From assembly GCA_003134655.1 (NCBI GenBank), contig PLBY01000042.1, positions 1 to 64,000 on the forward strand: DNA of 64,000 nt. Direction: 5' to 3'. Under the pieces are notes generated by a model. The model had not been told where the DNA came from. It worked only from the letters and a program-made list of their open reading frames with translations, and ran no database searches. Source of the stretch: Acidobacteriaceae bacterium (lineage in GTDB: Bacteria > Acidobacteriota > Terriglobia > Terriglobales > Acidobacteriaceae). The position numbers and the translations under genes were made by a program. Positions 1 to 64,000 of the stretch are shown here, piece by piece. The stretch's first letter is position 1. Every line of letters begins with the position of its first letter.

Positions 1-24
1 GCGGTCTCTTTAGCCCCTGAGGTG

Positions 25-1071
25 TTAGTTCAAGAAGTACTGCCGATAAAGCGTATCTCTCTGAGCCGGACGGAACCCCGCATCGCGAATAATCCGCCGC
101 AACTCTTCTTCGGTCGTGCAGTTAGTCACGCCCGCGGCGCGCACCACGTTCTCTTCGAGCATCACCGAGCCCACGTCGTTCCCGCCAAAGCGGAGCCCCA
201 TCTGGCAGACCTTCAATCCTTGCGTCACCCAACTCGACTGCACGTTGAGGAAGTTCGAAAGATACAGGCGCGAGATGGCCAGCACTTTCAAGTAGTCGAC
301 CGCCGTAGCCTCGTCCCAGTGCCGTCCGCCCAGTGCAGTGTTCTGTGGTTGAAAACTCCACGGGATAAACGCCGTGAACCCGCCTGTCTCTTCCTGCAAT
401 TCATACAGCCGCTGAAAGTGGTTGACCAGGTTCTCGTAGTTCTCGCCCACACCGAACATCATGGTCGCTGTCGTGCGCATTCCGATCTGGTGCGCGGTCC
501 GATGCACGTTGAGCCAGTCGTCGGTCAGGCACTTCAGCCGCGCAATCTTGTAGCGCACTTCATCGTCCAGCACTTCCGCCCCGCCGCCGGGAATCGAATC
601 GAGCCCTGCGTCACGCAACCGCAGAATCGTGTCGCGAATCGAGAGCGAACTGTATTCCGCAATCGCAATGATCTCCGACGCCGAATAGCAGTGCAGATGC
701 ACCTGCGGAAAGCGCTCCTTGATCCCGCGCAGCATCTTCTCGTGCCAGTCAATCTTCAGGTCGGGATGAAGTCCTCCCTGCATCAGCACACCAGTTCCGC
801 CGAGTTCGACGGTCTCGCGGATCTTTTCGTAGATCGTGTCGAAGTTGAGAATGTACCCTTCCTTCGCCGCCGGCCCTTTCAGCGGCCGGTAAAACGCGCA
901 GAAGGTGCAGTACTCGGTGCAGAAGTTCGTGTAGTTAATGTTGCGGTCGATGATGTAGGTCACGACTCCCTCGGGGTGCAGCTTGCGCCGCACCGCATCG
1001 GCCTCCATCCCAATGCCGATCAGGTCATCGGACTCAAACATCTCCAGCGCTTGTGCCTTAGTCAGGGACAT
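25..1071 (-). CDS. mqnC: Cyclic dehypoxanthinyl futalosine synthase (radical SAM)
   Basis: 348 aa radical SAM enzyme of the futalosine menaquinone pathway; the family cyclises dehypoxanthine futalosine to the cyclic form. The 4Fe-4S/SAM motif CxxxCxxC is visible at Cys51, Cys55 and Cys58, followed by an aromatic residue, and the downstream GGLHP segment and full length fit MqnC rather than the related MqnE. The ATG at 1071 is the natural start. The neighbour upstream is divergent. mqnD and mqnA are also in the window (about 14.2 and 20.8 kb) but not in one operon. The next gene beyond the left edge is not visible. The family call is secure; MqnC versus MqnE is slightly less so. Confidence 0.93.
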   Translation of the reverse strand: MSLTKAQALEMFESDDLIGIGMEADAVRRKLHPEGVVTYIIDRNINYTNFCTEYCTFCAFYRPLKGPAAKEGYILNFDTIYEKIRETVELGGTGVLMQGGLHPDLKIDWHEKMLRGIKERFPQVHLHCYSASEIIAIAEYSSLSIRDTILRLRDAGLDSIPGGGAEVLDDEVRYKIARLKCLTDDWLNVHRTAHQIGMRTTATMMFGVGENYENLVNHFQRLYELQEETGGFTAFIPWSFQPQNTALGGRHWDEATAVDYLKVLAISRLYLSNFLNVQSSWVTQGLKVCQMGLRFGGNDVGSVMLEENVVRAAGVTNCTTEEELRRIIRDAGFRPAQRDTLYRQYFLN

Positions 1072-1275
1072 GTGTGCTCACAGAACCTGCTTTGATTTTA
1101 GCGGAGCAGGACCGGTAACGTCCAAAATTTGCCCGAAGGTCCATTAGTTGCATAGGACGAACGGGATCACGCTAATTGTCAGTTTCTAAGCCACAATGGG
1201 CTCACTCTTGGAAAGTCCACCCCGCCAGTAACGCTGCCGACTTTCCGGTAAGCGTCCGGGGCCAAAGGAAAAGTC

Positions 1276-2391
1276 ATGAAAACGCATCGCTCGGTCCGAT
1301 GGCTGGTATTCGCAGTCATGATGTTGTCCCTCGCCGCCACCACGTTCGGGCAGATCTCTGTCGGGATCTCCGTTCGTGTCGCTCCGCCTGCGCTGCCCGT
1401 TTATACCCAGCCCGTCGCCCCTGGCCCAGGCCATATGTGGACGCCGGGTTACTGGGCTTGGAATGACGATGCTGGCTACTACTGGGTACCCGGCACCTGG
1501 GTGGTAGCGCCTGTAGGCTTGTTGTGGACGCCTGGCTACTGGGGATTTTCCGAAGGGGTTTATGGATGGCATCGCGGCTATTGGGGGCCGCACATCGGCT
1601 TCTACGGCGGAGTGAACTACGGCTTCGGCTACGGTGGCGTCGGGTTTGCCGGTGGAGAATGGCGCGGACGCTCTTTCTACTACAACCGCTCGGTGACCAA
1701 CGTCACCAATGTGACAACCGTCTACAACAAGACCGTAATCGTGAACGAGAATCACGTGGCCTTCAACGGCGGCGAGGGCGGCATTGCGGCCCGCCCCACT
1801 CACGAAGAGGAAATCGCGGAGCACGACCACCACAGGGAACCTCTCGCCTCGCAAACGCATCACGAGCACATGGCCAGCCAGAACAAACAGAACTTCGCGT
1901 CCGCAAACCATGGTCGCCCCGCGATCGCGGCCACAGCCAAGCCCGGCGCATTCAGCGGGAAGGGTGTAGTGGCCGCCAAGTCTGCAGGCGCTCGGTATAA
2001 GGCCCCTGCCATGTCTCCGAAGCAGGCGCGGGGCCCGTCGACACCCGCTACGAAACATGCATCCAGCCCGGCGACGGCGAATAACAAAGGCAAGCCCGCG
2101 AACCACGCTTCCACCGCTTCGAACAAGAACAATGCGGACGGCAACAAAGCAAACAGCAGCCATCCCAACAAGCCGAACAACAAGGCTCAGACTACTGCTC
2201 ATTCGAATGAGACGGCCAAGACGTCCTCTCCTGCGCCGCATTCGTCCCATCCGTCCTCGCAACCGCACCAGAGTGCGCCGAAATCGGGCCCTACCGTCAA
2301 CCCAGTGGCACAGCACCAAAGCACTCCGAAGCCTGCACCGCAGCAGCCAAGCGCGCCGAAAGGCACGCCCAAGCATGGTAAAGGACGGTAG
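1276..2391 (+). CDS. Secreted WxxGxW-repeat protein with low-complexity tail
   Basis: 371 aa. An N-terminal signal peptide (about residues 1-26, ending near TFGQ) is followed by aromatic/glycine repeats of the WxPGxW and YxWxGxW type (about residues 52-140), as in the YXWXGXW/WXXGXW repeat families of exported proteins. A region with a run of VTNVTNVTTVYN follows, and then a long tail rich in His, Lys, Asn, Ser, Pro and Ala that is probably disordered. AAAGGA lies just upstream of the ATG. Function is unknown; an outer-surface or periplasmic location is inferred from the signal peptide. It is a single gene, divergent from mqnC, with about 200 bp between them holding both promoters. Confidence 0.8.
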   Translation: MKTHRSVRWLVFAVMMLSLAATTFGQISVGISVRVAPPALPVYTQPVAPGPGHMWTPGYWAWNDDAGYYWVPGTWVVAPVGLLWTPGYWGFSEGVYGWHRGYWGPHIGFYGGVNYGFGYGGVGFAGGEWRGRSFYYNRSVTNVTNVTTVYNKTVIVNENHVAFNGGEGGIAARPTHEEEIAEHDHHREPLASQTHHEHMASQNKQNFASANHGRPAIAATAKPGAFSGKGVVAAKSAGARYKAPAMSPKQARGPSTPATKHASSPATANNKGKPANHASTASNKNNADGNKANSSHPNKPNNKAQTTAHSNETAKTSSPAPHSSHPSSQPHQSAPKSGPTVNPVAQHQSTPKPAPQQPSAPKGTPKHGKGR

Positions 2392-2499
2392 TAGCTCAAC
2401 CATCAAATCTCCGTGGGGTTGATTTGGGCGGAGTGGCTCCGACCGGTTCGGAGTTGGATATCAACGGTCTGTTAGGTCATTAGGTTTGCGAGGGGCGAA

Positions 2500-3033
2500 T
2501 CAATGCTTCGACTTGACGACGAGCCCAGAGAGGTGTTGTTTCCAGTTGGGGTCTTTTAGAACCGAGTACTTGAACCAGATGCTGTCACCCTCGCCGTCGG
2601 TGATGCGCCTGGAGCACCACGCAAACGGATACGACTCGCCCGCGTTCCAGTGCAGCGGATAAGACTTCTCCCCTCCAACATCACTATCGCGCGTCCAATA
2701 GGCGTTCCCTTCATTGTGGCGGATCACCTCACCCACGTACGCGCCGTATTCCGCGGACAAGCCTCGAACGCTGATCGAAGATGGATTCTTCAGATAATTC
2801 TCGTGCACGCGACCGAGGATCGCATCGACCTGCTTGATTGATCCGATGCTGTAGTCCAGCGGGATGTGATCGTACTTCGCGGCGTCCGCGACCGCCTGGT
2901 CGCAGGCATAGCTGATGAACTGCTCGGTGGTCGCGAGGCTGGGATGCGTCTGCGCGTACCTCCCCTGTACCGCTTTCCACACGCCGATACTCTCGCCTAC
3001 GATTAGAACGATAATCAGCAGTTTCCGGTTCAC
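2500..3033 (-). CDS. Hypothetical membrane-anchored protein
   Basis: 177 aa from a GTG start. One N-terminal hydrophobic segment (about residues 4-18) could be a signal anchor. The rest is soluble, with scattered aromatic residues and two cysteines (about residues 49 and 140). I do not recognise a family. No strong Shine-Dalgarno is visible. It is convergent with the WxxGxW gene and isolated on its other side by a 425 bp gap containing repeat fragments and the next operon's promoter. Codon use resembles its neighbours, so it is likely a real gene. Confidence 0.6.
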   Translation of the reverse strand: MNRKLLIIVLIVGESIGVWKAVQGRYAQTHPSLATTEQFISYACDQAVADAAKYDHIPLDYSIGSIKQVDAILGRVHENYLKNPSSISVRGLSAEYGAYVGEVIRHNEGNAYWTRDSDVGGEKSYPLHWNAGESYPFAWCSRRITDGEGDSIWFKYSVLKDPNWKQHLSGLVVKSKH

Positions 3034-3191
3034 ATCAGGAGTCTGGCGGAGAGCCCGGAGAAACTCCAGTTACCAAGGTCAGACTCACCTTACTGGCCCG
3101 GGCCTTTGACTCGCTTCGCTTGCTCGGGGCAGGCTCAAGAGCAGAAGTCGGGCCTTCCCGGTCTTTCCTCAAAAACGGTGGTGATGGCGTG

Positions 3192-3244
3192 GATAGACAG
3201 CCGAGCTTCGCTCGGCCGGACAACCGGGGCGGCTGTCCCCACAT
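3192..3244. repeat. Degenerate copy of the GTGGGGACAGCC-type palindromic repeat
   Basis: A small hairpin (GCCGAGCTTCGCTCGGC) is followed at 3229-3244 by GCGGCTGTCCCCACAT, which matches the inner-to-outer end of the terminal repeat of the complete element at 46064-46186. Only one end is recognisable here. It lies in the gap between the hypothetical gene and the TetR operon. Confidence 0.6.
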
Positions 3245-3365
3245 GAACATTGCGTGATACAAGACCGACGCTCCCGGATCGCTCCCCACCCTTTCGCAAA
3301 AAGCGCGAAAGGATGGGCCACCCCGGTCCTGCGTTCCCGTCGCTAAATCGTTGACACCTTTGTAT

Positions 3366-3432
3366 TTGAACGTGTTCAACTTTCTCCTTGACGCCCGGGA
3401 GCCGGCGCTATATTGATTTTGAACACGTTCAA
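3366..3432 (+). promoter_or_regulatory. Promoter with twin palindromic operators (likely TetR autoregulation)
   Basis: Two 14 bp near-palindromes, TTGAACGTGTTCAA (3366-3379) and its exact reverse complement TTGAACACGTTCAA (3419-3432), are spaced 53 bp centre to centre, about five helical turns. Between them are a -35 like TTGACG (3388-3393) and a -10 like TATATT (3409-3414), with a short 15 bp spacer. The second site covers the expected transcription start. The operon downstream encodes a TetR regulator as its third gene, so binding by that protein is a strong inference, not proven. Confidence 0.75.
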
Positions 3433-3458
3433 CATACTGAAAAGGGAGGGAGCACCAT

Positions 3459-3887
3459 ATGAATACCGCCAACAACATCATCGTCGCCACCTACCTGGTT
3501 TATGTGCTGATCAGCGTCTCTCTGACCATCTGGCTTGCCCGCACCCTGTACAAGCGGGGCGCCATTTTCCTGGTTGACGCCTTTCACGGCAACGCGGAAC
3601 TCGCCGACTCCGTCAACCACCTGCTCGTCGTGGGCTTCTATCTCATCAACATCGGCTTCGTCTCTCTCGCGCTGAAGACGGCCGACACCATCAACACCTC
3701 ACGCGCCGCCATCGAACTGCTCAGCGACAAGATGGGGATGGTGCTGATGATCCTCGGCGGCATGCACTTCTTCAACCTCTACGTCTTCTCCCGCATCCGC
3801 AAAAGTGCGCGGATCGCACACGGCCCGCTGGTGCCAACTCCGCCAGTCGCGCCGGACGCCGTGCTCAAGGTTGCGATTCCCCGCTGA
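3459..3887 (+). CDS. Small multi-pass membrane protein, first gene of TetR operon
   Basis: 142 aa with three clear hydrophobic helices (about residues 5-28, 50-70 and 88-108) and a proline-rich, positively charged C-terminus. A strong ribosome site (GGGAGGGA) precedes the ATG. No family recognised. It leads an operon with a DUF393 protein, a TetR regulator and an atypical SDR, under the twin-operator promoter immediately upstream. The context suggests an inducible envelope or redox function, but the substrate is unknown. Confidence 0.75.
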   Translation: MNTANNIIVATYLVYVLISVSLTIWLARTLYKRGAIFLVDAFHGNAELADSVNHLLVVGFYLINIGFVSLALKTADTINTSRAAIELLSDKMGMVLMILGGMHFFNLYVFSRIRKSARIAHGPLVPTPPVAPDAVLKVAIPR

Positions 3888-3941
3888 GTGTTTGCAGCGG
3901 AGCTCGATGCGAAGTGGACGTGAAGGAGAGGAGGTACGCAT

Positions 3942-4406
3942 ATGCAGAAGCTCTACGTGCTGTACGATCCGAAGTGCGAGATATGCCGGCGCTTGAAAGA
4001 CTGGATACTGGTGCAGCGCTCATGGATCGGCATCGCCGTGTTGGAAGCCGGCTCCGAGAAAGCCCGGCGGCTGTTTCCGGAACTGGAGCAGATTGCCACT
4101 AAAGACGATCTGGCCGTGATCAGCGATGAAGGCGCGGTGTACCTCAACAACCTCGCCTGGATCATGGTGCTCTACGCGATGGTCGAGTACCGCGACTGGG
4201 CGGCCCGGCTCACGCATCCGATCTTGGCGCCGCTGGCCCGGCAGGCATTCGCCGCATTGTCCAAGAACCGCCGCCGTCTGTCGAGCTGGCTGAGTACGGA
4301 AGATCCGGAAGTGATTGCCGGCGAACTGCGCCAGGTCGAACTCGAGCCTTGTGCCCTGCCCGCCGGCAACGCGCCGGTGTCGACCGTGCGGGAGTACCTG
4401 CAATGA
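3942..4406 (+). CDS. DUF393 (DCC family) thiol-disulfide oxidoreductase-like protein
   Basis: 154 aa. The N-terminus has the thioredoxin-like beta strand LYVLYDPKCEICRRL with a CxxC pair (Cys12, Cys15) in place of the more usual DxxCxxC layout, and the C-terminal half is helical, as in DUF393 proteins. A strong GAGAGGAGGT ribosome site precedes the start. Its stop overlaps the TetR start by ATGA, so the two are probably translationally coupled. A redox role is known only loosely for the family; the partner protein is not identified. Confidence 0.75.
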   Translation: MQKLYVLYDPKCEICRRLKDWILVQRSWIGIAVLEAGSEKARRLFPELEQIATKDDLAVISDEGAVYLNNLAWIMVLYAMVEYRDWAARLTHPILAPLARQAFAALSKNRRRLSSWLSTEDPEVIAGELRQVELEPCALPAGNAPVSTVREYLQ

Positions 4407-5086
4407 CGACCGTGACTCTAAAGCCGAGGACCACCGCGCGCGCGGAAGACACGCGCCGCAAGATCTACGAAGCCGCGATGGAACTGTTCCGCGAGAAGGG
4501 TTTCGAACCGACCACCATGCGCGACATCGCAGCCAAGGCCGGCGTGGCCCTCGGCGGCGCCTATTACTATTTCTCCTCCAAAGACGCCATCGTGCTCGCC
4601 TTCTACAGCGAGATGCAGACCACCAGCAACGAGCCTGTGCTCCAAGCCCTGGCGGGACACAAGAAGCTGAAGGACCGGATTCGCTGCATCCTCGAAAAAC
4701 GCTTGGAGTTGCTGGAACCGAACCGCAAGTTCTGCGCTGCTCTCTTCCGTCATGCGCCTGATGGGGCCGACCCGCTCTCCCCTTTCAGCGACGAGACGCG
4801 TCCCATCCGCGAAGGAGCGATCGAGCACATGCGCATCGCGGTAGAAGGCAGCGACGCCAAAGTGCCGCCGGACCTGCAACCGCGCCTGCCCTACCTGCTC
4901 TGGCTGTACCAGATGGCGCTGATCATGTTCTGGCTCTACGATCGTTCTCCCAACCAAGAGAAGACTCAACGGCTGATGGAGAAGAGCCTGGGGCTGCTCG
5001 TAAACCTGCTGCGCATCTCCACATTGCCGCTCATGAAACCGCTGCGGAAGGCCGTGCTGGACCTCGTGGAAAACGAAGGAGACTAA
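4403..5086 (+). CDS. TetR/AcrR family transcriptional regulator
   Basis: 227 aa from the ATG at 4403, which overlaps the previous stop by 4 bp. An earlier in-frame start at 4349 would only extend into the upstream gene. The N-terminal helix-turn-helix (about residues 37-57, TTMRDIAAKAGVALGGAYYYF) is classic TetR, and the C-terminal ligand domain is helical. The gene lies third in an operon whose promoter carries two inverted 14 bp palindromes, so it most likely represses its own operon. The inducer is unknown. Confidence 0.93.
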   Translation: MTTVTLKPRTTARAEDTRRKIYEAAMELFREKGFEPTTMRDIAAKAGVALGGAYYYFSSKDAIVLAFYSEMQTTSNEPVLQALAGHKKLKDRIRCILEKRLELLEPNRKFCAALFRHAPDGADPLSPFSDETRPIREGAIEHMRIAVEGSDAKVPPDLQPRLPYLLWLYQMALIMFWLYDRSPNQEKTQRLMEKSLGLLVNLLRISTLPLMKPLRKAVLDLVENEGD

Positions 5087-5101
5087 GTCGAAAGGAGCAG
5101 C

Positions 5102-6085
5102 ATGCAGGACGAGAGAGTCCCAATGGGTACAGTCGCCCTAACCGGAGCATTCAGCTACACAGGCAAGTACGCGACGCGACTTCTGCTCGACTGCGGATAT
5201 CGCGTGCGCACCCTGACGTACCATCCCGACCGGGAGAATCCTTTCGGCGATAGAGTCCAAGTCTTTCCTTATCGCTTTGAGGATCCCGACGGGCTCAGCC
5301 AGACTCTTCGCGGCGCATCGACTCTGATCAATACCTACTGGGTGCGGTTCCCGCGCGGAAAATCCACCTTCGAGAGGGCCGTTCAAAACACGCGCACCCT
5401 GATTACCGCTGCAAAGAACGCCGGGGTCAAACGCATCGTGCACGTAAGCATCGCGAACCCATCGACCGACTCTCCTCTTGGCTACTACCGCGGGAAGGCC
5501 GAACTGGAACAGGTCGTGATCGACTCCGGCCTTTCCTACACAATCTTGCGGCCGACGGTAATCTTCGGAACCGAAGACATCCTCATCAACAACATCGCCT
5601 GGTTCGTGCGCCACTTCCCCGTTTTCGGCATTCCCGGAAATGGTCGATACCGCGTTCGTCCGATCTATGTCGAGGACATGGCTCGACTTGTCGTCGACTC
5701 CGTGGATCAGTCGGGAAACTCTGTGCTCAATGCGATCGGCCCCGAAACTTTCACGTTCGAGGAGTTGGTGAAGCTCATTGCGCAACAAGTAGGGAGTTCG
5801 GTCCGTCTCGTTCACCTGCCAATGACGCTGGCATACCTTTGCACGTTGGTGAGCGGGTGGTTTGTTGGAGACACCATTCTTACCTGGGAGGAATATCAGG
5901 GATTGATGGGCGACCTTCTCGCCCCCGCCGGAACTTCTTCGGGGCAGACTCGCCTGAGCCAATGGCTGGCCGACAACCGTGAGCGAGTTGGTACGCGGTA
6001 TGCCTCGGAGGTGGCGCGTCACTACAAGACGGACGCCAAAGTGGAGGCATCAATCTTGTCTCGGAAGCACCAAAATGCGGTTTGA
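5102..6085 (+). CDS. Atypical SDR / NmrA-like NAD(P)-binding protein (NDUFA9-like)
   Basis: 327 aa. An N-terminal Rossmann motif TGAFSYTGKY, then HVSIANP and YYRGKAELE (a YxxxK-like pair) and RPTVIFG, mark an atypical short-chain dehydrogenase of the kind related to complex I NDUFA9. An AAAGGAG ribosome site precedes the ATG at 5102; a second ATG at 5123 is also possible. It lies 15 bp after the TetR gene and is likely co-transcribed with it. nuoB, a complex I subunit, follows 54 bp later. The family is secure; the substrate is unknown. Confidence 0.8.
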   Translation: MQDERVPMGTVALTGAFSYTGKYATRLLLDCGYRVRTLTYHPDRENPFGDRVQVFPYRFEDPDGLSQTLRGASTLINTYWVRFPRGKSTFERAVQNTRTLITAAKNAGVKRIVHVSIANPSTDSPLGYYRGKAELEQVVIDSGLSYTILRPTVIFGTEDILINNIAWFVRHFPVFGIPGNGRYRVRPIYVEDMARLVVDSVDQSGNSVLNAIGPETFTFEELVKLIAQQVGSSVRLVHLPMTLAYLCTLVSGWFVGDTILTWEEYQGLMGDLLAPAGTSSGQTRLSQWLADNRERVGTRYASEVARHYKTDAKVEASILSRKHQNAV

Positions 6086-6139
6086 CACCTTCCACTGGCT
6101 TACCTAGACTGCCTGTGTAGAGCTTCGCGAGGACTATTC

Positions 6140-6700
<561 letters not shown>

Positions 6701-6768
6701 CTGTCAGCCGTCAGCCATCAGCTGTCAGCAAATCAGATCCGTGTGGGGACAGCCGCCTTCGGCTGTCC
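6701..6768. repeat. Heptamer array plus one end of the GTGGGGACAGCC repeat
   Basis: Directly after the nuoB stop (about 6702-6728) is an array of CAGCCGT/CAGCCAT/CAGCTGT-type heptamers. At 6742-6768 is a copy of the terminal repeat of the 46 kb element (TGTGGGGACAGCCGCC and onward), followed by a GCCGAGCGCAGCTCGGC hairpin. An apparent upstream start of the next gene (6743) falls inside this repeat and is therefore disfavoured. Confidence 0.7.
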
Positions 6769-6817
6769 GCCGAGCGCAGCTCGGCAGCCCTTACTGTTGC
6801 GAGATGTTGCGAGCCAG

Positions 6818-7192
6818 ATGATTGAGAGCGGTGACATCATCGCCATCTCGGAAGGCGTGCTGCTGGCCGGCACTTGGGCGTGGGTCCTTCGGGCCAAGCG
6901 CGCGTGGTCCGGATGGCGGGAGAAGTCGGCGCTCTCGGGCTTTCTGTGCGCGACGATCTCTGTAGTGTGTGACATGGTCCTCACCGTCGTAATGCACTTT
7001 CGCGGCGACAACACATTTGCGACGCTCTTCATAGTCGCAGTTGTGGCAGGACTCTTGTTAGGAACAGCCGGTATCGTTCTAGGTTTCTTAGGAAAAGGAA
7101 CTCTAAAGATCCCGGCCCTCGTCTGGTCATGCGTCGTCCTGCTGTCGGTCGCGATCACCGTGGTCGGTACCATGCAGACGATGACCCAATAG
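6818..7192 (+). CDS. Hypothetical membrane protein
   Basis: About 124 aa from the ATG at 6818, chosen because a start at 6743 would lie in a dispersed repeat. Four hydrophobic stretches are visible (about residues 8-25, 40-60, 70-92 and 98-120). No conserved motif recognised and the ribosome site is weak. It precedes the Rieske and YdjM-like genes in the same direction with short gaps, so it may share a transcript. The overall pattern resembles small uncharacterised integral membrane proteins. Confidence 0.55.
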   Translation: MIESGDIIAISEGVLLAGTWAWVLRAKRAWSGWREKSALSGFLCATISVVCDMVLTVVMHFRGDNTFATLFIVAVVAGLLLGTAGIVLGFLGKGTLKIPALVWSCVVLLSVAITVVGTMQTMTQ

Positions 7193-7230
7193 TTGTAACC
7201 GGCGTCTTGACTGTGTGACATTAAACCATC

Positions 7231-7539
7231 ATGCCAACTTTCGTCAGACTAGCGTTCCAATCCGAACTCCCCGCCGCCGATACCGCTAAGGAATTCCCTT
7301 GTGGCGACAAGATGATCTGCGTCGCCAACGTGAACGGGACTTACAGTGCCATGGACAACGTCTGCCTGCACCGCGGTGGCCCGCTCGGCGAGGGCATGAT
7401 CGAAAACGGCAAGGTCGTATGCCCCTGGCATGGCTGGGCATGGGACCCAAAAACCGGCGAAGCTGCCCACAACGCGAACGCGAAGCTGGCGGTGTATCCG
7501 CTCAAGATTGAAGACGGCGACGTTCTCGTCGAAGTGTAA
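7231..7539 (+). CDS. Rieske [2Fe-2S] ferredoxin-type protein
   Basis: 102 aa. Both halves of the Rieske cluster site are present: CxH at Cys45/His47 (CLHRGG) and CxxH at Cys64/His67 (CPWHGW). The length and the absence of a catalytic or membrane domain match the small ferredoxin component of dioxygenases or the NirD-like group, which carries electrons to a partner oxygenase or reductase. No such partner lies beside it. The next gene starts 11 bp downstream. Cytoplasmic location is inferred. Confidence 0.9.
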   Translation: MPTFVRLAFQSELPAADTAKEFPCGDKMICVANVNGTYSAMDNVCLHRGGPLGEGMIENGKVVCPWHGWAWDPKTGEAAHNANAKLAVYPLKIEDGDVLVEV

Positions 7540-7550
7540 GCTGGACGATC

Positions 7551-8123
7551 ATGAGCCCGGTCACGCACTTCCTGAGCGGATGGGTCCTTGCCAACTGCGC
7601 CAAGTTGGATCGCAAAGATCGCGCCCTCGTCACACTCGCGTGCGTCATACCGGATATCGACGGCTTGGGCATCGTTCCCGAGTTGTTGACTCGCAACTCG
7701 ACTCATCCGTTGCTGTGGTTCACGCTCTACCACCATTCACTCCATAACTTAGCGTTTGGGCTGGTTGTCGCTGCACTGGCATTTGCGATCGCAACGCGAA
7801 GGTGGACGACGGGGCTGCTCGCTCTCCTGAGTTTCCATCTGCACCTGTTCGAAGACGTCCTCGGCTCGCGAGGACCGGACGGATATCAGTGGCCGATTCC
7901 CTACCTGGCGCCATTCTCCTCGTCGCTGCAGCTCACCTGGCACGGAGAGTGGAGCCTCAACGCGTGGCCCAACATAGCCCTTACGTTCATTCTGCTGATG
8001 ATCACGTTCTGGCTGGCGTGGCGGCGAGGATTCTCGCCTCTAGAAATGTTCTCCGCGAAGGCCAACGCCGCTTTCGTTGGGGCGCTGCGACGGCGCTTCC
8101 CGCGAGGAAGCGAAGCTGCCTAA
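7551..8123 (+). CDS. YdjM-like membrane-bound metal-dependent hydrolase family protein
   Basis: 190 aa. An N-terminal THFLSGW, then PDIDGLG, HHSLHNL and SFHLHLFEDVL supply the histidine/aspartate pattern of the YdjM/DUF457 inner-membrane family. There are three to four hydrophobic segments and a basic C-terminus. The biochemical activity of this family is poorly established, and the hydrolase label is by family convention. It is the last gene of the rightward set and is convergent with the DUF1501 gene 22 bp later. Confidence 0.75.
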   Translation: MSPVTHFLSGWVLANCAKLDRKDRALVTLACVIPDIDGLGIVPELLTRNSTHPLLWFTLYHHSLHNLAFGLVVAALAFAIATRRWTTGLLALLSFHLHLFEDVLGSRGPDGYQWPIPYLAPFSSSLQLTWHGEWSLNAWPNIALTFILLMITFWLAWRRGFSPLEMFSAKANAAFVGALRRRFPRGSEAA

Positions 8124-8145
8124 CTGGTGTGCTGGCGAGCGCGAG

Positions 8146-9390
8146 CTATCCCAGGACCTTCAGGAACTTCGCCGGCTGATTGTCATATCCCGGGAACACG
8201 TTGGCCAGGTTCTTGTTGCCCATGTGGCGGGCGACAGCTTCTCCGATTACCTGACGGAAGTCCGTGGTCAGGGCCAAGTCGCGGCCTTCGTAAAGTTGTG
8301 ACTGGTCGAGACCGGGCCAGCGTCCATAGACCTTGCCACCTTTCACCGGACCGCCCATGACGAACATCACGTTGGCATGACCGTGATCGGTGCCGCGGTT
8401 GCCGTTCTCGCGCGCCGTGCGGCCGAACTCCGACATGGTGACGACGACGGTGTCTTCCATCAAGTCGCCGAGATCGACCCAGAACGCGGCCAGGGATTGC
8501 GAGAAGTCGGATAGCACGTTGGCCAACTGGCCTTCGGTCGAGCCTTCGTTCACATGGTGGTCCCAGCCGCTGATGTCAGCAAACGCCACTTGCACGCCCA
8601 GGTTGGCTTTGATCAATTGCGCGAGTTGTCGTAGGCTGTCGCCGAAACGTCCTTTGGGATAGTTGGCGCCGGGAGCCGCCGAGTATTTTCCGGGATCGGC
8701 CGTCTTCAGCATCTTCACCGCATCGAAGGTCTCTTCCCCCGTACCGTGCAGCACGCTGTCGGACGAGTGATCGTACATCGCTTCAAACGCGGTGGCGGCA
8801 GGCGACGCTTTGGGATTTTTTCCGCCCACAGAAAAGTCGTTGATGTTATTCATCGCAACGGCAGGCTCGGAGCCGCTGAGGATGCGGGGCACCGACGGTC
8901 CCAGCGCAATCGCGCGAAACGGCGAGTTCTGCGGCTTCGAAGACATGCCGTGGAGCGAACGGTTGAGCCATCCGTCTTCGGTGATCTTCACGCCAGGAGT
9001 GCCTGTCTCCATGAAGTCCTGCGCATCGAAGTGCGAGCGTGTCGTGTCGGGCGATCCTGCAGCGTGAACGATGGCGAGGTGTCCCTGTTGCCAAAGGGGC
9101 TGAAATGCCGACAGAGATGGATGCAGTCCGAAGAAGCCGTTCAGATCGACTACGGACTTGCGAGGAATATTGATGCTCGGCCGCATGGCGTAGTACTGCA
9201 GTTCAGCGTAGGGCACAACGATGTTCAATCCATCCGCAGCGCCGCGCTGGAAAATGACGACCAGCCGCTTCGTGCGACCACCGTTTTCGATCGCACCGAA
9301 TGCTGCGCGCGTGAGAAAGCTTGGCACCGCCGCCGTCCCAACGACGGCCAGCGCGCTGTTGCGAAGGAAGATGCGACGCGTGATGGACAT
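8146..9390 (-). CDS. DUF1501 domain protein with Tat signal
   Basis: 414 aa. A twin-arginine signal (RRIFLRNSALAVVG at about residues 5-18) predicts export in a folded state. The body has the DUF1501 pattern (FQRGAADGLNIVVPY, DISGWDHHVNEG, MSEFGRTARENGNRGTDHG), a fold related to alkaline phosphatase/sulfatase enzymes. It follows the DUF1800 gene with 82 bp between them, filled by a perfect inverted repeat. Such pairs recur in Acidobacteriota, Planctomycetes and others, and their function is unknown. Confidence 0.9.
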   Translation of the reverse strand: MSITRRIFLRNSALAVVGTAAVPSFLTRAAFGAIENGGRTKRLVVIFQRGAADGLNIVVPYAELQYYAMRPSINIPRKSVVDLNGFFGLHPSLSAFQPLWQQGHLAIVHAAGSPDTTRSHFDAQDFMETGTPGVKITEDGWLNRSLHGMSSKPQNSPFRAIALGPSVPRILSGSEPAVAMNNINDFSVGGKNPKASPAATAFEAMYDHSSDSVLHGTGEETFDAVKMLKTADPGKYSAAPGANYPKGRFGDSLRQLAQLIKANLGVQVAFADISGWDHHVNEGSTEGQLANVLSDFSQSLAAFWVDLGDLMEDTVVVTMSEFGRTARENGNRGTDHGHANVMFVMGGPVKGGKVYGRWPGLDQSQLYEGRDLALTTDFRQVIGEAVARHMGNKNLANVFPGYDNQPAKFLKVLG

Positions 9391-9400
9391 GGAAACACTC

Positions 9401-9466
9401 CGTAGAGACGTAGCTTGCTACGTCTCTCTTGCCGCCGCCCGAGACGTAGCAAGCTACGTCTCTACG
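9401..9466. repeat. Perfect 26 bp inverted repeat between DUF1800 and DUF1501 genes
   Basis: The arms at 9401-9426 and 9441-9466 are exact reverse complements separated by 14 bp. Each arm is itself a near-palindrome around AGACGTAGC, so the transcript could form either one long hairpin or two short ones. There is no T-tract, so a simple terminator is unlikely. A processing or attenuation signal between the two genes, or a mobile palindrome, fits better. Confidence 0.85.
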
Positions 9467-9472
9467 GGAAGG

Positions 9473-11728
9473 TCACCTCTTCTGAAACTCCGGCGAACCT
9501 AACAGCAGGCCCGCGATTGTACTCGTGTCCGGCGGTCCGGCCGGCTTGATCTGCGGGCTCTTGTTGTCTTGCCCCTCGACCGCAGCATTTTTCGCCGGGG
9601 CTTCAATCTGCGCCATGATCGAGTCGTGCGTCTGCTTCGACACATCGCCCGCCAGCAGTTTGGCTTCAAGCGCAGACAGCGCCACGGTCGCATCCGCAGG
9701 CGGAGGCGGGCCTCCCGCCAGCTGCACGGCATCTACTTTCACTCCGCGGATCTTGCCCGACGTCATGCCTAGAGCAAAATTCATTCGGCCCAGCAGCGCG
9801 GACGAACTCACCCAGGTATCGGCCTTCATCGAATAACCGGTGGGCGGCTGCGCCGAGTATAACGGCATCCCTAAATTCGCGATCTGGCGCGCTAGCGGAA
9901 ATGCGTCGTCCACGTTGGCTCCGGTGGCACGCACGGCCGAGGCGACAAACTCGAGGGGGGTTTTGACCTTGGCGCGATATGTGGTGTCGGCCCAGAATTC
10001 CGGCGAATGGAACAGCGTCGTCAGAACATCGCGAATGTCGCCCTTCGACTTCTCGAACGTCTTCGCCATGCGGTCGACCAGCGCGCGCGGCGGATCATCA
10101 GAAACGAAACGCTGCGCGAGCTTCAACGAAATGAAGTGCGCGGTCTGCGAACTGGTCGCTAGCATGTGCAGCACTTCCTTGCCCTCGTCTTCTCCCTTGG
10201 GCTTGATGCGATGTCCGAGAACAAACTTGGGGCCCGGCTCATGCATGCGAGGCTCATACTTGAATCCCAGGCCCGCGTAAGGCTTCTCGATGGTCCAACC
10301 GGTGAAGACTTTGGCAACTTCGGTGACATCGCGCTGCGAGTAGCCGCCATTCACGCTGAGCGTGTGCAGTTCCAACAATTCGCGGCCGTAGTTCTCGTTC
10401 AGACCGCTGGCCTGCTTACGTTTCGCATTTGGATTCGGCTGCTGCGGAAAGCGGCGCGGACGGCCGTAAGGGCCGTACGGACGCATCGGCCGCGCCGGCA
10501 TGCCCTGAGCCTGAGGAGAGTTAGGGCCGACGCTCATCCAATTGTCGAGATAGAACATCATCGCGGGACTCTTGGCGGTCGCGACCAGCAGATCTTCGAA
10601 CTTGCCCAGGGCGTGCGGGCGGATCACATTCTGTTCGTAGTTGGTGATCAGCACCCGTTCGGGACCTTTGCCGACGAACACATTGAAGTGATTGAACCAG
10701 AAGTCGGTCATCACTTGTTCGAGTTGGCGATCGCTGTAAATAGCCCGCAGCACCTTGGCCTGAATCAGTTCCGACAGCACGGCGGCCTGCGGATTGCTCA
10801 TGGCCATCAGCGTCTCTCTCTGCTTGGGCTCCATGCCGTCGAGAAATTCCTGGCCTTTACCGCCGCGCAGCGAGTCGGCGAAGACTACTTGCTCGGCGGT
10901 CGACATCGCCATGACCTTCTTGTAACGCTGCTCTGGCGAGAGATCCATGAGCCCCTGAATCTTCAGGTCGGCGTAGAGACGATCTTCGCGGCGGCGGGCT
11001 TCGGCATCGTCCGCAGGCGTCGTCTTCGCGTTCGCCGGCGCCATGGACATATTGTTCGCCGGCGCTGTGGAGTGTCCGTCGGCGTTCGCGGGGCTCATCC
11101 CGTTCATCGAATTGTTATCAGCGGCCGGGGCGTCCGGACTGGCCGCGGCAGCTGCGGCGAGTTCTTCAGCGGTCTTGGCAGTATCGTTTGCCGCGGGTCC
11201 GGCCGGAGCGGGAGCAGCCCCTGCAGCTTCATCTCTCCCGGCGTTCTGGTTCCGCCGGTTCTCACTCTTATCAGTCTTCTTCTGCTGCTTTTCCTCAAGG
11301 CGCGCAATCTGCACCTCAATGACGGCTCGCTTTGCGGGATCGGAAGGCATGGACTTCTTGCCGTCCATGTACTGCTTGATCATCTGGTTGTCGGGAAACT
11401 CCTCGACGATCTCCTTCGAACTCATGCGCAACGTGCGGAAAGGCGCCAGGCGGGCTTCGATGGCGTTATCGGGAATCTTTTCGGGATGAAGTTGCAGATC
11501 GATCCAGCGATCGACGCCCATCGCCGTAACCTGCTGGATATCGCCCGGTCGCGGGCCAAAGGTGAGTCGATTGAGCGCCTGCACCGCCCGCTTCTGTTCG
11601 TTCGGGCCGGCATCGCCCGCCTTGTCTTTTTTCTTGGCGAGCAGTTGCGGGACCGCGCACGCGAGGCTCAAGCAGAGCAAAAACAGCGCAAGTTTCCCAA
11701 GGCTGGAACGCCCAAAACTGGATCTCAT
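9473..11728 (-). CDS. DUF1800 domain protein, exported
   Basis: 751 aa from the ATG at 11728, with GGGGAG upstream; a TTG one codon earlier is less likely. It has an N-terminal signal peptide, the DUF1800 opening motif LNRLTFGPRPGD, an Ala/Pro/Asn-rich insertion (about residues 150-240) that looks disordered, then DFWFNHFNVFVGKG, GRELLELHTLSVNGGYS and a C-terminal helical part typical of the family. The gene for its usual partner, a DUF1501 protein, lies immediately downstream. The molecular role of the pair is not established. Confidence 0.9.
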   Translation of the reverse strand: MRSSFGRSSLGKLALFLLCLSLACAVPQLLAKKKDKAGDAGPNEQKRAVQALNRLTFGPRPGDIQQVTAMGVDRWIDLQLHPEKIPDNAIEARLAPFRTLRMSSKEIVEEFPDNQMIKQYMDGKKSMPSDPAKRAVIEVQIARLEEKQQKKTDKSENRRNQNAGRDEAAGAAPAPAGPAANDTAKTAEELAAAAAASPDAPAADNNSMNGMSPANADGHSTAPANNMSMAPANAKTTPADDAEARRREDRLYADLKIQGLMDLSPEQRYKKVMAMSTAEQVVFADSLRGGKGQEFLDGMEPKQRETLMAMSNPQAAVLSELIQAKVLRAIYSDRQLEQVMTDFWFNHFNVFVGKGPERVLITNYEQNVIRPHALGKFEDLLVATAKSPAMMFYLDNWMSVGPNSPQAQGMPARPMRPYGPYGRPRRFPQQPNPNAKRKQASGLNENYGRELLELHTLSVNGGYSQRDVTEVAKVFTGWTIEKPYAGLGFKYEPRMHEPGPKFVLGHRIKPKGEDEGKEVLHMLATSSQTAHFISLKLAQRFVSDDPPRALVDRMAKTFEKSKGDIRDVLTTLFHSPEFWADTTYRAKVKTPLEFVASAVRATGANVDDAFPLARQIANLGMPLYSAQPPTGYSMKADTWVSSSALLGRMNFALGMTSGKIRGVKVDAVQLAGGPPPPADATVALSALEAKLLAGDVSKQTHDSIMAQIEAPAKNAAVEGQDNKSPQIKPAGPPDTSTIAGLLLGSPEFQKR

Positions 11729-11864
11729 CAAGACTCCCCCACCGAGCAGGTCCTCACATTATGAACCCTCACGGGCGAAAAAGTTGCTATCGGATGTGAT
11801 TCCGGGAAGGCTTGAAAGTGATTGTAGGATAAGGGGTTCGGAGGCGCAACCGGTTGGGACGAAG

Positions 11865-13130
11865 CTAGTGTCCGCTCTCTTTGGTGAGATACATTCGGCC
11901 ACGCGACACTTTGTGCTGCAGAGTGGCGGCGAGTTGGTCGATGTCAGTTGCCGAGATGTTCACCTGCATGGAGTCTAAGAACGGAGTTCGGTTGCTGCCC
12001 ACGGCGTCGCGGCGCACTTGAATCAGCAATCCCTGCACAACGTTCGGATCGAATTTATCGGGAGCCATGCGAACCAGATCGCTCAGAGCGCTACCCACCG
12101 ACAGCGGAGCGCGATAGGGACGAGCGCTGGTCATGGCATCGAACGAGTCAGCGACGCCCACGATGCGAACGGACAACGGCACGTCGTCTTGACCGAGTTT
12201 GTCGGGATAGCCGGAGCCATCGCTGCGCTCGTGATGCCAGCGCACGGTCTCGGGAATCCTGGGCCAGGGAAATTGCACGCTGCTGACGATCTGGTGGCCG
12301 ACGGTGGTGTGGTCCGCCATCTCACGAATCTCTTCCGGATTGAGCGCTCCGGGCTTGCCGAACAGGCGTCGATCGACGGCGACTTTTCCAATGTCGTGCA
12401 GGTATCCGGCACTGCGCAGCGCCGCCACGTCGCTGGATTCCATGCCCATAGCCTCGCCGATGGCCGAGGCGTAGCGGCCAACCCGCAGCGAGTGTCCGTG
12501 AATGTTGACATGCTTGACGTCGATGGCGGTGGCAAAGGCTTCGAGTGCGTTGTCGTAGAAACCGTGCAGCGACGCCATGAGCCGCAGATTCTCGGAAACG
12601 CGCTGCGCGATGGTTTGCGTCAGCGCGTGATTCTGCACGGCCAGTGCGATGTAGCTGCAGAGAAGTTCGAGCGCGTCGAGTTCGCTGTCTTCGTAGAGCG
12701 CGTCGCCCGGTCGGCGGCCGAGAGCGACCACTCCGGCCAGGCGTCCACCGGCTTTCAGCGGAGCGAGGCACTTGAACAACTCCGGCGCGACGTTGCCATT
12801 GGAACTCAGAAACACCGGATAAGTGGACGAGTTGAGCACAATGGGACCACGCGCTGCGGTGAGCGCATGCACATGTTTAGGAAGGAGAGGAATGAAGGCG
12901 GGATCGGGCATCAGGGCGAATCCCTGTGCCGAGGCCGAGGTCAGCATGGCGGGCTTGTCATTGAAGAGAAGGAGCACACCTTCGCGCGCGCCCGCCGCTT
13001 CCATGATGGCTGACAGCATCAGCCGCGACGTTTCCGAAAACTCGCGCTCCGCCGTGAGTGCGGGACCGAGCTCGGAAAGCGCCTCAACCGTGTGCAACAG
13101 CCGCCGTAAATTGTGTGTCTGAATCGCCAC
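11865..13130 (-). CDS. GAF and HD-GYP domain protein (putative c-di-GMP phosphodiesterase)
   Basis: About 421 aa if the GTG at 13130 is used. The open frame runs further upstream to 13502, but that stretch crosses a dispersed repeat and the end of the HAD gene, so it is unlikely to be translated. A GAF-like sensor domain (about residues 25-170) is followed by HD-GYP with HDIGK at 245-249, then HHERSDGSGYP. HD-GYP proteins typically hydrolyse cyclic di-GMP; the signal sensed here is unknown. No ribosome site is visible, so the start is uncertain. Confidence 0.85.
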   Translation of the reverse strand: MAIQTHNLRRLLHTVEALSELGPALTAEREFSETSRLMLSAIMEAAGAREGVLLLFNDKPAMLTSASAQGFALMPDPAFIPLLPKHVHALTAARGPIVLNSSTYPVFLSSNGNVAPELFKCLAPLKAGGRLAGVVALGRRPGDALYEDSELDALELLCSYIALAVQNHALTQTIAQRVSENLRLMASLHGFYDNALEAFATAIDVKHVNIHGHSLRVGRYASAIGEAMGMESSDVAALRSAGYLHDIGKVAVDRRLFGKPGALNPEEIREMADHTTVGHQIVSSVQFPWPRIPETVRWHHERSDGSGYPDKLGQDDVPLSVRIVGVADSFDAMTSARPYRAPLSVGSALSDLVRMAPDKFDPNVVQGLLIQVRRDAVGSNRTPFLDSMQVNISATDIDQLAATLQHKVSRGRMYLTKESGH

Positions 13131-13318
13131 TGACGAAGTGGGAGCCAGATCGCAGAGCAAGACGAGGGTAACACGCGGGAAATGCTCAACGCGAGAGCGC
13201 TTGTTGGTTAGTTTGATGCGGTATTGACGAAGATGAAAACACCGTGACGAGGCTGATTCCGCCGCTGGCGGGCCATAGCGGGCGCGGGCGACGTCGCTTT
13301 TACAGCGTGAAGGCTTTG

Positions 13319-13374
13319 ACCACAGAGGACACAGAGGCTCCCTGTTTCTCTGTGTCCTCCGTGTCCTCTGTGGT
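13319..13374. repeat. Inverted pair of CACAGAGGA-type tandem arrays
   Basis: The left arm (13319-13337) reads ACCACAGAGGACACAGAGG and the right arm (13348-13374) is an extended, imperfect reverse complement, giving a hairpin of about 19 bp or more with a short loop. Related arms occur at 28098-28117, 49958-50031 and 52626-52699. It lies in the 250 bp gap between the HAD and HD-GYP genes, which otherwise shows nothing recognisable. Confidence 0.85.
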
Positions 13375-13380
13375 TGAAAT

Positions 13381-14073
13381 TTAGAAGTGCTCGCGGAGTT
13401 CGGCGAAGCGGCCAACGATGAGGAGTTTCTGTTTCGGAGGAGCGGAGTTGACCTCTTCGTGTTCCAGGATCCAGGTGTTGCCGTGAGAAACGAAGACGGC
13501 ATGCAGGCCCGCGGCCATCGCGGGATTAATGTCGGACTTCGGGCTGTTGCCGACCATCCACGTCATATCGGGCTCGAGGTCGTGTTTCTCGACCACGCAC
13601 GCGTAGGCTACCGGATCCTTCTCGGCCACGATTTCGACAGACGCGAAATATTCCCGCAGACCGGAACGCTCGACCTTGCCCGACTGCTCGGCGATCGCTC
13701 CCTTCGTCATCAGGATCAGATCGTGTCGCTGCGATAGGTACTGCAGGGTCTCAGGCACTTCGGGCAAAAGCTCGACGGGATGCGCAGAGATCGTATGCGC
13801 AAAGCTGTGGATCTGGGCGTGCGACTCAGGCGTAACCGGGCCGACGCTAAGGCGTTCGAAGGTATCAACCAACGCATGCGCGAAACTGTGCAAGCCGTAA
13901 CCGTGCTTCACGATGCATTCGCGTTCCACGTCGTTGAGCACTTCGCGCACTTGCTCGGGAGGGAACTCGTGGTGATTCAGGAACGAGATGAACTGCGCGA
14001 TGGCGCGCTCGAAATAGATGTTGTTCTCCCAGAGCGTGTCGTCGGCGTCGATGAGGAGGGTTTGGGGAAGCAA
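13381..14073 (-). CDS. HAD family hydrolase (nucleotidase/phosphatase-like)
   Basis: About 230 aa from a TTG at 14073. A TTG at 14121 would extend the protein through a heptamer repeat and is less likely. Motif I is DADDTLWE, motif II is in LILMTKGA, and motif III/IV is in MVGNSPKSDINPA, which together make a complete HAD phosphatase core with an inserted helical cap. It resembles YjjG-type nucleotidases or phosphoglycolate-type phosphatases, but the substrate cannot be fixed. It is the gene just upstream of the HD-GYP gene on the same strand. Confidence 0.85.
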   Translation of the reverse strand: MLPQTLLIDADDTLWENNIYFERAIAQFISFLNHHEFPPEQVREVLNDVERECIVKHGYGLHSFAHALVDTFERLSVGPVTPESHAQIHSFAHTISAHPVELLPEVPETLQYLSQRHDLILMTKGAIAEQSGKVERSGLREYFASVEIVAEKDPVAYACVVEKHDLEPDMTWMVGNSPKSDINPAMAAGLHAVFVSHGNTWILEHEEVNSAPPKQKLLIVGRFAELREHF

Positions 14074-14074
14074 G

Positions 14075-14115
14075 CTTTTGGCTCTTAGCTCTTGGCTGTT
14101 AGCTCTTAGCTCAAA
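14075..14115. repeat. Heptamer tandem array (AGCTCTT units)
   Basis: Five or six imperfect copies of a 7 bp unit (GGCTCTT, AGCTCTT, GGCTGTT, AGCTCTT) are immediately upstream of the HAD coding region on its strand. The same type of unit is seen at 30845-30862, 35642-35671 and 53120-53183. This is one arm only; no inverted partner is near. Confidence 0.8.
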
Positions 14116-14217
14116 TCCCAACGTCTCAGGCTTTTTGGGACCTCGCAGAGCAGTGACTACATTTCTTGGCGACAGTTTTGGCTAACGTGAACGAGGAGCT
14201 CCAGATAAGAGCTTCCC

Positions 14218-15096
14218 TTACACCCAATCCACTTTCGCTTCCGGCCCGATGATGCCTGCCTTGTGTCCCATGTCGAGCAGGCGGCGGACGGCTTCGCGGC
14301 CGTCGGGGCCGTAGTCGAGGGTGCGCTCGTTCACGTACATGCCGATGAATTTGTCGGCGGACGATGTGTCGAGATCGCGAGCAAACTGCATCGCGTAAGA
14401 CAAAGCCTCTTCGCGGTGATCGAGTCCGTACTGGATGCTCTCTCGTAGGGCTGCGGTAACCACGGGCATTAACTCGGGACCCAGGGCCCGGCGAATCGCG
14501 TTGCCTCCCAGGGGCAGCGGAAGACCGGTCACCTTCCCCCACCACTTGCCAAGATCCACAATACGGTGCAGGCCCGATTTGTCGTAGGTCAACTGGCCTT
14601 CGTGAATGATCAGGCCCGCTTCGTACTTGCCTTCGAGCACCTGCGGGATGATCTGGTCGAACGGAACGACTTCGGTTTCGATGCCGGGAGCGAACAACTG
14701 CAACGCCAGAAAGGCCGTGGTGAGCGTGCCCGGAACAGCGATGCGCTTGCTCTTGATTTCGGCGGCGGTGAAAGGGCGCGGCGAAACTATCATCGGCCCG
14801 TAACCCTCGCCCACGCTGCCGCCGCAGGTCATCAGTGCGTACTTATCCTGCACATACGGATAGGCGTGGAACGAAATCGCGCTGACGTCATACACGCCCT
14901 CGCGCGCCTTCTGGTTCAGCGTTTCGATATCGCAAAGGGTGTGGGTGAAGCGCAGGCCAGGAGTGCGGACCTTGTTCGTAGCCAGGCCGTAGAACATGAA
15001 GGCGTCATCGGAATCCGGGCTGTGGGCGACGGTAATCTCGCGGACACCAGCGGAACCGACACCCGGCGCTTTGGTTGTTTCGGATACTACTGTCAT
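14218..15096 (-). CDS. mqnD: 1,4-dihydroxy-6-naphthoate synthase
   Basis: 292 aa. It has a periplasmic-binding-protein-like fold of the MqnD family, which cleaves cyclic de-hypoxanthine futalosine to 1,4-dihydroxy-6-naphthoate. Typical segments are [12 protein letters not shown] near the N-terminus, SFHAYPYV and [14 protein letters not shown] site lies upstream of the ATG at 15096. It follows bioY by 15 bp and is likely in the same transcript. mqnC (0-1 kb) and mqnA (20.8 kb) complete most of the pathway in this window. Confidence 0.93.
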
Positions 15097-15111
15097 CTTT
15101 TCTCCAGGAAT

Positions 15112-15699
15112 CTACTGCTTGACTGCGTTACGGCGCCAGCGATTGGCAATACCAGCGGCCAACATCACTTTGATCACTTCCGCGGCCAGGAACCAGTAAA
15201 GGCCGAGGTAAGCTGCTTTCGCCAACGAATGCGTGTAGACGTAGAGCCAGGTCAGGCCTCCGGCGAAAAGCAATATTTCAGCGAGGAACCCGGCGATGGC
15301 TGCGCGCAGGAAGCTCTTGGTGCCGCGCTCGAAGATGTAGCCGGCCAAGAAAGCGACGAAGGGGTAAGCCATCAGAAAACCGCCTGTCGGGCCAAGGATC
15401 TGCGCGATTCCGTGCAGACCCACGGAACTAGTGCTGAACACCGGCAATCCGACCGCGCCCTCCATCAAATAGAGAGCGAGCGCCGCAAAGCCGCGACGAC
15501 TGCCCAGCATCAATCCGACCAGAAGCACGCCCATGTTCTGCACCGTGAGTGGAACGGGCGTAAGGGGCATCAACGGAATTGTGATGTGGGCGCATAGAGC
15601 AATAACCAGGCTCGCGCCTACCACTAGAGCAACCTGGCGCGAGGCTTCAAGGGCCCGCTCTTGCGGAGTGCTTAAAATTTGAATTGCTGACTTTGCCAT
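15112..15699 (-). CDS. bioY: Biotin transporter BioY (ECF S component)
   Basis: 195 aa from the ATG at 15699, chosen for the GGAGGT site 8 bp upstream; a start 24 bp earlier lacks one. Six hydrophobic helices and the conserved blocks LTVQNMGVLLVGLMLGSRRG, YLMEGAVGLPVF and GPTGGFLMAY identify BioY, the substrate-binding membrane unit for biotin uptake. The energy-coupling genes (ecfA, ecfT) are not nearby, so BioY here either works alone or uses components elsewhere. mqnD is just downstream and a microprotein gene just upstream. Confidence 0.93.
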   Translation of the reverse strand: MAKSAIQILSTPQERALEASRQVALVVGASLVIALCAHITIPLMPLTPVPLTVQNMGVLLVGLMLGSRRGFAALALYLMEGAVGLPVFSTSSVGLHGIAQILGPTGGFLMAYPFVAFLAGYIFERGTKSFLRAAIAGFLAEILLFAGGLTWLYVYTHSLAKAAYLGLYWFLAAEVIKVMLAAGIANRWRRNAVKQ

Positions 15700-15732
15700 G
15701 ACTTGACCTCCAATCGCAGCCAACTTCCGCGT

Positions 15733-15894
15733 TCAATGCTGTTCGGGCTGGCGCGGGCGTTCCACTTCACTTAGCGGAGCGTCGTGCGAGACGTGTGCCT
15801 TCTGCAGATGCCGACGCAGGCGCATATACAGGGCGATGGCCACGCACACTACGACCAGCGTGCTCACGCCCAGTATCAGAAACCACCAGATCAT
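15733..15894 (-). CDS. Single-pass membrane microprotein upstream of bioY
   Basis: 53 aa. A hydrophobic N-terminal helix (about residues 2-23) is followed by an RLRRH basic stretch and a hydrophilic tail, the layout of a small inner-membrane protein with a cytoplasmic tail. The ATG at 15894 lacks a strong ribosome site. It ends 33 bp before bioY in the same direction, which suggests co-transcription. No family recognised. The clean topology makes it more likely real than chance. Confidence 0.55.
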   Translation of the reverse strand: MIWWFLILGVSTLVVVCVAIALYMRLRRHLQKAHVSHDAPLSEVERPRQPEQH

Positions 15895-15922
15895 CCGCAC
15901 AGCCGACTAGGATAACAGATGC

Positions 15923-15971
15923 GGCGTCGCGGGAAGTGATTGTGCTCACAGGAAATGAGTCTCGCGACGCC
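15923..15971 (-). promoter_or_regulatory. Hairpin in the leader of the bioY-mqnD operon
   Basis: A perfect 9 bp stem (GGCGTCGCG at 15923-15931 with CGCGACGCC at 15963-15971) encloses a 31 nt loop. It lies between the end of an upstream same-strand gene and the microprotein start. No T-tract follows. It could be a terminator for the upstream gene or a leader element of the bioY operon. I do not recognise a known riboswitch. Confidence 0.4.
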
Positions 15972-15994
15972 CCGGCAGTCGAGGGACGAGAAGC

Positions 15995-16456
15995 CTAGCT
16001 GGCCTTACGCTCGGCGCGTTTCTGGCGCATGATCTCCACGCGCTTGACCATGAATTGCAGGCGGTCCCGGCCCCACTTCGTGTGGGTGATCACCTTCTCG
16101 ATGTTGAGGAAGAAATGAGGGTCGCCCACTTTTTCGCGCAGTTCCTTGAGGAACGGCTGGACCTTGGCGAAGATGAGGAACATCTCGCCGCTCACCGACG
16201 GTTGCAGGAACAGTTCCTCATTCAAGGCGCCCAGCAGGACGAACGACGCCGCCATGTTCCAATAGCCGGCTACCTGGCGAAACCAGTTATTTTCCTGCGC
16301 TCCCATGGCAAAAGCGACATTCATCACGTCGTCCGCGCTCTGGGGAAAAAATTCGGCGCCCCACCAGTTGCGGGCCTTGCGCATTTCGGCCTCGCGGCGC
16401 AACTCGTAGAGTTCCAGGATCAGGTGGGCATCGGATAGGGTGGGTTTCTTAGCCAT
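15995..16456 (-). CDS. Conserved hypothetical protein
   Basis: 153 aa, soluble and mostly helical by composition, with an N-terminal SDAHLILELYELRREAEMRKAR helical region and a Trp-rich middle (NWWGAEFFPQSADD). No signal peptide, transmembrane segment or known catalytic motif was seen. It lies 84 bp downstream of topA in the same direction and may be read with it. The structured, non-repetitive composition makes a real gene likely. Function unknown. Confidence 0.7.
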   Translation of the reverse strand: MAKKPTLSDAHLILELYELRREAEMRKARNWWGAEFFPQSADDVMNVAFAMGAQENNWFRQVAGYWNMAASFVLLGALNEELFLQPSVSGEMFLIFAKVQPFLKELREKVGDPHFFLNIEKVITHTKWGRDRLQFMVKRVEIMRQKRAERKAS

Positions 16457-16540
16457 TATTCTCTCCGTTTAGATAAACGCTGGTGGAAAAGTTAGACGAT
16501 TTGACGAGCGCCCGAGAATCAAAATACTCTCGCTGATTCC

Positions 16541-19033
16541 CTACGCCGAAGTCGCCGCCGCATCCGGCTGCGGTGCGGGCCGCTCGAAGTCGCACTCTTT
16601 GTTCGGACACGCGATCACCGGGCCGGCCTTCAGATTCTTCTCGACCAGATATTCGCTGCCGCACGCAGGACATTTTTCCGCGATGGGCTTGTGCGCCGAA
16701 GTGAACTTGCAGTTGGGGTAGTTTCCGCAACCGTAGAACGTGTTCCCCTTGCGCGCCCGCTTCTCGACCAGATCGCCGTCTTTGCAGTCCGGACACTTTA
16801 CGCCGATGAAGTTCTGCTTCACGTACTTGCACTCGGGGTATCCGCTGCAGGTGGTGAACTCGCCATAACGCCCGTGGCGGATCATCATATTGCGTCCGCA
16901 CTTTGGGCAAAGCTCGTCAAGCGGAATGTCGGGCACCTTCTTGCCCTGATCCAGACGGCGCGTGGTCTTGCAGTCGGGATATCCCGTGCAGGCCATGAAC
17001 TGGCCGAAGCGCCCGCGCTTCAACACCATCACGCGGCCGCAGTTTTCGCAGTATTCCTCCTGCGTAGTCTCCTGCACATCGGCCGAATCGAGGTCTGGCA
17101 GGTTGATCGGGTTTTCTTTAGTGAAGGTGCAGGTGTCCTTGTCTTCTTTATCGTAGGTGCTGCACGCGTAGAACGATCCGTGCTTGCCCCACTTGATGAC
17201 CAGCGGCGCGCCACAGCGTTCGCACTTCTCGTCTGTGGGCTTCTCCATCCGCTTGATGTTCTCCATATGCTTTTCGGCATATTTGAGATCTTTCAGGAAC
17301 TTCTTATAGAAATCGGCGAGAGTGTCCTGCCACGTCTCTTTGCCTTCTTCGATCTGGTCGAGTTCTTCTTCCAGGTGCGCGGTGTATTGCACGTCGAAAA
17401 TGTCGCGGAAGTTCTCCACCAGCAGATCGGTGACGACCAGGCCAATCTCGGTCGGGGAGAACTTTCCACCGACCTTCTGCACATACTGCCGCTCCTGGAT
17501 GGTCGTGAGAATCGCGGCGTAGGTTGAAGGGCGGCCAATGCCACGCTCTTCGAGTTCTTTCACCAGCGACGCTTCGTTGTAGCGCGGAGGCGGTTCGGTG
17601 AAATGCTGCTCGGGCTTCAGTTCCTTGAGCGTGAGTTTCTGCCCGGCTTCGAGCGCAGGCAGTTTGTGCTTCAGTTCCTCGTCTTCTTCGTCCTTGCCTT
17701 CCTTCGACTCTTCGTAGACGCGGAGGAAGCCGTCGAACTTGAGCACCGATCCGGTGACGCGGAACCAGAAGACTTCGTTGCTGTTCTTAGCATCGATGTC
17801 GACCGTGGTCTGATCGAAGACTGCCGGGTTAATCTGCGAAGCGACGAAGCGCTGCCAGATCAACTTGTAGACCTTGAACTCGTCTTCTTTTAGGTACTGC
17901 TTGAGCTGGTCGGGATGGCGCATCGCCGAAGTCGGACGGATCGCCTCGTGAGCACCCTGCGAGTCCTTCTTCTCTTTGAATGTGTTGGGCGTCTCGGGAA
18001 GGTAGGTCGGGCCATATTCCTTGCCAACGTATTCGCGGACTTCCTGGATGGCCTCAGGCGCGACGCGCGTTGAGTCAGTACGCATGTAGGTGATCAGACC
18101 GACGAGGCCTTCTTCACCGAGTTCCACGCCTTCATACAGGCGCTGCGCGATCATCATGCTGCGTTTCACGCTGAAGCGGAGCTTGCGGGAAGAGTCCTGT
18201 TGCAGTTTGCTGGTGGTGAAAGGTGGCGCGGCGTTGCGGCGGCGCTCTTTCTTGTCAACCGATCGGACGACCCAGTCGGCTGTTTCCAGAGCAGCACGAA
18301 TCTTCTCGGCGTCTTCACCGTTGGTGACTTCGACCCTCTCTTCGCCCTTGCCCACAAAGCGGGCATCGAAGGCGGGCGGCTTGCTCGCGGCGAGGTGAGC
18401 GTCGATGGTCCAGTACTCGACTTTTTGGAACGCCTTGATCTCGCGTTCGCGTTCGACAATCAGGCGCAGCGCAACGGTTTGCACACGGCCGGCCGAGAGA
18501 CCACGGCGGACTTTGTCCCAAAGCAGTGGGGAGACTTGATATCCCACGAGCCGGTCGAGCACACGGCGGGCCTGCTGGGCGTCGACCAGGTTCTGATCGA
18601 TAGCGCGCGGGTGTTCAAACGCGGCCTGCACGGCGCGCTTGGTGATTTCGTTGAAGGTGACGCGCTGAATCCGCGGAGGAGGTGCTTCCTCGCCCTTCTT
18701 CAGCTTCTTGGCTTTCTTCTTCCCCTTACCGCTGTCGCCGAGCTCGAACGCCAGATGGGCGGCGATCGCCTCGCCTTCGCGGTCCGGGTCAGGCGCTAGA
18801 TAGATGGAGTCGGCCGAGGCCGCCAGCTTCTTCAGCTTGGCAACAACTTTCTCTTTGCCGGGGATGACGACGTAATCCGTCTCGAAGCCGTTGGTGATAT
18901 CGACGCCCAGAGTGCTCTTGGGCAGATCTTTCACGTGGCCGAGCGAGGCTTCGACGGTGAAGCCCTTGCCCAGATATTTCTGGATGGTCTTCGCCTTGGC
19001 CGGCGATTCGACAATGACTAAACCTTTTGACAA
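16541..19033 (-). CDS. topA: DNA topoisomerase I (type IA)
   Basis: 830 aa from a TTG start with GAGG close upstream. The TOPRIM acidic motif DPDREGE is at residues 82-88 and the catalytic tyrosine is Tyr316 in TYMRTDSTR. The C-terminus carries five Cys4 zinc-ribbon-like modules, each starting CxxC and ending with a distal Cys pair. The enzyme relaxes negative supercoils and is essential in most bacteria. It is usually adjacent to dprA; here a four-helix-bundle cassette intervenes. Confidence 0.97.
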   Translation of the reverse strand: MSKGLVIVESPAKAKTIQKYLGKGFTVEASLGHVKDLPKSTLGVDITNGFETDYVVIPGKEKVVAKLKKLAASADSIYLAPDPDREGEAIAAHLAFELGDSGKGKKKAKKLKKGEEAPPPRIQRVTFNEITKRAVQAAFEHPRAIDQNLVDAQQARRVLDRLVGYQVSPLLWDKVRRGLSAGRVQTVALRLIVEREREIKAFQKVEYWTIDAHLAASKPPAFDARFVGKGEERVEVTNGEDAEKIRAALETADWVVRSVDKKERRRNAAPPFTTSKLQQDSSRKLRFSVKRSMMIAQRLYEGVELGEEGLVGLITYMRTDSTRVAPEAIQEVREYVGKEYGPTYLPETPNTFKEKKDSQGAHEAIRPTSAMRHPDQLKQYLKEDEFKVYKLIWQRFVASQINPAVFDQTTVDIDAKNSNEVFWFRVTGSVLKFDGFLRVYEESKEGKDEEDEELKHKLPALEAGQKLTLKELKPEQHFTEPPPRYNEASLVKELEERGIGRPSTYAAILTTIQERQYVQKVGGKFSPTEIGLVVTDLLVENFRDIFDVQYTAHLEEELDQIEEGKETWQDTLADFYKKFLKDLKYAEKHMENIKRMEKPTDEKCERCGAPLVIKWGKHGSFYACSTYDKEDKDTCTFTKENPINLPDLDSADVQETTQEEYCENCGRVMVLKRGRFGQFMACTGYPDCKTTRRLDQGKKVPDIPLDELCPKCGRNMMIRHGRYGEFTTCSGYPECKYVKQNFIGVKCPDCKDGDLVEKRARKGNTFYGCGNYPNCKFTSAHKPIAEKCPACGSEYLVEKNLKAGPVIACPNKECDFERPAPQPDAAATSA

Positions 19034-19105
19034 TGGATCCTCAATTTCATAGTGTCCGGTTTCGAAGCTAGCACGAATGGGCGGAAAGCAACAAGTTACT
19101 GGACG

Positions 19106-19534
19106 GAAGCTGTCAGCTATCAGTTATCAGCTCTCAGCTTTTGCGTGAGCGATGCAAGCATCCTCTTTACCTCTACAGCCTCGTCCGAAAGTCGCTGATA
19201 ATCGGAGGCTTTGAGCAACTCCAGGTCACGCGCCAGCAGCAGGTGATACTCCAATTCGCTGGCTGAACCCACGGCAATCTGGAGGAAGCGCGCAAAATCG
19301 GCATCGCCTCTTCTACAGGCGCCCTCGGCGATGTTTGCGCCGATCGATACCGATGCTCTCCGCATATGGCTGGTCATGCCATACATCTCGTCCCGTGGGA
19401 ATGATTTGCTGGCTTTATAGACATCGAGAGTCAGAGAATGCGCTTTTTCCCAAACCTTAAGATTTCTGAAATCCTGCACGCAACCTCCTTCACGGTATAA
19501 AGCTGAGAGCTGACGGCTGATAGCTGACAGCTTT
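19106..19534. mobile_element. IVS-like cassette: four-helix-bundle gene inside inverted heptamer arrays
   Basis: Terminal arms at 19106-19141 and 19499-19534 are reverse complements at 32 of 36 positions. Each arm is made of imperfect AGCTNTC heptamers. Between them lies a single gene of the family found in 23S rRNA intervening sequences, whose ORFs are likewise enclosed by complementary ends. The right arm starts at the dprA stop codon, so the 429 bp unit fills the gap between dprA and topA, genes that are commonly adjacent. Insertion as a unit is an inference. Confidence 0.65.
19120..19479 (-). CDS. Four-helix-bundle protein (23S rRNA IVS protein family)
   Basis: 119 aa, from a GTG with a strong GGAGGT site. 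The sequence carries the family pattern: FRNLKVWEKAHSL, FPRDEMYGMTSHMRRASVSI, GANIAEGACRR, then a long helix with SASELEYHLLLARDL. These proteins form pentameric four-helix bundles and are encoded in intervening sequences of some 23S rRNA genes, and elsewhere as solitary genes; the related Avd protein serves diversity-generating retroelements. No reverse transcriptase is nearby. The last six codons and the stop lie inside the left inverted repeat. Confidence 0.92.
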   Translation of the reverse strand: MQDFRNLKVWEKAHSLTLDVYKASKSFPRDEMYGMTSHMRRASVSIGANIAEGACRRGDADFARFLQIAVGSASELEYHLLLARDLELLKASDYQRLSDEAVEVKRMLASLTQKLRADN

Positions 19535-20694
19535 CAGAAGCTTTTCACAAAATTCTTCCCCGGCATTTGCCTGACTTTGCCGGCCAGTTCCAGTTCGAAC
19601 AGGGCGGCAAAGATTTCGGAAGACGACAATTGGTTCTCCAGCTTTTCGACAATTTCGTCGATGTGCGTGGCTTCGTCGGCTTTCAGCAGGCTCAGGATTC
19701 GCTTTTCGTGAGGAGGGAGCCCTTCGTCCGGGAATAGAGATGCGGAGGATGCGCCCGAGGATTCAGGCGAGGCGGGAGGAGTCAATGCAAGTCGTACTTC
19801 TGCCGGGAGATCTTCCCACACGTCTTCCCAGGTCGCGACCAGCTTGGCGCCTTGTTTGATGAGCGTGTTCGGTCCCCAGGAATTCTTGTTGGTGACGTTC
19901 CCGGGCACGGCGAAAACGTCACGATTCTGTTCGAGCGCGCAGCGAGCGGTGATGCGCGTGCCGGAATATTCTGCGGCTTCGACGACGAGCACGCCGACCG
20001 ACATACCGCTGATGATCCGGTTCCGAATGGGGAAGTTTTGCGGCGCGGCAAACGTTCCCAAAGGAAATTCAGAGATCAGGGCACCGCCAAACGCCAGAAT
20101 CTGCTCCGACAGTCGCGAGTTTTCTTTGGGATAGATGACGTCGACGCCCGTGCCAAACACCGCAACCGTCTTGCCTTTGGCGGAGATCGCGCCGCGGTGG
20201 CTGGCGGTGTCAACGCCGCGCGCCATACCACTAATAATGACCAGACCTTGCGCGGCAAGGTCGCATGCCAGACGCTCGGCCATGCCGGAGCCATAGGGCG
20301 TGGGATGCCGCGTTCCGACCATGGCGATGCCGGGCCTGGTAAGCACCTCGGGATTGCCGCGGACGCGGAGGATCAGCGGCGGATCGTAGATTTCTTTCAG
20401 GCGCTGCGGGTACGACGGATCGTCCATCGAGAGCAGCGTGATGTCCGCCGCGGCAGCCTGTGAGATCTCTTCCCGCGCCAGTTCCGCGGACTTGCCTGTG
20501 GCCAGTGACTGCGCAGACACGGCTTGAATGCCGGTGGCCTCAAGCTCGGTCAACGAAGCGCGGAAGACGGCATCCGGAGAACCGAAATGCTCAACCAGCT
20601 TGCGCGATTTCGTCGGCCCGAGGCCGGGGGTCAGCGAGATGGCCAGCCACTCCAGAAGATGGGTCGCTGCGGGGAATACTGCGGCGTGCGACAA
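19534..20694 (-). CDS. dprA: DNA-processing protein DprA (Smf)
   Basis: 386 aa from a TTG; no better start is visible. The Rossmann-like DprA core has MVGTRHPTPYGSGMAERL, the signature SGMARGVDTASHRGA and GVDVIYPKEN. An N-terminal helical domain and a C-terminal winged-helix-like DML1 domain (about residues 320-386) flank it. DprA loads RecA on incoming single-stranded DNA during natural transformation. Its stop codon abuts the right arm of the cassette described at 19106-19534. Confidence 0.95.
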   Translation of the reverse strand: MSHAAVFPAATHLLEWLAISLTPGLGPTKSRKLVEHFGSPDAVFRASLTELEATGIQAVSAQSLATGKSAELAREEISQAAAADITLLSMDDPSYPQRLKEIYDPPLILRVRGNPEVLTRPGIAMVGTRHPTPYGSGMAERLACDLAAQGLVIISGMARGVDTASHRGAISAKGKTVAVFGTGVDVIYPKENSRLSEQILAFGGALISEFPLGTFAAPQNFPIRNRIISGMSVGVLVVEAAEYSGTRITARCALEQNRDVFAVPGNVTNKNSWGPNTLIKQGAKLVATWEDVWEDLPAEVRLALTPPASPESSGASSASLFPDEGLPPHEKRILSLLKADEATHIDEIVEKLENQLSSSEIFAALFELELAGKVRQMPGKNFVKSF

Positions 20695-20784
20695 ATTAGA
20701 CTCCGAGCGGACCCTAATTAGAATCAGGGCCGAGAGCGGGCGTCAAGGTCACATGTCACAATGGGTTTGTTAAAATTGTGGAAA

Positions 20785-21621
20785 ATGCGACGTTTACGTA
20801 TTTCCGCCATTTCTTACCTGAATACCGCTCCCTTAATGTGGGATTTCGAGCACGGAGACGCCGGTCGCGAGTTCGACATTTCCTACACGCTGCCTTCGGC
20901 TTGCGCCCGCGCCTTGGCCGAGGGAACGGCTGACATCGGCATCATTCCGGCCGCTGCGTACGCGGAGATTCCAGGATTGCAGGTGCTGCCGGAGGTCGCG
21001 ATTGCTTCGCGGCGGGCGGTGCGCTCGATTCTGCTGGCCAGCAAAGTTCCGATCGACCAGGTTCGCACCGTGGCGCTGGATACTTCTTCGATGACGTCGG
21101 TGGCGCTGACGAAAGTTCTCTTTGAGAAGTGGCTAGGCGGGGGCAGGACATATACGGCGATGGCGCCGGATGTCGACGCGATGCTGGCGGATCATGATGC
21201 GGGACTGCTCATCGGGGACCCGGCTCTGAAGATTGAGCGCAAGCGCTACCACACGATCGACCTGGCGGAGGAATGGATTCGCCATACCGGCAAGCCCTTT
21301 GTCTTTGCCTTCTGGGCGGTTCGCGGCGATGCGTTGCGCGAGGCGGCTCCGGCTGTTGATCTGCCCGCCGTGTTTCAGAAGTCGCGCGATCACGGTCTGG
21401 AGGCTGCCAACCTGAATCAGATCGCTCGTGAATGGGCGCCGCGGCTGGATGTAGCTGAGTCCGACGTGAAGAGCTATCTGACCCAGAATATTCACTACCA
21501 GCTCGATCCGGGGTGCCTGGAGGGCTTGCGTTTGTTTTATCAGTACGCGGCGGAGATCGGGGCGTTGCCCGCGGCGCCGGAACTGCAGTTCGTGGATGCG
21601 ACGAATGCAGTGGCGCAGTAG
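20785..21621 (+). CDS. mqnA: Chorismate dehydratase
   Basis: 278 aa from the ATG at 20785; a start at 20761 adds eight residues and cannot be excluded. This is the MqnA family, which makes 3-enolpyruvoyl-benzoate from chorismate as the first step of the futalosine pathway. Typical features are the opening RISAISYLNTAPL, the IPAAAYAEI segment and the GDPALKI block, in a two-lobed binding-protein fold. It is transcribed divergently from dprA and is not in an operon with the other mqn genes here. Confidence 0.92.
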   Translation: MRRLRISAISYLNTAPLMWDFEHGDAGREFDISYTLPSACARALAEGTADIGIIPAAAYAEIPGLQVLPEVAIASRRAVRSILLASKVPIDQVRTVALDTSSMTSVALTKVLFEKWLGGGRTYTAMAPDVDAMLADHDAGLLIGDPALKIERKRYHTIDLAEEWIRHTGKPFVFAFWAVRGDALREAAPAVDLPAVFQKSRDHGLEAANLNQIAREWAPRLDVAESDVKSYLTQNIHYQLDPGCLEGLRLFYQYAAEIGALPAAPELQFVDATNAVAQ

Positions 21622-21968
21622 GAGATTATACGTACAATTTAGTATTACGTATTTGCACGTACGAATAACAAGCGTGACTCGAACTGGCGTTTGGGCGTCC
21701 GGATTGTCGCCCACAATGCCCTTTCCCGAGGCGGAAACGGCCCTGGGGGCGAGGATCTTTATCTGGGGCAAGGGTTACCTCATCCGCCCGAAAAAAATCG
21801 CACCCTGCGCCTTGTAGCGCTTTTTTACGAATTATTAATCACTTCCACGAAGGCTCAACGACTTAGGGACAATGAACGACTGACCGACGGGGCTTTTGAG
21901 CCCTTGTCGCCCCGAACCTCTCAATGAGCTAAGCTGGAAACTGCGTCTCCGGCGTAACCACGGATTTC
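21622..21968. other. Intergenic gap between mqnA and rarA
   Basis: 347 bp without a convincing gene. An AT-rich stretch just after mqnA contains TACGTAC/GTACG inverted motifs. At about 21814-21833 a weak GCGC hairpin followed by six T residues could be a terminator for mqnA. The rest includes GGGGC-type inverted motifs before rarA. I could not fold it into a tRNA or a known small RNA by eye. Confidence 0.4.
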
Positions 21969-23339
21969 ATGAACCTCTTCCAGCCAGTTCCGAACGCAGG
22001 CAGCGCGGCGGATACGACTCGTCCGCTAGCGGATCGGATGCGCCCGCGAACGCTCGACGAGTACGCCGGCCAGGAACATCTGATCGGGCCCGGGAAGCCT
22101 CTGCGCACACAGGTCGACCGCGACGATACGGGGTCTCTGATCTTCTGGGGGCCTCCGGGCACGGGCAAGACCACTCTCGCGAAAATCATTGCAAACATGA
22201 CCAAGGCAGAGTTCATCGAGTTTTCTGCTGTGCTGGCGGGAATCAAGGAAATCAAGCAGGTTATGGCGGACGCCGAGCGCGCGCGGCAGTATGGCACGCG
22301 GACGATTGTGTTCATCGATGAGATTCACCGCTTCAACAAGGCCCAACAGGACGCGTTTCTTCCGCACGTGGAAAAAGGCAACATCCGATTGATCGGGGCG
22401 ACGACCGAGAATCCATCGTTCGAGATCAATTCGGCATTGCTCTCGCGCTGCCGCGTCTATGTGCTGAAGCCGCTCACCGAGGATCAGATCGTGAATCTTC
22501 TCAGGCGCGCTCTCACCGATCGCGAGCGCGGCCTCGGCGATAAGAATTTGACCGCCTCAGACGATGTGCTGAGAAAGATCGCCAGCTACACCAGCGGCGA
22601 TGCGCGCAGCGCCTACAACGTTTTGGAGGTGGCCGCCGGACTGGCGCAGAAGAACGCGAAGGGCGAACTGGAAATCACTGACGACATCGTCCGCGACGTG
22701 CTGCAGAAACGCATTCTGCTGTACGACAAGACCGGCGAAGAACACTACAACCTGATTTCCGCGCTGCACAAGTCAGTGCGTAACAGCGATCCGGATGCCG
22801 CTCTGTACTGGCTGGGACGCATGCTCGAAGCCGGAGAGGATCCGTTATATGTCGCGCGGCGCGTGGTTCGCATGGCGGTGGAAGACATTGGCCTCGCCGA
22901 TCCGAATGCGCTCGCGTTGTGCATGGCGGCCCGCGACGCAGTCGACTTTATCGGCATGCCGGAGGGCAATCTGGCGCTGGCGCAGGCTGTCGTGTATCTC
23001 TCGGTCGCACCCAAGTCGAACGCTCTGTACACCGCCTACGGCGAAGTTCAGCAGGACGTCGAGCAGACTGCGGCTGATTCGGTCCCTCTGCATCTGCGCA
23101 ATGCTTCCACCAGTTTGATGAAGGGTCTCGGCTACGGTCGCGGATACCAGTATGCGCACGACCTCGAAGGCAAGGTGGCCGACATGCAATGCCTGCCTGA
23201 TAATCTGAGCGGCCGCGTCTATTACCGGCCCACGAATGAGGGCATTGAAAAGCGCATTCGAGAGCGTATGGAAGAGGTCAAACGGCAGCGTTCGCGGGCA
23301 GGCGGGGGCAGCGTGCCCCCGCTAAAGAAAGAATCGTAA
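21969..23339 (+). CDS. rarA: Replication-associated recombination protein A (AAA+ ATPase)
   Basis: 456 aa. Walker A is GPPGTGKTT (about residues 62-70), Walker B is VFIDEIHRF, sensor 1 is GATTENPSF, and the arginine finger region is LLSRCRV. The C-terminal helical tetramerisation domain ([16 protein letters not shown] and beyond) marks RarA/MgsA rather than a clamp-loader subunit. It acts at stalled forks and single-strand gaps with SSB. The C-terminal tail is Gly/Arg rich. A monocistronic position is likely. Confidence 0.95.
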
Positions 23340-23413
23340 CGGTTTTATTCGACATCTGATTTGACATCAGCAGGGGTGTGGTTCAGCCATTTTCCGGAAG
23401 AGGGATGGTTCCT

Positions 23414-24688
23414 ATGGCAACGTTTCCCAGTGCCGCCGGCAACGAAATTCTCCACCTCCGTCCTTTACCCTCCGATCTTGTCGACGACCTGCAGCGTGTG
23501 CAAAAAGCCGCGCAGAGAATCACGTCGATTCTCGATCTCGATCAACTGATTGACAGCGTGGTAAACGAAGTCGCGGAGTCCTTTGGATGCCTGGAAGCCG
23601 GTGTCTATCTGCACGACGAGGATCGCGGTGAGATGGTGCTGGCCGGCGTGCGGGGATGCAAAGAACACAGCAAAGGGCATCGGCTGAAGATCGGCCGCGA
23701 GGGCATGGTGGGCTACGTCGCTTCGACCGGGCAGACGCGGTACGCGCCCGATGTTCGCCTTGACCAGTACTACATGGCTTGCGCGCCGGGAACACTCTCG
23801 GAAGTAGCCATTCCGCTGCGCGTGGGCGAGCACCTCGTGGGCGTGTTCACGGCTTCGCACCCCGAAGTGGATGGTTTTCCCCGCCAGCAGTTGAGGATTT
23901 TGCAGGCCCTGTGCGACCACGTTGCGATCGCGGTGCACAACGCACGGCGCTTTCAATCGGAGCGCGCGGAACGCGCGGCAATGGACCGGGAGGCCGAGGA
24001 GGCGCGGACCATTCAGCGGGCGCTGTTGCCCAAGAGTTCTCCATACATTCCCGGGTTTGTGGTTTCCGGGCTCAGCGTGCCGGCGCGAGCTGTGGGCGGT
24101 GACTGGTACGACTTCATTGCCTTCCCTGATGGGCGCTGGGGCCTGGTGTTGGCTGACGTTTCTGGCAAAGGAACCGCCGCAGCGTTGCTGATGTCTGCGA
24201 CGCGCGGCGTCTTGCGCTCGCTGGCTGAGGCCTGCTGCACACCGGGAGAAGTACTGACGAAGCTGAACCAGTTGCTGGTGGATGATTTTCCGGCGGGGAA
24301 ATTCGTAACGATGGTCTACGCCGTACTCGACCCCGCGTCGAGCACTGTGGTGTTTGCCAACGCTGGACATCTGCGCCCGCTATTCATCGACAAAGACGGC
24401 GAGCACTTCCTCGACACGGAGCGCGGGCTGCCCTTGGGCCTCGGTTGCGGGGATTATTCCGAAACGCAGGTCACGTTGTCCGAGGGATCAAAGCTCGTCT
24501 TTTACAGCGACGGCATTACCGAAGCGGAAAATGCCAACGCGGAGGAATACGGGCTCTGCCGTCTGGCGGAACACGCGGTGAAGGCGGGAGCGTCAGCCGT
24601 GAGCATCGTGGATAACGTCCGATCGTTCGTCAATGGTTCCAGTCTGCGTGACGATGCCAGCGTGGTATTTGTGGGCGTCGGACGCTAG
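23414..24688 (+). CDS. GAF domain PP2C (SpoIIE/RsbU-type) protein phosphatase
   Basis: 424 aa from the ATG at 23414, preceded by GAAGAGGGA; an in-frame start at 23378 is weaker. A GAF sensor domain (about residues 40-180) is joined by a helical linker (ERAAMDREAEEARTIQRALLP) to a SpoIIE-type serine phosphatase domain with GGDWYDF, LADVSGKG, FANAGHLRPL and SDGITEAEN. Such proteins control anti-anti-sigma partner switches. No rsb-like anti-sigma genes are beside it, so its partner is elsewhere. Confidence 0.9.
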   Translation: MATFPSAAGNEILHLRPLPSDLVDDLQRVQKAAQRITSILDLDQLIDSVVNEVAESFGCLEAGVYLHDEDRGEMVLAGVRGCKEHSKGHRLKIGREGMVGYVASTGQTRYAPDVRLDQYYMACAPGTLSEVAIPLRVGEHLVGVFTASHPEVDGFPRQQLRILQALCDHVAIAVHNARRFQSERAERAAMDREAEEARTIQRALLPKSSPYIPGFVVSGLSVPARAVGGDWYDFIAFPDGRWGLVLADVSGKGTAAALLMSATRGVLRSLAEACCTPGEVLTKLNQLLVDDFPAGKFVTMVYAVLDPASSTVVFANAGHLRPLFIDKDGEHFLDTERGLPLGLGCGDYSETQVTLSEGSKLVFYSDGITEAENANAEEYGLCRLAEHAVKAGASAVSIVDNVRSFVNGSSLRDDASVVFVGVGR

Positions 24689-24756
24689 TTCGTCTCGCGC
24701 CGGATTCCGACGTGCCAGCACTTCCTGCGCAGGATTCCCCTCATAGACTGACTTGA

Positions 24757-25779
24757 TTAGGTGGCGCGCTCCAGCGTGTTGCCATGTTGAGTGCGGGGCA
24801 ACGTGAAGACGATGATGAGGGCCCCTAGAGCCAGGACGGCTATGATGAAGATGCTGCCTTCGGGCCCCGTTGCTCCTCCGCTGAGGATAGGTTTGCCGAC
24901 AGGATGGGTGGCGAGAAGATGGTGTCGAGCCATCATTCCGCTGTCGGCGACGCCGTAAAGGAACGATTGGCCCCAGTCCCATGACGTGTGGAAGCCGATG
25001 GCCCACCAAAGCGAACCGGTCCGCCAGAGACTGAAGCAGAAGAGCAAGCCGGCGAGGCCGGCGGAGAGCAGCCCAATGGGAGACTCGCCCTCGTTGTTGC
25101 TATGGCCGAGTCCGAAGAGGATGGAGAACATGAAAGCTGCGGTCCAGAAGCCCAAGGCTGCGCTGTGGCGGGTTTTGAAGGCCCACTCATAGATGCCGGC
25201 GAGTCCTCGTGTGAGCGTGTACTGAAGATAGCCGCGGACGAGGTACTCCTCGACCAAGCCGACCAGGAGAAAGCCGAGCAGCCAGATGGCTCCGTAGCGA
25301 AGCGCATCACTGCCAAAGAGCAAGCGGCTGTCGATGACGAGGAACCCGGTCTTTACCAGGATCAAGATCAGAAGGGAGAGGCAAACTACGCCCCAGACAA
25401 GTCCCGCGAGGAAGTGTGGCAGCTTGCGGTTGCCGCCCAGACCATAGACGGAGTTGGGCCGGCGCTCGATCTTCGACATGATCCACGTAACGAAGAGGAT
25501 GATGAGGAACGGGATCCCTTCGCCGATGCACGCAGCAACGGGAGAAATCTCCGAGCCCGGCTGCGGGCCTTGTGCGGAAGACGGGAAGAATTTGTGGCTG
25601 ATGCGGTTTGCGCTGAAAGCAAGGGCAGCGAAGAGCGCGATAAAGATGAGCAAGCCCCAGCCCGCGCGAAGGCCGTCTTTACCCACGAAGATCTTGCGGA
25701 ACGCCGAGGGTTGAGAGCCGGATATTAGTTCGGCGGGAGGAGTGGGTGCTGTGGGTTGCAAAGTTGCTTCGTGATCCAC
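24757..25779 (-). CDS. CPBP family intramembrane metalloprotease
   Basis: 340 aa from a GTG with AGGAGA upstream. About eight hydrophobic helices. The family motifs are visible: EEYLVRGYLQ (EExxxR), FGLGH, and HTSWDWGQ, which supply the glutamate/histidine metal site of CAAX-protease-like (Abi) proteins. It is an inner-membrane protein, with substrates usually unknown; roles in lipid-anchored protein processing or bacteriocin tolerance are known for relatives. It is convergent with the PP2C gene. Confidence 0.88.
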   Translation of the reverse strand: MDHEATLQPTAPTPPAELISGSQPSAFRKIFVGKDGLRAGWGLLIFIALFAALAFSANRISHKFFPSSAQGPQPGSEISPVAACIGEGIPFLIILFVTWIMSKIERRPNSVYGLGGNRKLPHFLAGLVWGVVCLSLLILILVKTGFLVIDSRLLFGSDALRYGAIWLLGFLLVGLVEEYLVRGYLQYTLTRGLAGIYEWAFKTRHSAALGFWTAAFMFSILFGLGHSNNEGESPIGLLSAGLAGLLFCFSLWRTGSLWWAIGFHTSWDWGQSFLYGVADSGMMARHHLLATHPVGKPILSGGATGPEGSIFIIAVLALGALIIVFTLPRTQHGNTLERAT

Positions 25780-25825
25780 GTGGTCTCCTGGTGTAGCAAA
25801 GGCAATCTTAAGGCGCGCTAGGGGC

Positions 25826-26230
25826 TCACCGGAATCGCGCGCGGTGTTCTTTCAGGATGCAGCGGTCCATCACGACGAAGATCCCCGCCTGGCGCGCCTT
25901 CTCTCCGGCCTTCTCGTGGATCACGTCTTCCTGCATCCAGATGGCCGGAACTTTCAGGCGGATGGCTTCGTCGACAATCACTTCCACAAACTCCGAACGG
26001 CGGAAAATATTCACGATGTCAATCTTCTCGGGTACGTCACTCAGAGTCGCGTACGCCTTTTCGCCCAGGGACTCCTCGATACGCGGGTTTACGGGAATGA
26101 TGCGATATCCGTGGCTCTGCATGTAAGCCGTGACGCCATGGCTGGGGCGCAAGGGATTCGAAGACAGACCGACGACGGCGATGGTCTTGGCGCGCTGCAG
26201 GAGATCGGCGATGGGATCCGGCTGCGTCAT
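25826..26230 (-). CDS. CoA-binding domain protein (YccU-like)
   Basis: 134 aa consisting of one CoA_binding Rossmann domain: VVGLSSNPLRPSHGV, then IPVNPRIEESLGEKAY, VNIFRRSEFV and IWMQEDVIHEKAGEKA. This matches the YccU group of small cytoplasmic proteins of uncertain role. It is the last gene of a tightly packed leftward operon that begins at lnt, starting 22 bp after its predecessor. Confidence 0.9.
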   Translation of the reverse strand: MTQPDPIADLLQRAKTIAVVGLSSNPLRPSHGVTAYMQSHGYRIIPVNPRIEESLGEKAYATLSDVPEKIDIVNIFRRSEFVEVIVDEAIRLKVPAIWMQEDVIHEKAGEKARQAGIFVVMDRCILKEHRARFR

Positions 26231-26251
26231 GGAGAAGGGGTCGACCCGCCT

Positions 26252-27514
26252 TTACCTCTTGTTGGCTTGGTCTTCTTTCTGCTTGTACATTTTCAGCGCC
26301 AGATTGCGGATGGTCTCGGAGACTTCCTTGTTGCCGGAGATGTTTTTCAAATCCGCGATTAACAAATTTTTCATCAAGCCCAGGCCCAGATCGAGCGGTG
26401 TGCGGGGGTTCGCCACCAGATTTCGCACCACCTTGTAGTTTTTCATGAAGCGGCGCTTCAGCGGAATCTGTCGCAGCACGGCTTCCAGCACATTTTTCTG
26501 GCTGGCAATTTTTTCCACTTCGCCGTCGGAGAGTTTGGGAGCCTCGAGAACCGCCAGCGCCACGACCTTGGTGCCGTCGCGAATCAGCAGCGAGCGCTCC
26601 TCTTTGTTGCCCTTCAACGCCAACTGGATACGGCCTTTGACGTCGAGGTGGCTGATCTTCTGCAGCGCGTTCTCGCGTTTGGGCAGAACGTCGGGCTTCT
26701 TGGGTGCCACGGCAGGTCTTGGGGCGATGACTGGGGTCGGCCCAGCGGGCGCGGTGGGTGCAGGAGCTTCCGCGACGTGCGTGTCGGAAAGATGATCCTC
26801 GCCCAGGAAATCCACGATCCCGCCGATTGCCTGGAAGGGCTTGTCGCCCACGGCAGCAATGTCGTGCTCGTGTTCCTTGAGATAGACGTTGAGGGCCTCG
26901 TCGTCCGCCCACTCGTCTCCGGTCGAGGAGCTCGGCACGGCGGAAGCCTCCGGATGTTCAACGGCCGGTGCAGCATCCTCCGAGGCGACGGTGGACACCT
27001 GGCGAGCGCTGGACAGCACTGTCCGCAGTTCGTCCGCTTGCCCCTTCTCCAGGTAAGGGTTAGCCTGGAGACCCTTGAGCACGCCGCTCAGCGACTTTAC
27101 GCGCGGACTCTTGATCATCGCCTGAATCGTTTCCCGCGAGGCGCCGATCGCGATTTTAATCAGTTGGCCTTCGGAGATCGCAGGGTTCTCCAGAAGCACG
27201 GGCACCAACTTTGGCCGCAGATTGTCTGGCGAGATGAAGTAATCGAGCACTTCGCGCGGCGACTTGGGATCGCTGGCCACCGCCAAGGACGCCTTTTCAT
27301 CCCATCCGGCCAAAGTCAGGCGAGCCACATCACCGAACACATGGTTATGCCGGGCGAGATGGACCAAGATCTCGATATTCTCAGCGGGCGGCACCTGCAG
27401 GGCGCCACGCGCGGCAAACTGCATCATGTTGGAGGGCAGCTTCGAAGCGCGGATTTGATCGATCATGCGCGGCATAGCATCATGCCTCGATGGCGGGTGA
27501 TGATCATCGGCCAT
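26252..27514 (-). CDS. Unknown repeat-helical protein with disordered linker
   Basis: 420 aa from the ATG at 27514 (11 bp overlap with the previous gene; a GGGGGAG lies upstream). An N-terminal helical domain (about residues 10-165) is joined to a C-terminal helical domain (about 285-415) by a Pro/Ala-rich linker. Both domains share short motifs of the type 'LPLLxxLxxNPxxxxG' and 'IASQKNVLEAVLRQIP', suggesting ARM/HEAT-like repeats. No catalytic motif or transmembrane segment was seen. It lies between an HD hydrolase and a CoA-binding protein. Function unknown. Confidence 0.75.
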   Translation of the reverse strand: MADDHHPPSRHDAMPRMIDQIRASKLPSNMMQFAARGALQVPPAENIEILVHLARHNHVFGDVARLTLAGWDEKASLAVASDPKSPREVLDYFISPDNLRPKLVPVLLENPAISEGQLIKIAIGASRETIQAMIKSPRVKSLSGVLKGLQANPYLEKGQADELRTVLSSARQVSTVASEDAAPAVEHPEASAVPSSSTGDEWADDEALNVYLKEHEHDIAAVGDKPFQAIGGIVDFLGEDHLSDTHVAEAPAPTAPAGPTPVIAPRPAVAPKKPDVLPKRENALQKISHLDVKGRIQLALKGNKEERSLLIRDGTKVVALAVLEAPKLSDGEVEKIASQKNVLEAVLRQIPLKRRFMKNYKVVRNLVANPRTPLDLGLGLMKNLLIADLKNISGNKEVSETIRNLALKMYKQKEDQANKR

Positions 27515-28142
27515 TGGAAGTCGGGTCTCCCCCGGCGAGCGCGTCAAGCTCCTGCACGGCTAGTTCCAACTCTCGGGTGATGCGATTCCGCTCGTGCCGG
27601 AGAAATACATCCCGCAAAGTCCGATAGTACCAAAGAGTGCCCTCGCGTCCACCGTTGAACCGTGACCAAACAGATTCGCCGATGGCGCGGTAGTCGCTGA
27701 GAATGGAGCGGACGTTGTTCAGCTTGTCGGCTGCCGAAACCAGCTTCGTGTCTGCATCCGCGGCCTTCAGGTGGCGGATGTATTTTTCCTTGCGCGCTTG
27801 CCACGGGGGCTTGGGAAAGGTGTCGGCATCGGTGCAGCCTTCAACCACCTTGGCCACTCGCGCTCCGAAGCGGCGGCGGACTTCCTTCAGCATGGGCGCG
27901 CCACCGCAGTCCTCAACCACATCGTGCAGAAGGGCGGCGATAGCGAGATCTTCATCGCCTCCGGCTTCCAGCACCAAGGATGCGACGCCCATCAAGTGAG
28001 CAATATAGGGGATAGTAGACGCTTTCCGGGTTTGGCCCTTATGGTTCTTGGCGGCGAACTCGAACGCCCGCAGGAAGCGTGGGCCAAGGCTTATCTTCCT
28101 CTGTGTCCTCTGTGGTTGATTCTTCTTGACGACCTTCTTCAC
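27504..28142 (-). CDS. HD domain hydrolase, SpoT/Mesh1-like (putative small alarmone hydrolase)
   Basis: 212 aa from a GTG that overlaps the prfB stop as GTGA, implying coupling. HD-hydrolase features are AAKNHKGQTRK, IPYIAHLMGVA, the metal motif LLHDVVEDCG and VSAADKLNNVRS, close to the (p)ppGpp hydrolase domain of SpoT and Mesh1. There is no synthetase, TGS or ACT domain, so a stand-alone hydrolase is likely. Residues 9-15 (QPQRTQR) are encoded by a CACAGAGGA-type dispersed repeat (28098-28117), an unusual origin for coding sequence. Confidence 0.85.
   Translation of the reverse strand: MKKVVKKNQPQRTQRKISLGPRFLRAFEFAAKNHKGQTRKASTIPYIAHLMGVASLVLEAGGDEDLAIAALLHDVVEDCGGAPMLKEVRRRFGARVAKVVEGCTDADTFPKPPWQARKEKYIRHLKAADADTKLVSAADKLNNVRSILSDYRAIGESVWSRFNGGREGTLWYYRTLRDVFLRHERNRITRELELAVQELDALAGGDPTSNGR
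28098..28117. repeat. Single CACAGAGGA-type repeat arm inside a coding region
   Basis: Twenty bases of the same family as the inverted pairs at 13319-13374 and 49958-50031 lie within the first codons of the HD hydrolase gene, directly after the prfB stop. Only one arm is present. It adds about seven residues to the predicted N-terminus. Confidence 0.75.
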
Positions 28143-29240
28143 TGCTTCTCTCCCCGCCTCGCTAGCAGATACGCGCGAATAAACGGCTGCAGATCGCCGT
28201 CGAGAACGCGGTCGACGTCGCCGACTTCGGTCTTGGTGCGGTGGTCTTTGATCATGCGGTACGGCTGCAGCACGTAGGAGCGGATCTGCGATCCGAATTC
28301 AATGTCGAGCTTGGAGTCTTCAATCTTCTTGGTGGCCGCGCGCTTCTTCTCCATTTCGAATTCGTAGAGCTTCGAACGCAGCATGCTCATGGCGCGCTCT
28401 TTGTTCTTGTGCTGCGAGCGTTCATTCTGGCAATTGGCGACCAGACCCGTGGCAATGTGCGTGATCCGCACGGCAGAGTCCGTGGTGTTCACATGCTGCC
28501 CGCCCTTGCCGCTCGAGCGGTAAGTATCGACGCGGATATCTTCCGGCTTGATGACGATTTCAATGCTCTCGTCGATCTCCGGGGAGACGTAAACGCTGGC
28601 AAAGGACGTATGCCGCCGCTTGGCCTGATCGAAGGGAGAGATGCGCACCAGGCGGTGCACGCCGATTTCACCCTGCAGAAGTCCGAAGGCATATTCGCCG
28701 TTTACCGCAAAGGTCGCGGACTTGAGTCCCGCTTCTTCGCCGGGCTGGTAGTCGTAGAGCACGGTCTCAAACCCGCGCCGCTCGGCCCATCTCAAGTACA
28801 TGCGCAAAAGCATGTCGGCCCAGTCCTGGGACTCGGTGCCGCCGGCTCCGGGATGAATCGTCACGATGGCGTTGCGTCCGTCGTTCTCGCCCGAGAGCAG
28901 AGTCTCTGTTTCAAGCCGGTCGAGCAGGTCACGGAGCACGCCAATTTCGCGCTGCAAGTCGGCATCGACATTCTCGCCTTCTTTGGCGAGGTCGAAGTAC
29001 GCGGCGATATCGTCACCGCGGCGCGCGAGGTCGGCATCGGTCTCGAGCACATGCTCCAACCGCTTCTTTTCGCGCATTACCTGCTGGGATCGCTGCGGAT
29101 TCGACCACAGATTGGGGTCGGCGGACTGCTCTTCAATTTCGGCTAATTGCGGACGAACCTTCTCCGCGTCAAAGATACTCCCGAAGTTCGTGGACCTTCT
29201 TGCTGAGTTTTTCGTATTCCAGGACAAGCTCTTGATTCAT
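28139..29240 (-). CDS. prfB: Peptide chain release factor 2 (programmed +1 frameshift)
   Basis: The gene starts at the ATG at 29240 and reads 23 codons (beginning MNQELVLEYEK) to an in-frame TGA at 29171-29169. It then shifts +1 and continues with GAC at 29170 to the stop at 28139, giving about 366 aa. The body has the RF2 recognition tripeptide SPF (RISPFDQAKRRH) and the catalytic GGQ in SSGKGGQHVNTTDSAVR. RF2 terminates at UGA/UAA, and the shift site is its known autoregulation. The start overlaps the lnt stop by ATGA. Confidence 0.95.
29168..29183 (-). promoter_or_regulatory. RF2 programmed frameshift site
   Basis: On the minus strand the sequence reads CGGGAG TAT CTT TGA C. The slippery CTT TGA C and a Shine-Dalgarno-like GGGAG three bases upstream of CTT match the canonical prfB +1 site. 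The tRNA-Leu slips from CUU to UUU and translation resumes at GAC. Confidence 0.95.
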
Positions 29241-30841
29241 GAGGACGCGTCAGCCTTTTTACGGGATAGGAAGCGTGTGAGTAGCGCTCCAATTGAAATT
29301 ATCGCACACGCGTACGCGAACCAGTCGCCGTGGCGGGTGTAGAACGTGGTATCGGAAGTAAGGGCATAGGGCGCAATCAGAGCGGTGCGCTCCTTTCTGG
29401 GGATTCTCGCAACGACTCGGCCTAACGGATCGATCGAAGCCGTGACGCCCGTGTCGGTAGCGCTCAGCAGCCAGCGGTTGTTTTCGATGGCGCGCATGCG
29501 AGTCTGGTTCAGGTGCTGCGCGTAGGCGCCGCTGTCGCCGTACCATCCGTCATTGGAAATGTTCACGAATACTTCGGCGCCCTGATCGGCGAACTGGCGG
29601 ACCTCATCTGGAAAAATGGATTCGTAGCAGATAAAGACGCCCGGGTGCTGCTCTGCGCCTTCCAGCGGCCTGCGCGAGGTGCCGCGCTGAAACTCACCGA
29701 CTTCCCGGGTCAAGCCTCCTGCGAATGAAAACAAGGTCGGAAATGGGAGGAACTCGCCGAAGGGCACGAGATGGATTTTGTCGTAGCGCGCAATCCACTC
29801 GCCCGTGGGGCTGACCCAGGCGGCAGAGTTGAACACTGGGCCTGTCTGCCCACGCGTTGACGCCGTTCCGATCGCCCCTGCTATCGTCCAAGCCTTGGTA
29901 GTGCGAGCCATCTCGCTGAGTGCGTCACGGAATCGCTGGTCGTTGGTGAAGAACGGTGCGGGCGACTCCGGCCAGACGACAAGATCCAGCCTCGCGGCCG
30001 AGTTGCTGGCCGCTGACTTCACGGTGAGTTCCGTCAGTTCGTTCAATGCCTGCTGCAGCGACGCCGGGGACCTCCATTCGGCTGAGACCGAGATATTCTG
30101 CTGGACGAGGAGCGCCGCGCGATCTGGCTTCGCGGGAGGAGCCTCGATCAGCCTCCCGGCCTGCAGAACCGCTGCCGCAGCCAAAGCCGCTGCCAGCAGA
30201 GCGCCGCGCTTTTCCCGCGGAACCAGGAATGCCGCGGCCAGCGCGACATTCACGAGCAGGATCTCAAATGAAATGCCGTAGACGCCCGTCGATGCGGCGA
30301 TGCGGCTGAGAGCGACGTTGTCCACCTGCGAAATCCCGAGCAGGAGCCATGGGAAGCCCGTGATGCGCGTGCGTGCCAGTTCCACGGCGACCCATAGAAA
30401 CGGAGCCATCACCAGCGGACGGCGGAAATCGCGTCCTGAGCCCGCCAGCAGGCCGACTAGCAGGCCGAACAAGCCGTGATAGAGGCCGAGATAGCAGCAG
30501 AAGAGAAAAAGAGCGAGCAGCGCCTCGGGGCCGCTCAGGCCGCCATACTGGCGCATGGTGTCGTAGATCCAGTAGCACGTGCCCGCGTACCAGAGGATTC
30601 CGCACGCGTAGCCAAGAAGAAATCCCTGGCCGGGCGTGACTGGCCGCAGTCTCACGGAACCAGCAATCTCGAGTTCGCCCGCCGGACGCGCGCGCAGTAG
30701 AGCCACAATCAGCGGAGCCAGGGCGAACCAAGACAAAACGTATACGCCAGGAAGAGGAAAGATGATGACCTGCAGAATGGCCGAGAGCACGACCAGGAAC
30801 CAAGCGCTGAGGTGGATTTGGCGCACGGGCAAGGATAACAA
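29237..30841 (-). CDS. lnt: Apolipoprotein N-acyltransferase
   Basis: 534 aa from a TTG; a slightly later GTG or TTG start is possible. Multiple N-terminal transmembrane helices are followed by a nitrilase-like domain with the Glu-Lys-Cys triad in VVWPESPAPFF, YDKIHLVPFGE and ICYESIFPD. A final C-terminal helix precedes the stop. The enzyme adds the third acyl chain to lipoproteins in the inner membrane, consistent with the several lipoproteins in the window. It heads a leftward operon, and its stop overlaps the prfB start. Confidence 0.95.
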   Translation of the reverse strand: MLSLPVRQIHLSAWFLVVLSAILQVIIFPLPGVYVLSWFALAPLIVALLRARPAGELEIAGSVRLRPVTPGQGFLLGYACGILWYAGTCYWIYDTMRQYGGLSGPEALLALFLFCCYLGLYHGLFGLLVGLLAGSGRDFRRPLVMAPFLWVAVELARTRITGFPWLLLGISQVDNVALSRIAASTGVYGISFEILLVNVALAAAFLVPREKRGALLAAALAAAAVLQAGRLIEAPPAKPDRAALLVQQNISVSAEWRSPASLQQALNELTELTVKSAASNSAARLDLVVWPESPAPFFTNDQRFRDALSEMARTTKAWTIAGAIGTASTRGQTGPVFNSAAWVSPTGEWIARYDKIHLVPFGEFLPFPTLFSFAGGLTREVGEFQRGTSRRPLEGAEQHPGVFICYESIFPDEVRQFADQGAEVFVNISNDGWYGDSGAYAQHLNQTRMRAIENNRWLLSATDTGVTASIDPLGRVVARIPRKERTALIAPYALTSDTTFYTRHGDWFAYACAIISIGALLTRFLSRKKADASS

Positions 30842-30844
30842 AAG

Positions 30845-30862
30845 CGGCTCTTAGCTCTTAGC
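30845..30862. repeat. Short AGCTCTTAGC heptamer array upstream of lnt
   Basis: Two or three imperfect units (GGCTCTT AGCTCTT AGCC) lie immediately upstream of the lnt start. Same unit type as at 14075-14115 and 53120-53183. Confidence 0.7.
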
Positions 30863-30909
30863 CTCTGTGGAGGTGTCTCATTTCGAATCGAGCGGTACAA
30901 TGTAACCAA

Positions 30910-31047
30910 ATGCTGTCAGACACCTTGGCCATCGCGGCTCTCATAATGGCAGCATTTAGCCTGCCGGTGCTCCTGATAGCTATCTTCCTACGCTCGACTC
31001 AACGAAAAAGGCTGCTGCGTCGTCTCGGGCGCAAATGGATCATTTGA
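30910..31047 (+). CDS. Possible single-pass membrane microprotein
   Basis: 45 aa with one hydrophobic helix (about residues 5-26) and a strongly basic C-terminus (RSTQRKRLLRRLGRKW), a common topology for small inner-membrane proteins. No ribosome site precedes the ATG, but a TACAAT hexamer lies about 8 bp upstream, so the message could be leaderless. It lies alone between lnt and the P-loop gene. It may be chance. Confidence 0.35.
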   Translation: MLSDTLAIAALIMAAFSLPVLLIAIFLRSTQRKRLLRRLGRKWII

Positions 31048-31058
31048 ATCTTCTGAAC

Positions 31059-31676
31059 TTAAACTCCACTGCTTCGCGCAGTCAGGATTGACCGGACGAA
31101 CTCTGCAATCGCTGGAGTGACGTACGGCGGCGGCGTGATGCGGAATATGGGGCGCTCGGCTACCGGCTTCAGGGAAATCGCCTGCCACGATGGGCCGTCA
31201 GGCACTTCGTGCAGGATTACTGCGCTGGCGCGGTCCAGAAATTCCCGGGCGGAATTCTTGAAATCTTCGGTCGAGGGATCGAGCACGGTCAGGTAAAGGT
31301 CCGGGCGCAGGAACTTCAACACGCTGTTTGACTCAATGATCACGTTGCGCGTGCCCTCCAGGCGACGCCGCAGCGTGGGCATCGCTTCTGCGAGACGGCC
31401 TTGCTCGGTCCGGGCCCATAATGCCTGCACCGCACCCGCCACCAGAAACCTTGATGTATCCGATTCGCCGGAGCGGTCGCGCTCTTCGGAAATCGCCCAG
31501 GAATGGTCAGCAGTCGCGCAATCGCAGGCTTCGCCGTTCGCGGAGCAAATGCCATGACCATATTGCGTAATCTTCACTGCGGTCCATTCGAAGTCGCGCA
31601 GAGCCGTGATGAGTCCCGCGACCACGCTGGTCTTGCCCACGCTGCGCGAATGCCCGCCGATGATGACGATGGCCAC
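31059..31676 (-). CDS. MobB-like P-loop NTPase with cysteine cluster
   Basis: 205 aa from a GTG, 2 bp after the lpxD stop, with AAGGA overlapping the lpxD end. Walker A is GGHSRSVGKTS (about residues 7-17). A cysteine motif, Cys44, Cys51, Cys53 (ICSANGEACDC), follows the first helix, and HD(E)-like acidic residues follow. The general plan resembles MobB/dethiobiotin-synthetase-like P-loop proteins, but the cysteine cluster is not part of MobB. Possible metal or Fe-S binding. The substrate is unknown; linkage to lpxD may or may not be functional. Confidence 0.7.
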   Translation of the reverse strand: MAIVIIGGHSRSVGKTSVVAGLITALRDFEWTAVKITQYGHGICSANGEACDCATADHSWAISEERDRSGESDTSRFLVAGAVQALWARTEQGRLAEAMPTLRRRLEGTRNVIIESNSVLKFLRPDLYLTVLDPSTEDFKNSAREFLDRASAVILHEVPDGPSWQAISLKPVAERPIFRITPPPYVTPAIAEFVRSILTARSSGV

Positions 31677-31678
31677 AC

Positions 31679-32689
31679 CTAGTCCTTTTTCGCCAGCCGC
31701 GCCAGCGTTGCCAACTGCTTCAGATATTGCCGCAACGGCTGCGCCGGCGTTCCCCAGAACGCCACACCCTTGCCCCGCAGAACTTTGTTCGGCAGAACGC
31801 CGCCCTGGCCACCGAGCATAACGCCCTCTCCAATGCGCGCGTGCTCACCAATGCCGACCTGACCGCCGAGCACCACGCCATTCTCGATCACAATGCTTCC
31901 CGACAGGCCGGTCTGTGCGGCGATCACAACGTCTTCGCCGATCTGACAGTTGTGGCCGATGTGGACCAGATTGTCGATTTTCGTTCCGCGGCGGATCCGG
32001 GTTTCATCGAGAGCCCCGCGATCGATCGTCGTATTCGCCCCGATCTCGACGTCGTCTTCGATGACGAGGCGTCCGACTTGCGGGAATTTCTCGTAGTGCC
32101 CGGTCTTACGGTCACGCACATACCCGAAGCCGTCGCTGCCGAGGACCGCGCCCGCATGGACAATTACTCGGTGGCCCAGGATGGTACCCGGATAAATCGT
32201 GACGTTGGGATAGATTTCGCAGTCGTGCCCAATTTTCACACCCGCTCCGATGACCGAACCCGCACCGATTCGGGTGTTCGACTCAATCATCACCTGCTCG
32301 GAGACCACGGCCTGTTCTTCCACAGCAACACCGCGCGCGAGCACCACGGAAGAATGAACAACGGCGGTCGAGTGCACGCTCACCTGCCGCGGAGGACCGT
32401 CGAGCGCCGATCCATCGCGTAACAAGCGCGCAGCGCGGGCAAACGCAAGTTTGGGATGATCGCTGACGAGAATCGGGCGCGTGCCGCTGATAGAGGCGGC
32501 GAACTCTCCGGCAATGATCGCACCCGCCCGCGACTGCAGAGCCGCAGCCAGGTGTTTCTCATCCTCCACGAAAACAAGATCCTGCGGGGTGGCCGATTCC
32601 ATGCCGGCCACCGCACCCACTTCGGCGTGGCCGTCGCCAATCAGGCGGGCTCCGACTGCCTCAGCGATCTGTTGCAGAGAGCGCTTCAT
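31679..32689 (-). CDS. lpxD: UDP-3-O-(3-hydroxymyristoyl)glucosamine N-acyltransferase
   Basis: 336 aa from the ATG at 32689; a GTG three codons upstream is an alternative. An N-terminal uridine-binding domain is followed by left-handed beta-helix hexapeptide repeats from about residue 105. The catalytic histidine region is in [15 protein letters not shown]. It performs the third step of lipid A synthesis, adding the N-linked acyl chain. Other lpx genes are not in view. The P-loop NTPase gene is coupled immediately downstream. Confidence 0.95.
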
Positions 32690-32788
32690 GGCTTTCACTG
32701 TATAGCAGCGAGGTCAGAGGAAGGAAGGGCGGAGCACGGAATGAAAGAGCGCGAAGGATTCGCCCTGAGACCCTCACCGAGCAGGATC

Positions 32789-33343
32789 CTAAGGAATCGT
32801 GCAGGTGGCTTTGCCCTGGCACATGATGAAAGTGCCGCCGACCGAAGGGGGACCACCTGTGCAAGCGGAACTCCCAGTTAGGGTCCAGTTCCCCACGGCA
32901 ACGCCATTGCTCAACGTGCCTGTCGTCGTCGTGGTTCCATTCGATGTCCCGGTAAGGCCATCCACGTTGCTTGTCAGCGTGAGGACATTGCCCACTGGTA
33001 TGGCAGACGTCACGGTATAGGTCAGCGAACCTGTAACTTGCCCCGTTCCGATATTCGTTGTGAACGAGGCAGTTCCGGCTTCGGTGCTGCCTTTGACACC
33101 ATTGGCGAAGCAGGCCCCCGCATTGAAGAAGCTGAAGCTTGTAATGTCAAGCGGCCCAATGTTGATGACGTTGAAGGCGGTCACGAAACCCAGCTTGCTG
33201 GCCTCGCCCGTACCTCCAATCAGTTGGGCTTCCCAAAATCCGGTGGCAGAGGTGCTGGTAGTAGGATTTGTGTTAGGGCTCGTGCCGCAGCTGCTAACCG
33301 CGATTGCCAGCGCCAGCAGCGTCAGAAATGCAAGCTTCTTCAT
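32789..33343 (-). CDS. Putative lipoprotein, paralog A
   Basis: 184 aa from the ATG at 33343, with AAGGACGG upstream; a longer open frame to 33412 lacks this. A lipoprotein signal peptide ends in the lipobox VSSC. The mature part is rich in Thr, Gly, Ser and Asn and appears to be all beta strand, with Cys pairs near the C-terminus. The neighbour at 33504-33962 has the same plan and related motifs (GNWTLTGSSACTG versus GTWTVTGATANCTG), so the two look like a local duplication. Function unknown. Confidence 0.75.
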   Translation of the reverse strand: MKKLAFLTLLALAIAVSSCGTSPNTNPTTSTSATGFWEAQLIGGTGEASKLGFVTAFNVINIGPLDITSFSFFNAGACFANGVKGSTEAGTASFTTNIGTGQVTGSLTYTVTSAIPVGNVLTLTSNVDGLTGTSNGTTTTTGTLSNGVAVGNWTLTGSSACTGGPPSVGGTFIMCQGKATCTIP

Positions 33344-33503
33344 GTACCGTCCTTGAAAATGGGGTCCCGTATCAGAATAGAGAGATGCGGGCAGATGCGT
33401 CAATGGATGCAAGGACGCTGCCCCGGAAGAAACTCCGCGGGCGGCACCGTTTACACGCAGCTTGGCGGCGACCTGAGCCGCCGACTATCGCGTCGTAAGC
33501 TGT

Positions 33504-33962
33504 CTAAACGGGCGGCACCGGATTCATTGTAAACGTCCCGTTGCCGGTGCAGTTTGCAGTCGCTCCGGTTACGGTCCATGTGCCGGTGATCTTCCCGCCG
33601 CTCACTGTGCCGTCCAGGGTAAGCGTATTCACCTCTACGCCTGTGGACATCACGACATAGTGAAATTTCCCTGATACCTGGCCGTTGAAATTCCCCGTGA
33701 GCGTGAGTGTGCCGCTCTCGGTCGAACTGGAGAATGTGCAGGGTGAATTGTCCAAGGTAAGGTTGAAGCTGGTCGTCCCTAAAGACCCGTCGGCATTCAC
33801 GGTCAAATGCGTCATAAATGCGAATGTGTTGACCGATGACGAGCTCGACAGCGCTGCGGACCACGTGCCATTGATATTGGCATTCGTAGTACTTGAATTC
33901 GACCCACAGCCGGAGACGATGAGGGTGACCCCTAACAACGCTACGACAGCAGCTTTATTCAT
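33504..33962 (-). CDS. Putative lipoprotein, paralog B
   Basis: 152 aa from the ATG at 33962, preceded by GGAGAGGAG. The lipobox is VSGC after a short hydrophobic signal. The mature chain is small, beta-rich and Ser/Thr/Asn/Gly-rich, with repeated NGTWS/GTVSGGKITGTW motifs, resembling paralog A next door. An outer-membrane or periplasmic-face location is likely. No family recognised. Confidence 0.75.
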   Translation of the reverse strand: MNKAAVVALLGVTLIVSGCGSNSSTTNANINGTWSAALSSSSSVNTFAFMTHLTVNADGSLGTTSFNLTLDNSPCTFSSSTESGTLTLTGNFNGQVSGKFHYVVMSTGVEVNTLTLDGTVSGGKITGTWTVTGATANCTGNGTFTMNPVPPV

Positions 33963-34199
33963 GGTGATGGCTCCTCTCCAATTTGCGGACCCGAAGCGGC
34001 ATCTTAAGAGGATGCGGCCATGCTTGCGGAGGATGCCAGGATGCGGCTGGCTCTCGTCCTTATGACACAAACCCGAGATGACACGCAAAGATTGCAGATG
34101 AGCGGTAAGTGATACAGCGAAAGAGCTTTCCAGCGGCGTGCGGGCAGGCAGCGCGAACTGGTGCTGCGCAGGCGAGGGCGCCCGCGCCACATACAGCGT

Positions 34200-34643
34200 C
34201 TACTTGATGAAATATCCGGAGACTCGCCACTTCCCGTCTTTGTCCAAGGTCGGGACCACGGTCTCGACCGCGGCTTGCTTGTGTTCGAAGTCAGTCTCGT
34301 ACTGAATTTGAACGTATTCTCCCTCTGGCGCATTCGGCGGATTCTTGGCGTACGCCGCGCTCTTGAGCTTGCGCGACAAGACTTTCCCTTGGGGGGCGCG
34401 ATTTGCGTCCATCGCACTCTGCCACTGATCCTTGGTGACGACCGCCTTGAACGATTGCGCGGTTTCATCCCAGCTCTGTGCGTACTTGCCGGAGTCGACG
34501 ACGGCTAGCCATGCTTCCGAGGATTGTTGAGCAAGCTGTTCCGGCTTCTGCGAAGTCTGGGAAGCCACCGAGACGCATAGCATCAGTGTGAACAAAAGAA
34601 TCGAGGCCAGCTTCGGTGCGATTCGTGCGACGGTCACGTTCAT
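34200..34643 (-). CDS. DUF4019-like exported protein
   Basis: 147 aa from the ATG at 34643 with AAGGAG 7 bp upstream; a GTG eight codons earlier is less likely. It has an N-terminal signal peptide (about residues 1-28) and a mature domain with SSEAWLAVVDSGKYAQSWDETA, VTKDQW and VQIQYETDFEHK, which fits DUF4019, a small periplasmic domain of unknown role. It lies between the lipoprotein genes and the PspA operon, in the same direction but with its own start signal. Confidence 0.75.
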   Translation of the reverse strand: MNVTVARIAPKLASILLFTLMLCVSVASQTSQKPEQLAQQSSEAWLAVVDSGKYAQSWDETAQSFKAVVTKDQWQSAMDANRAPQGKVLSRKLKSAAYAKNPPNAPEGEYVQIQYETDFEHKQAAVETVVPTLDKDGKWRVSGYFIK

Positions 34644-34690
34644 AGGAGTGCTCCTTGTGTTTTTCACACAACAGTGGCAACACGTTCGAG

Positions 34691-34867
34691 CTATCTGGAA
34701 GCACGGCGCGACGGCTGCGCTAGTCCCAGGATCAACAGGGCCACGGACACACCCAGCAAGAAGCCGCTGGCGAAGTGCGCAATGTTGCCGTGCAGCCAGA
34801 GTCGCAAGCCAATACCTACGGCCAGGGCCAACGAACCTGCTGCGGTAGACAAGCTACGGCGAATCAT
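34691..34867 (-). CDS. Two-helix membrane microprotein downstream of pspA
   Basis: 58 aa from the ATG at 34867 with a strong GGAGG four bases upstream; a longer frame to 34882 lacks this. Two hydrophobic segments (about residues 9-25 and 33-51) are joined by a HGNIAHF turn, with basic ends. It sits 97 bp after pspA on the same strand. No family recognised. Probably the last gene of the membrane-stress operon. Confidence 0.65.
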   Translation of the reverse strand: MIRRSLSTAAGSLALAVGIGLRLWLHGNIAHFASGFLLGVSVALLILGLAQPSRRASR

Positions 34868-34935
34868 GATGCCTCCACACACTGAGACCGATGCACACTA
34901 AGGCTCATGCAACCGGTCCTGATCATCGGAGCGGT

Positions 34936-34955
34936 CGCGGGCAAAAGTGCCCGCG
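34936..34955. other. GC-rich hairpin after pspA
   Basis: An 8 bp stem (CGCGGGCA with TGCCCGCG) closed by an AAAG tetraloop lies just downstream of the pspA stop. No U-tract follows on the pspA strand, so it is a possible transcript-stabilising or attenuating structure rather than a standard terminator. Confidence 0.5.
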
Positions 34956-34964
34956 CCACACGAG

Positions 34965-35624
34965 CTACGCTCCGCGTTTCGATTTCAAGTCAGCCAGCAA
35001 CTGCTCGATGCGGTCTTCCTTTTCGAGCGCGGCCAAGCGGTCGTCGAGGTTGTCGCCGGCGATTTCCGACTTCGCCTGGCTGACGGCCTCCGAGTGCGCT
35101 ACTTTGCGCTTCATGCGGTCGAACGCTGCGGCCTTGGAGCCGTCGCCTGAAGCCAGGCGCGCGTCGCTGGCCTTGCCAACAGCGCGGGCCCGGCGATGCT
35201 GCGCGATGAGCACGTCGGACTTAGCCTGCGCTTCCGTCAGTTTCTGCTCCAGTTGACGCAAGGCGGACTTCAGATTATCCACCTGCGCCTTCTGGTCCGA
35301 AACTTGCTGCGTGAAGTTCTCGCACAGTTCGCGATAGCTCTCCACTCGCAGCAATGAGGCGCGCGCCAGGTCGTCTTCTTTTTTGTCGACGGCGAGTTCG
35401 GCCTTGCGCATCCATTCGGCCACTTTGCTCTCATTTTCTTTCTGCTTGCTCTCGAGCAGGTGCTGGTCGGCGATGGCGATCGCCACCTGCGTTTTGACCT
35501 GCAGAAGCTGGTTCTGCATGTCGAGGATGACCTGCTTGATCATTTTTTCCGGCTCCTCGGCCTTGTCGATCAGGTCGTTGAGGTTGGCCCGGACTAGTGT
35601 CGAAACGCGCTCCAGTAGTGCCAT
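34965..35624 (-). CDS. pspA: Phage shock protein A / IM30 family (ESCRT-III-like)
   Basis: 219 aa of nearly continuous coiled-coil helices. The opening FERVSTLVRANLNDLIDKAEEPEKM-like pattern (here LLERVSTLVRANLNDLIDKA) and the IKQVILDMQNQL helix are diagnostic. PspA assembles on the inner membrane and protects it during stress. Here it lies in a cluster with flotillin, an NfeD-like protein and small glycine-zipper proteins under an XRE regulator. No pspF or pspBC was seen, so control probably differs from that in E. coli. Confidence 0.95.
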   Translation of the reverse strand: MALLERVSTLVRANLNDLIDKAEEPEKMIKQVILDMQNQLLQVKTQVAIAIADQHLLESKQKENESKVAEWMRKAELAVDKKEDDLARASLLRVESYRELCENFTQQVSDQKAQVDNLKSALRQLEQKLTEAQAKSDVLIAQHRRARAVGKASDARLASGDGSKAAAFDRMKRKVAHSEAVSQAKSEIAGDNLDDRLAALEKEDRIEQLLADLKSKRGA

Positions 35625-35641
35625 ATCGAACCCCCTTTTAG

Positions 35642-35671
35642 TTTCTAGATGCTAGCTTCTAGCTTTTAGCC
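35642..35671. repeat. Short tandem array (CTAGCTT units) overlapping a stop codon
   Basis: Imperfect units CTAGATG, CTAGCTT, CTAGCTT, TTAGCC lie between pspA and the glycine-zipper gene before it; the latter's stop codon falls inside the array. Confidence 0.65.
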
Positions 35672-35876
35672 AACCCTTTCGAGTTGGGTCGATCTTCTTC
35701 CTCGCATTGGGCTCGGTGGAGAACATCCCCCGCGCCACTGCAGTGCCGATTAAGATTCCGATCACGGCGGCTCCGACCGCCGTCGTGATGCTGAGAACAC
35801 CGACGATCATGCCGATCGCTGCTCCGATCGCGGTCACCAGCACAATTGCGGCTCCGAGCTTTCTGTTTATCGTCAT
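35652..35876 (-). CDS. Glycine-zipper membrane microprotein 3
   Basis: 74 aa. The start ATG at 35876 has GGAGGCAGGT upstream and overlaps the previous stop as ATGA. Two hydrophobic helices (about residues 8-28 and 31-49) carry small-residue GxxxG/AxxxA patterns (IGAAIGMIVG, VGAAVIGILIGTAVA), followed by a basic cytoplasmic tail. Related to the two microproteins just upstream. Probably helix-packing membrane proteins of the stress operon; exact function unknown. Confidence 0.7.
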   Translation of the reverse strand: MTINRKLGAAIVLVTAIGAAIGMIVGVLSITTAVGAAVIGILIGTAVARGMFSTEPNARKKIDPTRKGWLKARS

Positions 35877-36082
35877 ACCTGCCTCCGTAATTCATGCGCG
35901 CGGTGAATCTGCGCGCACTGTGGGCAGTCGGTGGACTTTCTGCGGATCGAGGCACCGATCAGAACTCCGATCGCTACTCCGATGACCAGCCAGACGCCCA
36001 TGTTTCCCGCCAGCACACCGAACACCGCACCCAGCGCCGCTCCCAGCGCAATACCCAATCCGGCATGTTTCGCATTGTTCAT
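35873..36082 (-). CDS. Glycine-zipper membrane microprotein 2, with CPxC tail
   Basis: 69 aa from the ATG at 36082 (GGAGTAGG upstream); a longer open frame to 36184 overlaps the preceding gene. Two helices rich in GxxxG/AxxxG motifs (GLGIALGAALGAVFGVLAG and VIGVAIGVLIG) are followed by a polar tail containing CPQC and two histidines, which might bind a metal. It resembles microprotein 1 in its first 40 residues. The stop overlaps the next start. Confidence 0.72.
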   Translation of the reverse strand: MNNAKHAGLGIALGAALGAVFGVLAGNMGVWLVIGVAIGVLIGASIRRKSTDCPQCAQIHRAHELRRQV

Positions 36083-36086
36083 GGTC

Positions 36087-36245
36087 CTACTCCAACTTCT
36101 GCCGTCCGATCGCAGCTCCGACGGCTGCGCCGATCGCGACTCCGACTGGCAACCAGACCGCAAGGTGTCCTGAGATAGCTCCAAGGGCGATTCCCAGCCC
36201 CGCTCCTAAGGCAATTCCTAATCCCGCATATTTCGGTTTCGTCAC
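36087..36245 (-). CDS. Glycine-zipper membrane microprotein 1
   Basis: 52 aa from a GTG with GAGG eight bases upstream. It begins MTKPKYAGLGIALGAGLG and is close to microprotein 2 (MNNAKHAGLGIALGAALG), indicating tandem duplication. Two transmembrane helices have dense small-residue zippers and a short basic end. It starts the run of three microprotein genes after flotillin, separated from the latter by 94 bp with a strong hairpin. Confidence 0.7.
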   Translation of the reverse strand: MTKPKYAGLGIALGAGLGIALGAISGHLAVWLPVGVAIGAAVGAAIGRQKLE

Positions 36246-36295
36246 GTATTCCTCAATTCCTCGCACAAGTCACGCGATCTCTTCAGTTACGCTCT

Positions 36296-36319
36296 GGGCA
36301 GGCTCCGAAGAGCCTGCCC
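36296..36319. other. Perfect hairpin after the flotillin gene
   Basis: A 10 bp stem (GGGCAGGCTC with GAGCCTGCCC) with a CGAA loop lies between flotillin and the microprotein genes. No U-tract follows. It may lower or stabilise expression of the downstream genes relative to flotillin, or be a mobile palindrome. Confidence 0.6.
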
Positions 36320-36339
36320 CAAGCGTGCGGTTGAGACCC

Positions 36340-37785
36340 CTAATTCTTCGAATCTCCAGCCGGCGGCTTCGGTGCTTTGTCGCCGATCAGCCGGATCTTG
36401 CTCATCAGCTCTGAGAGAGGCATACCCGAGAGCGTCTCAAACAGCGCCGGCACTTGCGCCGCCATCTTGGTGATGTCGCCGGTGACTTTGCTCATGCCCG
36501 CTCCGTCGCCGTTTCCAGTGGAGACGATGGTGATCTTGTCGACGTTGGCTAGCGGAGCGGCCAAGGCCTTCACGATCTCAGGCATGCTGGCGAACAGCCG
36601 GTCGATGACTGCCGCCTGGTTGTACTCCTGGAACGCTTCCGCTTTCACGTTCATCGCGCGGGCTTCGGCGTCGCCTTTCTTGAAGATGATTTCGGCTTCG
36701 GCTTCGCCTTGCGCGCGGATCGAAGATGCGTGGCCTTCGGCTTCGGCGATCAGGCGCTGCTTCTCGGCCGCGGCGAGAGTCTCAATACGCTGACGCTCGA
36801 TCTCCGCACCCTTCAACACGGTTGCGATCAGTTCCTTTTCGCGGCGGTTGATTTCCGCTTCCTGCACTTTGACCTGTTGCTCTTTCTCGATCTGTTGCAC
36901 TTTCACCTGCTCGGCGACGACCTGCTGCTGCATGATGTTGGTCTGAATGTCATAAGCCTTGTCGGCCTGCGCCTGCTGGCGTTTGGTGACTTCCAGGTAT
37001 TGCGCCTTTTTGATTTCCAGGTCGCGCTGTGATTCCGCCTGCTTGGCCAACGACAATGTCTCGGCCAGCACGCGCTCCTGATCGGCCTGCGCCTTGGCGA
37101 CAGCCGATTCCCGCTGCGCCAGGGCGCGCTTGATCGCCGTATCGCGGTCGGCTTCCGCCGTCGCAACATCGGCGTCACGCTTGATGCGTGCGACGTCGGG
37201 CTTGCCCATGTTGGTGATGTATTCGTTCTTGTCGCGAACTTCCTTGATGGTGAACGAGATGACTTCCAGCCCCATCTTGTTCATGTCTTCGGCGCACGTG
37301 CCACGCATGCGGTCGGAGACCATTTCCGGCTGCTTCACGATCTCTTCCACGGTGAGTTGGCCGATGATGCCGCGCAGGTGACCTTCCATCACGAGGCGGA
37401 TCAGGCCTTCGCGCTCCTGATCGGACTTGGTGAGGAACTGTTCTGCCGCGGTCAGCACAGACTCGCGATCGGACTTCACCTTGATCTGCGCCACGGCTTC
37501 GACCGTCACGGCGACGCCTTGCTTGGTATATAGATCCTGCTGTGGCGCCACATCGAACGACATGAGTTCGAGAGACAGGTCGCGACAAATCTGCACCATG
37601 GGCAATACCAGCGTTCCGTGGCCCTGCACCACGCGCGTCCCGCCCAGGCCGTACACAATGAGTGCCTCGTGCGGCCCCGCTTTGCGATAGAGCCTGGCCA
37701 TTCCGCTCATCAGGAAAAGAATGACCATCACTCCGAGCCCGACGAAGATCCAAATCTCCACCACGTTTGAAATCCCACTGAACAT
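36340..37785 (-). CDS. Flotillin-like SPFH protein
   Basis: 481 aa from an ATG with AGGAGG upstream. One N-terminal membrane helix (about residues 8-28), then an SPFH/PHB domain (about 35-215), a long charged coiled-coil region with EA repeats (about 215-380) and a flotillin C-terminus. It corresponds to YuaG/FloT-type proteins that organise membrane microdomains. An NfeD-like gene is two genes upstream, the usual partner. The DUF1648 gene lies between them. Confidence 0.92.
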   Translation of the reverse strand: MFSGISNVVEIWIFVGLGVMVILFLMSGMARLYRKAGPHEALIVYGLGGTRVVQGHGTLVLPMVQICRDLSLELMSFDVAPQQDLYTKQGVAVTVEAVAQIKVKSDRESVLTAAEQFLTKSDQEREGLIRLVMEGHLRGIIGQLTVEEIVKQPEMVSDRMRGTCAEDMNKMGLEVISFTIKEVRDKNEYITNMGKPDVARIKRDADVATAEADRDTAIKRALAQRESAVAKAQADQERVLAETLSLAKQAESQRDLEIKKAQYLEVTKRQQAQADKAYDIQTNIMQQQVVAEQVKVQQIEKEQQVKVQEAEINRREKELIATVLKGAEIERQRIETLAAAEKQRLIAEAEGHASSIRAQGEAEAEIIFKKGDAEARAMNVKAEAFQEYNQAAVIDRLFASMPEIVKALAAPLANVDKITIVSTGNGDGAGMSKVTGDITKMAAQVPALFETLSGMPLSELMSKIRLIGDKAPKPPAGDSKN

Positions 37786-37796
37786 AACGCCTCCTG

Positions 37797-38219
37797 TTAC
37801 GAATGCAGTGTTAGAAACCTCGGTCCGCTTGAGTCACGTACCGCTGGGGAGCTTGGGCCCATCAACTCGGAATGGGCTGGCGGCGGGTTCAGATTCCACT
37901 CGACGATCGAGTGATTTCCGAACCACACAAAACCGATCACCACGTAAAAGAGCACAAGGAGCGGCCACGCTGCCGCCGGCTTCAGGGCGTGCGCGATCAA
38001 CAATCCGACCGTGGACACAACCAGCATGAAAACCATGATGCCCAGGCCCAGTTCCAAGGCGCCTTCGCGGGACGTATAGCCATTGGGCTGCCAGTTGGCG
38101 TCGAAGTGCACCGCCATTCGCGTCGGCAACCTGTCCCAGTTGCGCCAGTAGCTCAGCGCTGTGATGGGCAGCGCCACCCACATCAGGGCGACCAGCGTCT
38201 TGTAGTAAAGTCCGTTCAT
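37797..38219 (-). CDS. DUF1648 membrane protein
   Basis: 140 aa from the ATG at 38219, with GGAGAG upstream; a longer frame to 38237 lacks this. Three hydrophobic helices are visible, and after the first is the DUF1648 signature region LPTRMAVHFDANWQPNGYTSR. The family is common in sporulation-unrelated and antimicrobial-stress membrane proteins (SdpI-like), with no defined activity here. It lies between the NfeD-like and flotillin genes, 11 bp before the latter, so it belongs to the membrane-stress operon. Confidence 0.8.
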   Translation of the reverse strand: MNGLYYKTLVALMWVALPITALSYWRNWDRLPTRMAVHFDANWQPNGYTSREGALELGLGIMVFMLVVSTVGLLIAHALKPAAAWPLLVLFYVVIGFVWFGNHSIVEWNLNPPPAHSELMGPSSPAVRDSSGPRFLTLHS

Positions 38220-38250
38220 AAACTCTCCGAGCGCCAAGCTCGTTCAGCAA

Positions 38251-38970
38251 TCAACGCTCTTGCGAATTGCCGGCGGTCATTTCGTCTTCACCCGACATTT
38301 CGCTCCACAAGCGAACGTACGCAATTCCCTTGTCGTAGCGCGTGACCACCACCTCGGTCCCTTTGGCGATTGCACTGCCGTCTTCGCTGCGGGCGCCACA
38401 GACGCGGCGCGTCCCGACTTGCGAGTAAATGATTTCGCCCGTGCCACCCTCGCGAATGGAAACCGACAGCCGGCCGAGCACACCAACCATCTCGTAGTCC
38501 GCGGGATCCATGTTTTCCTCGTCTGAAATCAGCACTCGGCTCAGGAATAGGAAAATGATTCCGCCCCCCACTAATCCGCTAGCGACCGAGAACAGCAATC
38601 CCAAGCCAACCCATACCGAAGAGAAGCGCGTCAGCAAATATCCCGTGCCGCCAAACCAGGCCAGAAACGCGGCCAGCGACGGAGGATTGAACGGCGAAAC
38701 GCTGCTGCCGCGCGATGCCTGATGCGCGCCTGGAGCGTGCGGCGCCGCCGGGCCGTGTGCTGAGGCCGGTGCGTGTCCACCCGCAACTGGAGCGTGCCCC
38801 ATGGGCGCGTGCCCTACCGGCAAGTGCGATACACCGTGTCCGTGAAAGTGCGGCAGATGCAAACGCCCGAAGCGTGCTCCTCCAAATACAAACGAAAAAA
38901 AACTGAAGCAGAAGCCGACCGCGAAACAGATCAGATAGAAATCGGACCAGCTGAAACCTGTCGACGTCAT
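38251..38970 (-). CDS. NfeD-like membrane protein (flotillin partner)
   Basis: 239 aa. An N-terminal helix, then a His/Pro/Ala-rich segment with HxHGHG and GHAPxGHAP repeats (about residues 37-85), two further helices (about 98-145) and a C-terminal OB-fold-like soluble domain (about 160-225: VGVLGRLSVSIREGGTGEI). This plan matches short NfeD/YuaF proteins that pair with flotillins, although the histidine-rich loop is unusual and might bind metal. Its start overlaps the XRE stop by ATGA. Confidence 0.8.
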   Translation of the reverse strand: MTSTGFSWSDFYLICFAVGFCFSFFSFVFGGARFGRLHLPHFHGHGVSHLPVGHAPMGHAPVAGGHAPASAHGPAAPHAPGAHQASRGSSVSPFNPPSLAAFLAWFGGTGYLLTRFSSVWVGLGLLFSVASGLVGGGIIFLFLSRVLISDEENMDPADYEMVGVLGRLSVSIREGGTGEIIYSQVGTRRVCGARSEDGSAIAKGTEVVVTRYDKGIAYVRLWSEMSGEDEMTAGNSQER

Positions 38971-39518
38971 CGGATTCGCCTCCCTTCTACATTCGTCTCT
39001 CCACGGGATGTGCGGCGATGATTGCCATTGCCGGCCGCAACCTCGGGCCGCAGCGCCTCGAGCAGGCGGTCGGCCAGTCCTGGCGTGTCGAGAATCGCGC
39101 CCAACAGCAGAAAACTACGGCGCGTGTCTTTTTCGCGAGCCGCTTTGATCAGCACGTTGCTGACTTCCGGGTCGCTGGCGAATTTTTCCGAACCTTGCAG
39201 CAGCCAGACATCGAGTTGACCTTCCGTGGTGCGCAGGTCCGAAGTCAGTTCCGCGTGGTAGCCGTCGGGGTCATCCACGAGAAAGCCGGGATGCACCTTG
39301 AAAAACTTGGCCAGCAGCGCGCGCGACGACTGAGTCATGTGCGGGCGCGCTCCGTTTTCGATCTGCGAGAGATAGGACTGGCTGATGGTATTGCCCTTGC
39401 CCAGCTCCTCGCGGATGGCACGCACCAGTTCGAGCTGTGTCATGGGACGCCCCAGACCGCGCAACGAGCCTTCGACTTCGCGCAGGTACCGAATTTTTTC
39501 GCCCAGCTTCACCGTCAC
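38967..39518 (-). CDS. XRE-type transcriptional regulator of the membrane-stress operon
   Basis: 183 aa from a GTG; a second GTG two codons later is also possible. The N-terminal Cro/XRE helix-turn-helix (about residues 5-72, with TISQSYLSQIENGARP) is followed by a helical C-terminal part. It is the first gene of the cluster leading to NfeD, DUF1648, flotillin, three microproteins and PspA. A palindrome overlapping the promoter just upstream suggests it controls this operon, including itself. Confidence 0.88.
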   Translation of the reverse strand: MTVKLGEKIRYLREVEGSLRGLGRPMTQLELVRAIREELGKGNTISQSYLSQIENGARPHMTQSSRALLAKFFKVHPGFLVDDPDGYHAELTSDLRTTEGQLDVWLLQGSEKFASDPEVSNVLIKAAREKDTRRSFLLLGAILDTPGLADRLLEALRPEVAAGNGNHRRTSRGETNVEGRRIR

Positions 39519-39542
39519 GCCCTTGACGCTCTATTTCAATAC

Positions 39543-39577
39543 GCAATATTTATATTGCAATTTGCGATGTATGTCAA
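39543..39577 (-). promoter_or_regulatory. Consensus promoter with overlapping palindromic operator
   Basis: Reading the minus strand: -35 TTGACA (39577-39572), a 17 bp spacer and -10 TATAAA (39554-39549). The perfect inverted repeat GCAATAT-AA-ATATTGC (39558-39543) covers the -10, and a second smaller palindrome GCAAATTGC (39565-39557) abuts it. A repressor bound here would block polymerase. The XRE protein encoded 25 bp downstream is the obvious candidate. Confidence 0.8.
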
Positions 39578-39643
39578 GAATGGAATCTGGCGCGTTTTCA
39601 AAGGCTTACAGGATAAGGTCGGATTGAACGGCTAGAAAAGCAA

Positions 39644-39670
39644 AACGCCCCCGGCTGGCCCGGAGGCGTT
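39644..39670 (-). terminator. Intrinsic terminator of the 39.7 kb exported-protein gene
   Basis: On the minus strand AACGCC pairs with GGCGTT around a GC-rich inner stem, followed by TTTTGCTTTT. It lies 40 bp after the stop of the gene at 39712-40062. Confidence 0.75.
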
Positions 39671-39711
39671 GCGACTCCTCTCTCTTCGTTTCGCTGTGGT
39701 GGAAAACGATG

Positions 39712-40062
39712 TTACTGCTTCGCGGCGTTGTGCTTGTCGCGGTAGATCTGGCGCGACTGGCGGTTCTGCTGGCGGTTAACCTGAGCCTTTTCCTGCGGGG
39801 TCAGCTTGCCGCCATTGGCAGCGCGGTCGTTGCGGACCTCTTTGTTAATGCGCGCCTGGTTCTTTTCCAGATGCGCGGTTTCACCGGCAGTCAACTGGCC
39901 GCTCTTCACGCCTTGCGCGATGCGGTCCTGCTGATTTTCCTGGCGCTTGCCGACTTCGCTCTTTGGTGCCGGATCAGGCGTGGCGGTGCTCTGGGCCACC
40001 ACCGGTATGGCCAACATCACAAGTGCTGCGCCCAACAAAGCATTCTTCAACTGGCTCGTCAT
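39712..40062 (-). CDS. Small exported charged-helix protein
   Basis: 116 aa from the ATG at 40062 with AGGGAGAG upstream; a longer frame to 40128 is unlikely. It has a signal peptide ending near VVAQ and a mature chain of about 90 residues of highly charged, Gln/Arg/Lys-rich helix with two related halves (GVKSGQLTAGETAHLEKNQ and GGKLTPQEKAQVNRQQNRQ), reminiscent of duplicated helical units. No known family assigned. A terminator follows, so it is probably monocistronic. Confidence 0.75.
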   Translation of the reverse strand: MTSQLKNALLGAALVMLAIPVVAQSTATPDPAPKSEVGKRQENQQDRIAQGVKSGQLTAGETAHLEKNQARINKEVRNDRAANGGKLTPQEKAQVNRQQNRQSRQIYRDKHNAAKQ

Positions 40063-40264
40063 AAGATCTCTCCCTGTGGATTTGTTTTTCCTGTCTGCTG
40101 CGATTGTGGCCACACGGAGAAGAAACACACGGTGTCAAGAAATGTTGCGCGGATTTTAGCTCGTTGATTACAGACGGGATGGAGCGAATCGGTTACTGAA
40201 GTTCTTCGAGGGATCGTCCAAACGCCGTGCGGGACGGGCTGTTCCGAGAGCTAGGCACTGAGCG

Positions 40265-41149
40265 CTACAGTCCGGCTTCGATGCGGGAGCGCGGATCGAG
40301 GTAGTCCCGCAGTGCGTCGCCAATGAAGTTAAAACTCAGCACGGCCAGCATCACGGCGAGAGCAGGAAAAAGGACGAGATGCGGCGCGTCGAACAGGTGG
40401 GCGCGGCCGTCGTTGAGCATAGCTCCCCAACTGGCGGTCGGCGGAGGAACGCCGAGTCCGAGAAAACTCATAGTGGCTTCCGCGAGAATCGCCCCAGCCA
40501 TTCCGATCGCAGCCTGTACGACCACGGGCTGAATGATATTGGGCAGAATGTGGCGAACGATGATGCGCAGGTCACTGGCGCCGAGCGCACGAGCCGCTTC
40601 GACGAATTCGCGTTCGCGAGCGGCAAGAACTTGTCCGCGGACCAGGCGCGCGTAGCCAACCCATCCTCCGAGCGACAGTGCCAGCACGAGATTGAAGATC
40701 CCAGGGCCGCGGAATGCGATGAATGCGATCGCGAGCAGAATTCCTGGAAAGGAGAGAAACGCATTCATCAAGACGACGTTGACGAAGCGGTCGATGCCTC
40801 CGCCATAGTATCCGGCGATGGAACCGATGATGAGTCCGAGGGCGAGCGAAGTGAGCACGACACAGGTGCCGACCAGCATGGAGATGCGCGCGCCATGGAT
40901 GACGCGAGAAAGAATGTCGCGGCCCAGTTCATCGGTACCGAACCAGTGGGCAGATGATGGGGAGTCCAGCCGAGTGGGCAGATTGATCGAGGCGGGATCC
41001 TGTGGGGCGATCCACGGTGCGAAAAGAGCAAAGATCACGAAGATCACCACTAATACCACGCCTATCGCCGCCAGCGGATTGTGGCGTGCATTTCCGGCAA
41101 CTCGGTGGCGGAACGAAATCGCGGCGATGGACATGAATAGGCTCGCCAC
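40265..41149 (-). CDS. dppC: Peptide/nickel ABC transporter permease (DppC/OppC type)
   Basis: 294 aa (GTG at 41149, or the ATG at 41134). An OppC-N region with APWIAPQDP and FGTDELGRDILSRV is followed by six hydrophobic helices, and the EAA loop EAARALGASDLRIIVRHILPN contacts the ATPases. It forms the importer channel with a DppB partner, which is found at 43527-44444, separated by two genes on the other strand. No substrate-binding protein or ATPase gene is visible nearby. Naming follows the family; the substrate is not known. Confidence 0.9.
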   Translation of the reverse strand: MASLFMSIAAISFRHRVAGNARHNPLAAIGVVLVVIFVIFALFAPWIAPQDPASINLPTRLDSPSSAHWFGTDELGRDILSRVIHGARISMLVGTCVVLTSLALGLIIGSIAGYYGGGIDRFVNVVLMNAFLSFPGILLAIAFIAFRGPGIFNLVLALSLGGWVGYARLVRGQVLAAREREFVEAARALGASDLRIIVRHILPNIIQPVVVQAAIGMAGAILAEATMSFLGLGVPPPTASWGAMLNDGRAHLFDAPHLVLFPALAVMLAVLSFNFIGDALRDYLDPRSRIEAGL

Positions 41150-41236
41150 AATCTTATAACGAGTGCTTGCACCAAATGCGATGGGCTGCGATCATCGTTC
41201 CGTTTTTATCAACTCTTCCAGTCCAAGGGCTCTCAT

Positions 41237-42178
41237 ATGCGAAAGTGTCTCTCTTCTCTCGCCGCAGTTGGCGTGCTCTCCGTCAGCCTGTTCGCGCAAA
41301 AGCCCGCATGGCAGCCCGCACCCGGTCACCTGAGCTTAAATCTCTGGCCGCACGGTGCGCCTGGTGCCGTGACGAATTCGGCTGCTGAGGTCGACACCAC
41401 GACCGCCAAAGATCATCTGATCGCCGGCAAGCCGGTCATCCGCCTGGGGAACGTGTCGACGCCTTCACTTACGGTTTACGCGCCTAAGCAAAAGAATACG
41501 GGCGCCGCGATTGTCGTCTTCCCGGGAGGCGGCTATCACATTTTGGCCATGGATCTCGAAGGCACGGAAGTTTGCGACTGGCTCAATTCTGCTGGCATCA
41601 CTTGCGTTCTAGTCAAATACCGCGTGCCTGATTCGGGGCCTTATCCCAAATCGCCGGCCGCCCTTCAGGATGCGCAGCGAGCGCTCGGGATCGTGCGGTC
41701 TCACGCGGCGGAGTGGCACATCGATCCAACGCGAATCGGGGCGCTCGGATTCTCTGCCGGAGCCCATCTTTCCGCAGCGCTCAGCACGCACTTCGAACAG
41801 CGTCTCTACGATCCCATCGACGAGGCGGACAGAGTCAGCTGCCGGCCCGATTTCGCCGTGATCGTTTATCCCGGCTACCTGGCTCTCTCCGAACAGAACT
41901 TTGCGCCCAATGCCGAGATTCATGTCACCAGCCAGACTCCGCCATCTTTTATGGTTCAGGCGGAAGACGATCCGGTGCATGTCGAAAACTCCACCGTCTA
42001 CTTCCTCGCTCTAAAGAGCGCCAAGGTCCCGGCGGAGATGCACCTCTACGCCAACGGTGGACACGGCTACGGATTGAGGCGCACGGAACTTCCGGTGACG
42101 TCCTGGCCGAGGCTGGTCGAGACTTGGCTGCAGACGATTCAGGTTGTGTCTGCGAGAACGCAGTCGCCGACTCACTAG
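41237..42178 (+). CDS. Exported alpha/beta hydrolase (esterase)
   Basis: 313 aa with a signal peptide (about residues 1-20). An oxyanion loop PGGGYH (about 96-101) and the nucleophile elbow GFSAGAH (Ser173) mark a BD-FAE/acetyl-esterase-like serine hydrolase, with a likely catalytic His in GGHGYG near the C-terminus and an Asp in QAEDDP. This suggests deacetylation of plant polysaccharides or another secreted ester substrate. It lies between dppC and dppB on the opposite strand. Divergent from dppC. Confidence 0.88.
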   Translation: MRKCLSSLAAVGVLSVSLFAQKPAWQPAPGHLSLNLWPHGAPGAVTNSAAEVDTTTAKDHLIAGKPVIRLGNVSTPSLTVYAPKQKNTGAAIVVFPGGGYHILAMDLEGTEVCDWLNSAGITCVLVKYRVPDSGPYPKSPAALQDAQRALGIVRSHAAEWHIDPTRIGALGFSAGAHLSAALSTHFEQRLYDPIDEADRVSCRPDFAVIVYPGYLALSEQNFAPNAEIHVTSQTPPSFMVQAEDDPVHVENSTVYFLALKSAKVPAEMHLYANGGHGYGLRRTELPVTSWPRLVETWLQTIQVVSARTQSPTH

Positions 42179-42530
42179 GCGGGCTCTTTGCGGTGAGTAA
42201 TGCCACGACCATCTTTTGAGCGTTCAGATCCTCGGAAGGAGTCACGCTACGCTAGCCGCTGGGTCAACGAACACAGCCACTCAATCATCCACTGCTACTC
42301 TTTTCCACTGAAACATCCACTTTCCCGCTCTACTCAAAGCCAAAGTCTGAGCAGGCAGCCGCACAGGGCACGAGTGGAAAAGTGCGCTATCTCAAGTCAT
42401 CTGAGGTAAAATGAGGGCCCCCTCTCGACGGCGAAGTGGTGGCGCAACGGAGCATTGTTCGGGAGATTCAGAGCAGGTTGATGTCGGGCACGTGGGCCTC
42501 TCTTAGAACGGAACCTGGGAGGTACAGGTG
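42179..42530. other. Intergenic gap between esterase and methyltransferase-like genes
   Basis: 352 bp with no convincing gene. Complementary TTTTCCACT and AGTGGAAAA motifs lie about 80 bp apart. Near 42410 a TAAAAT hexamer could serve as a -10 for the following gene. Otherwise nothing recognisable. Confidence 0.4.
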
Positions 42531-43469
42531 ATGTTGGCGCTGGGGATCTCCACGGAAGGCCAATACGCTCGAGCGAGAAGCCGGCGGCGGCTGGACGGTT
42601 CCGCGATTTCCTACGGCCTCCTGCAGATCGGCAACAATCCGACACGAGAAGAAATATCCCGCTTTGAAGAAATCAGTTTGAGCTTTCGCACTTCCAATGG
42701 AACCACGCGAAGGACTTTTCGGCGGCGTATGCGGGACGTCGACGCCACAACTCTGGAACTCATTCAACAGTGGCACTCCTGGGACGCGGAGTTACGCGTG
42801 CAAGATCGCGCTGCCTCAAACTGCTTGACCTCGGCGGAACTGGCGGAGCCCTTGTTCCGGGCATTTCCACATGCGACGCTGGAGGCGTCCGACAGGCTGC
42901 TGTACGTGCTTAAGATTTCTCTCTCGAGGGGAAGGGCGTACATCATCGAGCCCAACGGAGAACTTCTGCAATACATTTGTCCTCCACTAGTGGTCTGTCT
43001 GAGTTCCCTTCAACCATATCGATGCCCTTTGCGGCGCCTGATCGCGGCACGGGCAAAGAAATCCTTTCAGCAATCGGGCTTGCCGCAGCGATGCAGCGGA
43101 TATCAAATGGACCGGATATCGTGCATTCATCCCGAGGCGGACGCTCTTTGCAAAAGGGATTCGCGGTTCCACATCTGCACGCGTTCCATCTTCGACCCCT
43201 CTGCGGATGTGGATGTACTACGGACGATGAATATCCTGAACAAAGCCTATTTTCCGCGCGAGAAACTCGTTGAAGGCGCGAGTGCAGCCTTCCAGAGTGT
43301 CAAACCTGGAGGGCTGTGGATCGTTGGCCGGACATCGGAAAACGAAACAAATGATGTCACATTCTTTAGGCGAATAGACCGTCGATGGGAAGTGGTAGCG
43401 AGGCTTGGAACGGGATCGGAGATAGAGCAATTGGCGGCTGAATCAACTTGCCAGCGGGCACTCGCATAA
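42531..43469 (+). CDS. Unknown protein with degenerate methyltransferase-like C-terminus
   Basis: 312 aa from the ATG at 42531, with GGGAGG 8 bp upstream; a GTG one codon earlier is possible. The C-terminal part (DVDVLRTMNILNKAYF, then SVKPGGLWIVGRT) resembles the post-motif-I region of class I methyltransferases or CheR-like proteins, but no GxGxG SAM loop is evident. The N-terminal half is Arg-rich and not recognised. It may be a divergent or inactive family member. It is convergent with dppB. Confidence 0.55.
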   Translation: MLALGISTEGQYARARSRRRLDGSAISYGLLQIGNNPTREEISRFEEISLSFRTSNGTTRRTFRRRMRDVDATTLELIQQWHSWDAELRVQDRAASNCLTSAELAEPLFRAFPHATLEASDRLLYVLKISLSRGRAYIIEPNGELLQYICPPLVVCLSSLQPYRCPLRRLIAARAKKSFQQSGLPQRCSGYQMDRISCIHPEADALCKRDSRFHICTRSIFDPSADVDVLRTMNILNKAYFPREKLVEGASAAFQSVKPGGLWIVGRTSENETNDVTFFRRIDRRWEVVARLGTGSEIEQLAAESTCQRALA

Positions 43470-43526
43470 GGTCAGGCAAAGATGCATTTTCCTCCGGAAT
43501 ACCGGAAAAAACTGCTAAATCTCAGA

Positions 43527-44444
43527 TCATTGTCGGATCCTTGGGTTCGCCACTGAGTACAGCACATCCGTCAGGAAGTTCACTCCGACGTACGTCAAAC
43601 CAATCGCGAGGATGCAGCCCTGCACCAGGAAATAGTCGCGGCTGGAGATGGCGTCGACGGTGAGGCGTCCGATGCCGGGCCAGGAGAAAATCTTTTCGGT
43701 CACGATAGCGCCCGCCAGTAATGCGCCGAACTGCAGTCCCAGCACCGTCAGAACGGGGATCATGGCGTTGCGTAGGGCGTGTCGATAGACGACGGTGCGC
43801 TCGGGCAAGCCTTTGGCGCGGGCCGTGCGGATGTAGTCCTGGCTGAGTTCTTCGAGCATGGAGGTGCGGACCATGCGGGTGAGGATGGCGGCGAGAGCGC
43901 TGCCCATCGTGAGCGCGGGCAGCACGAGGTTAGCGAAGGAGCCCGCGCCGGAAACGGGGAGCCATCCGAGTTTGATGGCGAAGAACAAGATCAGGATGGG
44001 CCCGAGCGCGAAGTTGGGGAATGATAGGCCGAAGAGGCTGACGACAGAGAGCAGGCGGTCGTCCCAGCGGTTGCGACGGCGGGCGGAGCGGACTCCGGCG
44101 GGGACGGAGAGAACGATCGCGACGAATAATGACGCCAATGTTAGGCGCAGCGTGTAAGGATAGCGCTGTGCGATCAGCTTCGTGACAGTTTGGTTGTAGC
44201 GGATGGAACGCCCCAGGTCGCCGTGTAGCACGCCTTTCCAGTAGTGGAAGTATTGCTCGCTGAGCGGGGCGTCGAGGCCATAGGCGTGGCGTGTGGCGGC
44301 GATGTCCGAGGCTGGGGCGCCTTCGCCGAGCATCTGTGCGATGGGGTCTCCGGGGACGAGGTGGATTAGCAGGAAGACTAGGCTTACGACCAGCCAAATT
44401 ACGGGCAGTGTGTAGAGGACGCGTTGGAGGAGGCGGGAGAGCAT
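43527..44444 (-). CDS. dppB: Peptide/nickel ABC transporter permease (DppB/OppB type)
   Basis: 305 aa. The N-terminal LVFLLIHLVPGDPI block and six hydrophobic helices, with the loop DYIRTARAKGLPERTVVYRHALRN, are typical of DppB. Normally it is co-transcribed with dppC, but here 2.4 kb with two opposite-strand genes separate it from dppC, which lies downstream on the same strand. A polycistronic message would have to cross them. No binding protein or ATPase gene is adjacent. Confidence 0.9.
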   Translation of the reverse strand: MLSRLLQRVLYTLPVIWLVVSLVFLLIHLVPGDPIAQMLGEGAPASDIAATRHAYGLDAPLSEQYFHYWKGVLHGDLGRSIRYNQTVTKLIAQRYPYTLRLTLASLFVAIVLSVPAGVRSARRRNRWDDRLLSVVSLFGLSFPNFALGPILILFFAIKLGWLPVSGAGSFANLVLPALTMGSALAAILTRMVRTSMLEELSQDYIRTARAKGLPERTVVYRHALRNAMIPVLTVLGLQFGALLAGAIVTEKIFSWPGIGRLTVDAISSRDYFLVQGCILAIGLTYVGVNFLTDVLYSVANPRIRQ

Positions 44445-44520
44445 CAGTTGTCAGCAGGCTCCGCGAGGGGAGGGCGGGTGAAATGCCTTTATCCCGACGC
44501 AACAGGCAACGGCTGAGTCG

Positions 44521-44580
44521 GGATCCTTCGACTGCGCACGTCGACTCGCTTTGCTCGTCGACGTGCTCCGCTCAGGATGA
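44521..44580. repeat. Palindromic intergenic repeat (GGATCCTTCGACTGCG type)
   Basis: The left end GGATCCTTCGACTGCGCA is matched by an imperfect inverse at the right end (TGCTCCGCTCAGGATGA), with a perfect inner 10 bp stem (GCACGTCGAC with GTCGACGTGC). It lies between dppB and the CBS/CorC gene. One copy in this window. Confidence 0.6.
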
Positions 44581-44616
44581 CAAGTTCTCAGGTGCATCCA
44601 CAGGTTCCGCATATGC

Positions 44617-46005
44617 TCAGTTCCCTACACCCTTGGCCGCCTCGGCTTCGCCTTCTGCTTTGGCAGTCTTTTCGATTCTCGCTCTCGCGATGCGGTGGCC
44701 CTCCAGCTCTTCCACCGTGTAGCGGCGGCCTTCGTATTCGAAAGAGTCGCGAAGGGCCGGGATCCTCTGCAGTCGAGCCAGGATGAATCCCGCCAGGGTT
44801 TCAAAGCCTGCATCTCGCGGCAAGGTCAGGCCGTACTCTGTTTCGAGATCACGGATGTTGACCGAACCTTCGAGCACCAGCACCGATTCATCTTCCAGCG
44901 CCGGCTCGCTGGGCGACACATCGAATTCATCTTCAATGTTGCCAACCAACTGCTCGAGGATGTCCTCGACCGTGATTACGCCGGCGGTCGATCCGAATTC
45001 GTCGACGACCACCGCGAGATGGCGACGGCGGTCTTTGAACTCGGCCAACAGTTCCGCCAGAACCTTGGTTTCGGGAACAACCAGTACGTCGTGCATGATC
45101 TGGCCTATCTGCATGCGCGAGATGCGCGTCGACGTCGATTGGCCCAGGTTGCTGAGGCGCAGCCGCATCCAGCGCATGAGGTCTTTGTAGTAAAGCACGC
45201 CCACAATATGCTCGGGACCGCGCTGCGGATCGTAGACTGGGACGCGCGAGTGTTGGCCTTCGACGACGCGAGCCAGAGCTTCGTCGAGCTGGAGGTCAGA
45301 AGGCAACGAAAAAATATCAGGCCGCGCCACCATTACTTCCCGAACCGTGATGCTGTCGAGTTCGATGGCGCTGTGGATCATTTCTTCCTGGAACTCGGGG
45401 ATCTGACCAAACTGGCGGCTGGCGGTGACGATCAGTTTGAGTTCGTCGGGCGAGTGGACAGCGCCCCCGCGGCGGGCGGGCTGCGCACCAAACATCCTCA
45501 GAACCAAGCCGCCGGAGCGGCGCATAAAGAATAAAACCGGGCGCGTGAGGGTGAGGAACGCCTCCATGGGCGCGGCCACAGCGAGGGCAACTTGCTCGGC
45601 GCGTTGCAGGGCCAGGGTCTTCGGCACCAGTTCGCCAAGGATCACGTGCATGTAGGTGATCAGGGTGAATGCGATGGCGATGGCGATGGTGTGCGCGTAT
45701 ACGGCAGCATGCGGCACTTCATGGACGAACTGCATGCCTTCCACCAGGCGGGCGACCATGGGCTCGCCGATCCAGCCGAGGGTAAGGCTTACGATGGTGA
45801 TGCCCAACTGAACGCCGTTCACGACCTCGTCGAGGTGACCGTGGAGCCGCTGCACGATGCGCGCGCCGATTCGCCCGGCTGAAATGAGCTGCTGGATGCG
45901 GGTATCCCGCACGCTCACCAGGGAGAATTCGGCTGCCGCGAAGAAGGCATTGGCCGCCACTAGGAGAAGGATCAGAAAGACCCGGAGCAGCACAAAGGCG
46001 ATCAT
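44617..46005 (-). CDS. CNNM-type transporter (DUF21, CBS pair, CorC/HlyC domain)
   Basis: 462 aa. An N-terminal DUF21 membrane domain (about residues 1-190), paired CBS domains (about 210-340; MVARPDIFSL, VVDEFGSTAGVITVEDILEQLVG) and a C-terminal CorC_HlyC FAD-like domain. Relatives are annotated as hemolysin-family or magnesium/cobalt efflux proteins; the hemolysin name is historical. An inner-membrane divalent-cation role is the best inference. Not obviously in an operon. Confidence 0.92.
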   Translation of the reverse strand: MIAFVLLRVFLILLLVAANAFFAAAEFSLVSVRDTRIQQLISAGRIGARIVQRLHGHLDEVVNGVQLGITIVSLTLGWIGEPMVARLVEGMQFVHEVPHAAVYAHTIAIAIAFTLITYMHVILGELVPKTLALQRAEQVALAVAAPMEAFLTLTRPVLFFMRRSGGLVLRMFGAQPARRGGAVHSPDELKLIVTASRQFGQIPEFQEEMIHSAIELDSITVREVMVARPDIFSLPSDLQLDEALARVVEGQHSRVPVYDPQRGPEHIVGVLYYKDLMRWMRLRLSNLGQSTSTRISRMQIGQIMHDVLVVPETKVLAELLAEFKDRRRHLAVVVDEFGSTAGVITVEDILEQLVGNIEDEFDVSPSEPALEDESVLVLEGSVNIRDLETEYGLTLPRDAGFETLAGFILARLQRIPALRDSFEYEGRRYTVEELEGHRIARARIEKTAKAEGEAEAAKGVGN

Positions 46006-46063
46006 GGAAGGGTAATTCTAACATTTGAAACCAGTTGTAGGTTGGCGGCTCGCGGGATTAAGA

Positions 46064-46186
46064 ATGTGGGGACAGCCGCCTTCGGCTGTCCTCGGGCCGA
46101 AGGCCCGAGGGTTCTCAGTCGTCGTACGGGCTTTAAAACCAGTCGAGAAGCGTTCGACGGATAGCCGAAGGCGGCTGTCCCCACAT
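46064..46186. mobile_element. MITE-like element with perfect 24 bp terminal inverted repeats
   Basis: The left end 46064-46087 and right end 46163-46186 are exact reverse complements over 24 bp (outer end ATGTGGGGACAGCC). A second palindrome (CTCGGGCCGAAGGCCCGAG) lies just inside. The interior is about 75 bp, with no coding potential. Partial copies are at 6742-6768 and 3229-3244. No target duplication was identified by eye. A non-autonomous mobile palindrome is the most likely explanation. Confidence 0.75.
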
Positions 46187-46423
46187 GGCCCTAATATGGG
46201 TGAGCGAAGTCACAAAATTCCAGCCGATTATCCGCTATCCTTTTAAAGAGTCACGGGTCTAACTGGCAGGCGGCAGATGGGTTAGCAGGTCCGGCGGTCT
46301 TTCTTGAATTCAGTTCGGAAATCATAGTTTTGCAGGAACAAAAGCAAGTTGGGCCGCGTACTAGGGAGTGAGGGCAGCAGAATGGCTCCCAATCTCCACT
46401 TGGCGGTATCTACAGGAGGCGTT

Positions 46424-47638
46424 GTGAACGGTAACGGAAATGGTAAGAAGAAGCGTCGCAAACTGATTATCTGGGGCAGCGTGGTGGCTGTCATTGTCCT
46501 GCTGATCGCGGGTGGAGTCTTCGCGGCGACGCGCGGTGGAACCAAGATTGATCCCTCGAAACTCGCCAAGGTGGAAAAGGGCGACTTGGCCAAGAGCGTG
46601 GTGGCGACCGGCAAGGTCACGCCCATCACGAAGGTCGAAGTGAAGTCCAAGGCCAGCGGCATTGTAAAGAAGCTCATGGTCGATTACGGCGACCGCGTTA
46701 AAAAGGGCCAACTCCTGGCGCAGCTCGACAAGATCGAGATCGAGGCGCAGGTAGAACAGTCGCGCGCGGCGCTGGACGCCGCCGAGGCGAACTTGAAGAG
46801 TTCGCAGGCCGACTTCGAACGCGCCAAGGTCGACGCGGAAGGTCCAGATGTGCCGCTGTTGAAGCGCGCTTATGACAGGGCAGTCGGAATGGCGAAGGAT
46901 GGCGTGGTGTCCGCTTCCGCTCTCGACGACGCGCAAAAAAACTATGAGATGGCCCTGAACAAGCAGAACGTTTCGAAGGCGCAGGTCACCGTGCTCAAGG
47001 CCAAGATTGCACAGGCTCAGGCCAACGTGGCACAGGACCAGGCCAACCTGAAGCAACTCGAAGAACAGCTGAGCTATACCGACATCATCTCGCCAATCGA
47101 CGGCATTGTGCTCTCGCGCGATGTGCAGATGGGCGACGCGGTGAGTTCGATTCTGGTATTGGGTTCATCGGCCACGCTCGTCATGACGCTGGGCGACACC
47201 AGCGAAGTGTATGTGAAGGGAAAGGTCGACGAGAGCGATATCGGCAAGGTATATCTCGGACAGCGCGCGCGAATCAAAGTTGAGTCGTTTAAGGACAAGA
47301 CCTTCGACGGCAAAGTGACGAAGATTTCTCCGATGGGCGTCGAGAAAGATAACGTCACCACGTTTGAAGTGCGCGTGTCGATTCAGAATCCGGGCGGCGA
47401 ACTCAAAGCCGAGATGACCGCCAACGCGGAAATCATCCTGGAAGAACACAAGGCCGTGCTGCAGATTCCCGAAGGCGCAATCCTGTACGACAAGGATAAG
47501 AAAGCCTCGGTGGAAGTGCCGGATCCCAAAGGTAAAGAGGGCAAGAACAAAGTTGCCGTCAACATCGGGATCTCGAACGGCGCGAAGACCGAAGTGCTGA
47601 GCGGTCTGAAGGAAGGCGATCAGGTCGTACTGCAGTAA
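46424..47638 (+). CDS. HlyD/RND-type periplasmic adaptor (MacA-like)
   Basis: 404 aa from a GTG with AGGAGG upstream; longer in-frame starts (46349, 46382) lack this. One N-terminal membrane helix, a split lipoyl domain (KSKASGIVKKLMVDYGDRVKKGQ and TDIISPIDGIVLSRDV), an alpha-helical hairpin (about residues 105-210) with heptad repeats and a beta-barrel/MP domain. MacA-like adaptors link an inner-membrane pump to an outer-membrane channel. It is followed by two MacB-type permeases. No tolC-like gene nearby. Confidence 0.88.
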   Translation: MNGNGNGKKKRRKLIIWGSVVAVIVLLIAGGVFAATRGGTKIDPSKLAKVEKGDLAKSVVATGKVTPITKVEVKSKASGIVKKLMVDYGDRVKKGQLLAQLDKIEIEAQVEQSRAALDAAEANLKSSQADFERAKVDAEGPDVPLLKRAYDRAVGMAKDGVVSASALDDAQKNYEMALNKQNVSKAQVTVLKAKIAQAQANVAQDQANLKQLEEQLSYTDIISPIDGIVLSRDVQMGDAVSSILVLGSSATLVMTLGDTSEVYVKGKVDESDIGKVYLGQRARIKVESFKDKTFDGKVTKISPMGVEKDNVTTFEVRVSIQNPGGELKAEMTANAEIILEEHKAVLQIPEGAILYDKDKKASVEVPDPKGKEGKNKVAVNIGISNGAKTEVLSGLKEGDQVVLQ

Positions 47639-47644
47639 GCAGGT

Positions 47645-47723
47645 GCGTCCGGCTTCCGGCATCCGGCTTCCGGTTCGAAGCGCTTATCCGTATACCGGAA
47701 GCCGAGAGCCGGAAGCCGGACGC
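47645..47723. repeat. Inverted pair of CCGGCTT heptamer arrays
   Basis: The arms at 47645-47674 and 47694-47723 match as reverse complements at 27 of 30 positions, separated by 19 bp. Each arm consists of heptamers such as CCGGCTT/CCGGCAT. CTTTTAG follows the right arm, so it could act as a terminator between the adaptor and permease genes. Confidence 0.85.
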
Positions 47724-47737
47724 CTTTTAGGACCGTT

Positions 47738-48997
47738 ATGACTCTCTCCGAAATCCTGCGCCAGGCACTCGCCACCTTCAGGGCCCACAAGATGCGGACC
47801 TTCCTCACGATGTTTGGCATCGTGTGGGGGATCGCGTCAGTGATCATCCTGGTGGGACTGGGACGAGGCTTCAGTGTCGATCAGAAAAAGCACATGCAGA
47901 GCCTGGGCAAAGACCTGGTCATCATGTGGGGCGGACGCACCAGTTCGCAGGTGGGCGGTCGCGCAGCGGGCAGAGAGATTCACCTCAGCGTCGACGATGC
48001 CGACTTGATTCGCGACGAATGCTATCTGGTGAAGAACGTCAGCCCGGAACTGCGGCGCACGATCCCAGAAGTCAGCCAGTATAACCTAGCCAACCGCGGC
48101 GTGGTTGGCATGTGGCCGTCGTACCAGGACTTTCGGTCGCTGCAGATTTCCGAAGGGCGGCTTATTTCAGAGGACGACGAGCGTGAGGGCCGGCGCGTGC
48201 TGGTGTTGGGGTCGAAGGCCTACCGGCAACTGTTTCCCGGCCAGCCCGCCATCGGCACCAGTGTGCTGGTGCAAAGCGTTCCGTACTTGGTGATTGGAGT
48301 TCTGCAGGAGAAAAAGCAGAACTCGAATTACAGCGGGCCGGACAACGACTACTTGTTCGCCCCGTACTCGGCGATTTCACGCGATTTTCCTCCACCGACC
48401 AAGCCTGGTGCCGGGATCACCCGCGGGTATCTGGACGACATCGTCTTCGAAGTAGGAGATCCCGAAGAACATGAAGCGGCGGTCCTGCAGGTGCGGAGCG
48501 CGCTGGCGCGGGTGCACCACTTCGACGCCATCGACAAAGACGCACTGTTTGTCTGGGACACGATGGACGGCGCCAAGATGCTCGACAAGATATTTGGAGT
48601 GGTGACCATCTTCTTCGGCTGCGTGGCGATTGTGACGCTGTGCCTCGGGGGGATCGGCGTGATGAACATCATACTCGTCTCGGTCACCGAGCGCACCCGC
48701 GAAATTGGCACGCGCAAGGCGATGGGCGCAACTAAGCGCGACATCCTGCGGCAATTCTTTGCCGAGTCCGCGATGTTGACCGTGGGCAGCGGCATTCTGG
48801 GGCTGTCCGTCGGAATCGGGATTTGCACGGCAATGGAAGCGCTTCCCTTGCCCGACTTCGTTCCGCACCCCATCGTTTCATGGATTTCGATTGTTGCTTC
48901 GATTCTGACACTTTCGTTGATCACCGTGACCGCGGGCATGTATCCCGCCCAGCGCGCCGCGGATATGACACCTGTGGAGTCACTACGCTATGAATAA
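47738..48997 (+). CDS. MacB-type ABC transporter permease without ATPase domain (1)
   Basis: 419 aa. A first helix after RAHKMRTFLTMFGIVWG, a large MacB-like periplasmic domain (about residues 50-275), and three C-terminal helices of the FtsX type with GIGVMNIILVSVTERTREIGTRKA. There is no nucleotide-binding domain in the chain and no ATPase gene adjacent. It belongs with the adaptor upstream and the paralogous permease at 50063-51313. Its stop overlaps the DUF4097 start by 8 bp. Confidence 0.9.
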   Translation: MTLSEILRQALATFRAHKMRTFLTMFGIVWGIASVIILVGLGRGFSVDQKKHMQSLGKDLVIMWGGRTSSQVGGRAAGREIHLSVDDADLIRDECYLVKNVSPELRRTIPEVSQYNLANRGVVGMWPSYQDFRSLQISEGRLISEDDEREGRRVLVLGSKAYRQLFPGQPAIGTSVLVQSVPYLVIGVLQEKKQNSNYSGPDNDYLFAPYSAISRDFPPPTKPGAGITRGYLDDIVFEVGDPEEHEAAVLQVRSALARVHHFDAIDKDALFVWDTMDGAKMLDKIFGVVTIFFGCVAIVTLCLGGIGVMNIILVSVTERTREIGTRKAMGATKRDILRQFFAESAMLTVGSGILGLSVGIGICTAMEALPLPDFVPHPIVSWISIVASILTLSLITVTAGMYPAQRAADMTPVESLRYE

Positions 48998-49949
48998 CCA
49001 CCGCATTCTCCCCTCCTTTTCCGTGTCCGGCCGATCTGTGTTGGCATCGTTTACGATCGCGCTGGTCGTGCTGTTTGCCTCTACAACTGTTTTTGCTTCG
49101 AGCCTCCAGGGCCAGTTCGAGAGGACGCTGCAGGTGAGCGGCCCCGTCGATCTTGAAGTTCTCACGCGTTCGGGCGACGTTACCGTGCGCGCCGGTTCGG
49201 GGGGATCCGTCTTCATTCGTGGCAAGATTCACGTGGGCGACCACTGGCTGATGGGCGGCCGCGAGGCGGACGTCCACGAGATCGAGCAGCACCCTCCGAT
49301 CCGGCAAGACGGCAACCGTATTCACATTGAGTACGTGAACATGCGAAACATTTCCGTGGACTATGAGATCAGCGTGCCCGCGGACACGACCATTCGCACG
49401 CGCAGCGGCTCGGGCGACCAGATTATTGAAGGCACGCACGGCAACGTCGACACGCAAACCGGGTCGGGCGACGTGAAGCTGGCGAACCTGACGGGCGAGC
49501 TTCAACTGCAGACGGGCTCAGGCAACATCCGGGCACGCCATGTTTCCGGCGCAGTGAAGGGTGGCACGGGCAGCGGTGACGTCGAGATTGAAGAAGTAGC
49601 TTCGGGCAACATCGACCTGCACACCGGGTCGGGAAACATCACGGCGCGCGGCGTGCAGGGTGAATTCCACGGCGAGACGGGCAGCGGCGATGTCACTGCC
49701 GAGGGTACACAGACCGGCTCGTGGGAGATTCATACCGGCTCGGGCAACGTACATGTTCGTGTGCCCGCGAATGCCGCCTTCGACGCGGACATTTCGACAA
49801 GCTCCGGCACTGTTGACGTGGGGGAGCCCATCGAAATGACCGTGCAGGGACGCGTGGGAGATACGCACAAGCAGATTCGCGGCAAGGTGCACGGCGGAGG
49901 TCCGCTGCTACGCGTGCGCACGGGTTCGGGCGACATACATATTCAGTAG
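48990..49949 (+). CDS. DUF4097 exported beta-helix protein
   Basis: 319 aa. A hydrophobic N-terminal segment (about residues 15-38) is followed by repeated GSGDV/GSGNI motifs (TRSGDVTVRAGSGG, TGSGDVKLANLTGE, TGSGNIRARHVSG), the short beta-strand repeats of the DUF4097 family that fold as a right-handed solenoid. It is probably surface or periplasmic. It lies between the two permeases and overlaps the first, suggesting a shared operon. Its role in transport is unknown. Confidence 0.82.
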   Translation: MNNHRILPSFSVSGRSVLASFTIALVVLFASTTVFASSLQGQFERTLQVSGPVDLEVLTRSGDVTVRAGSGGSVFIRGKIHVGDHWLMGGREADVHEIEQHPPIRQDGNRIHIEYVNMRNISVDYEISVPADTTIRTRSGSGDQIIEGTHGNVDTQTGSGDVKLANLTGELQLQTGSGNIRARHVSGAVKGGTGSGDVEIEEVASGNIDLHTGSGNITARGVQGEFHGETGSGDVTAEGTQTGSWEIHTGSGNVHVRVPANAAFDADISTSSGTVDVGEPIEMTVQGRVGDTHKQIRGKVHGGGPLLRVRTGSGDIHIQ

Positions 49950-49957
49950 GGGGCCTG

Positions 49958-50031
49958 TCACCACGGAGCACAGAGACACGGAGAATCTCTGAATCCCTTG
50001 TTTTCTCTGTGACTCCGTGCCTCCGTGGTGA
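49958..50031. repeat. Inverted pair of CACGGAG-type tandem arrays
   Basis: The left arm (49958 onward, TCACCACGGAGCACAGAG) and right arm (50005-50031) are imperfect reverse complements separated by about 20 bp. A GTG within the right arm (50009) is the apparent but unlikely start of the downstream permease. Confidence 0.82.
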
Positions 50032-50062
50032 AAGCCGGAAAAGTAATTTCGAAGCCCATGTA

Positions 50063-51313
50063 CTGAAAGAACTCATTTCGCAAGGCTGGCAGTCGCTGAT
50101 GCGCGATCGCATGCGTTCGGCGCTCACGATGCTGGGCATCGGATGGGGCCTGGTTTCCGTCGTGTTGCTGCTAGCGTATGGCCAAGGCCTGGGCGGATGC
50201 GTTCTGCACGCGTTTCTGAACATGGGCAACAATGTCATCGTCATTTGGCCGGGGCAGACCAGCATGCAGGCCGGCGGCCAGCGGGCGGGCAAGGCGGTGA
50301 AGTACGAACTGGAAGATGTGGAAGCCATACGCGACGAGGTCCCCATCGTGCGGGCCGTGAGCGGAGAGATCGACCGCGACTTCGGATTCAAGATCGGCAC
50401 GCGCGTGGTTTCCATTCAGGTCCGGGGCGTGGACATGCCATACGGGCAGATGCGCAAGATCGAACTGGCGGATGGTCGTTACTTCAACGAGACGGACTTC
50501 GCCGACCATCGCCGCGTGGTGATTCTGGGTTATAACGCTGCCAAGAAAGTGTTCCAGGGAGCGCCGGGCGTGGGACAACACGTCGAAATTGGCGGGCTCG
50601 ATTTCGAAGTCATCGGCACCATGCGCAACAAGATTCAGGACTCGATGTATCAGGGTCCGGACAATGAGAACGGCTTCATCCCCTTCGCTCTGATGCGCGA
50701 TCTTAAGAACGTTCGGGACCCGGACGAGATCATCATCCAGCCCACCGCACCCGAACTCAACAAAAAGGCGCTCATGGCGGTGCGCGAGGTGATCGCAAGG
50801 CGGCACCACTTCGATCCCAAGGACGACAAGGCCACGCCGGAGTGGGACACGATTGAAGACCGCGCCATGATCAACGGCTTCTCGCTCGGCTTGCAGGCTG
50901 TACTCGGGCTGATCGGCGTCTGCACGCTGGCGGTGGGCGGCATCGGCGTGATGAACATCATGCTGGTTTCGGTCACCGAGCGGACTCGCGAGATCGGGCT
51001 GCGCAAGGCCATTGGCGCGCGGCCGCGGCACATTCTGGTGCAGTTTCTGCTGGAGGCCCTGGTGCTCACGTTCGTAGGCGGAGTCATCGGAATGGCGGTC
51101 GCTGAGTTCTTAACATGGGCGATCCCTCCCATGCCGCTGTACGACGAGTTCTACAAGACCGCCGACCACGAGGGCGCAATCTTCCTGCACGCGTCGATGG
51201 GCGTGATGATCATCTCGTTCACGATTCTGTCGCTGGTGGGAATTGTGTCCGGATTCTTCCCTGCCCTGAAGGCATCGCGGCTGAATCCGATTGAAGCGCT
51301 AAGGTACGAGTAG
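50063..51313 (+). CDS. MacB-type ABC transporter permease without ATPase domain (2)
   Basis: About 416 aa. The body is a MacB/FtsX permease: first helix after RDRMRSALTMLGIGWG, periplasmic domain, then GIGVMNIMLVSVTERTREIGLRKA and three C-terminal helices. The start is unclear. Alignment with its paralog puts the N-terminus near a CTG at 50063, with no ATG in frame there; a GTG at 50009 lies in a repeat. An out-of-frame ATG-TAC-TGA sits at 50058. No ATPase domain. Probably a partner of permease 1. Confidence 0.85.
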   Translation: MKELISQGWQSLMRDRMRSALTMLGIGWGLVSVVLLLAYGQGLGGCVLHAFLNMGNNVIVIWPGQTSMQAGGQRAGKAVKYELEDVEAIRDEVPIVRAVSGEIDRDFGFKIGTRVVSIQVRGVDMPYGQMRKIELADGRYFNETDFADHRRVVILGYNAAKKVFQGAPGVGQHVEIGGLDFEVIGTMRNKIQDSMYQGPDNENGFIPFALMRDLKNVRDPDEIIIQPTAPELNKKALMAVREVIARRHHFDPKDDKATPEWDTIEDRAMINGFSLGLQAVLGLIGVCTLAVGGIGVMNIMLVSVTERTREIGLRKAIGARPRHILVQFLLEALVLTFVGGVIGMAVAEFLTWAIPPMPLYDEFYKTADHEGAIFLHASMGVMIISFTILSLVGIVSGFFPALKASRLNPIEALRYE

Positions 51314-51401
51314 GAAGCTTCCTATTACCACCGTGCCTTGACGCGCAGGTTCCCCGCAAATTAACTTCGCTGTACCGAGAATTTTGTCTTCCAGCGAGGG
51401 A

Positions 51402-52232
51402 ATGTTGGCACATCGTCCGATCATTACTTTGACCACCGATTTTGGAACCAACGATCATTTTGTGGGCGCGATAAAGGGAGTCATTCTCGACATCGTGCCT
51501 GAAGCCGCAATCGTCGACATTTCTCACGCCGTGCAGGCCTTCGATGTGCTCGATGGCGCGCTGGCGATTTCCCAGTCGTATTCCTACTTCCCGAACGGAA
51601 CGATCCACCTGGTGGTCGTCGACCCGGGCGTGGGCACGACGCGGCGTCCGATTCTGGCCTCGAGCGACGGATATCACTTCGTCGCGCCCGATAATGGCGT
51701 GCTCTCGATGGTCTATGCCAAGGAAGAACGCATTCACGTGCGGCACATCACCTCCGAGCACTACTTCCGAATGCCGGTGAGCAATACATTTCACGCGCGC
51801 GACATCTTTGCTCCGGTGGCAGCCTATCTGGCCAAGCAGGTTGATTCGCACAAGTTCGGAGACGAGATCGAAGATTACGTGCGCTTTGCCGCGCCCCGGC
51901 CCAAGGCGACCGGCGAAGGCCGCATGCGCGCGGTGGTGCTGAAAGTCGACCGCTTCGGCAACCTGATCACCAATGTGACGCCGCAAGACGCTCCCGCCCT
52001 GTTTGCAGCATCCGCGAAATTCAAGGTGGTGGTGGGTAGCCGGGAGATCACGGACATCCGCAAGGCTTACGCGGAGGGGACGCCTGGAGAAGTATTCGGC
52101 ATTATTGGGAGCATGGGCTATCTCGAGATCGTGGCCAACCGCGCGGCGGCAGCGCAGATCACGGGCGCCGGCAAGGGCAGCGAGGTCACCATCTTCCTGG
52201 GTGAAGCGGCAGCGGCGGGCAAAGGAGCGTAG
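51402..52232 (+). CDS. SAM hydroxide adenosyltransferase (DUF62 family)
   Basis: 276 aa from the ATG at 51402; a TTG at 51384 is an alternative. The opening LTTDFGTNDHFVGAIKG, then DPGVGTTRRPI, PDNGVLS and FHARDIFAP, and later RFGNLITNV, match the SAM-hydrolase/fluorinase-chlorinase fold. Most members hydrolyse SAM with water to adenosine and methionine; the residues for halide use are not evident. It is the final gene of the rightward set and follows the second permease. Confidence 0.9.
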   Translation: MLAHRPIITLTTDFGTNDHFVGAIKGVILDIVPEAAIVDISHAVQAFDVLDGALAISQSYSYFPNGTIHLVVVDPGVGTTRRPILASSDGYHFVAPDNGVLSMVYAKEERIHVRHITSEHYFRMPVSNTFHARDIFAPVAAYLAKQVDSHKFGDEIEDYVRFAAPRPKATGEGRMRAVVLKVDRFGNLITNVTPQDAPALFAASAKFKVVVGSREITDIRKAYAEGTPGEVFGIIGSMGYLEIVANRAAAAQITGAGKGSEVTIFLGEAAAAGKGA

Positions 52233-52236
52233 TTTA

Positions 52237-52331
52237 GTAGCGTCGGCACCTTGCCGGCTGTCGCGGGGGCGTCCCGCCCGCGCTGCGGCGGCGAGACGCC
52301 GCCACGACAGCCGCCGGGACGGCGGCGCTAC
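52237..52331. repeat. GC-rich palindromic element (GTAGCG ends)
   Basis: The ends GTAGCG (52237) and CGCTAC (52331) are complementary, and nested GC-rich hairpins between them (GGGGCGTCCCGCCC, GGCGGCGAGACGCCGCC, CCGCCGGGACGGCGG) allow a long cruciform. It is a single copy in this window, located between the SAM-hydrolase gene and a small gene on the other strand. Confidence 0.6.
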
Positions 52332-52338
52332 CGTAAAT

Positions 52339-52572
52339 CTAAGAACTCTTCGGTTTGGGATGGACCCAGCGCTCCATTTCGCCCGTCCACTTCAGAAAGC
52401 GCCATAGGTCGCGCCGCTCGCGCCACATGAACTCCCAGAATTCCAGGAAGCCGATCTGGGTCATCTTCACGCCGGTATACGTCTCAATCCGCCACAGCAG
52501 GTAGGGACTCCGCCACGGAGCCAGGCGATGGCCCTTGGTGGCATTCCACAGAAAGCGCAGTTTGTAGCGCAT
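52339..52572 (-). CDS. Small conserved-looking Trp-rich hypothetical protein
   Basis: 77 aa, basic and unusually rich in tryptophan (MRYKLRFLWNATKGHRLAPW, then a YLLWRIETYTG and FWEFMWRERRDLWRFLKW). No transmembrane or catalytic motif, and the ATG lacks a strong ribosome site. The composition is not that of chance translation, and it lies alone on its strand between repeats, so it is probably a real small gene. Function unknown. Confidence 0.55.
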   Translation of the reverse strand: MRYKLRFLWNATKGHRLAPWRSPYLLWRIETYTGVKMTQIGFLEFWEFMWRERRDLWRFLKWTGEMERWVHPKPKSS

Positions 52573-52625
52573 GCAGCCATCATACCTGCAAGATCAAATG
52601 GGGCACGCGGGGAGAAAAACCATGA

Positions 52626-52699
52626 ACCACGAAGGGCACGAAGGATCACGAAGGAAAACGCACAACAAGAACCTCGTGAACCTTCGTGTCCTTCGTGGT
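52626..52699. repeat. Inverted pair of CACGAAGG-type tandem arrays
   Basis: The left arm (52626-52654) contains three CACGAAGG-type units and the right arm (52672-52699) is its imperfect reverse complement. The 17 bp spacer gives a long hairpin upstream of the TPR gene. Confidence 0.85.
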
Positions 52700-52771
52700 A
52701 GAGATCGTGCGCAGTGAGAAGCAAATCGCAGCGCGTGTTAGAATCCAGTCTCTGCCTGGAATTTTTCCCGC

Positions 52772-53128
52772 ATGCCTGACGCTAACGCCCGCCAAAAGGC
52801 CGAGGATCACTACTACGCCGCGCTCGATCTGATGGCCGAGGGGCATCTTGAGCAGGCCGTCGCGGCGTATCAGGAGTCTTTGGGTGCGGATCCGACGTTT
52901 ACCGAAGCCATGCATGGCTTGGCGCGCGTTCTCCAGGACTTGCAGCGCTACGATGAGGCCATTGCCGTGGCGCAGCGTCTGGCGGAACTCGATCCCCATG
53001 ACGTGCTGGCGCATACCAGCCTATCGGTGCTGTATCAAAGGAAAGGGATGATCCCTGAGGCGGAAGCGGAAGGCGCCAAGGCGCGGGTGCTGGGCTGGAA
53101 GCAGCAGTTGAAGAAAGGCGGCTCTTAG
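52772..53128 (+). CDS. TPR repeat protein
   Basis: 118 aa with three tetratricopeptide-type repeats (for example AEDHYYAALDLMAEGHLEQAVAAYQESLGADP and AMHGLARVLQDLQRYDEAIAVAQRLAELDP). No signal peptide. Likely a cytoplasmic adaptor; the partner is unknown. The stop codon lies within a heptamer array. Confidence 0.8.
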   Translation: MPDANARQKAEDHYYAALDLMAEGHLEQAVAAYQESLGADPTFTEAMHGLARVLQDLQRYDEAIAVAQRLAELDPHDVLAHTSLSVLYQRKGMIPEAEAEGAKARVLGWKQQLKKGGS

Positions 53129-53183
53129 CTCTTAAGGCTCTCGGCATGAGGGTGTGTTCCCGAAAGCTAAAGGCTAAGAGCTT
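53120..53183. repeat. Inverted pair of AGCTCTT heptamer arrays between TPR and pilR genes
   Basis: The left arm (GGCTCTTAGCTCTTAAGGCTC) and right arm (GCTAAAGGCTAAGAGCTTG) are complementary with a loop of about 25 bp. The left arm holds the TPR stop codon, and the array ends 2 bp before the pilR stop. It could act as a bidirectional terminator. Confidence 0.75.
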
Positions 53184-53185
53184 GT

Positions 53186-54580
53186 TTACAATCCGTACTT
53201 CTTCATTAAATGCCGGAAGGATCGGTAGGAGATGCCGAGCACGTCGGCGGCTTTGGTTTGCACGCCACCGCTCTGGTTGAGCGCAGTCTGAAGCAGTGAG
53301 CGCTCGATGCCCGCCACGTAGGTTTCCATGCCGATCCCTTCGGGAAGAGTCACAGCTGAACCGACTTCCGGTAGAGTTCCGCCATCGCCAGAGGCTGCGG
53401 CAGCACGCGCTTTTGGGCGCTCGGCGGGAAGCTCGACGTGCAACTCCTCGGTGGTCTCGAGCGCAACAGCGCGTTCGACAGTGTTTTCCAACTGGCGGAC
53501 GTTGCCCGGCCACTCGTAGCCGCACAGGGAATCGAGCGACGGCGCATTCACGCGCAGGATGCTGCGGCCGGCGGCGCTGGCATACTTCTTCAGAAAATGA
53601 TTGGCCAGCAGCGGAATATCTTCGCGGCGCTCGCGCAGGGGCGGCACGCGGATCGGAATGACGTTCAACCGGTAGTAAAGATCTTCTCGAAACACATTTT
53701 CGGCGACGGCTTTGTCGAGGTCGCGGTTGGTAGCGGCGATCACACGCACATCGATCGAAATCTCACTGGCGCTGCCCACGGGACGCACGGTGCGCTCCTG
53801 CAGAACGCGCAGCAGCTTCACCTGCATGGCCATCGTCATCTCGCTGATTTCGTCGAGGAAGATGGTGCCGCCGTCTGCGACTTCGAACAGGCCGCGCTTG
53901 TTCTGGTTGGCTCCGGTAAAGGCGCCCTTCAGGTAGCCGAAGAGTTCGCTCTCCAGCAGGGTCTCCGGAAAAGCTCCGCAGTTCACGGAAACAAAGGCGT
54001 CGGTTGCGCGCGGCGAACAGACGTGCACGGCGCGGGCCACGAGTTCCTTACCAGTGCCGCTCTCGCCGTGGATCAAAACCGTGCTAGCGGTGGAGGCAAC
54101 CGTGCGAACCGTCTGCTTGAGCTTCTCCATGGCTCCGCTGGAGCCGATGATATTGTCGAGCGAGTTGCGGGTGGCCGCGTCGCGGCGCAGCGCGAAGTTC
54201 TGCTTGCTCAGATTCAGTTTCTCGACCGCGCGGTTGATGGCCAGCTTGATTTCATCGACCAGTCCGGGACTCTTGCGAATGTAATCGGTGGCGCCTCCGG
54301 CTTTCACTGCTTGCACGGCAGCCTCGTAGTCGTCAACGGCAGTGATCAGGATGACGGCGGAGTCGGGCGAAACGCGGTGCGCGTGGCGCAACACTTCAAT
54401 GCCGTCGATGTTCGGCATCTTGATGTCGGTGATGATGACGTCGTAGAGCGCGCCGTCGATTTTGTTTTTTGCCGTCTGGCCCGCTTGCACGGTCTCAACC
54501 CGGTGTCCCTCGCGGCGCAGAGAGATGTCGAGCATCTCGCAAATGGACCGTTCGTCGTCGCAGACCAGAATATTAGCCAC
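53186..54580 (-). CDS. pilR: Sigma-54-dependent response regulator (PilR/NtrC type)
   Basis: 464 aa from the GTG at 54580, with GGAGGT upstream. The receiver domain has acidic pocket residues and phospho-acceptor Asp52 (VIITDIKMP). The AAA+ domain has GESGTGKE at 172-179 and the sigma-54 contact loop GAFTGA at 219-224. A C-terminal Fis-type helix-turn-helix follows. It overlaps the histidine kinase gene by 8 bp, and the pilus genes upstream suggest PilR, although other NtrC-family roles are possible. Confidence 0.9.
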   Translation of the reverse strand: MANILVCDDERSICEMLDISLRREGHRVETVQAGQTAKNKIDGALYDVIITDIKMPNIDGIEVLRHAHRVSPDSAVILITAVDDYEAAVQAVKAGGATDYIRKSPGLVDEIKLAINRAVEKLNLSKQNFALRRDAATRNSLDNIIGSSGAMEKLKQTVRTVASTASTVLIHGESGTGKELVARAVHVCSPRATDAFVSVNCGAFPETLLESELFGYLKGAFTGANQNKRGLFEVADGGTIFLDEISEMTMAMQVKLLRVLQERTVRPVGSASEISIDVRVIAATNRDLDKAVAENVFREDLYYRLNVIPIRVPPLRERREDIPLLANHFLKKYASAAGRSILRVNAPSLDSLCGYEWPGNVRQLENTVERAVALETTEELHVELPAERPKARAAAASGDGGTLPEVGSAVTLPEGIGMETYVAGIERSLLQTALNQSGGVQTKAADVLGISYRSFRHLMKKYGL

Positions 54581-56285
54581 GCAAACCTCCTCCGGCAGCA
54601 ACCGCAGCGGGCCGCGCCGCTCCCAGCGCCCGAGATTGGTCCGCCCGGCGATCAGAATTCTCTCCGCTGGAGGCCGCCCGCTCGGCATCGAGATGGCGCA
54701 ACCGCAGGACGAGTGTGGTTCCCTGCCCTGGCTTGGATCGCGCCCAAACCTTGCCCTCATGCGCCTGCACAATCTGGTAGACAATGGCCAGCCCGAGTCC
54801 GGTCCCGCCCTCGAAGTTGGACTGGAAGGGCTCGAAGAGTTTTTCGATCTGCTGCGGCGTCATGCCCGTGCCCGTGTCAATGAAAGAGACCTGCCAGTCG
54901 TCGCCCAGAGACTCGACCGCGGCGGTGAGCGTTCCACCATTTTTCATGGCGCGCACCGCGTTCTCACAGAGGTTCCAAAACACCTGCTTCAGCTTGTCGC
55001 CGTCGGCAATAGCCCACGCCTGACGCACCGTGAACCGGCGGTCGATTGTGATGCCAGTTTTCTCCGCCGTCATGCGGTGATCCATGAGCGTCAATGTGTC
55101 TTCCACAGACTGAATCAGGTCGACCCGGTCGAAGTGATATTGCTTGGTGCGCGAGTAGGCCAGGAAGTCGGTGATGATGCTGTTCAACCGCTGCGACTCA
55201 CGGGTCACGATGTCGAGCAGGCGGCGGTGGTCCTCGTTCATCTCGGGTACGCCGGACAGCATGCTGACCGAGCCGGCAATCGAAGTCAACGGATTCCGGA
55301 TTTCGTGCGCGATGGCCGCAGCCAGCCGGCCGACAGCGGCCAACTTGTCCTGCATGCGAACTTCACGTTCCAGGCGGCGAATCTCGGTGAGATCGTCGAG
55401 AACATACACGTAGCCCAGGTCTCCGCGCTCGGGCACAGTCAAGGCTGCCGCCCGGACGCGAACCGTCTTGCGGAATTTCGTGGGTGGCTCGAAGCGGACT
55501 TCCCCATGCGCCTGCGGCGATTCCACGGTGGGCAAGGGATCCAGAAACAGCTCATGAACCGGCGCACCCAACAGTTCTGCTGGACTACGCTCCAGCAAGC
55601 GTTGGGCCGCGGCGTTGACCAGCGTGATGCGCCCGTCGAGACCGGTGGTGATAAGGCCGCTGCTGATGGAGTGGATGATGTTTTCGTGCAGCGCCTGCAG
55701 GCTTTCCAGCGCGCCGCTGGTGTCCTTCAGCTGTACGCCCACCTGCCGCAGTTTCGAGGTGAGCAGTCCGGCCAGATAAGCCACCGCCAGGAAGGCAAAG
55801 AGATTGACGAAGATAATGGCCTGCAGCGCCTTCGTGCCGGGATGGGTGGTGCAGTAGGAAGGAACCACAGCATAATAGTTCAGTTCCAGCACCGTTCCGT
55901 AAAGGATGAAAGCCAGAGCCGCGACGAGCTGCGCCCATACGCGGGGCAGCAGCACGCTGGCCACGATGATGACCAGGGGGTAGAGGAAATTCAGGGAACT
56001 GTCCCATCCTCCCGTCTCGTGGACCACGAGGCTGACCATGATCAGATCGGTCACGACCTGCAGCGATGCCTGCAGCCGGTGCTCCTGCCAGAATGAGAGC
56101 AGCAGCACGTAGAAGAGGGAGAGGCTGTACCACAACAAGATGGTCGTGATGAAGAGCCGCATGGGCACCGGGCCCGGGCTGAACTGGGCGACCGCCAATT
56201 CAATGGCTAGCAGGAGGGTCAGAATGAAAATGCGGGCCCGGACCAGCCATATCAGCCAATTGCGCTCATCAAACGTCGATTGCAT
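54573..56285 (-). CDS. pilS: Membrane sensor histidine kinase (PilS-like)
   Basis: 570 aa. About six N-terminal transmembrane helices (residues 10-175), a PAS domain (about 195-305), a HisKA domain with the phospho-acceptor His327 in IAHEIRNPL, and an ATPase domain with NLCENAVRA, DTGTGM and GGTGLGLAI. Six transmembrane helices without a periplasmic domain is the PilS plan. It overlaps pilR, forming a two-component pair at the end of the pilus operon. Confidence 0.9.
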   Translation of the reverse strand: MQSTFDERNWLIWLVRARIFILTLLLAIELAVAQFSPGPVPMRLFITTILLWYSLSLFYVLLLSFWQEHRLQASLQVVTDLIMVSLVVHETGGWDSSLNFLYPLVIIVASVLLPRVWAQLVAALAFILYGTVLELNYYAVVPSYCTTHPGTKALQAIIFVNLFAFLAVAYLAGLLTSKLRQVGVQLKDTSGALESLQALHENIIHSISSGLITTGLDGRITLVNAAAQRLLERSPAELLGAPVHELFLDPLPTVESPQAHGEVRFEPPTKFRKTVRVRAAALTVPERGDLGYVYVLDDLTEIRRLEREVRMQDKLAAVGRLAAAIAHEIRNPLTSIAGSVSMLSGVPEMNEDHRRLLDIVTRESQRLNSIITDFLAYSRTKQYHFDRVDLIQSVEDTLTLMDHRMTAEKTGITIDRRFTVRQAWAIADGDKLKQVFWNLCENAVRAMKNGGTLTAAVESLGDDWQVSFIDTGTGMTPQQIEKLFEPFQSNFEGGTGLGLAIVYQIVQAHEGKVWARSKPGQGTTLVLRLRHLDAERAASSGENSDRRADQSRALGAARPAAVAAGGGLRG

Positions 56286-56302
56286 TATGAAGACCGAGGG
56301 TT

Positions 56303-56389
56303 CCAAAGTTTCAAGGTTTCAGAGTTTCAAGGTTTCAAAGTCCCGAAGGATTGCTCCTTGAAACTTTGAAACCTTGTCACCTTGAAACC
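56303..56389. repeat. Inverted pair of TTTCAAGG octamer arrays between pilC and pilS
   Basis: The left side has TTTCAAGG/TTTCAGAG/TTTCAAGG/TTTCAAAG units and the right side has the complementary CTTGAAACTTTGAAACC type. It forms a long hairpin in the gap between pilC and pilS and may separate their expression. Confidence 0.8.
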
Positions 56390-56394
56390 TGCTT

Positions 56395-57603
56395 TTATCC
56401 AGCCAACTTGGCGATCATGGCGAACAGCGGCATATAGAGCGAGATGACGATTCCGCCGACGCTCACGCCCAAGATGGCGATGATGATCGGTTCCAGCATG
56501 GCCAGCATGTCTTTGGTGGCCGCGTCGACTTCTTCTTCGTAGAAGTCGGCAATCTTCTGCAGCATCGAGTCCATGGCGCCGGTGGCTTCGCCCACGCCGA
56601 TCATCTGCGTCACCATGTTGGGAAACACGCCGCATTCGCGCAGTGGATCGACGATGGTGCGGCCTTCTTCGATGGCCTTGCGCACCTTCATCAGTGCCTC
56701 TTCCAGCACGGCGTTGCCCGAGGTCCTGGCCGTAATGCCCAGGCCTTCAAGAATCGGCACGCCGGAAGTAATCAAAGTTCCCAGCGTACGGGTGAAGCGG
56801 CCGACTGCAATCTTGCGCAACAGGCCCCCGATTATAGGGATGAAGAGCAGCGTCTTATCGAAGTAGTAACGGCCGCGGGGATGCTTGCGGATCTGCTTGA
56901 TCCCGAAGAAGAGACCGAAGCCGCCCACTAGGAACATCCACCAGAAAGTGTTGATGAACGCGCTTAACCCCATGACGATGCGCGTGGGAAGAGGCAGGGC
57001 AACGCCCAGTCCCGCGAACAGATTCGCGAAAATCGGCACCACCCACTTAAGCAGCGCGCCGACGATCAACCCTGCCATGCCAACGACGGCGACCGGGTAA
57101 ATCAATGCCGACTTCACCGCCGACTTCAAACGCACAGCCTTTTCGACGTAGGTCGCAAGGCGCTGCAGAATGATGTCGAGAATACCGCCGGTTTCACCGG
57201 CCTCGATCATGTTGGTGGTAAGGTCGTCGAAGACCACGGGATACTGGCGCATGGCGTTCGCGAGCGTGGCGCCACCTTCCACCGTGGTCCGGACGCCGGT
57301 CAGAACCTTCTGGAATGACTGGTTTTCCTGGTTGGCCGCCAGGATTTCCAGACACTGCACCAGCGGCAAGCCGGCATCGATCATGACCGAGAACTGGCGA
57401 AAGAAGATCGCGATGTCCTTGGTCTTGACCTTGCTCGAGCCGAACGTGGGCATGGAGAATTCTTTGCCTTTTTCGCGAATCGCGCCGGGCGTGATGCGCT
57501 CGCGGCGCAGCGCTTGCGCCAACGACGCCTTGTTGGCCGCCATTCGCTCACCGGAAACCTTCTGTCCGGATGCGTCCTTGCCTGAAAATGTAAAGACTGG
57601 CAT
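56395..57603 (-). CDS. pilC: Type IV pilus inner-membrane platform protein
   Basis: 402 aa. Two T2SSF/GspF domains (about residues 68-190 and 270-395) with the conserved LPLVQCLEILAANQEN and GVPILEGLGITARTS regions and three hydrophobic segments. The N-terminal part has a PVFTFSGKDASGQKVSGE start typical of PilC. It couples the cytoplasmic ATPases to the pilus. It follows pilT and precedes pilS in one operon. Confidence 0.93.
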   Translation of the reverse strand: MPVFTFSGKDASGQKVSGERMAANKASLAQALRRERITPGAIREKGKEFSMPTFGSSKVKTKDIAIFFRQFSVMIDAGLPLVQCLEILAANQENQSFQKVLTGVRTTVEGGATLANAMRQYPVVFDDLTTNMIEAGETGGILDIILQRLATYVEKAVRLKSAVKSALIYPVAVVGMAGLIVGALLKWVVPIFANLFAGLGVALPLPTRIVMGLSAFINTFWWMFLVGGFGLFFGIKQIRKHPRGRYYFDKTLLFIPIIGGLLRKIAVGRFTRTLGTLITSGVPILEGLGITARTSGNAVLEEALMKVRKAIEEGRTIVDPLRECGVFPNMVTQMIGVGEATGAMDSMLQKIADFYEEEVDAATKDMLAMLEPIIIAILGVSVGGIVISLYMPLFAMIAKLAG

Positions 57604-57677
57604 GTTTTAGCTTCTCCTCACTGAGATACCGGTTACGAAATACGGTTTCGCTGCAAAATGTTTCTGCCCCAACCGCG

Positions 57678-58814
57678 CTAGTGCTTGGATGGAGCTGCTC
57701 CTCGGGCCAGGGTTGATCCCGCAGCGGTCGGGCGGTTTACCAGGCCGGCGCCGCGGTTGATCATTTCCTGCAACTCGTCCGTGTTGCTGGAACGCGCCAT
57801 CGCGGTTTCCAGAGTGATCTGTTTTTGGAAATACGCGGTGGCCAGCGACTGGTTGAACGTCTGCATTCCGAACTTTTCCTGTCCGGACTGCATCGACGAA
57901 TAGATCTGGTGAATTTTGTCTTCGCGGATCAGGTTGCGCACGGCCGCGTTGGGCACCAGGATTTCCATGATCATGGCGCGGCCCTTGCCGTCGATGCGGG
58001 GCAGAAGGCTTTGGCACATGATGCCTTCCAGAACCAGCGACAGCTGAGCGCGAATCTGCGGCTGCTGGTGAGCCGGGAAGACGTCGATGATACGGTTGAT
58101 GGTCGACGTCGCTGAGTTAGTGTGCAGCGTGCCAAAGGTCAAGTGGCCGGTTTCGGCGATACGCAGCGCCGACTCGATGGTTTCCAGATCACGCATTTCG
58201 CCGATCAGCACGACGTCAGGATCTTCACGAAGCGCGGCGCGCAAGGCGTCGCTGAAGCTCTTGGTGTCGGCGTGCAGTTCGCGCTGGTTAACCAGGCAGT
58301 TCTTGTTCATGTGTACGAACTCGATCGGATCCTCGATCGTAAGAATGTGGTCGTGGCGCTCGCTGTTGATCTTGTCGATCATGGCCGCCAGCGTAGTCGA
58401 CTTGCCCGACCCTGTTGGACCCGTGACCAGCACCAGGCCTCGGGGCTTGTCGCACATCTTGCTGACGACGGGCGCCAGGCCGAGTTGGTTGAACGATTTG
58501 ATCTCGAACGGAATCAAACGGAAGACTGCGGCAGTGGCGCCGCGTTGGTTAAAGACGTTGGCGCGGAAGCGGGCCAATCCCTTCAAACCGAAAGAAAAGT
58601 CCAGTTCAAGGCTTTCTTCAAAGCGGTGCTTCTGGGAATCGGTCATGACGCTATAGGCCAGCTGCTTGGTCTCGGCCGGAGTCATCTGCGGCAGATCGAG
58701 CGGCACAAGGTGGCCGTGCACACGAATCTGGGGCGGCGAGTTGGTGGTGATGTGCAAGTCGCTGCCGTTCATCTCCAGCATTCTCTTGAGCAGATCGCTT
58801 AACGACAAACCCAT
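57678..58814 (-). CDS. pilT: Type IV pilus retraction ATPase
   Basis: 378 aa. Walker A is GPTGSGKSTT, the Asp box is TIEDPIEFVH, the Walker B region is in VVLIGEMRDLETIESALR, and the His box is in TGHLTFGTLHTNSA; the conserved C-terminal AIRNLIRE-type helix is present (AVRNLIREDK). PilT powers pilus depolymerisation. AAGGAA lies upstream of the ATG. It lies between pilB and pilC. Confidence 0.95.
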   Translation of the reverse strand: MGLSLSDLLKRMLEMNGSDLHITTNSPPQIRVHGHLVPLDLPQMTPAETKQLAYSVMTDSQKHRFEESLELDFSFGLKGLARFRANVFNQRGATAAVFRLIPFEIKSFNQLGLAPVVSKMCDKPRGLVLVTGPTGSGKSTTLAAMIDKINSERHDHILTIEDPIEFVHMNKNCLVNQRELHADTKSFSDALRAALREDPDVVLIGEMRDLETIESALRIAETGHLTFGTLHTNSATSTINRIIDVFPAHQQPQIRAQLSLVLEGIMCQSLLPRIDGKGRAMIMEILVPNAAVRNLIREDKIHQIYSSMQSGQEKFGMQTFNQSLATAYFQKQITLETAMARSSNTDELQEMINRGAGLVNRPTAAGSTLARGAAPSKH

Positions 58815-58849
58815 AGGAAATTCCTTCCCTTTCAGTTACCAGTTCCGAA

Positions 58850-60565
58850 TCAATGAATCGTTTCGCGGGCCACTTCCTCAAGCGTGGTCATTCCCGCCAT
58901 AACTTTGATGAGTCCACTCCGGCGCAGCGTGATCATGCCGCGCTCGATGGCTTTCTTTTTCAACTCCAGCGCCGAGGCGCCGACCAGAACCAGTTCGCGC
59001 ATCTCGTCGTCGACTTCCATGACTTCGTACAGACCGCAGCGGCCTTTGTATCCGGTGTTGTTACACACTCCGCAGCCCTTGCCCTTCTGGATCTTCACTG
59101 TCTTCGATTCCTCAGGAGTAAATCCTGCGTCCACCAGTGTCTGTGGCGGAACGTCGATGGGCTCGATGCAGTCCTTGCAGATACGCCGGACGAGACGCTG
59201 TGCGCAGATGAGGTGGACTGATGTCGCCACCAGGAACGGTTCAATACCCATGTTCATCAGTCGCGTGATCGTTTCCGGTGCACCGTTGGTGTGCAGCGTA
59301 GAGAGCACAAGGTGGCCCGTGAGGGCAGCCTTGATGGCAATTTCAGCTGTTTCAAAGTCTCGGATTTCGCCGACCAGAATGATGTTGGGATCTTGTCGTA
59401 AGAAGGATCGCAGAGCAGCGGCAAAGTTTAATCCAATCTGCTCCTTCATCTGCACCTGGTTGACGCCGCCCAACTGGAACTCGACCGGATCTTCGGCGGT
59501 CATGATGTTGGTGTCAGGCTGGTTCAGGCGCGAAATCGCGGAGTACAGGGTATTGGTTTTGCCCGATCCCGTCGGTCCCGTGACCAGCACCATGCCGTAC
59601 GGCTTCAAAATTGCTTTTTCGAATTTCACCAGCGACTCGGGCTCGAAGCCGAGTTTGGTCATGTCGAGACGCAGGTTCTCTTTGTCGAGCAACCGGAGAA
59701 CGATCTTCTCGCCCCACAAGGTGGGCAGCGTGCTGACGCGGAAGTCGAGCTGCTTCTTGCGGCCGCCGACGTTCATCTTCAGCATGATGCGACCGTCCTG
59801 CGGCAGACGCTTTTCGCTGATGTCGAGCTTCGACATGATCTTCAGGCGGGACGTGATCGCGTCCTTCAACTTCAGCGGCGGAGACATGATCGACTGCAAC
59901 ACGCCGTCAATACGGAAGCGGACGCGGAATTCTTTTTCGTAGGGCTCAATGTGAATGTCGCTGGCTCCGCGCTTCACCGCGTCGCCCAGGACAACGTTGA
60001 CCAGCTTGACGACCGGAGCTTCATCGGCCGCTTTTTCCAGTTCGGCCAGCTCCATCTGCTGCTCTTCGGACTGGAGTTCGACGTCACTGTCACCCATTTC
60101 CGACATCGACTCCATGACCGTCTTGAGATCTTCTTCCTTGGTGGAGCCGTAAGCCTTTTCAATCCCTGACAGGATGGAGCTCTCCGAAGCAACCACCGGC
60201 TCGATGTTGAAGCCGGTCATGAACTTGATATCGTCCATCGCGAACACGTTCGTGGGATCTACCATCGCGATGGTTAGCGATGCACCCACGCGGCTCAGCG
60301 GAAGAATCTGGTAGCGCTTGGCGGTCTCGAACGGAATCAGCTTGACGACCGCAGGATCAATTTCAAAATACGAAAGATTGATGGCAGGAACGCCATACTG
60401 GCGGGAAAGGAAATTGGTGACATCCTCATCCGTGAGGAAGCCGAGCTTCACCAGCGCAGAGCCCAGGCGACAGCTCTGCTCCTTCTGCGTCTTATTCGCT
60501 TGTTCCAACTGCTCTGGGGTAATAATCTTCTCTTTGACGAGAAGGTCACCCAGCCGTTGAGACAT
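58850..60565 (-). CDS. pilB: Type IV pilus extension ATPase with MshEN domain
   Basis: 571 aa from the ATG at 60565, with GGAGA 7 bp upstream. The N-terminus holds two 24-residue MshEN motifs (4-27 and 33-56, 5 apart): the second fits RLGxxLVxxGFL...LxxQ well, while the first lacks the glycine at position 13. MshEN binds c-di-GMP in relatives. The ATPase core has GPTGSGKTNTLY and GEIRDFETAEIA, and a tetracysteine zinc site lies in CKDCIEPI and GCGVCNNTGY. It drives pilus assembly. Confidence 0.95.
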   Translation of the reverse strand: MSQRLGDLLVKEKIITPEQLEQANKTQKEQSCRLGSALVKLGFLTDEDVTNFLSRQYGVPAINLSYFEIDPAVVKLIPFETAKRYQILPLSRVGASLTIAMVDPTNVFAMDDIKFMTGFNIEPVVASESSILSGIEKAYGSTKEEDLKTVMESMSEMGDSDVELQSEEQQMELAELEKAADEAPVVKLVNVVLGDAVKRGASDIHIEPYEKEFRVRFRIDGVLQSIMSPPLKLKDAITSRLKIMSKLDISEKRLPQDGRIMLKMNVGGRKKQLDFRVSTLPTLWGEKIVLRLLDKENLRLDMTKLGFEPESLVKFEKAILKPYGMVLVTGPTGSGKTNTLYSAISRLNQPDTNIMTAEDPVEFQLGGVNQVQMKEQIGLNFAAALRSFLRQDPNIILVGEIRDFETAEIAIKAALTGHLVLSTLHTNGAPETITRLMNMGIEPFLVATSVHLICAQRLVRRICKDCIEPIDVPPQTLVDAGFTPEESKTVKIQKGKGCGVCNNTGYKGRCGLYEVMEVDDEMRELVLVGASALELKKKAIERGMITLRRSGLIKVMAGMTTLEEVARETIH

Positions 60566-60905
60566 AAGCAGATCTCCTATCCACGTAGGTGGAACGACGC
60601 CGCGCACTCGTGCGGGCATAGCGCAAACGGCCGCCCATCATTGGGAGAGACGCAGCTCATTCGCGTTGACACAAATTGTCAACCCAAGCGGGTTACTGCA
60701 CCACTTACTTTGGTACTTGAACCACTACGGAGAAATTCAGCCGAGCAGCATCATTTGCGCGGAACTCCACGCCAAATGCAACTTTCCGCGCGTTTGCCGG
60801 GCAATTTGTCAGCTCAGGTACATGCACTTCGGTAAGCCCCGGTGCCTCCTTTGCGAGGCACGTAACCATCGGAAGGGCAAGCTCGAGTAAACTCGGGGCA
60901 AGGAA
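60566..60905. other. Gap upstream of pilB, with inverted repeat
   Basis: 340 bp. A 17 bp palindrome, TTGACA-CAAAT-TGTCAA, is at 60666-60682, about 100 bp upstream of pilB, and could be an operator or contain a -35 for the pilus operon. A 7 bp hairpin (GTGCCTC with GAGGCAC) is at 60842-60861 before the divergent glycosylase gene. I looked for a sigma-54 promoter here and did not find the exact GG-N10-GC spacing. Confidence 0.5.
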
Positions 60906-61688
60906 TTGCAAAACTTGTCACGGGCCCACAAAGAGAAAGAGCAGGAAGTGCGTCAGTACTATCGCGCCCTTTATCGTGCTTGGGGCGCACAACACTGGTG
61001 GCCGGCGGAAACACGCTTTGAAGTGATCGCCGGAGCGTACCTGACCCAGAATACCGCGTGGAATAATGTGGAACTTGCGCTTGCGAACCTGCGTGCCGCG
61101 AACGTTCTCAGCGTGGAAGGCATCCGCAGCGTCTCGCAAGCCCGACTCGAACACCTGATTCGCCCTTCAGGATACTTCCGCCAGAAAGCGAAGCGGCTCA
61201 AAACGTTCGTTTCCTTCCTCGACACGACATATGGCGGCTCGCTGGATCATTTGTTCTCGCGACCGACCAGCCAGCTTCGCGAGGAACTGCTCAGCCTGAA
61301 CGGTGTCGGCCCCGAAACCGCAGACTCGATCCTGCTCTACGCGGGGAATCATCCCGTCTTCGTTGTGGACGCCTACACGCGTCGCATCCTGGATCGGCAC
61401 AGTATTCTGCCGGCGAAGGCGGATTACGAGGAAATTCGGGCGCTGTTCGAGCAGGCGCTGGCGCCAGTGGCTCATAAGCAGCCCGCGAAGGTAGCGGCTC
61501 AGCTTGCATCCGCCATTCACGGCGCTGCACATCCACCCTCAGCAATGAGCACAGCGGCTCGTATGCCGCTAGCTCAGGTCTACAACGAGATGCACGGGCT
61601 CATTGTGGGTGTTGGAAAAAACTATTGCAGAAAAACCAAAGCTGCGTGCGAAGAATGTCCACTGCGGCCATTCCTGCCGGCACCATGA
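60906..61688 (+). CDS. Endonuclease III/MagIII-like DNA glycosylase
   Basis: 260 aa from a TTG; a TTG three codons later fits the AAGGA spacing better. The helix-hairpin-helix region is LNGVGPETADSILLYA, followed by the catalytic Asp in FVVDAYTRR. Where Nth has a catalytic lysine (GRKTA), this has Glu (GPETA), so a monofunctional 3-methyladenine glycosylase like MagIII is likely. The C-terminal Fe-S site keeps three cysteines (CRKTKAACEEC) but lacks the fourth. Confidence 0.85.
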   Translation: MQNLSRAHKEKEQEVRQYYRALYRAWGAQHWWPAETRFEVIAGAYLTQNTAWNNVELALANLRAANVLSVEGIRSVSQARLEHLIRPSGYFRQKAKRLKTFVSFLDTTYGGSLDHLFSRPTSQLREELLSLNGVGPETADSILLYAGNHPVFVVDAYTRRILDRHSILPAKADYEEIRALFEQALAPVAHKQPAKVAAQLASAIHGAAHPPSAMSTAARMPLAQVYNEMHGLIVGVGKNYCRKTKAACEECPLRPFLPAP

Positions 61689-61796
61689 AAAGCATGTGCA
61701 GCAGCTAGGTGCCGGGATAGAAGGACGTACACTTTCGACTGCTTTATCGGGCTCTTTGGGAAGCCTACAATTACGCATCCCCCAAGGAGACGGATC

Positions 61797-62141
61797 ATGA
61801 AAATTGTCGGCATCGAGGGAATGTCGCCTGATCAGATGCAATTTGAGATTCAACGCGGGGCAAAGCTGATCTGCTACCAATACTGCATTTCGATTCTAGT
61901 GATAACCTTCCGCCGGTCCTCTGACGCTTACTTTCTGCGTGCAGGAGAAAGCGCGGTTTCGAAGGGATTGCCCTGGACCCTGCTCAGCTTGGTTGCAGGC
62001 TGGTGGGGAATTCCGTGGGGCCCGATTTTCACCATACAATCGCTGGTGACGAATTTTCAGGGTGGGAAAGATCTGACCGCCGAGTTCAGCAGTCGCCTCA
62101 CCCGGCCCACCGCAACGCAGGCTGTCGCAGCCAAGGCTTGA
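61797..62141 (+). CDS. Conserved hypothetical membrane-associated protein
   Basis: 114 aa. The opening IEGMSPDQMQFEIQRGAKLICYQYCIS is followed by a hydrophobic region with LLSLVAGWWGIPWGPIFTI, and a short polar tail ending in TQAVAAKA. The GWWGIPWGP block looks like a strongly conserved motif. Not assigned to a named family. It is 6 bp from the GH10 gene and in the same direction, so may be co-transcribed. Confidence 0.65.
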   Translation: MKIVGIEGMSPDQMQFEIQRGAKLICYQYCISILVITFRRSSDAYFLRAGESAVSKGLPWTLLSLVAGWWGIPWGPIFTIQSLVTNFQGGKDLTAEFSSRLTRPTATQAVAAKA

Positions 62142-62148
62142 GTCGGCA

Positions 62149-63222
62149 ATGAAATTCTTCCTCCGTAACCGCCTTGTCCAATGTCTGCTGGCCACGGCGG
62201 TTTTGGGGAACGCGAATCCGCAGACGCTTCGCGAAGCGGCGCTCGGCCGAAACATCCTCGTTGGCGCCGCAGTTCGTCCTTCCCTGTTTTCCGAAGCCGC
62301 CTACTCGACAACCCTGTCTCACGAGTTCAACATGGTCGAGCCAGAGGATGCGATGAAGTGGTGGACCGTGAGGCACACTGCTGGCGCGTTCGACTTTCGT
62401 GAAGGCGATCAAGTCGTACAGTTCGCGCTGGCTCACCGCATGAAAGTTCGCGGGCACTGTCTGGTTTGGGATCACAACAATCCCGACTGGCTGACGCAGG
62501 GTCACTTCACTCCAACTCAGCTATCCCAGTTGCTGCAAGAACACATCACGACCGTCGTGAAACACTATGCGGGCCAGGTCTTCGCATGGGATGTAGTAAA
62601 CGAGGCTCTGGATGAGAACGGGCACGTGAAAAATTCTCCCTGGTACAACCAGCCCGGCATTGGCCTGTCCGACAAGGGCACCGCATATATCGAGCAGGCT
62701 TTCCGCTGGGCGCGCGCGGCTGACCCACAGGCGCTGCTCTTCTACAACGAGGCAGAGGGCGAAGGGATGAATCGCAAGTCCGACGCGATCTATGCGATGG
62801 TGAAGGATTTCAAACATCGCGGCGTCCCCATCGACGGCGTTGGCCTACAGATGCACGTTTCGCAGCCTGACCTCGACACCGCCCCGATCGCCGCCAATAT
62901 CGCGCGTCTCACCTCGTTGGGTTTGCAAGTTCACATCACGGAACTCGACGTGTCTCTCCCCCTAGACTCAAGTGGCCAGGCACAACGCAGCGATCTTCTT
63001 CGCCAGGCCGAGGTCTATCGCCGCATAGTGCGGGCGTGCCTTCAAAATCCGGGCTGCACTGCAATCCAAACCTGGGGATTCACCGACAAGTACTCGTGGA
63101 TCGGCTCCCATTCCCACGGCACACGCGGGGCGGCACTTCCTTTTGATCGCACCTACAAGCCCAAGCCCGCTTATGACGCCATACTCGAAGAGGTTTCCGC
63201 CAAACGGACCGGCCCGCAATAA
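62149..63222 (+). CDS. Endo-1,4-beta-xylanase, GH10 family
   Basis: 357 aa with an N-terminal signal-like segment (about residues 1-25). Acid/base Glu152 is in WDVVNEAL and the nucleophile Glu265 is in HITELDVSL; other GH10 blocks (FNMVEPEDAMKW, RGHCLVWDHNNPDW, GVGLQMHVS) are present. It hydrolyses xylan backbones and suits a plant-polymer-degrading soil organism. There is no carbohydrate-binding module. The esterase at 41 kb is a possible functional partner but is not linked. Confidence 0.95.
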   Translation: MKFFLRNRLVQCLLATAVLGNANPQTLREAALGRNILVGAAVRPSLFSEAAYSTTLSHEFNMVEPEDAMKWWTVRHTAGAFDFREGDQVVQFALAHRMKVRGHCLVWDHNNPDWLTQGHFTPTQLSQLLQEHITTVVKHYAGQVFAWDVVNEALDENGHVKNSPWYNQPGIGLSDKGTAYIEQAFRWARAADPQALLFYNEAEGEGMNRKSDAIYAMVKDFKHRGVPIDGVGLQMHVSQPDLDTAPIAANIARLTSLGLQVHITELDVSLPLDSSGQAQRSDLLRQAEVYRRIVRACLQNPGCTAIQTWGFTDKYSWIGSHSHGTRGAALPFDRTYKPKPAYDAILEEVSAKRTGPQ

Positions 63223-63340
63223 GCCACAGCCATCGGCCCGATAACTGAACGGTGTCGCTCGCCGCGCATGCACCGTACCTCTGCGCCCCTGCATCTATAA
63301 TGACTTGCATATCCCGACTCTCTGAGAGCTTGGGTACGGA

Positions 63341-64000
63341 ATGCGCGTGGCACAACCAGCCTCAATCCCGCCGCAAAAGACTTCGCACCGCAAGCAGGTA
63401 ATCATCCTGCTGGCGATTTCTGTCTTTGTATTGCTGGCCATTCTGGTTTCGCAGACTGCCTTTGATCTGACTTTCCTGCGTCCCGGAAACAATCAGGACA
63501 TCGTGGTCTTCGCCGCTCTCTCAGCACTGATCTTCCTGCTGTTCGTCGCGCTGACCTTCGTTCTGCTGCGCAATCTGCTCAAACTCTTTGCCGAGCGCCG
63601 TCTCGGAGTGCTGGGCTCGAAGTTTCGTACTCGCATGGTGGCCGGTGCGCTTCTGCTGTCGTCGCTGCCGGTGATGGTCATGTACTGGTTTGCGTACGGG
63701 TTGATGAACCGCTCGATCGACAAGTGGTTCTCAACGCCGGTCGAAGAAGTGAGGGCCGACACGCACGCGATGGCAACGCTGCTTGCCAGTTACGCCATGC
63801 AGAACGCTCGTGCCGAAGCGTCTGCGATTGCGACATCTCCGGAACTCGAGCATGGCTTTTCCAACCACGGATTTTCGGGGGTGGTGAGCGAGTTTCAACA
63901 TCACGAAGTGACCCTGCAAGGCGGATTTGCCCTGGCGGTTGTGGATGATAATGAAGAGGCCAGCTTCAATGCGCCTGCCCCTTGGGGGATCCTAAAGCCG
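63341..64000 (+). CDS. NtrY-like sensor histidine kinase, 5' part (truncated by window)
   Basis: 220 codons are visible from the ATG at 63341, and the frame stays open to the window end. Three hydrophobic helices are seen (about residues 19-38, 51-73 and 96-117), with the typical NtrY sequence RNLLKLFAERRLGVLGSKFRTRMV between the second and third. A periplasmic sensing region follows. The kinase core lies beyond the window, so the class is inferred from the N-terminus alone. Confidence 0.8.
   Translation, partial: MRVAQPASIPPQKTSHRKQVIILLAISVFVLLAILVSQTAFDLTFLRPGNNQDIVVFAALSALIFLLFVALTFVLLRNLLKLFAERRLGVLGSKFRTRMVAGALLLSSLPVMVMYWFAYGLMNRSIDKWFSTPVEEVRADTHAMATLLASYAMQNARAEASAIATSPELEHGFSNHGFSGVVSEFQHHEVTLQGGFALAVVDDNEEASFNAPAPWGILKP

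Follow-up and report, generated by a model that had tools for sequence, protein, structure and literature searches.

Genes of the 23S rRNA intervening-sequence protein family commonly lie between inverted tandem-repeat arms, which suggests a miniature mobile system

In the stretch of 64,000 nucleotides analysed here (the window), a gene of the 23S rRNA intervening-sequence protein (IVP) family, enclosed by inverted arms, lies between dprA and topA, which raises the question of what kind of unit this is and whether the gene and the arms belong together. A preliminary description had read it as an intervening-sequence gene with complementary ends, and this part is indeed borne out by the sequence. 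The ORF matched PF05635 (23S_rRNA_IVP) with an E-value of 2.3e-38 and 131.1 bits against a cut-off of 33.8, and TIGR02436 (four helix bundle) was also matched; PF05635 was the only family found in the protein, and no transposase, including the Y1 tyrosine transposase, was found within the unit. The two inverted arms, 35 nt each, are 91% complementary; in gene orientation the 5' arm consists of the tandem heptads AGCTGTC, AGCTATC, AGCCGTC and AGCTCTC followed by AGCT, and the 3' arm is approximately its reverse complement. The statement of the preliminary description that the unit exactly fills the space between dprA and topA had to be amended: the unit starts at the dprA stop codon but leaves 73 nt before the start of topA, and the final part of the ORF lies within the 3' arm. 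An Rfam scan of the window returned no matches, and the element is located between two protein genes, not inside an rRNA gene. The features of the window are collected in Table 1.

Table 1. Positions of the IVP element, its neighbours and related repeat arrays in the window
Feature	Positions	Strand	Basis
IVP gene (PF05635 / TIGR02436), 119 aa, GTG start, AAGGAGG ribosome site	19120..19479	-	profile matches and fold model
5' arm: tandem array of the 7-nt unit AGCTRTC (about five copies), about 12 nt ahead of the ribosome site	19499..19533	-	sequence
3' arm: the 5' arm inverted, overlapping the last codons of the gene	19107..19141	-	sequence
dprA, upstream neighbour; stop codon abuts the 5' arm	19534..20694	-	ORF and profile match
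topA, downstream neighbour	16541..19033	-	ORF and profile match
Gene-less inverted pair, GGCTTCC arrays; unit of the IVP paralog at G000:C139:266906	47645..47724	.	
Gene-less inverted pair, AAGGTTTC (8-nt) arrays; unit of the IVP paralog at G000:C111:29185	56300..56390	.	
Solo array, AGCTGTC class	6699..6729	.	
Solo array, GGCTCTT/AGCTCTT class	14074..14112	.	
Solo array, AGCTTCT-like	35636..35670	.	

The arms are not peculiar to this place. The pattern (AGCTNNN)3, which equals its own reverse complement, was found with at most one mismatch at 262 overlapping sites in the genome of the window (G000), against 29 for the reversed control. Dispersal on this scale means that the window arms are not unique terminal repeats, and their reading as the terminal repeats of an insertion sequence was rejected, since each is built from a unit that is dispersed in the genome.

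Whether gene and arms go together was examined in IVP loci from 93 places in relatives (a subset of all the matches listed there), the best 80 of 579 relatives among named genomes of many phyla, 30 viral contigs, 30 loci of the phylum and six loci on cyanobacterial plasmids. Other copies of the gene with conserved flanking arms, for which the preliminary description had proposed a search, turned out to be common. When the left arm was compared with the reverse complement of the right arm, a score of at least 16 was reached by 114 of 142 non-redundant loci from many phyla, the remaining 28 staying below it; these 142 were kept from 163, those with flanks under 200 bp or with an ORF nearly identical to another being left out. 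The same score was reached by 14 of 142 loci in direct orientation, by 69 of 1410 random pairings with the arm of another locus and by 1 of 533 shifted places, and in the subset of relatives by 41 of 50 IVP loci versus none of 194 shifted controls. Period-7 arrays (score at least 14, within 300 nt) were present on 41% of 103 IVP sides in relatives, 35% of 150 sides on genome contigs and 38% of 60 on viral contigs, while places shifted by 1 or 2.5 kb had them on 0-4% of sides, and once on 11%. Among the other periods, 8 and 9 were rare in the IVP flanks, and 14 was also high because it is a multiple of 7. A chance origin of the association was rejected by the shifted and permuted controls, and the association of the IVP gene with arms is, as we see it, beyond doubt. 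The family itself is widespread, as PF05635 was present in 75 of 149 genomes drawn from the phylum of the window, and Rfam detected no rRNA in any of 34 other IVP loci scanned. Inverted arms were also seen in five of the six cyanobacterial plasmid loci, the Pseudanabaena copy having direct arrays; this copy (L441, 1390-1960) lies between cas6 and cas4 with long AAAAGCT-type direct arrays, and a Nostoc edaphicum plasmid (L439, 1400-1900) has an IVP gene with AGTAGGG arms between the genes for the beta and alpha subunits of ribonucleotide reductase.

The anatomy of the arms is regular in length and copy number, although the unit sequences themselves vary widely among IVP loci. A score of 9 was reached by 174 5' arms and 176 3' arms among 233 loci, and by both arms in 146; in 144 of the latter the unit length was equal in both arms (7 nt in 127 loci, 8 nt in 15 and 9 nt in 2). 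The dinucleotide AG, read from outside to inside, occurred in 98 of 125 distinct 7-nt consensus units, of which about half would be expected under a rough composition model. The copy number, in which a started unit is counted, peaked at five, both for 7-nt units (143 of 304 arms) and for 8-nt units (16 of 39), and of the seven arms with 9-nt units two had four copies and two had five; the corresponding median arm lengths were 31, 36 and 39 nt. Single arms can be far longer, reaching about 30 units, and one IVP locus of a relative (L211, in G010) has very long arms of about 170 and 155 nt, made of TCAGTTC-type heptads.

A possible explanation of the number five is offered by the protein. The fold model of the window IVP was predicted with a pLDDT of 96, and its best structural match was 2gsc (XCC0516) with a TM-score of 0.93, followed in order by 2rld, by Avd (4dwl, TM 0.78) and by Avd-like chains of a ribonucleoprotein of diversity-generating retroelements (DGRs). 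Both solved relatives, 2gsc and 2rld, have five chains, and Avd is a pentamer. If the IVP were likewise a pentamer and each subunit engaged one repeat unit, a peak at five copies would follow. The Avd profile gave the window protein a weak match of 21.9 bits, below the family cut-off of 80.

The arms and genes were found to vary together. Between loci whose IVPs are 20-35% identical, a mean of 3.4 of 7 unit letters agreed, and between those with 70-80% identity the mean was 6.0 of 7. When one unit was reverse-complemented, the similarity remained flat, at 3.4-3.8, across the range of protein identity, which indicates that the polarity of the unit is kept. Unit length behaved in the same manner: for loci with 8- or 9-nt units, the nearest protein neighbour had the same unit length in 13 of 26 cases (2000 shuffles, mean 2.4, maximum 9), and in 10 of 26 when only neighbours of less than 70% identity were considered (shuffle mean 2.4, maximum 10). 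For this analysis 184 of the 233 loci were used, the others being left out because the aligned stretch contained a stop, the protein had fewer than 90 aa or was identical to another, one of the flanks was too short, or neither arm reached score 9. The degree of sharing also depends on the surroundings. Among IVP pairs of 60-80% identity, at least 6 of 7 unit letters were common in 81 of 141 pairs with flank homology and in 70 of 256 without detectable flank homology; above 80% identity without flank homology the proportion was 1 of 4, and at 35-45% identity only 1-2% of pairs had as many letters in common. The lower sharing in the absence of flank homology means that at unrelated sites unit and protein are less tightly linked. 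Among the columns of the protein alignment, none showed a significant association with the unit (best z 3.4, with a null maximum of about 4.5). Taken together, these comparisons show that the unit and the IVP protein belong together.

The dprA-topA junction allows the same relation to be followed at one place. Across the genus, 41 genomes were searched, 34 of which had a TopA match, and these gave 30 junction loci; an IVP match, in some cases broken, was present in 26 of the 30, the window's own genome included, which argues that the element is not a recent insertion there. Of the other four junctions, L095 has a short array only, L093 a decayed remnant between arms, L084 a short gap and L083 other DNA. 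Relatives do have arms at this junction, and a situation in which all of them carry the gene there without arms, which would have spoken against the preliminary description, was not encountered. The type of unit follows the type of protein: junction IVPs starting with MQDF or MQSF have mostly AGCTRTC-like units, those starting with MEDF have AGCTKCT units, and those starting with MRNY have mostly GGCTCTT or AGCTYTT. For 22 of the 26 alleles (four with split matches were left out), unit similarity correlated with IVP identity at r 0.65, the best of 2000 permutations giving 0.335, whereas the correlation with DprA plus TopA identity for the same alleles was -0.06; the co-variation of arms and gene across genomes that the preliminary description had called for is therefore present. 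A particularly clear case is the relative G016, in which both flanking genes are 98% identical to those of the window at the DNA level, over the final 450 nt of dprA (440/450) and the initial 300 nt of topA (294/300), but the element between them is identical at only 252 of 403 positions (62.5%) and has other units. Near-identical flanks around a divergent element indicate that everything between the outer arm ends was replaced, or altered, together as one cassette.

Arms without a gene are also scattered through IVP genomes. A de novo scan of 464 kb of G000, the window included, detected 30 period-7 and 9 period-8 arrays of score at least 12, while a Markov sequence control yielded none and one, respectively. 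All 14 adjacent same-unit pairs in this DNA were inverted; an IVP gene lay inside three, and the other 11 were gene-less, their arms being 11-29 nt apart, except for one pair with a spacer of 179 nt. The 400 kb examined of G018 had nine such adjacent pairs, all inverted, although one of these merely spans the space from one hairpin to the next, and five IVP genomes, counted per period, together had 26 inverted pairs and one direct pair (in G188). The polarity of most reference arms was found in 17 of 19 gene-less pairs. Period-7 arrays numbered 72 in 1464 kb of the five IVP genomes (30 in 464 kb, 16 in 400 kb, and 15, 11 and 0 in 200 kb each) and one in 600 kb of three IVP-less genomes (0, 0 and 1 per 200 kb); the genome with none, G202, has three IVP genes nonetheless. 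One of the solo arrays of the window, at 14074-14112, overlaps the predicted start of the ORF at 13381-14121(-), the first residues of which would thus be encoded by the repeat, and the true start may lie further in.

The abundance of particular units pointed in the same direction, with exceptions. The heptamer GTCGTTG had a median count of 82 in the seven genus genomes in which an IVP with GTCGTT or GTCGTC arms was found and of 20 in the other 30 (p 0.001). AGCATTC was most frequent in G028 (42), the IVP of which (L051) has such arms, yet G002, likewise equipped, had only 10, and G061 and G064, with IVP genes outside the search, had 28 and 27. GGGGACT, the 5' arm unit at the IVP locus of Sphaerospermopsis kisseleviana, a locus itself below the arm-pair score, occurred at 732+660 sites in that genome against 177+177 for the reversed control; in two other cyanobacteria the counts, 55+31 and 89+65, did not exceed their own controls or lay below them, and five non-cyanobacterial IVP genomes had 0 to 7 sites. 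The preliminary description had not foreseen that the arms are tandem 7-nt arrays with a unit that varies with the protein, nor that arm pairs lacking the gene occur throughout the genome; with these, the window unit looks more like the master copy of a repeat family than like a lone cassette. The minimal mobile element of the preliminary description stays plausible.

Presence and absence at orthologous places, a comparison that the preliminary description had proposed for the dprA-topA junction, were both encountered at other intergenic sites, which in relatives were occupied, empty or furnished with another unit. Five sites were compared, picked because G000 has an element there; 5 of 7 relatives were readable at the 47.6 kb site and 6 of 7 at C139:266.7 kb. 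The 47.6 kb site has GGCTTCC in the window, GGACCTC-class arrays in G019, G011 and G022, an AGGTGTT-class hairpin in G063, and a whole IVP gene with AGTCCTG-class arms in G018. At 56.3 kb, AAGGTTTC-class hairpins occur in G000, G016, G018, G022 and G006; the arrays of G019 and G011 are instead of the AGGTCTT class, and G063 has none. At C139:266.7 kb, G000 has an IVP gene with GGCTTCC arms, G011 and G018 have IVP genes with other arms, G019 and G063 a lone GGCTTCC array without the gene, and G016 and G006 no array. At C139:272.9 kb, G000 and G018 have AAGGTTTC hairpins and G016 and G006 hairpins of another class, with no array in G022, G019, G063 and G011. At C139:274.0 kb, the AAGGTTTC class occurs in G000, G016 and G019 and as a variant in G006; G022 and G063 have a hairpin that is not made of heptads, and the site is empty in G011 and G018. 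At this last site, L352 and L354 have a different hairpin class, GTAGAGACGTTGC and its inverted copy, where G000 has the AAGGTTTC hairpin. By eye, no target-site duplication was seen at empty sites, the flanks of which differ. Common sites with exchanged units imply either hot spots or replacement in place.

Three other explanations must be weighed against this body of data. In the first, which we consider improbable, the heptad hairpins are independent repeats that came first, and IVP genes insert preferentially into the loop of an existing hairpin; the gene of G018 at the 47.6 kb site, where other genomes have gene-less arrays, would fit, as would genomes such as G021 (111 GTCGTTG) and G003 (70), which have many arrays and in which no matching IVP was found. 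It is difficult to reconcile, however, with a unit that at dprA-topA tracks the IVP protein and not the genome, and with a unit length that tracks protein similarity. The second, by which simple repeats expand and become homogenized through replication slippage, recombination and gene conversion alone, with the IVP gene as a passenger, is very improbable: although it would agree with the variation in copy number, which in single arms reaches about 30 units, and with species-common sites with exchanged units, slippage leaves unexplained why the arms are of opposite polarity, matched in length and near five in copy number, and why the unit is linked to the protein. The third would keep everything at the RNA level, the arms being processing or regulatory hairpins and the IVP binding the arrays in its own and other mRNAs and controlling the stability or cutting of these, while the arrays spread by recombination or in other ways in which the IVP is not involved. 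Several observations are in its favour. The 5' arm is directly ahead of the ribosome site; dprA, the IVP gene and topA are all on the same strand; the predicted RNA fold of the 441-nt strand closes by pairing of the arms and is more stable than 100 of 100 shuffles (z -4.5); the hairpins at all sites compared sit between genes; and the intervening sequence of Coxiella 23S rRNA is cut by RNase III in vitro (PMC4990558). Nonetheless, it does not account for the dispersal of arrays in genomes with IVP and their near absence in the three samples without it, nor for presence and absence at orthologous sites, and we find it rather unlikely as a complete explanation.

The reading that we prefer, as the data suggest, is that protein and repeats belong to a single mobile system: probably a REPIN-like miniature system, in which a gene-bearing master copy encodes a four-helix adaptor that would recognize its own repeat, binding as well as movement being inferred. 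The window unit would be such a master copy of a miniature hairpin element. Its IVP, a four-helix bundle with the Avd fold, would form a pentamer, each subunit of which binds one repeat unit on nucleic acid that is single-stranded or folded into a hairpin; once bound, it may protect, carry or prime hairpin copies, which host replication or repair enzymes would then put between genes. What propagates would be the hairpin, with or without the gene, and a non-catalytic adaptor would take the place of the transposase in a RAYT/REPIN-like manner of working. In a dprA-IVP-topA transcript the arms would be expected to pair, and RNase III may cut the RNA at this place, as it does in rRNA intervening sequences. 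As to enzymes that could assist, RVT_1 (reverse transcriptase) was matched in G000 on contigs C116 and C145 and not on the contig of the window (C142). In the phylum draw, RVT_1 was present in 32 of 75 IVP genomes versus 15 of 74 without IVP (p 0.005), hence absent from 43 of the 75, and Y1_Tnp in 56 of 75 versus 38 of 74 (p 0.004). Such enrichment makes a helper role possible for either enzyme, but a need for reverse transcriptase or Y1 transposase was rejected, as 15 of the 75 IVP genomes had neither.

Parts of this picture are already in print. In Coxiella burnetii, the 23S rRNA intervening sequence has tandem GACAGAT heptamers before the S23p ORF and a 28-bp terminal stem (PMC4990558). It thus resembles the window element in having a PF05635-type ORF between complementary ends and tandem heptamers, and differs from it in location, the latter being between dprA and topA rather than in an rRNA gene; dispersed gene-less relatives and a match of unit and protein are not described in the available passages of that paper. 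REPINs are dispersed inverted doublets that form hairpins and are linked to a gene flanked by the same repeat (PMC3116915), and the window family likewise has dispersed inverted doublets together with a gene-flanking repeat. However, the gene in that case encodes a tyrosine transposase (RAYT) and the REP repeat is palindromic, whereas the IVP is a four-helix bundle without known catalytic residues and its repeats are tandem arrays of 7-9 nt units. In Xanthomonas, dispersed GGGAATC arrays, mostly of four units and with 70 and 75 convergent pairs in two species, were presented, along with heptameric repeats of Nostoc, as G-quadruplex repeats generally not associated with mobile elements (PMC4692102), and the terms 23S, four helix and intervening are absent from the text of that source. 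IVP genomes also have period-7 arrays that are dispersed between genes and form convergent pairs, and XCC0516 (2gsc) of Xanthomonas is itself an IVP protein. Direct TAACTGA repeats have been described in Beggiatoaceae, a term search of that source revealing no mention of the protein (PMC4679880). Finally, PF05635 has been noted to resemble Avd (PMC10053308); the DGR protein has the fold of the window IVP, but differs in that the window protein scores under the Avd cut-off and its contig has no reverse transcriptase match. No publication joining IVP genes with heptad arms was found in the open-licence PMC literature, preprints being outside the search.

The system proposed here links three subjects known separately, namely a common protein family of no known function, the rRNA intervening sequences and the unexplained heptamer repeats scattered in bacterial genomes. 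If the IVP binds the repeat that flanks its gene, the result would be a mobile system with a non-catalytic, repeat-counting adaptor where a transposase would be expected, and one from which Avd of the DGRs may have come. A wider generalization can be offered tentatively, as a possibility: that a class of selfish elements in many bacterial phyla, plasmids and viral contigs, and perhaps archaea, has a pentameric four-helix protein that reads its own tandem-repeat hairpin, counting five units of it, and thereby propagates it, in which case the rRNA intervening sequences, the S23/IVP family and the Xanthomonas and cyanobacterial heptamers would be faces of one system, and DGR Avd a recruited member.

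Some further repeats were observed in the same DNA. Period-15 arrays of score at least 12 numbered 7 in the 464 kb of G000 and 17 in G018:C4 1-400000 (L299-L318), about as many as the period-7 arrays there. A non-heptad repeat of about 95 bp in the window (52237-52331) has copies of 84-92% identity at many places in G011, G018, G019 and G063, and a repeat of about 48 bp (L292, 12196-12245; G000:C139, about 272.2 kb) has copies of 91-100% identity at many places in G018, G016, G011 and others.
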